Made by a program: the position numbers and the translations under genes. Positions 1-24,091 of a stretch of DNA of 24,091 bases are shown one piece after another. The notes beneath the pieces are model-generated. The model made no database searches and had not been told where the DNA came from. It saw nothing but the letters and a program-made list of their open reading frames with translations. This DNA is from a virus, in the IMG/VR virus record IMGVR_UViG_3300047560_000825, positions 1 to 24,091 of that record. One strand, written 5' to 3'. Positions within the stretch are counted from its first letter, which is position 1. Each line of letters begins with the position of its first letter.

Positions 1-207
1 AATGTAACTCAATCATGTTCTACATGGACAGATACTAGCAACTATGTATGTGGAACACAAAGACCTGCAATCGGTACTTTAGGCTATCTTCCTAATTATA
101 CTGGATCTGATTTTAATGGTTATATTGATGACCTTCGCATCACTAAAGGCTATGCTCGTTATACTTCAAACTTTACAGTTCCAGATGCAGCTTTACCTAC
201 TTATTAA
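1..207 (+). CDS. Tail fibre / receptor-binding protein, C-terminal end (partial)
   Basis: The reading frame is open from base 1 and stops with TAA at 205-207; the start lies outside the window. The visible 68 residues contain the motif GYIDDLRITKGYARYTSNF, the typical closing strand of LamG/concanavalin A-like jelly-roll domains at the ends of phage tail fibres and other virion surface proteins. Such domains bind glycans, so this end probably contributes to host recognition. The next gene is a tail-fibre assembly chaperone starting nine bases downstream, which supports the fibre assignment. Length and N-terminal attachment domain cannot be judged. A LamG-bearing virion protein other than the main fibre remains possible. 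Confidence 0.75.
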   Translation, partial: NVTQSCSTWTDTSNYVCGTQRPAIGTLGYLPNYTGSDFNGYIDDLRITKGYARYTSNFTVPDAALPTY

Positions 208-216
208 GGATAAATT

Positions 217-660
217 ATGTTAATAGCAAAAATTGAAAACAATGCAGTAACCGAAGTTATTGATTACAGACAAAAATTTAATGGAGTTCCATCAGATGAG
301 CTTCTTAAAATTAATGGATACAAAAAAGTAAATCTTTTTAAAAGCCATAATTCATTAACTGAAAAGCTAATTTCTTGCGCACCTTATATTGATGGTGAAT
401 TTGTAACAATGGTTGAAGTTGCAGCCATGACAGAAGAAGAAGTTCAATCTAGCAAAGATTCAGCAATGGCTCAATTAAGATCAAATAGAAATGCTTTATT
501 ATCTCAATGTGATTGGACTCAATTAAGCGATTCTCCAGTAGATAAAGCTGCTTGGGCTAATTATCGTCAAGCATTAAGAGATTTTCCTTCTACGGTAGCT
601 GATGCGCGTTTAGCTTACGAATTTCCACACAATCCTAATTGGGTTGAACCAGGAGTTTAA
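217..660 (+). CDS. Tail fibre assembly chaperone-like protein (Phage_tail_APC type)
   Basis: This 147-residue protein ends in a conserved segment: helix RSNRNALLSQCDWTQLSDSP followed by WANYRQALRDFP. That pattern is characteristic of the tail assembly chaperone family (Pfam Phage_tail_APC) and of tail-fibre assembly proteins, which help fibres fold and trimerise and are normally absent from the virion. The N-terminal half (residues 1-75) is poorly conserved, which is normal for the family. The ATG at 217 is preceded by AAGGATAAATT, a good ribosome binding site. It directly follows the LamG fibre gene, the usual position for a fibre-specific chaperone. The family assignment comes from motif recognition only. 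Confidence 0.75.
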   Translation: MLIAKIENNAVTEVIDYRQKFNGVPSDELLKINGYKKVNLFKSHNSLTEKLISCAPYIDGEFVTMVEVAAMTEEEVQSSKDSAMAQLRSNRNALLSQCDWTQLSDSPVDKAAWANYRQALRDFPSTVADARLAYEFPHNPNWVEPGV

Positions 661-662
661 TT

Positions 663-1202
663 ATGGCAGTAATCGTAAAAACAACAAATAGCGTAACTTC
701 AGCCGTAGTGCCTAGCTCACTAGCTCAAGGTCAATTAGCAGTTAATATTGCTGACAAAAAGATGTGGGTTGGTAACGCATCAAGTACGCCTGTTTTATTG
801 TTTCAAGGAACTCCTCAATTTATTATTGAAAATGCCACAGTTGGTGCGGTAGCTGCCACAGGCACGATTAACTATGACCTAATGTCTCAGTCTGTTCTTT
901 ATTACACGACTGATGCAAGCGGTAATTGGACAGTTAATTTTAGAGGCAATAGCGGAACAACATTAAATGCTATGCTTTCTACAGGTCAAGCAATTACTTG
1001 CACATTTTTGGTAACTCAAGGATCAACTGCTTATTACAATTCTGCTGTAACGGTTGATGGCACATCTGTAACACCTGTTTGGCAAGGCGGTACTGCTCCA
1101 TCTTCAGGTGATGCTTCTAGTTTAGACGTTTATACGTATGCAATTATTAAGACAGCAGATGCCACTTTTAAAGTTTTAGCTTCAATTACTAAGTTTGCTT
1201 AA
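663..1202 (+). CDS. Fibre-like structural protein with Mtd_N-like N-terminus
   Basis: This 179-residue protein starts with an N-terminal stretch SLAQGQLAVNIADKKMWVGN. Its pattern (LaxGxLAVNxADxKxWVGN) is widespread at the N-termini of phage fibre and tropism proteins (Mtd_N-like) and is probably a virion attachment element. The rest is rich in Thr, Ser, Gly and Val with short alternating beta-like runs, as expected for a beta-sandwich. No enzymatic motif is seen. The ATG lies two bases after the preceding stop, and its TAA overlaps the next start as TAATG, so the gene is probably translationally coupled in the fibre operon. It is likely a virion surface or fibre accessory protein; the exact role is unknown. 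Confidence 0.6.
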   Translation: MAVIVKTTNSVTSAVVPSSLAQGQLAVNIADKKMWVGNASSTPVLLFQGTPQFIIENATVGAVAATGTINYDLMSQSVLYYTTDASGNWTVNFRGNSGTTLNAMLSTGQAITCTFLVTQGSTAYYNSAVTVDGTSVTPVWQGGTAPSSGDASSLDVYTYAIIKTADATFKVLASITKFA

Positions 1203-1792
1203 TGACAACAGCGTTTCAAAATAACGCCTTTCAGCTAGACGCATTTCAAATAAATGCGATAACTGGAGTTATTTATGCCACAGATGCTTTGGATACTGCA
1301 AGCCTTTCAGGTACTGTATCTGAAGCAGTTGAGGTATATGGCACTATTTCAGCAACTGATGCGCTTGATACTTGTTTGATTAACGGTAGCGTAACAAGTG
1401 CTAATGTTCCTGATACCCATGATGGCTTTACTCCTGAAGAAATCCGCAGAGCTAAAGAATTAGACAAAAAAGCAGCAAAAGCTCGCTTAAAACTATTTGA
1501 AGCTCAAAAAGCACAGAAAGAAGCTCGTAAGCAACAAATTAGAGATACGATAGAGCCACCTGTTGCAAAAACGCAACAATCTGATTTAGAATCTGTTAAG
1601 ACTTCTAAAGAACAAGCTCTTGAGCAAGTAATTAAAGCTTCTGCTGCCGTTAAACGCATCGAAGAACAGCGTAAAGAGTTGTATCGCACAGTTCAATTAA
1701 GAAGTGAGCAAGCTCGGATTATGACCGAGTTAGCTATCAGAAGGGCTAGAGAGCAAGACGAAGAAGAGGCGATTCTAGCATTGTTGATGTAA
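1202..1792 (+). CDS. Virion-associated protein with FQ repeats and C-terminal coiled coil
   Basis: The 196-residue product has three visible parts. Residues 1-18 carry a short repeat, NNAFQLDAFQINA, seen at the N-termini of various phage structural proteins. Residues about 20-70 contain two imperfect copies of a module around ATDALDT followed by a Ser/Gly-Thr/Val end. Residues about 77-190 are highly charged and helical (Lys, Glu, Gln, Ala), predicted to form a coiled coil. I do not recognise a named family. The start overlaps the previous stop (TAATG), tying it to the fibre-like gene. A linker or assembly protein in the fibre or head region is plausible but inferred from neighbours only. Confidence 0.6.
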   Translation: MTTAFQNNAFQLDAFQINAITGVIYATDALDTASLSGTVSEAVEVYGTISATDALDTCLINGSVTSANVPDTHDGFTPEEIRRAKELDKKAAKARLKLFEAQKAQKEARKQQIRDTIEPPVAKTQQSDLESVKTSKEQALEQVIKASAAVKRIEEQRKELYRTVQLRSEQARIMTELAIRRAREQDEEEAILALLM

Positions 1793-1811
1793 CCTTGATA
1801 ACTTGAGGATT

Positions 1812-2201
1812 ATGGCACTAGTAAAAATTAAGCAATGTTGCCCTGTATGCAAAGCAGAGCATGAGCATTACGACACCAAACAAATGACCGACAAAGAGTA
1901 TTTTGTTGAATGGTGGACACCTACAATCGGCAGGGAAGAAGCCGAAAAATCATGGGAAGAAAAGCAAAAACAGCCAGTTAGAGCTACTCATATGGTGAGT
2001 TCTGATATTGGTGGTTATGTATCCCAAGTAGACGGAACATGGATTGAAAGCCGTTCTAAGCATAGAGATCACTTAAAACGTCATGGAATGGTTGAGTTAG
2101 GTAATGACGTTCCTCAACAACACAAAAAATTAGATGTACCAAAACCCGAAGACCGCAAACGCCAAATCGCTGAACAGGTGTATGCAAAACTTAGATATTA
2201 A
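1812..2201 (+). CDS. Conserved phage protein with CPVC zinc-binding motif
   Basis: ATG 1812 is chosen because CTTGAGG sits just upstream; an in-frame TTG at 1803 would include that site in the coding sequence. The 129-residue product has an N-terminal CCPVC cluster that could bind zinc. It also carries the conserved block SSDIGGYVSQVDGTWIESRS, followed by KHRDHLKRHG. Proteins with this block are common between portal and scaffold genes of short-tailed phages, usually annotated as hypothetical. Here it precedes the scaffold gene, consistent with a head-assembly role. The function is unknown; a full zinc ribbon is not evident because no second CxxC pair is seen. Confidence 0.7.
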   Translation: MALVKIKQCCPVCKAEHEHYDTKQMTDKEYFVEWWTPTIGREEAEKSWEEKQKQPVRATHMVSSDIGGYVSQVDGTWIESRSKHRDHLKRHGMVELGNDVPQQHKKLDVPKPEDRKRQIAEQVYAKLRY

Positions 2202-2222
2202 ACCCGATTACTTGGAGATATT

Positions 2223-3308
2223 ATGTCAGCAGATCGTAGAGAAGCATTACTTAACGCAATAGAGGCCTCAGAAAATGGCGAGCTTGAACCCATTGTTGAA
2301 AAAGAAATTGAGACAAATGAACCTGAAATACAGGCTCAAGACGATTCTCAGAATACGCCAGAACGTGACGAAAAAGGGCGTTTTGTCTCAAAAGACAAGG
2401 AAGAGACTGTTGCAAGTGAAGAAACAATGCAGGCTTCAGATGACGATACTGAATTGGAAACTGAGTCAGAACGAGAGGCTCAAAAGCCAGCCCTTTCAAG
2501 ACCTACTACGTGGAAGAAAGAGTATCTCCCAATTTGGGACAAGCTTACATCAGGTGAGCAATTAAGCCCTGAAGAAGCTCTCAAATTAGCTGAATATTCT
2601 AATCAGCGTGAATCAGAATACAAAAAAGGTGTTTCTACTTATAGAGCAGAAGCTCAACGTGCTAATGAGCTAGTAAAAGTTTTAGAGCCATACATGGGTG
2701 AGTTGCAAAAGAACAATATTGCACCTGCACAATTTGTAAACAATTTGGCTGCTGCTCACTATCGTTTGGCAACAGGAACACCAGAGCAAAAAATAGAGAT
2801 GTTTCATAGACTTGCACAAGATTATGGAATACAATTAAATCAAGCTGGTCAGTTTCAGCCACAAGATGCTTATACACAACAATTAATGCAACAACTTCAG
2901 GCTATAAACCAAGAAGTTGGAACTATTAAGAGTCGTTATGAGCAGGAAGAAAATTCTCGTCTTGTAGATGAAATTGAAAAGCATAGACAAGATGCAGAAC
3001 ATTATCCGCATTTTGACGAGGTTAGAGAAACTATGGCTCAACTCCTTGAGCAAGGTTTAGCTACAGACCTCACAACGGCTTATGCCAAAGCTGTAAGGCT
3101 TAATGACGAAGTATGGGCAAAAGAGCAGAATCGCCTTCTGCAAAAAGCTCAAAACGATGCCAAAAAGCAACAGCAAGTAGCTAAAGCTAAGGCTAAAGCA
3201 GTCAGCCCAAGATCCGTTACACCTAGCGGTTTGGTAGATGCTTCAGATAAAAAAGACAGGAAGTCGTTATTAGCTCAGAATTTTTCTGATTTTAACGACA
3301 GATACTAA
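2223..3308 (+). CDS. Capsid scaffolding protein (putative)
   Basis: This 361-residue protein is hydrophilic and mostly helical. Residues 1-85 are strongly acidic and contain ERDEKGRFVSK, a signature common at the start of phage scaffold proteins. The middle has PTTWKKEYLPIWDKL and a helical body with many Gln residues, and residues about 300-361 form a Lys-rich tail. Acidic N-terminus, helical middle and basic coat-binding C-terminus are typical of scaffolds that guide procapsid assembly and then leave. The gene lies immediately upstream of the major capsid gene, the standard position. The ribosome binding site GGAG precedes ATG 2223. Order and composition support this call more than sequence identity does. 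Confidence 0.8.
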   Translation: MSADRREALLNAIEASENGELEPIVEKEIETNEPEIQAQDDSQNTPERDEKGRFVSKDKEETVASEETMQASDDDTELETESEREAQKPALSRPTTWKKEYLPIWDKLTSGEQLSPEEALKLAEYSNQRESEYKKGVSTYRAEAQRANELVKVLEPYMGELQKNNIAPAQFVNNLAAAHYRLATGTPEQKIEMFHRLAQDYGIQLNQAGQFQPQDAYTQQLMQQLQAINQEVGTIKSRYEQEENSRLVDEIEKHRQDAEHYPHFDEVRETMAQLLEQGLATDLTTAYAKAVRLNDEVWAKEQNRLLQKAQNDAKKQQQVAKAKAKAVSPRSVTPSGLVDASDKKDRKSLLAQNFSDFNDRY

Positions 3309-3329
3309 TTTATATTGAAAGGATGAATC

Positions 3330-4301
3330 ATGGCATTTGCTAACGCAGCAATTACCGACATCATCGCTACCACAATCCAATCTCGTAGCGGTGAGTTGGC
3401 AGACAACTTAACACAAAACAATGCGCTATTACAGCGTCTAAACGCAAAGGGTAACGTACGCCCATTTTCAGGCGGTAATGTGATTTTGGAAGAAATCATG
3501 TATAACGACCCAAATACTAACAACGCTAATTCATATAGCGGTTACGAAGTATTGAACATCACTCCTGACAGCCCAATTTCTGCTGCTCAGTATGCGATTA
3601 AGCAATACGCTGACTCTGTAACTATTTCTGGTTTAGAAATGTTACAAAACTCAGGCAAAGAAGCAATCATCGACTTGTTAGATGGTCGTATGCAAGTTTC
3701 TGAAGCTCGTTTGTTAAACCGTATCTCTGGTGACTTGTATCTTGACGGTACAGGCAACGGTGGTAAGAACATCACTGGTTTGGCTGCTGCCGTTCCTGAT
3801 GCTCCTACAACTGGTGTTTACGGCGGAATTGATCGCAGTGCGTGGACGTTCTGGCAACCTAAGAAAGTAAACCTAAGTTCAACAGCTATTCAAACAGCTA
3901 TGACTACATTGGCTATTCAATTAGTTCGTGGTACAGACAAAGCTGACTTGATCGTTGCTGATAACAACTACTACGCATCTTACGTAGCTTCATTGCAAGC
4001 TATCCAACGTATTACTTCTGAAGAGTCTGCTGCTGCAGGTTTCGCTTCATTGAAGTTCTACGGTGGTGGTACATCTGCTGACGTAGTATTGGGTGGTGGT
4101 TATGGTTCACAGGCAACTGCAAACCATATGTGGTTCTTGAACACTAACTACATCTTCTTCCGTCCACACAAAGATCGTAACTTCGTACCTATTGGTGGCG
4201 AACGTCAATCTATTAACCAAGACGCTATTGTTAAGCTTTATGGCTGGGCTGGTAACTTGACTTGTTCAAACCAGTTCTTGCAAGGCGTATTGATTGCTTA
4301 A
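3330..4301 (+). CDS. Major capsid protein (HK97-fold type, putative)
   Basis: This 323-residue protein forms the head shell. Recognisable features are the N-terminal helix region with LTQNNALLQRLNAKG, a block around GGNVILEEIMYND that resembles the extended loop, and the core helix signature SGLEMLQNSGKEAIIDLLDG. The LYLDGTGNGGKNITGL segment is typical of this coat family in proteobacterial short-tailed phages. Length fits an HK97-fold subunit without an added decoration domain. A strong site (AAAGGATGAATC) precedes the ATG. Codon use is noticeably more C- and G-ended (AAC, TTC, GAC) than in the neighbours, as expected for the most highly expressed gene. The scaffold lies upstream and a small decoration-like gene downstream. 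Confidence 0.88.
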   Translation: MAFANAAITDIIATTIQSRSGELADNLTQNNALLQRLNAKGNVRPFSGGNVILEEIMYNDPNTNNANSYSGYEVLNITPDSPISAAQYAIKQYADSVTISGLEMLQNSGKEAIIDLLDGRMQVSEARLLNRISGDLYLDGTGNGGKNITGLAAAVPDAPTTGVYGGIDRSAWTFWQPKKVNLSSTAIQTAMTTLAIQLVRGTDKADLIVADNNYYASYVASLQAIQRITSEESAAAGFASLKFYGGGTSADVVLGGGYGSQATANHMWFLNTNYIFFRPHKDRNFVPIGGERQSINQDAIVKLYGWAGNLTCSNQFLQGVLIA

Positions 4302-4318
4302 TTAGGAAAGGATAAATC

Positions 4319-4603
4319 ATGGCAGCATATTCAACTCTACCTATCGCAGGTATCAACTTAACACAAACTTTTCCAGCTACTGCAGTTGAAGTTACAACAG
4401 GCCCATTGGGTTTGGAAACTTTTGCATCTGATGGTCGTTTGTATGTTTTCGGTGAAGCATATACAGCAGCTATTACTGCTGGCTCAACCGTAACTCTTAA
4501 CTCAGCATTTGTTATCAGCCCAAATTCTGCTGGTTCTTACACAGTAGGATCAGCAAACTTGGTTGCTGGTGATTATGCTTGGGTAAGCAAGGCTTCTGTT
4601 TAA
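4319..4603 (+). CDS. Small head decoration-like protein
   Basis: The 94-residue product is rich in Ala, Thr, Gly and Val. It has alternating hydrophobic residues and no charged helices, so it looks like a compact beta protein. It sits 17 bases behind the major capsid gene with its own strong ribosome site (GGAAAGGATAAATC), and like that gene uses many AAC and GGT codons, suggesting high expression. A small beta-rich protein directly after the coat gene is often a capsid decoration or stabilising protein. I see no diagnostic motif, so the role is inferred from position and composition. An intrinsic terminator 25 bases after its stop closes the head-gene unit. Confidence 0.6.
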   Translation: MAAYSTLPIAGINLTQTFPATAVEVTTGPLGLETFASDGRLYVFGEAYTAAITAGSTVTLNSAFVISPNSAGSYTVGSANLVAGDYAWVSKASV

Positions 4604-4627
4604 TCCACAGATGGCTTTGTAAAGCAT

Positions 4628-4658
4628 GGGACTATCTCACAAGGGTAGTCCCTTTTTT
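4628..4658 (+). terminator. Intrinsic terminator after capsid genes
   Basis: GGGACTA (4628-4634) pairs perfectly with TAGTCCC (4646-4652) around an 11-base loop and is followed by six T (4653-4658). It lies 25 bases after the decoration-like gene and before the next gene at 4692. It should end, or partly attenuate, transcripts of the very highly expressed coat genes, lowering expression of the tail genes downstream. Confidence 0.88.
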
Positions 4659-4691
4659 ATTAATTTAATAACCAACTACTTGGAGAATTAA

Positions 4692-5336
4692 ATGAGAATC
4701 GAAAGTGATATTCAAAACGCAAACGGTATGCTTGTAGTGTTTTTTTACAAGAAATCAACTCAAAATGAACAACGTACCTTAGACGAAGGTAGACCTATTT
4801 TTGAAAATACGGTTTTTATTAAAAAAATGGTTCCAGGCGATCAATTAAGCATTATTGACCGACCAATGTATGAATCTGATAAAAATGAATTTCCTATGCA
4901 ATGGGCGCATTTCCAAAACAAAGTTGGTTCAGACCAAGTGATTATTGGAACGCCATTGGTGGAATGGCCTTTATTAACTACTGCTCAAGCTGAAGAGCTA
5001 AGAGCTATGAAGTTTTATACCGTTGAGAATGTTGCAGAAGCGTCAGATGCTCAAATCATGAAATTAGGCATGATGGCTGGTATGTCACCACACAATTTTA
5101 GAGATAAAGCTAAAGCTTTCTTAAATAAAGCAAAAGATGTGGCTGATGATAGCAAGCGTCAAGAGGAAATTGACATTTTGAAACAAGAACTTGCACAAAA
5201 AGCTGAAGAAAATGCTAAAATCAAGGCAGAAACTGAGGCGAAGCTGGCTACAATGCAAGAGCAGATGACAGCGATACTTGCTGCAGTTGGGACTAAGAAA
5301 ACTGGTCGTAAACCAAAGGCACAAGTAGAGGAATAA
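4692..5336 (+). CDS. Conserved phage head-region protein with helix-hairpin and coiled coil
   Basis: This 214-residue protein belongs to a recognisable but functionally uncharacterised phage group found beside capsid genes. Its first 70 residues are beta-like and lead to FPMQWAHFQNK. Residues about 90-102 read GTPLVEWPLLTTAQ, followed by a helical segment with VENVAEASDAQIMKLG that resembles a helix-hairpin-helix unit, then RDKAKAFLNKAKD. Residues about 150-195 form a Lys/Glu/Ala coiled coil, and the end is basic (TGRKPKAQ). It is the first gene after the capsid terminator, with GGAG before its ATG. It may act in head maturation or DNA contact; that is inference. Confidence 0.65.
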   Translation: MRIESDIQNANGMLVVFFYKKSTQNEQRTLDEGRPIFENTVFIKKMVPGDQLSIIDRPMYESDKNEFPMQWAHFQNKVGSDQVIIGTPLVEWPLLTTAQAEELRAMKFYTVENVAEASDAQIMKLGMMAGMSPHNFRDKAKAFLNKAKDVADDSKRQEEIDILKQELAQKAEENAKIKAETEAKLATMQEQMTAILAAVGTKKTGRKPKAQVEE

Positions 5337-5338
5337 TT

Positions 5339-6265
5339 ATGTCTGCAACCTATCTTCAATTAATTCAACAAGTTAGCAATGAATTAGGACTTGCTTCGCC
5401 AACTTATGTGGCTGGCAATACTAACCAAGAAGTAGTCCAATTAGCGTCTTTAATGAACGCTGCTGGTTACGAGCTAACTTATGATTATGAATGGCAGGCT
5501 CTGCAGGTAGAACATCGTTTTTATACTCAATACGTAGATACAACAGGTGCTACCGTAGCTGGTAGCCCTGTTATTACTAACGTAGCCAACTTTTTAGACC
5601 AAGATGGCAACCCTATTGATTCTACGTTTATGACACCTGTAGGTGTTTTCCCTCAAGATTGTTATGTGGTTTCAATAGACCAAAACGCAGGAACTGTGAC
5701 TATGGATCAGCCTGCGTCTCAAACACAAAGCTCTAGTGGTCAAGTATTATTTTGCAAAACAAAGTATGATTTACCACCAGATTATTTCACTATCACAGAC
5801 CGTACTCAATGGGACAAATCGAAACATTGGATGATGCTAGGGCCTGATGATGCTCAACAATGGCAATGGTTAAAGTCTGGTTATATCTCTACAGGCCCAC
5901 GTATTCGTTGGCGTATTTTGGACAATCAGTTCCAAACATGGCCACCGATGAGTACGCAAGAATATTTAGGTTTTGAATACCGTTCTAAGGGATGGGCAAG
6001 AAGTCCTGCTGGAGTTATTCAAAATAGTTTTACGGCAGACAACGATACTTGTATTTATCCAGACCGTATTATGGTTTTGGCTACCAAGCTCAAATTCTTC
6101 CAAATTAAAAACTTTGATACAACTGCATTGCTACAAGATTACAACCGTTATTTGAGCATTGCTAAAGCTGACGATAAAGGCGCAGGAAACTTATCATTTG
6201 CTCCATACCCAACAGAATTGTTGATTGGATGGGTAAATATCCCTGATTCTGGCTACGGAACTTAA
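5339..6265 (+). CDS. Head-tail adaptor / tail accessory protein (P22 gp4- or T7 gp11-like role)
   Basis: The 308-residue product begins with TYLQLIQQVSNELGLASP, the usual opening of adaptor proteins that bind under the portal in short-tailed phages. A helical stretch QEVVQLASLMNAAGYEL then contacts neighbouring subunits in the known families. The middle (residues about 55-150) is beta-like, and RTQWDKSKHWMMLGPDDAQQ is a conserved block of the group. Its place before a stabilisation/nozzle-type gene matches the usual adaptor-nozzle order. The ATG is two bases after the previous stop, with GAGGAATAATT upstream. The role is inferred from motif pattern and order; the sequence cannot distinguish P22-like from T7-like attachment. 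Confidence 0.65.
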   Translation: MSATYLQLIQQVSNELGLASPTYVAGNTNQEVVQLASLMNAAGYELTYDYEWQALQVEHRFYTQYVDTTGATVAGSPVITNVANFLDQDGNPIDSTFMTPVGVFPQDCYVVSIDQNAGTVTMDQPASQTQSSSGQVLFCKTKYDLPPDYFTITDRTQWDKSKHWMMLGPDDAQQWQWLKSGYISTGPRIRWRILDNQFQTWPPMSTQEYLGFEYRSKGWARSPAGVIQNSFTADNDTCIYPDRIMVLATKLKFFQIKNFDTTALLQDYNRYLSIAKADDKGAGNLSFAPYPTELLIGWVNIPDSGYGT

Positions 6266-6268
6266 TTT

Positions 6269-8041
6269 ATGGCATTAGTCCCACAACAAAGAAAAGCTGT
6301 TACCGCTTCAGTTCCAGCACCTATTGGCGGTTGGAACGCTAGAGATTCTTTGGCAGCTATGCAGCCTACTGATGCAGTTCAGATGGTGAATTGGTATCCA
6401 ACGCCATCCGACATTTTATTGCGTAGAGGGTATAGCCAACATTCCACAGGAATTACAGGCACAGTTGAATCTTTAATGAACTATGCTTCTCCAACAGGGC
6501 AAAAATTGTTTTCTGTAGCTAATGGCGTTATATATAACTCTACAGCCACAGGCGCAGCAACAAGCGTATTTACAGGTTTAACTAATAGCAAATTTCAGCA
6601 CGTTAATATTTCAACACCAGGCGGTAGCTTTTTAGTAGCGTGTAACGGTGCTGACCCTACAATGGTTTATGATGGTACACATTGGTTCAAAATTGCCACA
6701 ACAGCTACTGCTCAGACTATTTCTACGATTACTAGAGGTGGCACAGGTAATTTAACCGCTACTCTTACAACTGCTTCTGCTCATGGCTTGATTACAGGCA
6801 ATCGAGTAACAATTAGTGGTGCTGATCCTACGCAATTTAATGGCACTTATGTCATTACGGTTACAGGAACTACAACATTTACCTACACAATGGCATCTGC
6901 ACCTGCTGGAGATGCTACAACAATGGGTAGTTATACCGTTGTTGGAATTACAGGCGTGAACTCAAACACGTTTATTAACGTCAATTTGTTCAAAAACCGC
7001 TTGTGGTTTACCGAAAAAGACACTATGAAAGTGTGGTATTTAGATCCTGAGTCTATTGGCGGTGATGCAAACCCATTAGATTTTGCTTCTATTGCTCGTA
7101 TGGGTGGTTATTTGCAAGCAATGGGTACTTGGACTATTGACGCAGGTGAAGGTGTAGACGATTACGCAGTATTTGTAACTAATATGGGTGAAATTATCGT
7201 TTATAACGGTACAGACCCTAATGATGCTACAAAATGGTTATTAAAAGGCGTATGGCAAGTAGGTCAAACATTTAATAGACGTTGTTTTTTTAAATGGTCA
7301 GGCGATTTATTGCTATTAACGCAAGATGGTTTATTGCCATTGGCTTCTGCCCTACAATCAAGCCGATTAGACCCTAGAGTAGCTCTAACTGATAAGATTT
7401 ATTATGCAGTTTCTCAAGCTGCTGACTTTTATTCCACTAATTTTGGCTGGCAAATCAATTATTTCGCCAAGCAAAATATGCTTATTCTTAACATTCCTGT
7501 AACTGAAGGCTCAGAACAGTATGTTATGCACACCATTACTAAATCATGGGCTAGATTTACCAATATTAATGCAGATTGTTGGGAAATTCACAATGATGAT
7601 ATGTATTTTGGTGGTTCTGGCTATGTAGGTCAATTTTGGAGTTCTGACTCTGATAATGGCAATAACATCAATGCCACAGTTCAACAGGCTTATAACTATT
7701 TTGACACTAGAGGAACGCAAAAACGCTTTACTTTGGTAAGACCTATTATTACCACTATTGGCGGTTTCCCAAGCATTTTATGTGGTGTAAACCTAGATTT
7801 TGAAGAAGGTAACGCTACAGGTACTATTTCGTTTAATCCATCAGGAAATGGTAATGGTGTTTGGGATAGCTCAACTTGGGATAATGCTATTTGGGGTGGT
7901 GCAACAGTTATTAACAAAAACTGGCAAGGCGTGACAGGCATTGGATATTGTGCAAGCTTACAATTAACCGCAGCTTCACAAGGTATCACAGTTAGATGGG
8001 CTTCTACGGACTTTGTAATGGAAACAGGTGGAGTAATTTAA
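6269..8041 (+). CDS. Packaged-DNA stabilisation / tail nozzle protein (P22 gp10- or T7 gp12-like role)
   Basis: This is a 590-residue beta-rich protein. The N-terminal block PIGGWNARDSLAAMQPTDAV then NWYPTPSDILLRRGY is diagnostic of stabilisation/tail-tubular proteins that plug and extend the portal channel in short-tailed phages. Repeated blade-like segments (VYDGTHW, IIVYNGTDP, WYLDPESIGG) suggest a beta-propeller. Residues about 148-223 look like an inserted domain (TASAHGLITGNRVTISGADP then FNGTYVITVTGTTTFTYT), a module found in many unrelated phage structural proteins. It follows the adaptor by three bases. The length is close to other family members with such an insert. The function is assigned from the family; the insert's role is unknown. 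Confidence 0.75.
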   Translation: MALVPQQRKAVTASVPAPIGGWNARDSLAAMQPTDAVQMVNWYPTPSDILLRRGYSQHSTGITGTVESLMNYASPTGQKLFSVANGVIYNSTATGAATSVFTGLTNSKFQHVNISTPGGSFLVACNGADPTMVYDGTHWFKIATTATAQTISTITRGGTGNLTATLTTASAHGLITGNRVTISGADPTQFNGTYVITVTGTTTFTYTMASAPAGDATTMGSYTVVGITGVNSNTFINVNLFKNRLWFTEKDTMKVWYLDPESIGGDANPLDFASIARMGGYLQAMGTWTIDAGEGVDDYAVFVTNMGEIIVYNGTDPNDATKWLLKGVWQVGQTFNRRCFFKWSGDLLLLTQDGLLPLASALQSSRLDPRVALTDKIYYAVSQAADFYSTNFGWQINYFAKQNMLILNIPVTEGSEQYVMHTITKSWARFTNINADCWEIHNDDMYFGGSGYVGQFWSSDSDNGNNINATVQQAYNYFDTRGTQKRFTLVRPIITTIGGFPSILCGVNLDFEEGNATGTISFNPSGNGNGVWDSSTWDNAIWGGATVINKNWQGVTGIGYCASLQLTAASQGITVRWASTDFVMETGGVI

Positions 8042-8088
8042 TACTTTAAAATCATTGCAAATTAAGGTATATTACGGGTAACAGCCGA

Positions 8089-8123
8089 TTCCTTGGTTTG
8101 CGATATTTTTAAATACTAAGGAA
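8089..8123 (+). promoter_or_regulatory. Hairpin that would cover the ribosome binding site of the next gene
   Basis: TTCCTTGG (8089-8096) can pair with CTAAGGAA (8116-8123), eight pairs including one G-U. The right arm contains AAGGAA, the likely Shine-Dalgarno sequence of the gene starting at 8129. The loop has a small inner TATTT/AAATA pairing. In the same 87-base gap, TATATT at 8068-8073 could be a -10 box, but no good -35 is seen. Translation of the ejection-type genes downstream could therefore be damped until ribosomes or a factor open the stem. This is inferred from sequence pairing only. Confidence 0.4.
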
Positions 8124-8128
8124 ATATT

Positions 8129-9178
8129 ATGGCAACAGCAGATCAAATTGCAGCAATTTATCAAAAAGAACTAGGTCGTGCGCCTGACCCAAGTGGTTTA
8201 CAGTTCTATCAAAACCTAGCCAATCAAGGCACAGATTTAGGTGAAATTGCTCGTCAAATTAGTGGCTCATCAGAGGGTATGACGTTTGACCCATCTGGCA
8301 ATATTTCTTATTCATCTACTGCTGCTACTCAGCCTAACGCAACTGCTCAGTTTGACCTAGAGTCATACTTGAATAAAGTTAATGATATGTATACGCAAGC
8401 TGCTCAAGCTAGTGCTGCTTCAAATATGCAAAATGCACAGCAAGCTGTAGCTGCTAATCGTGTTAATCAAGTAACACCTTTTGGTAATGTGCAATATACA
8501 CAATCAGGAACAGATGCTCAAGGTAATCCTATTTGGACTGCCACACAGACATTACCACAAGGATTGCAAGGTGCTTATCAAGGCATTTTAGGTCAAGTGT
8601 CTAATCAATATGGTCAGGCATTTAATCCTCAGTTGCCATCAGTAGGCATCAATCCAGGCGAAACATACGAAGCTGCAATTATGCGCAGATTAGAGCCAAC
8701 TCAAGAACGCCAACGTAAATCATTAGAAGTTGATTTGGCTAACCAAGGTATTATGCCTGGTTCTGAGGCTTACAATCGTGCAAAAACACAATTAGCTCAA
8801 GCTCAAAACGACCAATTAACTAGCGCAGTAGTTGGTGGTTTCCAAACAGGTTTAGCTGCTAATCAAAACGCATTTAATCAAGGTTTGACAAGCTATCAGT
8901 TGCCAATGGCTACATTGAATCAACTGCGCACAGGCGCACAACCAAGCTATGTAAGCCCATCTCAACAAGCTACAACTGCTGGCCCTGATTATTTAGGTGC
9001 TTATACAGCGCAACAAAACTACAACTTAGGTCTACAAAATGCTCAAGCTGCGTCTAATGCAGGATTGACAAGTGGTTTGTTTGGTTTAGGTTCTGCTGCA
9101 TTGTTGAATCCAACAGGTGTAAGCCAAGCCTACGATACGATTTCTAGTGGTTTATCAAAACTTAACCCATTTGCATAA
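8129..9178 (+). CDS. Virion protein with N-terminal DUF4214-like motif
   Basis: This 349-residue protein opens with IAAIYQKELGRAPDPSGLQF, the hallmark of DUF4214, a helical module in bacterial surface and S-layer proteins (residues about 6-50). The body has the conserved phage pattern VNQVTPFGNVQYTQSGTDAQ, followed by GNPIWTATQTL. It also has RRLEPTQERQRKSLEVDLAN and LANQGIMPGSEAYNRAK, found in structural proteins encoded behind nozzle genes in many podovirus-like phages. It is rich in Gln, Ala and Asn and mostly helical. The position between nozzle and ejection-type genes suggests a tail-tip or internal virion component. A hairpin upstream may mask its ribosome site. The exact role is not established. 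Confidence 0.65.
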   Translation: MATADQIAAIYQKELGRAPDPSGLQFYQNLANQGTDLGEIARQISGSSEGMTFDPSGNISYSSTAATQPNATAQFDLESYLNKVNDMYTQAAQASAASNMQNAQQAVAANRVNQVTPFGNVQYTQSGTDAQGNPIWTATQTLPQGLQGAYQGILGQVSNQYGQAFNPQLPSVGINPGETYEAAIMRRLEPTQERQRKSLEVDLANQGIMPGSEAYNRAKTQLAQAQNDQLTSAVVGGFQTGLAANQNAFNQGLTSYQLPMATLNQLRTGAQPSYVSPSQQATTAGPDYLGAYTAQQNYNLGLQNAQAASNAGLTSGLFGLGSAALLNPTGVSQAYDTISSGLSKLNPFA

Positions 9179-9179
9179 C

Positions 9180-10043
9180 ATGGATAAACTACAAAAAACC
9201 ATCGATTATTTGCGTGACCAAGGTCGCTTTGGCGATACTGACTTGGTTCATGTAAACCCACAAGAAAAAGCCATGCTTAAAGCTATGGGTGGAGCAGGCA
9301 CAGTTAATCCATCTACAGGTTTAGAAGAATATTGGGGTTTTAGAATTGGCCCTATTGGTATTGGTAGCGATTATGGCGGTATTTCTGTAGGAAACACATC
9401 CATTGGTGATGTATTGTCAAAGATTGATGACACAGTTAGAGATGTAGTTCCAGGTGGTTGGGCTACGATTGCTGCAGGCACAGGGTTATATTTTGCTCCT
9501 GAAATCGCTGCTATTGGTAACGCTGCTGAATCTGCTGCTTTGGCTGAAGGTGCAACTACGGCTGAAGCTGCAACTGCAGGTTTAAATGCTGCTACAACTG
9601 CTCAAGCTGCAGGAACTGACTATTTAGGTTCAATGGCTTTAGGTGACGCATCAACAGGTGCTATTGGTTCAGGTACAGGTTTTGGATTAGGAACTGAAGT
9701 GGCAGGCACAGGAATTAGTGCTGCAACACCTGGCGTAATGGGTTCAAATGCTGCAAGTGGTTTAGGTTATTTAGGTGGTATGGAATCTTTGCCAGCAGGT
9801 ACAGCAGGAATTAGTGGTGTAACTGCACCTAGTGCATTAAGCGCAGGCGATATGTATAAAGCCTACAACACTTTAACAGGCGCAGGTCAGCAAATATCTA
9901 GAGGCTTAAATCCTAGCTATGGCGTTGGTGAAATGTATAAGATGCAAAACCCATTCTTTTTTCCTAAAGAAGAAGTTGCAACAAAACAAGATAAACAAAC
10001 TGCTAAATATCTTGGACAACTAGCGAATTTATTAAGAGGTTAA
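9180..10043 (+). CDS. Putative internal/ejection virion protein, Gly/Ala-rich
   Basis: ATG 9180 is used because it sits one base after the preceding stop; an in-frame TTG at 9147 would overlap that gene. The 287-residue product begins with a helical DKLQKTIDYLRDQGRFGDTD. It continues with VHVNPQEKAMLKAMGGAGTV and NPSTGLEEYWGF, a motif pair common in phage virion proteins near ejection genes (HxNPxE...MGGxGTxNPxTGL). Residues about 90-250 are an Ala/Gly/Thr-rich low-complexity stretch with amphipathic helix potential, as in proteins that help DNA cross the envelope. The C-terminal end carries Lys-rich helices. It is tightly packed with the next gene (one-base gap). The ejection role is inferred. 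Confidence 0.6.
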   Translation: MDKLQKTIDYLRDQGRFGDTDLVHVNPQEKAMLKAMGGAGTVNPSTGLEEYWGFRIGPIGIGSDYGGISVGNTSIGDVLSKIDDTVRDVVPGGWATIAAGTGLYFAPEIAAIGNAAESAALAEGATTAEAATAGLNAATTAQAAGTDYLGSMALGDASTGAIGSGTGFGLGTEVAGTGISAATPGVMGSNAASGLGYLGGMESLPAGTAGISGVTAPSALSAGDMYKAYNTLTGAGQQISRGLNPSYGVGEMYKMQNPFFFPKEEVATKQDKQTAKYLGQLANLLRG

Positions 10044-10044
10044 T

Positions 10045-11295
10045 ATGGCAGATCAATTACCACAAAACTTATTGGCTCAATCTCCTTTTATTGACCCTGA
10101 ACAACAACAAGCATTAACAGAGCTTCAACGTAAACAACAATTAGCTAATTTGTTAATGCAACGTGGTATGCAAACGCCACAAGGTCAAATGGTTTCAGGT
10201 CGATATGTAAAACCTAATCCATTAGAATATCTTGCTAATTTGGCTAATGTTTATGTTGGTCAAAATTTACAAGAAAAAGCTTCTAAAGAACAAGCAAATT
10301 TAGCTCAAGCTTTACGTGAACAAAAAGCTAAAGGATTGCAAGAGTTTATGGCTTCTGCTGAAGCTAGACCTGAAGAAACTATTTATGGTGCTGGTAAAGA
10401 AGGCCCAACAATGCAATATCAACCTGCTAGACCTGCTGTTCCTTATGGTCAAAGAGTTGCTACACTAGCTCAAACAAACCCTGAGTTGGGTAATATGTTA
10501 ATGGCTGATTTGCTTAAAACACATAAAATTGGTGAGGGCGAAACATTGCAACGTGGTACTTTGGCTGGTGGTTTTGAACCTGTTGCTAAAGGTGCAGAAA
10601 AATTACCTACAGAATACAAAGAATATCAAAAAGCTGTTGAAGGTGGATTTAAAGGCTCATTCTTTGACTATCAGCAAGCTCTTAAACGTGCAGGTGCGCC
10701 AAGTGTTTCTGTTAATACGGCAAAAGATATTTCTGCTCAAGTTGGAGATATTGCTAAAGAATCACGTATTCAAGCTGCTGGAGCAGTTCAAACAGCAGAT
10801 GCTGCAAACAGAATTATTCAAGCTGTTGATAGCAAAAATTTAATTTCAGGCCCTGGTGCAAATGTTCGTTTACAAGCTGCTCAAATAGCTGATGCAATTG
10901 GTGCTGGTGGAAATACTACTGCTGATAAAATTGCTAATTCACGTCAAGCTGTTCAAGGTCTTGCTCAACTTACATTGCAAGGTCGTAAACAAATGCGTGG
11001 CGAAGGTTCAATTACAGAATCTGAAGGTAAGTTGGCTGAACGTGCAATGTCAGGTGATTTAAACTTTACTGCTGCTGAAATTCGTCAATTAGCAGAAGCA
11101 GCTAAACGATCAGCTAAATTTACATATAATCAGCATCAAAACATTATTAATACAATGCAAAATAATCCTGAAGCTAAAGGTCTTGTTCCGTATTTCCAAG
11201 TTCCTGCTGATGCAGATATATTTAATCCTAGACCTGTTGGTGGTCAAAGTGCTACTCGAACAAAAGCTGATCAAATTTTGCAAGGAAAACCATAA
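10045..11295 (+). CDS. Putative DNA ejection / internal virion protein
   Basis: The 416-residue protein is almost wholly helical. Residues 15-40 are Gln-rich (DPEQQQALTELQRKQQ), followed by a hydrophobic YLANLANVYVGQNLQEKAS helix. Residues about 215-370 have repeating Ala/Gln/Ile heptads, including ARITESEGKLAERAMSG-type text actually reading EGSITESEGKLAERAMSG, a pattern seen in internal core proteins of podovirus-like phages. There is no signal peptide and no enzymatic motif. It lies between a Gly/Ala-rich protein and a 677-residue helical protein, all coupled by one-base gaps or TAATG. Such trios usually make the ejected proteins that carry DNA through the envelope. The assignment rests on context and composition. 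Confidence 0.6.
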   Translation: MADQLPQNLLAQSPFIDPEQQQALTELQRKQQLANLLMQRGMQTPQGQMVSGRYVKPNPLEYLANLANVYVGQNLQEKASKEQANLAQALREQKAKGLQEFMASAEARPEETIYGAGKEGPTMQYQPARPAVPYGQRVATLAQTNPELGNMLMADLLKTHKIGEGETLQRGTLAGGFEPVAKGAEKLPTEYKEYQKAVEGGFKGSFFDYQQALKRAGAPSVSVNTAKDISAQVGDIAKESRIQAAGAVQTADAANRIIQAVDSKNLISGPGANVRLQAAQIADAIGAGGNTTADKIANSRQAVQGLAQLTLQGRKQMRGEGSITESEGKLAERAMSGDLNFTAAEIRQLAEAAKRSAKFTYNQHQNIINTMQNNPEAKGLVPYFQVPADADIFNPRPVGGQSATRTKADQILQGKP

Positions 11296-13328
11296 TGGCA
11301 AGCGCAGAAGAATACGCACAATGGATTGTTAATAACGCTGACAAAAAAGGCACTCCTGAGTTTCAAACAGTTGCTAAAGCTTATGAAGAAGCCAAAGCAG
11401 AAGAAACTATATCGGCAGGTGGCACAGAAAGCGTTTTAGCAACAGAGCCTAGTGCTAGTTTAGGTGCTAAATTAGGTCAAAGTGCTATTAAAGGAGCTGC
11501 TGGATTTGTAGATTTAGCTGCAGGGTTTCCTGAAAACTTAAAACGTGGATACCAATATTTTACAACTGACGGTATGCCAACTCCTAGAGTATCTACGCCA
11601 GTTACTACTTATTTGGCTAAAAAAGGAATAATTACTCCTGAACGTGAATTTACTAGTCCTATTGGTAAAGTTGCAGGATTTACAACAGAATTAGCTACAA
11701 GCGGTGGAATAAGACCATCTAGTCTTTATAAAGCAGGTAATTTATTAAGAACTGATTTGCCACAAGCATTAAGAGAAGTTGGTTCAGATGTTGGAAGAAC
11801 TGCTTTACAAGGTGCTGCAGGTGGCTCTACTCAGCAACTTTTACAAAGTATTGGTGTTGATAGTCCAATAGCTAATTTTTTAGCAACTGGTGGAGCTATG
11901 ACTGTTGCTGGTGCGCCTACTGCTATTCGTCAAACTGCTGGTGATATTGCTGCAAAAGGATTTCAAGGTATTTCTCCAGATCAAATTCGTCAAGCTGATG
12001 AATTGTTAAAGCGTTCTTATCAACAAGGTTCTCCATTAACTGCTGCTGAAGCTTTGGCTCAAATAACAGGTGGAAATCCATTAATTGCTACTCAAAGATT
12101 TGTTGAAAATGCCCCAAAATCTGCTCCTACAATGGCTGATTTTTTGCGTCAAAGACCACAGTCAAACGTAGAATTTATGGAACGCACATTAAGTGGCGTT
12201 TCTCAAAAACCTAGTTTAGATACAACTGCTAGGATTTCATCCGCTGCTGAAAAAGTTATTTCAGGCGCAGAACAAGGTGTAACTAAAAATATTGAACCAT
12301 ATTACACAAAAGCTGGAACTCAAACTATTGCTAAATCTGATTTAACAGGTGTTATGACTGACCCTGTAATTAATGACGCAGTTAAAGCGGTTCGTTCAAC
12401 AGGTAAATATGGGGTTAAAGATTTTGCTGAAAATGACCCAAGAACATTAATTGCAGCAAAACAATATCTTGATGACCAATATTCTAAGTTAAGCAATGCT
12501 GTAACAGGTGCTGAAAAAAATGCTGCAAGAATTAATGTGGCATCTACCAATAAATTAGATAACTTTTTGCGTGATCAATTACCTGATTATGATGTTGGCG
12601 CAGGTAAATATCAAACAGCTTATAGAACTCAAATTAATCCTTTAAAACAAGGTCAAGTTGGTGAGTTAGCTGAAACAGGTGCTGGCGAAAAAGCCATGAA
12701 ATCACAACAAAACATACTTATGCCTTCTAATCCTCAAGTTACAAAACCTGAAGATATTAAGCGTACAGTTGATTTATTGCGTAGAAAAGACCCAACAGCA
12801 GTTCAAGATTGGACTCGTCAAAGCCTTGAAGGATTTTTTAATGAAACTTCTCAAAAGCTTCAGGGTGGAGAAAATCAATTTGGTGGAGCTAAGTTTGCTG
12901 CAAATATAGCTGGAAACAAACAACAACGTGAAAATCTTAGAGCTTTAATTATTGAATCATCTGGTATTCAAGCATGGAATGGGTTTGAAAAAATGCTTGA
13001 AACAATGGAAGCTCAAGGTAAACGTCAGCCAATGGGTTCTGCAACATCATATAATAATATGATTGCTGAAGAATTTAAGTCTGGTGGAGCAGGTAAATTA
13101 GTTACTAGCGGAGTAAAACCATCAATTATTGCTAACGCTTATGATGAGTTCCGCATGGGTAAAAATGCTGAGTTATTAGCAAGATTATTAACAGACCCTG
13201 ATGGAATTAATAAGCTTAAAGAAATTTCAAATACAAGACCTAATTCAGCAAAAGCAAAAGTTTTAACAAATTCATTGCTTGGTGGTTACACAAGCGTTAA
13301 AGAATCACCATTTGAGGAGAATAAATAA
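11295..13328 (+). CDS. Large putative ejection / internal virion protein
   Basis: This is a 677-residue helical protein and the largest gene of the window. It starts with EEYAQWIVNNADKKGTPEFQ and TVAKAYEEAK, a short helical unit common at the N-terminus of phage virion proteins. A hydrophobic, Gly/Ala-rich region follows (residues about 50-75 and again 160-220) that could contact membranes. The rest is a long Gln/Lys/Ala-rich helical body without recognised catalytic residues; no lysozyme or transglycosylase motif is evident. The start overlaps the previous stop as TAATG. Size, composition and last position in the ejection cluster suggest the large subunit of the DNA-delivery complex. I do not recognise a precise family. 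Confidence 0.6.
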   Translation: MASAEEYAQWIVNNADKKGTPEFQTVAKAYEEAKAEETISAGGTESVLATEPSASLGAKLGQSAIKGAAGFVDLAAGFPENLKRGYQYFTTDGMPTPRVSTPVTTYLAKKGIITPEREFTSPIGKVAGFTTELATSGGIRPSSLYKAGNLLRTDLPQALREVGSDVGRTALQGAAGGSTQQLLQSIGVDSPIANFLATGGAMTVAGAPTAIRQTAGDIAAKGFQGISPDQIRQADELLKRSYQQGSPLTAAEALAQITGGNPLIATQRFVENAPKSAPTMADFLRQRPQSNVEFMERTLSGVSQKPSLDTTARISSAAEKVISGAEQGVTKNIEPYYTKAGTQTIAKSDLTGVMTDPVINDAVKAVRSTGKYGVKDFAENDPRTLIAAKQYLDDQYSKLSNAVTGAEKNAARINVASTNKLDNFLRDQLPDYDVGAGKYQTAYRTQINPLKQGQVGELAETGAGEKAMKSQQNILMPSNPQVTKPEDIKRTVDLLRRKDPTAVQDWTRQSLEGFFNETSQKLQGGENQFGGAKFAANIAGNKQQRENLRALIIESSGIQAWNGFEKMLETMEAQGKRQPMGSATSYNNMIAEEFKSGGAGKLVTSGVKPSIIANAYDEFRMGKNAELLARLLTDPDGINKLKEISNTRPNSAKAKVLTNSLLGGYTSVKESPFEENK

Positions 13329-13546
13329 TGTCACGTAATGGATCAGGAACATACTCGCTACCTGCTGGAAATCCAGTAGTAACAGGTACAACAATCGCTT
13401 CTACATGGGCAAATTCAACTCTTAGTGATATTGCTAATGCTTTAACAGGTTCTGTAGCTGCTGATGGTCAGACAACTATGTCTGGCAACTTAAATATGGG
13501 TAACAATCAAATTACTAACGTAGTTTTAGATGGGGGTACTTTTTAA
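13328..13546 (+). CDS. Orphan tail-fibre N-terminal anchor domain (72 aa)
   Basis: The whole product corresponds to the common phage fibre N-terminus: SRNGSGTYSLPAGNPVVTGT, then TIASTWANSTLSDIANALTG, then MSGNLNMGNNQIT. In most phages this opening anchors a long fibre or spike to the tail and is followed by several hundred residues of shaft and receptor-binding domain. Here the frame ends at residue 72 with LDGGTF and TAA. The gene has its own site (GAGGAGAATAAATA) and its stop overlaps the next start, so it looks intact rather than decayed. It may be a bare adaptor to which a separately encoded fibre docks, or the remnant of a lost fibre. Confidence 0.75.
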   Translation: MSRNGSGTYSLPAGNPVVTGTTIASTWANSTLSDIANALTGSVAADGQTTMSGNLNMGNNQITNVVLDGGTF

Positions 13547-13689
13547 TGAATTTCACTTTTACATGGATTTTAGATAAATTTGGTTTTCAGCCAAAAGTTG
13601 AAGTTACTCCTGTTCAAAAGCCTGCACGTAAAAAGACTGCTGTTAAAAAAGTAGCTGTTAAAAAGGCATCCGTAAAAAAGAAGGCATAA
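13546..13689 (+). CDS. Lys-rich 47-aa miniprotein with histone-tail-like end
   Basis: ATG 13546 overlaps the stop of the fibre-anchor gene (TAATG) and the frame stops at 13687-13689, one base before the next gene. The first 17 residues (MNFTFTWILDKFGFQPK) are aromatic and could be a short amphipathic or membrane-touching segment. Residues 28-47 are a repetitive basic tail built of AVKK/ASVKK units, like histone H1 or bacterial HU/AlgP-type tails. The tail suggests binding of DNA, RNA or polyphosphate, or of the inner membrane surface. Perfect packing between neighbours on both sides argues that the gene is real. I recognise no named family. Confidence 0.6.
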   Translation: MNFTFTWILDKFGFQPKVEVTPVQKPARKKTAVKKVAVKKASVKKKA

Positions 13690-13690
13690 C

Positions 13691-13894
13691 ATGGAAATCG
13701 ATCCAGTTAAATACGGTGCATTATGGCAGCGAGTAGAAGAACTTGATAAAAAAGTAGACAAACTTGAATCAGGTATGGAAGAACTTTTAGCATTGGCTAA
13801 TAAATCCAAGGGTGGTTTTTGGATGGGTATGGTCATAGCATCAGGCATTGGTGGCTTGGTTTCTTTTGTTACTACGCATTGGACAGGTAAATAA
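13691..13894 (+). CDS. Single-TM lysis-cassette protein (XhlA / holin-like)
   Basis: The 67-residue product has a charged heptad helix at residues 10-40 (WQRVEELDKKVDKLESGMEE). One membrane segment follows (residues about 43-60, FWMGMVIASGIGGLVSFV) with a short basic end. This layout matches hemolysin XhlA-type proteins, membrane-bound partners of holins. It lies directly before a GTA-type holin and an endolysin, overlapping the holin start by one base (TAATG). A class III-like holin or a spanin fragment are alternatives. There is no signal peptidase or lipobox motif, which argues against a lipoprotein spanin. Confidence 0.6.
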   Translation: MEIDPVKYGALWQRVEELDKKVDKLESGMEELLALANKSKGGFWMGMVIASGIGGLVSFVTTHWTGK

Positions 13895-14262
13895 TGCTGA
13901 TTGAAACCATTATTGGCGCATTAGTTCCAGTAGGCGTAGAAGGCATTAAACAGCTTATAGTTAAATTTACAGGTGGGGTTAAGCCTGTTACGATTGAAGA
14001 ACAACTAAAGCTAGACCAAAGCGAAATAGACCGATTAAAAGCCCTTGCAGAGCTTGATAACCCTTATGGCACACCTAGTCAATGGGTAATAGATTTAAGG
14101 GCATCTAGCCGTTATTTAGGTGCTTTGGCAACGATTGTTGTAGGTTTATCTACTTTATACATACAAGTTCCAGAACAAGTGCAAATGATTGGATTACAAG
14201 CTGCCAACATAGCGTTTGGTTTCTTGTTCGGCACTAGAATCATGATTAATTCAAGAAAATGA
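13894..14262 (+). CDS. Holin, GTA 3TM type
   Basis: The 122-residue protein has an N-terminal amphipathic/hydrophobic segment (LIETIIGALVPVGVEGIKQL). A polar middle contains NPYGTPSQWVIDLRASSRY, then two hydrophobic helices at about residues 73-91 and 96-116. The PSQWVIDLRASSR motif between the first and second hydrophobic parts is diagnostic of the GTA holin 3TM family (PF11351), which forms inner-membrane lesions that let endolysin reach the wall. Its TGA overlaps the endolysin ATG (ATGA at 14259-14262), so the two are co-translated. No alternative antiholin start is obvious. Confidence 0.8.
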   Translation: MLIETIIGALVPVGVEGIKQLIVKFTGGVKPVTIEEQLKLDQSEIDRLKALAELDNPYGTPSQWVIDLRASSRYLGALATIVVGLSTLYIQVPEQVQMIGLQAANIAFGFLFGTRIMINSRK

Positions 14263-14768
14263 AAGATAACTTTGAAAAATCGCTTGATTTAGTGCTTAAA
14301 TCAGAAGGTGGATTTGTTAATCACCCTAGTGACCCAGGTGGAATGACTAATTTAGGTGTAACTAAAGCAGTATGGGAAGAATGGGTAGGTCATCCTGTAG
14401 ATGAAAAGGTTATGCGTAATTTGACTGCTGAATATGTAGCACCAATGTATAAGAAAAAATATTGGGATTCTTGTGGGTGTGACAACTTGGCAAAAGGATT
14501 AGATTATGTCGTATTCGATTTTGCGGTTAATGCAGGCCCAGGCAGATCAGTTAAGACGCTTCAATCAGCAATCGGATGTGTTCCTGATGGAGTTATTGGC
14601 CCTAAAACTTTGGCTGCCATTAATGAGTCAGATGTGGAAAAACTTATCAAGTCTTTTTCAGCCGAAAAGTCAGCCTTTTATAAAGGACTAAAGACTTACC
14701 CTGTTTTTGGTAAAGGTTGGGAAAACAGGATAAGCCATGTTGAAGAAAACGCTTTAATGATGCTTTAA
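14259..14768 (+). CDS. Endolysin, glycoside hydrolase family 108 with PG-binding domain
   Basis: This 169-residue muramidase-type lysin cuts peptidoglycan at the end of infection. Residues 12-35 hold VLKSEGGFVNHPSDPGGMTN, the GH108 signature with the proposed catalytic Glu16 (EGG) and the GGMTNLGVT loop. Residues about 88-165 are the companion peptidoglycan-binding domain (PG_binding_3), with LQSAIGCVPDGVIGPKTLAA. There is no signal peptide or signal-anchor segment, so export depends on the holin just upstream (ATGA overlap). Length is normal for the family. Its 3' end overlaps a convergent small minus-strand gene by 15 bases. Confidence 0.9.
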   Translation: MKDNFEKSLDLVLKSEGGFVNHPSDPGGMTNLGVTKAVWEEWVGHPVDEKVMRNLTAEYVAPMYKKKYWDSCGCDNLAKGLDYVVFDFAVNAGPGRSVKTLQSAIGCVPDGVIGPKTLAAINESDVEKLIKSFSAEKSAFYKGLKTYPVFGKGWENRISHVEENALMML

Positions 14769-14879
14769 CTCTGATGGCGGTGTCCACCCCAATCGTTTAA
14801 AAGTTTCTAAAATATTGGTTTGAACTGCTGGCGTATAAGGTTTCCCTTGCAATAAAGTTTTTGGTTGATAATTATTCAT
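14754..14879 (-). CDS. 41-aa conserved-looking phage miniprotein
   Basis: On the minus strand ATG 14879-14877 is preceded by AGGAAAAAATA, and the frame ends with TAA at 14756-14754, inside the endolysin gene end. The start overlaps the stop of the upstream minus gene by eight bases, so it looks like the last gene of the leftward operon. The product has a basic, Pro-containing start (NNYQPKTLLQGKPYTPA) and an ILETFKRLGWTPPSE segment. Endings of the form TFxRxGWxPPSE recur in phage miniproteins, which supports reality. The function is unknown. No terminator is seen between it and the convergent lysis operon. Confidence 0.55.
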   Translation of the reverse strand: MNNYQPKTLLQGKPYTPAVQTNILETFKRLGWTPPSELKHH

Positions 14880-15129
14880 TATTTTTTCCTGAACAAATTT
14901 CTAAAGAAAATCCTTGAGTTTTTGGTTGTTTTTCATGAACAACTAATCCATCTCTTTCTTTAATCATATCGTCTGCCATTTCAAAGCTGCGTTCTGCAAT
15001 TTTGTCGCTTGTAGAATCAATCGCTTCTTCTGCTGTAGTTGCTTCTACTTTCATTCTTGAAATATCTGCTTGCATGGCCAAGCCTGCGTAGTAGTCTCTC
15101 AATAGCTTTTTATATAACTTTTTAATCAT
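14872..15129 (-). CDS. Hypothetical 85-aa charged helical protein
   Basis: ATG 15129 is chosen over an in-frame TTG one codon upstream because AAGGAGAGATTTG precedes the ATG. The product begins with a basic helix (IKKLYKKLLRDYYAGLAMQA) and continues with an acidic, Ala/Glu/Asp-rich helical part, ending in a polar tail (EICSGKNNE). No family is recognised and no membrane segment is seen. It sits in a chain of small minus-strand genes overlapping by a few bases on both sides, so it is translated as part of that operon. This set of tiny early-type genes may hold host-takeover proteins, but nothing in this sequence shows a function. Confidence 0.6.
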   Translation of the reverse strand: MIKKLYKKLLRDYYAGLAMQADISRMKVEATTAEEAIDSTSDKIAERSFEMADDMIKERDGLVVHEKQPKTQGFSLEICSGKNNE

Positions 15130-15274
15130 CAAATCTCTCCTTAAAGTCTAAATTTCTCATAGTTTCTAATGCTTTGTCTAATCCCGCTATCCACCCAGCC
15201 TTAAAATACATACGCATTTCATCATTAGTTTCTTTGCCAAACTTCTTAGCAAATTCCTCAAATGCTTTGTTCAT
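15122..15274 (-). CDS. Hypothetical 50-aa protein in small-gene operon
   Basis: ATG 15274-15272 shares an ATGA overlap with the stop of the upstream HTH gene, so it is preferred over another in-frame ATG three codons earlier at 15283. The frame ends with TAA at 15124-15122, overlapping the start of the next gene by eight bases. The 50 residues are helical: NKAFEEFAKKFGKETNDEMR, then YFKAGWIAGLDKALETM. The segment F-K-A-G-W-x-A-G resembles a short helical motif seen in various small phage proteins of unknown role. Both neighbours are coupled by overlap, which supports it as a real gene. The function is unknown. Confidence 0.55.
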   Translation of the reverse strand: MNKAFEEFAKKFGKETNDEMRMYFKAGWIAGLDKALETMRNLDFKERFDD

Positions 15275-15495
15275 TTCTGGCATGATGGCTCTTTTACTAG
15301 TTTATAAAGTTTGTATTCTTTAGATGGATGCCATTTATCTAGGATAAAGTAGCCTTTTCTACGCAATTCACCAACTCTGGTGGCTAACTTCATAGTACCA
15401 GCCTCAGAATATGCGTTTGCAGGCGATTTCCACCCCTTTTTAAGACATTTAATGATTAAGTCGTACTGCGTTACTGTTTTTCCATTAACTTGCAT
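15271..15495 (-). CDS. Winged-helix DNA-binding protein (HTH_39-like)
   Basis: The 74-residue protein has the pattern QYDLIIKCLKKGWKSPANAY followed by TMKLATRVGELRRKGYFI. That matches the small phage helix-turn-helix group (PF14090-type), in which the R-x-x-E-L-R-R-K-G-Y segment is the recognition helix and wing. Such proteins are usually transcription regulators or replication-associated DNA binders. GGGGG with a six-base spacer precedes ATG 15495. It is the third gene in the leftward small-gene operon; its TGA overlaps the next ATG. Its target sites are unknown; palindromes at 15799, 15878 and 18582 are conceivable candidates. Confidence 0.7.
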   Translation of the reverse strand: MQVNGKTVTQYDLIIKCLKKGWKSPANAYSEAGTMKLATRVGELRRKGYFILDKWHPSKEYKLYKLVKEPSCQK

Positions 15496-15504
15496 ATAAC
15501 CCCC

Positions 15505-15585
15505 TTAAATGATTTTAAAAGCCCATAGCATCACAGGCAACATAAAACACGCACCCAAAAACAAACCTTTTAAAATATCAATCAT
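15505..15585 (-). CDS. 26-aa single-TM microprotein
   Basis: ATG 15585-15583 overlaps the stop of the upstream minus gene as ATGA, and the frame ends with TAA at 15507-15505. The product starts MIDILKGLFLGACF and ends LPVMLWAFKII: almost entirely one hydrophobic helix with a Lys at each side, so an inner-membrane peptide is likely. Its stop lies just before the ribosome site of the HTH gene. The perfect overlap and even operon spacing support expression, yet at this length chance cannot be excluded. Possible roles include a small membrane effector or a coupling ORF that keeps ribosomes moving. Confidence 0.45.
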   Translation of the reverse strand: MIDILKGLFLGACFMLPVMLWAFKII

Positions 15586-15779
15586 TTTGCATACTCCACT
15601 AGTTCGTCTAACAAAAATTCGTATGTAGATTTACCGATAAGATTAGTAATGTCTTCACCTTTGTGATAAATACCATCTAAAAACACTTGTGTGCCAAATA
15701 AACCAACACTACTGTCACCATCCTCTGTGTCGTAATGTAGCTCTAGCTTGATGCCATCGTAATCGTATTCGTAGATCAT
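15582..15779 (-). CDS. Hypothetical 65-aa acidic protein, first gene of leftward operon
   Basis: A strong site (GAAGGAG, 15788-15794) precedes ATG 15779. The product is acidic and beta-like at the start (YEYDYDGIKLELHYDTEDGD), continues with VGLFGTQVFLDGIYHKGEDI and ends in a short helix (EFLLDELVEY). Net charge is strongly negative, as in some phage proteins that mimic DNA or bind basic host factors, but no family is recognised. It heads the small-gene operon behind a TTGACA promoter and a GC-rich hairpin, suggesting early, fairly strong expression. The function is unknown. Confidence 0.65.
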   Translation of the reverse strand: MIYEYDYDGIKLELHYDTEDGDSSVGLFGTQVFLDGIYHKGEDITNLIGKSTYEFLLDELVEYAK

Positions 15780-15798
15780 TTTTGAATCTCCTTCAATC

Positions 15799-15814
15799 AG
15801 CGCACCCCTGCGCT
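15799..15814 (-). promoter_or_regulatory. GC-rich palindrome between promoter and first RBS
   Basis: AGCGCA (15799-15804) and TGCGCT (15809-15814) form a perfect 6-bp inverted repeat around CCCC. It lies in the untranslated leader of the leftward operon, five bases upstream of the ribosome site at 15788-15794 and about nine bases downstream of the proposed -10. It could be an operator near the transcription start, or an mRNA 5' hairpin that stabilises the transcript. It has no T tract, so it is not a terminator. Confidence 0.45.
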
Positions 15815-15822
15815 ATGACTAA

Positions 15823-15851
15823 ACATTAAGGCATCTTAACAACAATGTCAA
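15823..15851 (-). promoter_or_regulatory. Leftward sigma70-like promoter for the small-gene operon
   Basis: On the minus strand a perfect TTGACA -35 box lies at 15851-15846. A TAATGT or TTAATG -10-like hexamer follows at 15828-15823 or 15829-15824 (spacing 17 or 16). The -10 is weak against the consensus, so an activator or another spacing is possible. The downstream gene start is 15779, giving a leader of roughly 40 bases that contains the GC-rich palindrome. Confidence 0.6.
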
Positions 15852-15877
15852 ATCCCAAGTGTTTTGTGTGGTTATTG

Positions 15878-15895
15878 TGTTGTTTTTATACAACA
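15878..15895. repeat. Palindrome TGTTG-N8-CAACA, copy 1 (putative operator)
   Basis: TGTTG (15878-15882) and CAACA (15891-15895) are separated by eight A/T bases; the inner base pair extends the arms to TGTTGT/ACAACA. It lies about 27 bases upstream of the TTGACA box of the leftward small-gene promoter. A second copy with the same arm sequence and spacer length occurs at 18582-18599, upstream of the leftward Erf gene. Same arms, same spacing and similar placement suggest a shared binding site for a dimeric regulator. Confidence 0.45.
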
Positions 15896-15901
15896 TAAGG
15901 G

Positions 15902-15957
15902 TGGTCGGTACTTAGCTAGTGAGGGATTGGGGTGTGAAGGAGAGCCTTTCCCGACCA
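15902..15957 (-). ncRNA. Hairpin-capable RNA segment after the exonuclease gene
   Basis: On the minus strand TGGTCGG (15957-15951) pairs perfectly with CCGACCA (15908-15902), starting four bases after the exonuclease stop. A second stem GAAAGG/CCTTC around CTCT lies inside. The right side carries GCTAAGTACCGACC (15916-15903), close to GCTTAGTCACCGACC at 19216-19230 in the replication-gene leader. There is no T tract, so a plain intrinsic terminator is unlikely. It may be a 3'-end stabilising structure, a processed RNA or a protein-binding element. The class is unknown and the ncRNA label is tentative. Confidence 0.35.
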
Positions 15958-15961
15958 TGAA

Positions 15962-16696
15962 TTAGAGTTTATTCTTGATTTGATAGTAGCGCAATAAATG
16001 TTTAAAGCACTCCCATCCATCTTGTAAATCTTGCTCAGTAATCTCACACAATTTTACTTCATTGCTACTGCCATTCACAAAGACAATCGCACATCTTGCT
16101 GTGGGCATATTTAATCCCTCACGATACGCAGATAATTGTAGAATATGCTCATGGTATGGAACGACAGATTCTAAGGGGCTTTCTTTTGTCTTAAAATCTA
16201 CAACTAGATTAGTTGCCGATAAGTCTACCTTACCACCAAATCCTAAATCGTGAGCAAATGACTTCTCTGGATACGCTACAAGGTCTCCAAACGTGTTTAC
16301 AAGAGCCTCATGAACTTTCATGACATAAGGTGGCCAATTAGCTGCACCACCCTGAAAATAGCTCTCAATCGTGCCATGAATCTCTGTGCCACGATCCGCA
16401 GCTTTCTTAGTCTGTTGCTTAGAATCAGTCATCACACGTTGTAGCCATTCTTCCTCTGGCTCGTCTTCTTTGCGTGGCAACGTCAATGCTGCCAATAAGA
16501 CCTGTGTTTGTTTCCAATGGTCTAAGCCTGGCTTCGCTATTTGACTAAGAATAGTCGTTACAGATGGCACTAAGCCATGTTTTTTGGCATCTCTTAGCGT
16601 TGTATTACGAACCCCTGTGCGACCCTCTATTTGATATGCTGGCGTACCATCTTTGGCATACCAATGGCCACTCTCACTTGTTGGTTTTACTAACAT
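15962..16696 (-). CDS. PD-(D/E)XK exonuclease, RecB/Cas4-like recombination nuclease
   Basis: ATG 16696 is preferred because GGGTGGG with an AAAA spacer precedes it; an in-frame GTG three codons upstream lies inside that site. In this 244-residue form the nuclease core is complete: RGTEIHG with Glu105, YPEKSF with Glu144, GFGGKVDL with Asp158, VVDFKTK with Asp167 and Lys169, and a QLSAY motif around Gln187. This order is that of RecB-family phage exonucleases, which resect duplex ends to make ssDNA. It is the last gene of a leftward unit that begins with an Erf annealing protein, so the two probably act as a Red-like pair. Target polarity cannot be judged. Confidence 0.85.
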   Translation of the reverse strand: MLVKPTSESGHWYAKDGTPAYQIEGRTGVRNTTLRDAKKHGLVPSVTTILSQIAKPGLDHWKQTQVLLAALTLPRKEDEPEEEWLQRVMTDSKQQTKKAADRGTEIHGTIESYFQGGAANWPPYVMKVHEALVNTFGDLVAYPEKSFAHDLGFGGKVDLSATNLVVDFKTKESPLESVVPYHEHILQLSAYREGLNMPTARCAIVFVNGSSNEVKLCEITEQDLQDGWECFKHLLRYYQIKNKL

Positions 16697-16919
16697 TTTT
16701 CCCACCCTCTTCTGGCATTAATAGAACTGCTTTTGAAAACTGTTCGCATTTAAATGCTGCTTCCCCCACACGAACCGACCCCATAATACGACAATCTTGA
16801 TAAACCCTACCTGATTCTACGGCCCTACCAAAATAAGATCCAAACAAAAGACCGACAAAAATACCCCATAACCAAGTCTTAACTGTTCTAGTAAATAATC
16901 GTTCTTTAAGGTTTGTCAT
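16674..16919 (-). CDS. Small membrane-anchored protein (81 aa)
   Basis: Residues about 15-33 (WLWGIFVGLLFGSYFG) form one hydrophobic helix after a basic N-terminus (TNLKERLFTRTVK), predicting N-in insertion with a polar C-terminal domain of about 45 residues outside. That domain has two Cys (DCRIMG and FKCEQF) that could form a disulphide in the periplasm. ATG 16919 overlaps the upstream stop (ATGA), and the end overlaps the exonuclease start by 23 bases. No family is recognised. A membrane protein inside a recombination operon may be an exclusion or host-modifying factor, but this is only contextual. Confidence 0.6.
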   Translation of the reverse strand: MTNLKERLFTRTVKTWLWGIFVGLLFGSYFGRAVESGRVYQDCRIMGSVRVGEAAFKCEQFSKAVLLMPEEGGKNVSKTNK

Positions 16920-17206
16920 TTTTTACCTTTCTTTTTAGGCTTAATTAAATCACCTAAAATCTTTTCTCTTAAAGCTAATTTTTCAGGGTCTGTGCAATAT
17001 TCATCAAGCTCAAAAACCTTTTTAAACTGTGTGAATAATTGTTCCATACGCATATCGTGCATCATTTTTAAGCCAAGCAAAGTATTGGCTATTTCATCTT
17101 CACTCATAGCAATTGGGCCATCTAAAACCATTTTAAAAAACACATCTAAATCTTCACTTGTTTGCCATACTTTATAAATGGCATCTTCAAAATCATATGC
17201 ACTCAT
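16916..17206 (-). CDS. Hypothetical 96-aa helical protein
   Basis: The product is helical with an acidic start (SAYDFEDAIYKVWQTSEDLD) and a middle rich in Met and Leu (NTLLGLKMMHDMRMEQLFTQ). It ends in a very basic tail (KPKKKGKK). No recognised domain or membrane segment is seen. The start overlaps the stop of the preceding gene, and its stop overlaps the next start, both as ATGA, so it is co-translated in the leftward recombination unit. The basic tail could contact DNA. The function is unknown; early-gene context is the only clue. Confidence 0.6.
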   Translation of the reverse strand: MSAYDFEDAIYKVWQTSEDLDVFFKMVLDGPIAMSEDEIANTLLGLKMMHDMRMEQLFTQFKKVFELDEYCTDPEKLALREKILGDLIKPKKKGKK

Positions 17207-17430
17207 TTCTCACTCGCTTTCTTTAGTATTGCTCTAGCAATTCTGATTTCATAATCAAAACTTGTTTCAACCTCAGCAGCACTATATTCAATGCCGTTAA
17301 GTGTTTGCATTATTTCCTCATCACTTAACTCTCTTGGGGCGGTGTAGAGTGGGATAGCATTTGACCATTGGTGCAATCTGCTAACCATTCCTGTTTCTCT
17401 ATCCATCCATGCAACAGGTTCTTGTTTCAT
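17203..17430 (-). CDS. Conserved phage protein with EPVAW...PLYTAP motif
   Basis: This 75-residue protein opens with QEPVAWMDRETGMVSRLHQW and NAIPLYTAPRELSDEE. The EPVAW/PLYTAP combination is a very common element in small hypothetical proteins of proteobacterial phages, sometimes fused to other domains. Residues 37-75 form a helix with ARAILKKASEK at the end. It is linked to both neighbours by ATGA overlaps. The element has no assigned biochemical function as far as I know. Its Trp/Tyr-rich start suggests a small beta fold and protein or ligand binding. Confidence 0.65.
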   Translation of the reverse strand: MKQEPVAWMDRETGMVSRLHQWSNAIPLYTAPRELSDEEIMQTLNGIEYSAAEVETSFDYEIRIARAILKKASEK

Positions 17431-17804
17431 ACTGCCACCTCAATAGGATTAAATAACCAAGCTGCTGCTGGATCAGGTCTAACAACAAACTCACCCCTAG
17501 CAAACGCTAATCTTTCTCTTTCACGTTCTCTGTGTCGTCTGTTGCACTCTGCCATGCCTAGTTTTTTCTTAGGTGCATGAGGTAAATTGCCTTTTGTATA
17601 TACAGCTATGTAACGGCTTTTTTGTATGCGCCAATCGCAGATATACACTAATTTATTGGCTAACAACCAAGTAATGTATTTGCTAAAGTTTCTGTATTCC
17701 AAGCCTATGTGAGTTGCCATCTCATCCCTTGTCATAGGTTTAACGGCCACATCCTCTGCAAGTTGCAGTAGTTCTTCTTCTCTTTTTTTGCTTATTTTGT
17801 TCAT
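17427..17804 (-). CDS. Winged-helix protein of phage replication/recombination region
   Basis: Residues about 22-75 form a helix-turn-helix with wing: MTRDEMATHIGLEYRNFSKY, then ITWLLANKLVYICDWRI and YIAVYTKG. The C-terminal half is basic (RRHRERERERLAF) and ends with VVRPDPAAAWLFNP, resembling the short RxDPLxxAFF-type tail of other phage HTH proteins from replication regions, perhaps a partner-binding peptide. A ribosome site GGGGTGG precedes ATG 17804. The 53-base gap upstream separates it from the SSB-like gene. It may regulate this unit or load a partner on DNA; the function is not proven. Confidence 0.65.
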   Translation of the reverse strand: MNKISKKREEELLQLAEDVAVKPMTRDEMATHIGLEYRNFSKYITWLLANKLVYICDWRIQKSRYIAVYTKGNLPHAPKKKLGMAECNRRHRERERERLAFARGEFVVRPDPAAAWLFNPIEVAV

Positions 17805-17857
17805 TTTCCACCCCTGAAAAAAGATGGGTACTCGTTACCTTTCCCCATAAACGCTTC

Positions 17858-18097
17858 TTAGAACGGCATATCGTCTGGCAAGTCATCTGAACCTGCCTCT
17901 TTAAATGCTTTGATTTCTTTTACTTTACCAATCGAAACGCTAAAAAATTTACCATTCTTTCCCTCTTTAACCCAAGCACTCAAGAAATGCTCTTTACCAT
18001 TGACCATAATTGATCCTGTGTAATCTGGGTGAGTTTCAGATACCTTGCGGTTGTTTTTAAAAAGTGAACCGCTACCTTCTTTTGGGACATATGCCAT
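17858..18097 (-). CDS. Short SSB-like OB-fold protein with acidic C-terminal tail
   Basis: ATG 18097 is chosen because GAGAGGAAAAA precedes it; an upstream start at 18127 would overlap the Erf gene and lacks a site. The 79-residue product has GSGSLFKNNRKVSETHPDYT then GSIMVNGKEHFLSAWVKEGK and FFSVSIGKVKE, the strand pattern of small phage ssDNA-binding OB-fold proteins. It ends in DDLPDDMPF, a close match to the DDDIPF-type tail by which bacterial SSB recruits repair proteins. It lies 10 bases after the Erf annealing gene and upstream of the exonuclease. It may protect ssDNA and bridge phage recombinases to host factors. Confidence 0.7.
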   Translation of the reverse strand: MAYVPKEGSGSLFKNNRKVSETHPDYTGSIMVNGKEHFLSAWVKEGKNGKFFSVSIGKVKEIKAFKEAGSDDLPDDMPF

Positions 18098-18107
18098 TTT
18101 TTCCTCT

Positions 18108-18539
18108 CTATAAAATGTCTTTGGCAATAACTTTACTAACTACTTTACTTTGCACAGCAGCGTTACCATCATCATCGGCTTGATATACACCGACAACAGC
18201 AGCAAGCGCATATCTACGCATATACGTTAGCGCAGACCCAGACCCCTGTGCATCAGGTTTAGATACAGGTAATGACATTTCTTGGCTAATCCATTCCCCT
18301 GATGAATGGCTAAGAATCGTTGTTAGACTCATTGTGCCTTCTTCATATTGACCAGGGAACTGCATAACCGCTAAACCATTTTCTGCCAATAAAGCTCGAC
18401 AAGCTTCCCACACAGACTCTAAGTCTGCATAGTTAGATTTAAAAAATGGATTCGCTGAGTCTTTCTTAGCGTGTTTAAGTTTGCCTTGAACAACAGCCAA
18501 AGCCGTTGCTAATTTAGCAATAGATTCTGATTTCTGCAT
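18108..18539 (-). CDS. erf: Erf-family single-strand annealing protein
   Basis: The 143-residue protein has the Erf signatures: LAVVQGKLKHAKKDSANPFF, KSNYADLESVWEACRALLAE, GLAVMQ, the HSSGEWI strand, and SGSALTYMRRYALAAVVGVY with the acidic ADDDGNA loop. Erf proteins anneal complementary single strands in phage recombination and genome circularisation. It covers only the core domain; the longer C-terminal extension of P22 Erf (about 200 residues in total) is absent, as in many small Erf homologues. The ribosome site AAGGAG precedes ATG 18539. It heads the leftward recombination unit whose last gene is the RecB-like nuclease. Confidence 0.88.
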   Translation of the reverse strand: MQKSESIAKLATALAVVQGKLKHAKKDSANPFFKSNYADLESVWEACRALLAENGLAVMQFPGQYEEGTMSLTTILSHSSGEWISQEMSLPVSKPDAQGSGSALTYMRRYALAAVVGVYQADDDGNAAVQSKVVSKVIAKDIL

Positions 18540-18571
18540 ATTTTCTCCTTCATTTAAAAAATATTACCCCC

Positions 18572-18601
18572 ACGCAACAAGTGTTGCGTTTTTACAACAC
18601 T
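18572..18601. repeat. Nested palindromes upstream of erf, incl. TGTTG-N8-CAACA copy 2
   Basis: Two overlapping inverted repeats are seen. ACGCAAC (18572-18578) pairs with GTTGCGT (18583-18589) around AAGT. AGTGTTG (18580-18586) pairs with CAACACT (18595-18601) around eight bases, and its core is the TGTTG-N8-CAACA motif also found at 15878-15895. Because they share the middle arm, only one of the two hairpins can form at a time. The block lies 33-62 bases upstream of the erf start, with TAATAT (minus strand, 18566-18561) nearby as a possible -10. A regulator binding site or a leader switch is possible. Confidence 0.5.
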
Positions 18602-18607
18602 TTAAGC

Positions 18608-18811
18608 TTACAAACCTAACTTATACACGTCAGTCCAATCCTCAAAGACTTGACGCATAAATGATTGTCTAGGTTTTCTGCTTTTGCCACAAGCCCAATG
18701 AATGATGCTAACTTCGTCATCAGTCAAAAAGTCGCCATGTTCAACCTTTTCAAGTGCAGCTTCTAAGCGTTGCTCTTGTAATTGCATCTCATGAAATTCG
18801 CTTTGTGTCAT
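18608..18811 (-). CDS. Hypothetical 67-aa early protein divergent from the repressor
   Basis: ATG 18811 is preferred because AAAGGGA precedes it and because the proposed promoter (-10 at 18855-18850) would lie inside a longer frame starting at 18871. The product is helical with a Glu/Gln-rich start (EMQLQEQRLEAALEKVEHGD). A block LTDDEVSIIHWACGKSR follows, resembling LTxDEvxiixxxxG motifs in small phage proteins beside repressors, and the end is basic to aromatic. No HTH is evident. As first gene of the leftward early transcript, in the position of an N- or cIII-type gene, it may be an early regulator; the function is unknown. Confidence 0.6.
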   Translation of the reverse strand: MTQSEFHEMQLQEQRLEAALEKVEHGDFLTDDEVSIIHWACGKSRKPRQSFMRQVFEDWTDVYKLGL

Positions 18812-18827
18812 TTGCGTTTCCCTTTCT

Positions 18828-18860
18828 ATACCGAACTTGGTATGTAGGTATATTAACCTA
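18828..18860. promoter_or_regulatory. Operator-like inverted repeats in the divergent control region
   Basis: Two 16-bp inverted repeats with 5-base arms and 6-base spacers lie almost side by side. ATACC-N6-GGTAT is at 18828-18843 and TAGGT-N6-ACCTA at 18845-18860. The second covers the -10 box of the leftward promoter (18850-18855). Also, GGTAT occurs twice as a direct repeat (18839-18843, 18847-18851). This looks like a binding region for the Cro/YdaS-like protein encoded at 18930, which would then repress the leftward unit. No footprint is known; inference from symmetry and position. Confidence 0.5.
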
Positions 18861-18878
18861 ACTAAATACAAAGTGCAA
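18850..18878 (-). promoter_or_regulatory. Leftward early promoter
   Basis: On the minus strand TTGCAC (18878-18873) and TAATAT (18855-18850) are separated by exactly 17 bases. Each matches the sigma70 consensus in at least four of six positions. It would drive the 67-aa gene and possibly the recombination unit beyond. The leader would be about 35 bases. An operator-like repeat overlaps the -10. Confidence 0.6.
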
Positions 18879-18894
18879 ATATTTTTTTAAACCC

Positions 18895-18923
18895 TTGTCT
18901 AGTCGTTATCCTTTTTTTAAGAT
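18895..18923 (+). promoter_or_regulatory. Rightward promoter giving a leaderless repressor mRNA
   Basis: TTGTCT (18895-18900) and TAAGAT (18918-18923) are separated by 17 bases, each four of six against the sigma70 consensus. The ATG of the repressor-like gene starts seven bases after the -10 box, exactly where transcription is expected to begin. No ribosome binding site exists in between. The arrangement resembles lambda PRM-cI, which also gives a leaderless transcript. Confidence 0.6.
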
Positions 18924-18929
18924 AGCTTA

Positions 18930-19166
18930 ATGAGGACAAATTTAACAGATGCTCAATTAATTGAGTTAGCAGGGGGAACTGCGGAAGTTAGTAGGTTATG
19001 TGAAGTAAGCATGGCTGCCGTAGCTCAATGGAAACGTAATGGAATACCAAGGGATAAGTTGGTCTATATGGCTGGGCGCATAGAGGTAAACTCTAAAGGC
19101 TTTGTCTGTAGAAAAGACTTATATCCTGATTATTTTGGCGATATATGGCCAGAGTTGCAAAACTAA
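18930..19166 (+). CDS. Cro/YdaS-like transcriptional repressor
   Basis: The 78-residue protein has a helix-turn-helix at about residues 7-48: LIELAGGTAEVSRLCEVSMA then AVAQWKRNGIP and YMAGRIE. This is the typical Cro/YdaS-type signature (GGTxxxxxxxxVSxxxVxxWKRxGIP) of small phage repressors. The C-terminal part (KGFVCRKDLYPDYF and GDIW) is also usual for the group, where the RKDLYPD stretch follows the HTH. There is no ribosome site before ATG 18930, and a promoter fits a leaderless mRNA. The divergent arrangement with operator-like repeats suggests control of the early switch. A CI-type partner with a dimerisation domain is not present in the window. Confidence 0.82.
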   Translation: MRTNLTDAQLIELAGGTAEVSRLCEVSMAAVAQWKRNGIPRDKLVYMAGRIEVNSKGFVCRKDLYPDYFGDIWPELQN

Positions 19167-19184
19167 TTAAAATGTTTTAATCTA

Positions 19185-19256
19185 TGGAGACGGCTAGGGT
19201 CATCCCCGAAGAGTCGCTTAGTCACCGACCTGCCAATCTCCACCTTTTAGTGACTA
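19185..19256 (+). ncRNA. Structured leader RNA with possible pseudoknot before the replication gene
   Basis: TGGAGA (19185-19190) pairs with TCTCCA (19237-19242). Inside, GGC (19192-19194) pairs with GCC (19232-19234) and GGTC (19198-19201) with GACC (19227-19230), forming an extended stem with small bulges. TAGTCAC (19219-19225) in the loop can pair with GTGACTA (19250-19256) downstream, which would make a pseudoknot. A second GACTA (19262-19266) next to the likely ribosome site GGGA (19267-19270) offers an alternative partner, and TCCC (19203-19206) could pair with GGGA itself. The segment is noncoding and more G+C-rich than its surroundings. It does not match a riboswitch I know. Confidence 0.5.
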
Positions 19257-19274
19257 CCTTTGACTAGGGACAAT

Positions 19275-20054
19275 ATGAATTATTACAATTTCCACATTGG
19301 GGACTATGCGTCTCACACTAGAGGTCTAAGTCTCATAGAAGATTTAGCGTATAGAAGAATTTTAGATCTTTATTATTTGTCTGAAAAACCATTAACAGGT
19401 GAATACGATGTTGTGGCTAAAAACATTGGTATGCCTGAGTTTGCAGAGCAAATTGAATACATATTAGTTACTTTTTTTGAGCATACTCCTCATGGTTTTA
19501 TAAATAAAAGAGCAGATGCTGAAATAGAAGTAATGAAAAAAAAGCAAGAAAGTGCAAGACAAAGTGCTAATAAGCGTTGGAAAAACGTCAATAAAATGCC
19601 TTTGCATAGCGAAAGTATTGCCATTGAAATGCCATCGCATAGCGAAAGCAATGCTACCAAGACCAATACCAAGACCAATACCAAATTAAATAATAAAATA
19701 GATTGTCCAGAAAATATTCCTGTAGAAGTATGGAATGATTATTTGTCTATAAGAAAAGCTCAAAAAAAACCTATTACTGATACGGCATTGAAAGGTTTAA
19801 AAAGAGAGGCAGAAAAAGCAAAAATATCTCTTTTTGATGTTTTGACTATTTGTTGTGAACGAGGGTGGGTAGGATTTAAAGCTGAATGGATCAAAGATTC
19901 CGCTAATAAACCACAAGATAAGTCTTGGATGATGTCTAATCAAGGCATAGAACAAAAAGCTCAAGAATTAGGTGTAAATAGCTATGGTGTTGCAAACCAT
20001 CAGCAGTTAAAAGAAAAGATATTGCAAGTAATGGCTAAAAGGAGTATTGAATAA
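19275..20054 (+). CDS. Replication protein with DUF1376 N-terminal domain
   Basis: ATG 19275 is chosen because GGGACAAT lies just upstream; a TTG at 19260 would put the site inside the gene. The 259-residue product begins with NYYNFHIGDYASHTRGLSLI followed by EDLAYRRILDLYYLSEKPL, the DUF1376 (YdaU) signature found in phage replication initiation proteins. Residues about 100-140 are a low-complexity linker with repeats (two HSES units, then KTNTKTNTK). The C-terminal domain (PVEVWNDYLSIRKAQKKPIT to the end) resembles the DnaC/loader-type partner region of such proteins. The linker DNA carries iteron-like repeats, suggesting an internal origin as in lambda O. A stop/start overlap couples it to the next small gene. 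Confidence 0.8.
   Translation: MNYYNFHIGDYASHTRGLSLIEDLAYRRILDLYYLSEKPLTGEYDVVAKNIGMPEFAEQIEYILVTFFEHTPHGFINKRADAEIEVMKKKQESARQSANKRWKNVNKMPLHSESIAIEMPSHSESNATKTNTKTNTKLNNKIDCPENIPVEVWNDYLSIRKAQKKPITDTALKGLKREAEKAKISLFDVLTICCERGWVGFKAEWIKDSANKPQDKSWMMSNQGIEQKAQELGVNSYGVANHQQLKEKILQVMAKRSIE
19596..19705. repeat. Iteron-like repeats and A+T-rich tract inside the replication gene
   Basis: The 20-base unit ATGCC-N3-GCATAGCGAAAG occurs at 19596-19615 and 19629-19648, a 33-base period. It is followed by ACCAAGACCAAT twice in tandem (19656-19667, 19668-19679) plus a partial third copy (19680-19684), then an A+T-rich run to about 19705. Repeats followed by an easily melted tract inside the initiator gene are the architecture of the lambda origin. 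Low-complexity linkers are common in DUF1376 proteins, so part of the repeats may reflect protein composition only. Confidence 0.5.
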
Positions 20055-20206
20055 TGTATTTAGTATTTAACGAGGATGACGAGTTATATCGTATTGTGCA
20101 ATACAAAGTGGAAGCTGAATTAATGTGCAAGATTCGTGATGGTTGGTATTACAAGTTTGCTAAACGTGAGAAAAAAGTCGTTCACTATGAACCTGCACCG
20201 TTTTAA
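20054..20206 (+). CDS. Hypothetical 50-aa protein
   Basis: ATG 20054 overlaps the stop of the replication gene (TAATG) and the frame ends with TAA at 20204-20206, which in turn overlaps the next start (TAATG). The product is YLVFNEDDELYRIVQYKVEA, then LMCKIRDGWYYKFAKR and a basic/aromatic end VVHYEPAPF. It is probably a small beta-rich fold. No family is recognised. Coupling on both sides makes it very likely that it is translated. It may act with the replication protein, but this is only from position. Confidence 0.55.
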   Translation: MYLVFNEDDELYRIVQYKVEAELMCKIRDGWYYKFAKREKKVVHYEPAPF

Positions 20207-20373
20207 TGAATAGTTCTGAGGAATGGCGTTTTGATTGTGAGGTTAGATTTATTGCCAATATGCCTTTAAAAGAACGCAGAAAGTATTTAGTTTTAGTGAT
20301 GGAAAAAAGGGGATTAGCAAGCCGTCAAGCATTAGAGGCTGCTTTGTTACAAATGTGGAAGGAGAAAAAGTGA
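20206..20373 (+). CDS. Conserved 55-aa phage protein (EWRxxCEVR type)
   Basis: The frame starts at the TAATG overlap and ends at TGA 20371-20373. The product has SEEWRFDCEVRFIANMPLKE and YLVLVMEKRGLASRQALEA. The pattern (E/D)WRxxCEVRxI...RxxYLxxVxxxRG is a small helical family often encoded beside DUF1376 replication genes in proteobacterial phages. It has no known activity. Its 3' end contains the ribosome site (AAGGAG, 20359-20364) for the methylase-like gene, whose GTG start overlaps its stop (GTGA). It may be an accessory of the replication complex. Confidence 0.65.
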   Translation: MNSSEEWRFDCEVRFIANMPLKERRKYLVLVMEKRGLASRQALEAALLQMWKEKK

Positions 20374-20966
20374 AAGTTTTAGTAGCTTGTGAATTTAGTG
20401 GAACTGTTAGAGAAGCTTTTAGAAATTTAGGTCATGACGCTTGGTCTTGTGATTTAGAACCTACTGAAATACCTGGTAATCACATTCAAGGTAATGTTTT
20501 AGACATTTTAAATGATGGTTGGGATTTAATGATTGCTCATCCACCTTGCACTCATTTGGCTGTATCAGGAGCTAGACATTTTGCTAAGAAAATAGCTGAT
20601 GGTCGCCAGCAACAAGGTATAGATTTTTTTATGGCTTTGGCTAATAGCAATATTCCTAAGTATGCGATTGAAAACCCTATTGGCATTATGAGTTCCAAAT
20701 GGAGAAAGCCCGATCAAATTATCCAGCCTTGGGAATATGGCCATGAAGTAACAAAAAGTACCTGTTTATGGTTAAGAGGATTGCCATTACTTAAGCCTAC
20801 TAATATTGTTGGTGAAGGTGAAATTTGGGTTGCTAAAAGTGGCAAAAGAATGAGTTGGTGGTACTACCATACAAGTTGCCAAAATCCTAAAGAACGAGAA
20901 AAAATGAGAAATAGAACTTTTACTGGTATTGCTTATGCTATGGCAGATCAATGGGGTAAATTATGA
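20370..20966 (+). CDS. Cytosine-DNA-methyltransferase-like protein, short form
   Basis: GTG 20370 is chosen because AAGGAG with a five-base spacer precedes it; another GTG at 20355 is upstream of the site. The 198-residue product has a SAM-binding start (VLVACEFSGTVREAFRNLGH, residues 3-22) and an acidic strand end (SCDLEP). The motif IV-like AHPPCTHLA has the PPC nucleophile at residues 58-60, and AIENPIG (100-105) stands in place of the usual ENV. KSTCLWLRGLPLLKPT is typical of phage methylase-like proteins. It lacks the target recognition region of full Dcm enzymes (over 300 residues). It may methylate phage DNA against restriction or modify another substrate. No restriction partner is nearby. 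Confidence 0.72.
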   Translation: MKVLVACEFSGTVREAFRNLGHDAWSCDLEPTEIPGNHIQGNVLDILNDGWDLMIAHPPCTHLAVSGARHFAKKIADGRQQQGIDFFMALANSNIPKYAIENPIGIMSSKWRKPDQIIQPWEYGHEVTKSTCLWLRGLPLLKPTNIVGEGEIWVAKSGKRMSWWYYHTSCQNPKEREKMRNRTFTGIAYAMADQWGKL

Positions 20967-21283
20967 AACTTGAGCAATTATTTGAAGAATTAGAAAAAAC
21001 AATACCTTTGTATAGCGAGGCAAAAGGTGAATTAGCTTATCTTGAAACCTACAAACACAGTTTAAAAGCCATTAAAATGGCACAATCAACTGAAACTAGT
21101 GTTGCTGCACAGGAAAAAGAAGCATACAGATCAGACGAATACCAAAACCATTGCAAAGCGATTGCTGTGGCTACGGAAAAAGCTGAAGCATTAAAATGGA
21201 AGTTAGAGGTCGCTAAGATGCGTTGGGAAACTTGGCGAACATTACAAGCAACAGAACGAGCAATGGAAAGGCTAACAAGATGA
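20963..21283 (+). CDS. Conserved helical phage protein (106 aa)
   Basis: The start overlaps the methylase-like stop (ATGA). The product is a long charged helix pair: LEQLFEELEKTIPLYSEAKG, then KEAYRSDEYQNHCKAIAVAT and EKAEALKWKLEVAKMRWETW. Proteins with the pattern EAYxSxEYxxHxxAxxxA...LxWxLxxAxxxxxxWRxxxAxERAxxR are common in phage replication and recombination regions and are probably coiled-coil accessory factors. The function has not been defined, to my knowledge. Its stop overlaps the next start. No metal-binding or catalytic motif is visible. Confidence 0.65.
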   Translation: MKLEQLFEELEKTIPLYSEAKGELAYLETYKHSLKAIKMAQSTETSVAAQEKEAYRSDEYQNHCKAIAVATEKAEALKWKLEVAKMRWETWRTLQATERAMERLTR

Positions 21284-21441
21284 TGGATTATTCAGACGTA
21301 TTTATTCAATTAAAAGGTGCTTTACAGGACTACCACAACAATATGCTTAAAAAGCAATTTGAAGTGGCTTATGATTTTGCAGAGCAAATTACCGATTTAG
21401 CTCAAAAGCTAGAGGATATTACTCGTCAAGTGCATGACTAA
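21280..21441 (+). CDS. Hypothetical 53-aa helical protein
   Basis: ATG 21280 shares an ATGA overlap with the previous stop; a second ATG follows directly. The longer frame from 21223 would overlap that gene by 60 bases and is not preferred. The product is one or two amphipathic helices (YSDVFIQLKGALQDYHNNML, then FEVAYDFAEQITDLAQKLED). It could pair with the coiled-coil protein encoded upstream. Its end overlaps the Ref-like nuclease start by eight bases. No family is recognised. Confidence 0.6.
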   Translation: MMDYSDVFIQLKGALQDYHNNMLKKQFEVAYDFAEQITDLAQKLEDITRQVHD

Positions 21442-21745
21442 AGACGAGAAAAAACATTATGACAAAGTCGCTAGACTTGGGTGTTCCCTGTGTTGTTATC
21501 TTGGGTACGGAGAGACCCCACCAGAACTGCACCACATACGAAGGGCTGGAAAACGATCTAATGCGCCTGTCATCCCCCTCTGCCCAGAGCATCATCGAGG
21601 CAATGGTGGAATACATGGAATGGGAAGAAAAGCTTTTGAACGTAAATATGGGATTACCGAAGAAGAATTGCTAGAAAAAACATTAGAGCTAATCAATGAA
21701 ATGGACAGGTACAACTCTTTGCTTAATCGGGATAGGTCTAACTAG
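21434..21745 (+). CDS. Ref-like HNH nuclease (RecA-dependent nuclease family)
   Basis: The 103-residue protein has a complete small HNH/zinc core: LGCSLCCYLGYG with Cys17 and Cys20/21, PELHHIRRAGKRSN with His33/34, and VIPLCPEHHRGNGGIHGMGR with Cys50, His53/54 and His61. It continues with KAFERKYGITEEELL. This layout is that of the P1 Ref family (RecA_dep_nuc), nucleases that cut within RecA-ssDNA displacement loops, and of related phage homologues. It lacks the long disordered N-terminal part of P1 Ref. It belongs to the rightward early chain and may process recombination or host DNA. The RecA-dependence is family knowledge, not visible here. Confidence 0.75.
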   Translation: MTKDEKKHYDKVARLGCSLCCYLGYGETPPELHHIRRAGKRSNAPVIPLCPEHHRGNGGIHGMGRKAFERKYGITEEELLEKTLELINEMDRYNSLLNRDRSN

Positions 21746-21899
21746 CCTTAATATATACCCTTTAAACTTATTATTTGGGCTTATAGGCAGTTTTTTATGG
21801 ACAGTTGAGGGGTTGGTAGCCAAAGACTGGGCTTTGTTTACTGTAGAGGCTGTAGCGGTTGCTATGTATTTAGGTGGAATAATTAGGGTTTCTGCTTAA
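21696..21899 (+). CDS. Small two- to three-helix membrane protein
   Basis: ATG 21696 lies within the 3' end of the nuclease gene (50-base overlap in another frame). The 67-residue product is KWTGTTLCLIGIGLTSLNIY, then PLNLLFGLIGSFLWTVEGLV and ALFTVEAVAVAMYLGGIIRV. Two to three hydrophobic helices have the motif WTGTxLCLIGIxLTSxNIYPLNxxFGxxGSxLW that I recognise from small membrane proteins of other aquatic phages. The start has only a weak GAG upstream, so it may depend on coupling to the nuclease gene. It may be an inner-membrane effector or superinfection factor; the function is unknown. Confidence 0.65.
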   Translation: MKWTGTTLCLIGIGLTSLNIYPLNLLFGLIGSFLWTVEGLVAKDWALFTVEAVAVAMYLGGIIRVSA

Positions 21900-21902
21900 T
21901 TA

Positions 21903-22023
21903 ACGCAAAATTTGCGTAGATTAAATAAGTTATTCACCGCAATTTTCCTGTAAAAATAAAAAGTTTACAAAAACAGGGAAAAAGTTCCGTAAAGTTTACA
22001 AAAATGCAGTTTTGTACGGAACT
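21903..22023. repeat. Repeat-rich convergent intergenic region
   Basis: This 122-base gap lies between converging genes. It holds a perfect palindrome ACGCAAA-A-TTTGCGT (21903-21917) and a DnaA-box-like TTATTCACC (21930-21938). TTTTCCTGT (21943-21951) pairs with ACAGGGAAAA (21973-21982, one bulge). The direct repeat AAAGTTTACAAAAA occurs at 21960-21973 and 21991-22004. AGTTCCGTA (21983-21991) pairs perfectly with TACGGAACT (22015-22023), and an inner stem TACAAAA/TTTTGTA lies at 21997-22003/22010-22016. Such density suggests a protein-binding or replication element, or a bidirectional transcription stop. Confidence 0.55.
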
Positions 22024-22375
22024 AGAGTTCTAGTGGGTCAAATCCTAGCTCTTTAGCGATTGTGTGCGCCCTACGTCTAAAGGTTGCGTCATGTTTTAAC
22101 CAGGCATCGGTCACAGTATCGTGTCTTGATGCATGGATCATCTCATGAGCCATTGTTCTGATAACAGTATCTAAATGACCGCATCTAGACGATGAAATAG
22201 AGATGGTATGGGCATAATCCCCACCATCGTCATAAAGATAAGAACCCATAATGGTGTCATCAGCCACTAGTTCAAACTTAACTTCGTCTGCAAAAGGCAG
22301 TTTCCAGCGAGTGAATGGCTCGCAAATAAACAGCATTTCGTAGATTTCTTTAAGAATGATAGGGTTGAGCTTCAT
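22022..22375 (-). CDS. SprT-like zinc metalloprotease
   Basis: The 117-residue protein has the zinc motif HEMIH (His77-Glu78-His81) in IRTMAHEMIHASRHD, with a third likely ligand His95 in LKHDATFRRRAHTIAKELG. This is the SprT/WLM-type layout HExxH...HxxxF. The N-terminal half is a beta-containing pro-fold (VKFELVADDTIMGSYLYDDG, then AHTISISSSRCG). SprT/Spartan relatives cleave DNA-bound proteins; in phages the target is unknown. ATG 22375 overlaps the stop of the phosphoesterase gene upstream (ATGA), so the two are coupled. The last bases overlap a long inverted repeat in the convergent gap. Confidence 0.78.
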   Translation of the reverse strand: MKLNPIILKEIYEMLFICEPFTRWKLPFADEVKFELVADDTIMGSYLYDDGGDYAHTISISSSRCGHLDTVIRTMAHEMIHASRHDTVTDAWLKHDATFRRRAHTIAKELGFDPLEL

Positions 22376-23373
22376 ACACCGTATATTTTTCCTCTAAAGA
22401 CAACTTCGCCTTTTTCTTCATCCCAAACTTGCACCAATTCAGGGGGTAAAAGCTGCCCACGTTCAAATGTTAGCACAGCAAATCCACTGCGCCAGTCTTT
22501 AGGGTTATCCTCTGTGTAATTAAGAAATTGATCCGCATTAGGATTAGCTAAACAGCCAGTTTGACAACCATACCTGGTTCCGTTGTAATCCGTAAACGGC
22601 TCGACCTTTAATTGGTGGGTATGACCAGTAACAATGTTAGTCCCTGCAAATGTGGTGTTGTTTGAGCCTGCGTATCGCCCACCCTTCCATCGGTGCTTAA
22701 TAACAGTATCATCATTAACCCAAAAAGACCAACAAGAACGCCACAATGGAAAATGGTCTTTAAGGGAAAACCCTGATACGCCCTCATATTGAGGTGCAGT
22801 TGCTGCCAAATATGATGCAAAACGCTGGTCATGGTTTCCAAAAGTCCAAATTAGATTCTCTTTAAATCTTGAAGCATTTTCTATGCCAGACAAATGGTGT
22901 TTGACTGCGTCTAGTTCTTCTAAAACATTCGGTGCGTTTTCCCACATAATGCGACTATGCTTAGAAATAGAAGTGCCATCAAACAAGTCACCATTGGCCA
23001 CAATAACTTCTGGCTTATATTCTTTGATGTATTCAACTAAAGCTCTGTAAGCTGTGGATTCATCGCTTGGGTAGAAATGAGCATCAGAAAAAACCACCAC
23101 CCTGCCTTTTTCTAATGCCACTCCTCGTCTTGCATGGAGTTTTACTGCTTCTAGTCTATTTTGAACTTTGGCTAGGACTTCTTCTTTGTTGTATCTGATT
23201 GCTGTATTGCCTTTAGTTCTTGTTTCTAAAGCAATTCCACGTTTTAGTAAGTTATTTCGCCTGGAATATACATTTCTAACATCTATGCCTATCATTTCAG
23301 CAACAGCTTTAGGACTACCTAATTCACGCCATAATGCTATAAACTCTTCATCAGGAACTAATTTTACTGACAT
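22372..23373 (-). CDS. HTH-calcineurin-type metallophosphoesterase
   Basis: This 333-residue protein fuses an N-terminal helix-turn-helix (residues about 7-48, FIALWRELGSPKAVAEMIGI then DVRNVYSRRN) to a calcineurin-type phosphoesterase. The metal motifs are complete: SDAH (Asp97, His99), GDLFD (Asp129), GNHDQ (Asn180, His181) and GHTH (His251, His253). Such enzymes hydrolyse phosphodiesters or monoesters; phage members are thought to act on nucleic acids or nucleotides. The HTH may place the enzyme on DNA. The ribosome site GGGGGTGGG precedes ATG 23373. It is the first gene of a two-gene leftward unit with the SprT-like protease. The substrate is unknown. Confidence 0.85.
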   Translation of the reverse strand: MSVKLVPDEEFIALWRELGSPKAVAEMIGIDVRNVYSRRNNLLKRGIALETRTKGNTAIRYNKEEVLAKVQNRLEAVKLHARRGVALEKGRVVVFSDAHFYPSDESTAYRALVEYIKEYKPEVIVANGDLFDGTSISKHSRIMWENAPNVLEELDAVKHHLSGIENASRFKENLIWTFGNHDQRFASYLAATAPQYEGVSGFSLKDHFPLWRSCWSFWVNDDTVIKHRWKGGRYAGSNNTTFAGTNIVTGHTHQLKVEPFTDYNGTRYGCQTGCLANPNADQFLNYTEDNPKDWRSGFAVLTFERGQLLPPELVQVWDEEKGEVVFRGKIYGV

Positions 23374-23394
23374 ATCCCACCCCCTTTCTTCATA

Positions 23395-23425
23395 TTGATT
23401 GGGAAATTATCCACGCAAGTATATG
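23395..23425 (+). promoter_or_regulatory. Weak rightward promoter with embedded DnaA-box-like sequence
   Basis: TTGATT (23395-23400) and TATATG (23420-23425) are separated by 19 bases, a weak sigma70-like pair. The nuclease ATG follows eight bases after the -10, and no ribosome site is seen, so a leaderless mRNA is possible. Between the boxes lies TTATCCACG (23407-23415), one base off the DnaA box TTATCCACA, which could allow DnaA-linked control. Low confidence, as each part may arise by chance. Confidence 0.3.
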
Positions 23426-23433
23426 AAAATATT

Positions 23434-23736
23434 ATGACTTACGCTAGAAGAACTGATGCAAATCATAAAGATATTACAAAAGTATTCCGAGATGCAGGTG
23501 CTTATGTTATAGATTTAAGCAGAGTTGGCAAGGGCTGTCCTGACCTTTGTATTGGTTATGGCGGTCTAACTGTGCTAGTAGAAATTAAATCTAGCGAAAA
23601 AGCCAAATACACCGAGGATCAAGAGTTTTTCTTGCAAGGTTGGCAAGGCGGTGCGGTTTGTCGCATCAATGACGTACAAGGTGCGCAAACATTAATAGGA
23701 TTGATAGATGCAGAGAGTTCAGCTTCCGACCAATAA
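23434..23736 (+). CDS. PD-(D/E)XK nuclease (VRR-NUC / resolvase-like)
   Basis: ATG 23434 is taken as start because the residues before it do not look conserved; a TTG at 23395 would add 13. The 100-residue product has the compact nuclease core: a helix (DITKVFRDAGAYVIDLSRVG), then KGCPDLCIGYGG with Asp37 and LTVLVEIKSSEKAKYTEDQE with Glu50-x-Lys52, followed by a closing helix FFLQGWQGG. This is the VRR-NUC/Hjc-like pattern of small phage nucleases that process branched DNA. No ribosome site is seen upstream. It is followed closely by an overlapping zinc-motif miniprotein, so both likely share a transcript. Confidence 0.75.
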   Translation: MTYARRTDANHKDITKVFRDAGAYVIDLSRVGKGCPDLCIGYGGLTVLVEIKSSEKAKYTEDQEFFLQGWQGGAVCRINDVQGAQTLIGLIDAESSASDQ

Positions 23737-23851
23737 ACAAACCTGTGAGAATTGCAAGTTAATTAAGTCTTTTTGTAAGACAGTTTTGGCTGTGAATGGT
23801 CGCAAAAAATATTTATGCCCACATTGTTTTGATTTAAGAAATAGGCGATAA
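23708..23851 (+). CDS. Zinc-ribbon miniprotein (47 aa)
   Basis: ATG 23708 lies inside the 3' end of the nuclease gene (29-base overlap in another frame) and the frame ends at TAA 23849-23851. The product has two Cys pairs, TCENCK (Cys13, Cys16) and LCPHC (Cys37, Cys40), separated by a Lys-rich beta hairpin (FCKTVLAVNGRKKY): a complete CxxC...CxxC zinc ribbon. Such small ribbons bind DNA, RNA or proteins. Its end is very basic (LRNRR). No specific family is recognised. The motif completeness and operon overlap support a real gene. Confidence 0.65.
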   Translation: MQRVQLPTNKQTCENCKLIKSFCKTVLAVNGRKKYLCPHCFDLRNRR

Positions 23852-23872
23852 TATAGAAAATAGGAGAATTTT

Positions 23873-24091
23873 ATGGAACAAATGGCAACATTTTTATCTA
23901 CGATGCTTAATTCGGCAACTAATGCTCACTTTTTCCATTGGTCTACCGACTCTTTCTCCAAGCACATGGCTCTAGGCACTTACTACGATGAAATCGTGGA
24001 TTTGACCGATGCTTTGGCTGAAGCTTATTTTGGTTGTTATGGCAAGATTAATTCATTTCCAAACACAAGCCATATGCCTACTGATCCACTT
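23873..24091 (+). CDS. Dps/ferritin-like protein (DUF5856-like), N-terminal part
   Basis: The frame runs from ATG 23873 to the window edge (73 residues seen; partial). A strong site AGGAG precedes the start. The visible part is MATFLSTMLNSATNAHFFHW, then STDSFSKHMALGTYYDEIVD and TDALAEAYFGCYG. The set HFFHW...H..L...Y.......D.LAE resembles helices A and B of Dps-like ferritins, and small phage proteins of this kind (DUF5856) are known from other aquatic phages. Dps family members oxidise and store iron and shield DNA, but iron-site residues further on are not visible. The function here is inferred. Confidence 0.7.
   Translation, partial: MEQMATFLSTMLNSATNAHFFHWSTDSFSKHMALGTYYDEIVDLTDALAEAYFGCYGKINSFPNTSHMPTDPL

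Follow-up and report, generated by a model that had tools for sequence, protein, structure and literature searches.

A divergent int-alpA RNA in the leader of a phage DUF1376 gene and the predicted pairing of its hairpin loop with two downstream sites

Cis-acting pseudoknots control the initiation of translation in the T4 gene 32 leader and in repZ of IncIalpha/IncB. Like the pseudoknot predicted here, they lie upstream of the start codon of a replication-related gene, but their folds are unrelated to it, and the present leader gives no sign of a bound protein or of a coupled leader peptide. Close analogues are the C4 RNAs of phages P1/P7 and the CI RNA of P4 (RF01695), in which an outer stem encloses two hairpins and the loop of the second hairpin (P3) can base-pair with a site where a downstream gene begins. 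In P1 c4, the layout consists of the outer stem, P2 and the P3 antisense loop b', with the target b2 located before the icd start, and the AUGG...CCACC end of P1 is cleaved by RNase P (PMC5320573). The P4 CI RNA, a member of the C4 family, controls the replication genes of P4 (PMC4825925); in the P4 leader of our collection (L189, 1616-1693, minus strand), an isrK-family RNA is also found upstream of the CI RNA. A third described system is int-alpA (RF02996), a widespread family that Rfam classifies as an sRNA with no assigned function; its hosts range from enterobacteria to planctomycetes, in which it is carried by phages and prophages. In the literature searched, which did not extend to the presumed original description of the family, a single paper named int-alpA, with a table entry that lists it as a predicted sRNA, and no published account of a loop-RBS pairing mechanism was found.

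The window analyzed here, i.e., the whole stretch of 24,091 nt (24 kb) from an IMG/VR virus record, carries plus-strand late genes up to 14.8 kb, then a minus-strand operon with an ERF-type recombinase gene and, from 18930, a plus-strand early operon in which a YdaS/Cro-like gene is followed by the leader, a DUF1376 gene, a DUF7696 gene and others. No similar DNA was found among annotated phages. The gene immediately 5' of the leader (18930-19166, plus strand) encodes a small Cro/YdaS-like DNA-binding protein, whose Pfam matches to YdaS_toxin (5.8e-7) and P22_Cro (7.5e-4) are both under the curated cut-offs. The presumed target (19275-20054, plus strand) encodes a DUF1376 protein (PF07120, 1.7e-18); this Pfam family has no assigned function, and the place of its genes in phage genomes suggests that the protein is probably a phage replication (start) protein. 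The intervening gap (19167-19274) contains no conserved open reading frame. Translation could also start from a TTG at 19260, but relatives begin at a conserved M-N/H-YY ATG that corresponds to 19275 in the window. The leader is non-coding, as described in the initial annotation. A few nucleotides 5' of the element lies a −10-like box, TTTAAT, preceded by TG (19176-19181, plus strand). Across the family, such hexamers occur 0-5 nt before the outer stem in 7-15% of elements per offset, compared to about 3% further upstream. The box of the window predicts a transcript start at or near the outer stem. The leader element of about 60 nt probably starts from its own promoter; the DUF1376 gene may accordingly be transcribed from a promoter of its own as well as by read-through out of the Cro/YdaS-like gene. 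T-rich sequence follows the element across the family; no terminator-like site was found in the window.

The conserved core of the element (all plus strand) is a three-way junction that consists of the stem P1, the hairpin P2 (GGG/CCC), a GAARAG junction and the hairpin P3 (GUCG/CGAC). The 5' strand of P1 comprises the outer UGGAGA (19185-19190), all four modelled pairs of which change on both sides among relatives, and the inner GGC (19192-19194), which is followed by a conserved UA and whose GGC/GCC pairing is invariant; the 3' strands, GCC (19232-19234) and UCUCCA (19237-19242; 19232-19242 together), pair with them in the alignment of relatives. P2, GGG-UCAUC-CCC (19197-19207), is paired in 97.3% of alignment cells and covaries. 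The junction reads GAAGA (19208-19212), for which the alignments give a family consensus of GAAAA and the Rfam consensus is CGAAAAG. P3, GUCG-(CUUAGUCAC)-CGAC (19213-19229), exposes the pairing loop (19217-19225), and its pairs are replaced on both sides among relatives (UCG/CGA, GAA/UUC, GCG/CGC, GCUA/UAGC and GCCAU/AUGGU). The multi-part stem proposed in the initial annotation was therefore right in part. All the words named there (TGGAGA/TCTCCA, GGC/GCC, GGTC/GACC, TAGTCAC at 19219-19225, GTGACTA and GACTA at 19262-19266) are present where they were placed, and the first two helices are kept in relatives. The third, GGTC (19198-19201) with GACC (19227-19230), is only 50% paired and shows no covariation in relatives, in which P2 and P3 are formed instead.

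Thermodynamic folding of the leader was unremarkable when compared to that of shuffled sequences (z of 0.13 for the whole leader and −1.25 for the core), so the case for this structure rests on comparison. We collected about 185 loci around DUF1376 genes by four protein scans of viral contigs and read 88 distinct leaders, many of which share the core GGCUA-(hairpin)-GAARAG-(hairpin)-CUGCC and an outer stem. When 100 sources were searched with a covariance model (R1) built from ten of these leaders, including that of the window, 28 matches were obtained; the window scored 69.9 bits as a training member, and unseen loci were found down to an E-value of 0.26. In the resulting alignment (25 distinct sequences), 90.7% of the cells were paired and 99 were changed on both sides, compared to 32.7 ± 4.8 after shuffling (0 of 500 shuffles), and pairing dropped sharply once the partners were slid. 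An independent set of int-alpA RNAs gave 93.3% paired cells, which was again reached by none of 500 shuffles. Compensatory changes, for which a test on homologous DUF1376 leaders had been proposed, are thus present in the outer P1, P2 and P3, as well as in one of the loop helices described below.

A scan with 4227 Rfam models revealed no significant match of the window to a riboswitch or any other Rfam family, and weak matches to U7 and SNORD62 were dismissed as chance. The curated RF02996 model (gathering score, 35.8 bits) did not match the window even at an E-value of 10. The leader of a near twin (L249) scored 23.7 bits against this model (E 3.7e-5), which is under the cut-off, and sister DUF1376 leaders in the records of L039 and L136 exceeded it, as did the L125 record. 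A pattern drawn from the relatives of the window retrieved 101 stretches from bacterial genomes of many phyla and at least 120 from the viral scan; when 17 of the pattern loci were scanned with Rfam, 14 were identified as int-alpA, with scores of 37.6-52.7 bits. To examine this relationship independently of the window's own sequence, we trained a second model (R2) solely on twelve int-alpA RNAs that Rfam had certified and that came from other contexts. Positions 19180-19246 were the sole significant match of R2 in the window, with filters on or off (39.6 bits, E 4.9e-13), a score to be read in light of the fact that the twelve training RNAs had been fetched by the pattern derived from the relatives of the window. 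R2 also gave 42 matches in 54 DUF1376 and sister loci. The R2 match follows both the consensus letters and the fold of int-alpA (P1, CUAG, P2, CGAARAG, P3 and CCUG), and P1, CUAG, P2, CGAAAAG, P3, CCUG, the closing strand P1' and a T-rich tail are shared with RF02996. In contrast to RF02996, the window element has an internal loop in P1, precedes a DUF1376 gene and escapes the Rfam model. The integrase/alpA neighborhood implied by the family name is absent from the window, where the neighbors are the YdaS/Cro-like gene and DUF1376. Given these similarities, we place the element in int-alpA as a divergent member; the earlier statement that it matches no known riboswitch class holds for riboswitches and for the Rfam threshold, but not with regard to this sRNA family.

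Membership in the C4/CI family was rejected by the same approach. The C4 model RF01695 matched neither the window nor 10 related records at E-values up to 10, while the P1 c4 control scored 68.8 bits. C4 is therefore kept here as an analogue only. The window element and its family share with it the outer stem and two hairpins, the phage setting and, as predicted from complementarity, a loop antisense to a downstream site in the region of the ribosome-binding site (RBS). C4, however, lacks the GAAAA junction, acts on a different gene and uses two different antisense segments (a' and b'), whereas the int-alpA-type element has one loop and two like sites.

The two sites of the window lie between the element and the DUF1376 start codon. 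Site 1, GUGACUA (19250-19256, plus strand), is a 7-nt complement to the P3 loop with a predicted duplex energy of about −8 kcal/mol and an H-type pseudoknot geometry. Site 2, UGACUA (19261-19266, plus strand), is a second complement to the same loop and abuts a Shine-Dalgarno-like AGGG (19266-19269); a hairpin around it is limited to about CCU/AGG in the window. Only 0.1% of dinucleotide shuffles contain both a 7-nt and a separate 6-nt loop complement within the 32 nt before the ATG. The frequency of TAGTGACTA and CTTAGTCAC elsewhere in the window is no greater than chance, and therefore no second target is apparent in this 24-kb fragment. The pairing is missing from the structure line of the RF02996 model.

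That one loop might choose between two downstream partners, the second of which lies at the ribosome site, had been suggested from the letters of this leader, and the arrangement is kept in scores of relatives with differing loops. For 177 elements with 134 distinct loops, the longest pairing run with the element's own downstream sequence was 5.12, compared to 3.11 ± 0.14 with the downstream sequences of other elements, and the second run was 3.84, compared to 1.59 ± 0.14. When the downstream sequences of 126 distinct loops were permuted, the longest run decreased from 5.33 to 2.80 and the second from 4.01 to 1.17, values that 0 of 10000 permutations equaled. The parallel complement of these 126 loops, which has the wrong direction, also gave longer runs with own than with permuted sequences (3.63 vs. 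2.60), which means that some of the raw excess is due to composition. Dinucleotide shuffles of each element's own downstream sequence served as the control for composition. With 112 distinct loops, the longest run was 5.44, compared to 3.61 in the shuffles, and the second was 3.88, compared to 1.52; two sites of at least 5 nt before the start codon were found for 53% of the loops and in 4.5% of the shuffles. Under this strict count, about half of the elements have fewer than two such sites; the set was defined by a regular expression, and some loops may be misplaced. An earlier and smaller test on phage leaders agrees with the loop-downstream pairing. Further support comes from an alignment of 28 sequences made blind to the loops, in which the helix between the loop and site 2 was 82.7% paired and contained 16 double changes, compared to 3.5 ± 1.6 after shuffling (0 of 500). 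Site 1 was misaligned by MAFFT, and the support for its helix comes from the permutations, the shuffles and the geometry. As judged by these comparisons of sequences, the predicted two-partner pairing of the loop is real and general across the family.

The two sites differ in geometry. Among the 62 cases that have both of them, site 1 started 12.9 ± 1.8 nt after CTGCC, while its distance to the start codon was more variable (sd 5.3); site 2 ended at a median of 7 nt before the start codon. The site 1 helix, usually of 5-7 bp, directly abutted the 3' strand of P3 in 61 of 71 cases, compared to 32% for chance pairings, and 1-3 loop bases were free on its other side in 55 of the 71, as in an H-type pseudoknot. 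In the window, no unpaired loop base separates this helix from the 3' strand of P3. The site 2 helix is usually of 5 bp and offset by one, and a Shine-Dalgarno-like word lies in or beside site 2 in 41 of the 71 cases. Compared to its shuffles, the segment that runs from site 1 to the start codon has a more stable predicted fold (mean z −1.6), frequently a hairpin whose loop holds site 2.

The best reading of these results is that pairing between the P3 loop and the RBS would control translation, whether in cis, through a C4-like antisense RNA or in both ways. We consider it somewhat more probable than the alternatives taken together that the int-alpA-type leader is a two-state translational control element whose P3 loop pairs with either site 1 or the RBS. 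The three-way junction would serve as a scaffold that displays the P3 loop, and the loop would pair in cis with either site 1, forming the pseudoknot, or site 2. The fixed geometry between the element and site 1 favors such a cis pseudoknot, and the placement of site 2 suggests that the loop is also able to mask the ribosome site. Pairing with site 2 would cover the Shine-Dalgarno region and would thus be expected to repress translation of DUF1376, while pairing with site 1 would leave the ribosome site free. Candidate triggers for the exchange include the order of events during transcription, ribosome traffic, a protein and, in trans, another copy of the RNA.

The chief rival, which we regard as possible but clearly less probable, is that the element is released as a free RNA of about 60-75 nt and acts in trans like C4 of P1/P7 or CI of P4. 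Its P3 loop would then pair with the ribosome site on further copies of the mRNA from which it came and repress them, giving control of copy number or superinfection. The likeness to the layout of P1 c4, the role of P4 CI in replication control and the sRNA type given to int-alpA in Rfam are all consistent with this proposal, and the −10-like boxes before P1 and the T-rich sequence after the element fit a short RNA. Against it are the lack of a match to the C4 model, the missing terminator-like site in the window and the fixed spacing of site 1 and its abutting helices, which favor contact in cis. The P1 of the closest relatives ends in AUGG...CCACC as in P1 C4, a likeness noted by eye that would also fit a free RNA; this end is confined to the subgroup of the window rather than family-wide, and an RNase P end is thus not claimed. 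The complementarity fits either mode, and cis control and a free antisense RNA may both hold. It is unlikely that the scaffold instead serves to bind a protein or a small molecule, as an undescribed protein site or riboswitch would, with the loop-site pairing only as its output helix: in the three-way junction, the unpaired CUA, GAAAAG and CCUG are conserved across phyla more strongly than an antisense scaffold seems to need, but the downstream genes are very diverse and share no pathway to be sensed, and no riboswitch family was matched. That the element has no function as RNA, being either a conserved DNA feature such as a repeat or a site of recombination or a product of chance, would agree with the unexceptional folding energy but is very improbable and already contradicted by the compensatory changes in the stems and loop-site helices and by the fixed placement before start codons.

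The gene next to the element varies. In many phage loci it encodes DUF1376, and elsewhere GIY-YIG-like endonucleases (assigned by eye; Pfam gave NUMOD3 and AP2), HNH-like endonucleases, phage integrases, Rha regulators, C5 methylases or unknown proteins; a related stretch found in the chromosomes of E. coli coincides in part with an annotated DUF551 gene. The architecture is the same before these unrelated genes, which speaks for the two-partner reading, and the element behaves as a module that is not tied to the gene that follows it. Six contigs (L323, L333, L342, L343, L344 and L388) each carry two or three int-alpA-like matches at most a few kb apart, and loops and sites differ between the copies read (e.g., two of L343), a situation that could be used to test orthogonality.

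Other RNAs were also encountered during this survey. A Clostridiales MAG contig with an int-alpA RNA (L349) also carries two type II hammerhead ribozymes of equal score about 1.3 kb apart (6394-6462 and 7711-7779). A different RNA with the outer stem TTGGYRG/CYRCCAA is found before DUF1376 genes, at 2860-3000 of L001 and in other leaders (L002, L011, L013, L048, L051, L094, L108, L114, L157, L159, L161 and L163). Over about 18 nt, its hairpin loop is complementary to a segment that lies further downstream and is followed by a T run, so that the two joined would resemble a terminator. This RNA had no Rfam match in L001, L002, L011 and L013 and no R2 match in the leaders tested.

The RNA family to which we assign the element is already known, while no published account of the loop-pairing mechanism was found. 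At about even confidence, we propose that the int-alpA family is a modular phage translational switch, placed across many phyla in front of genes for replication, endonucleases, integrases and antirepressor-like proteins, in which a programmable loop would be contested by a pseudoknot site and the RBS, with loop/site pairs freely re-coded on a fixed scaffold. The two-site pairing of the loop offers int-alpA a concrete, testable mechanism, in which the sequence by itself predicts the targets, and suggests a small part for the control of translation that could be re-coded. It would add a third layout of RNA control of phage early genes, beside the C4/CI RNAs and the protein-bound pseudoknots.
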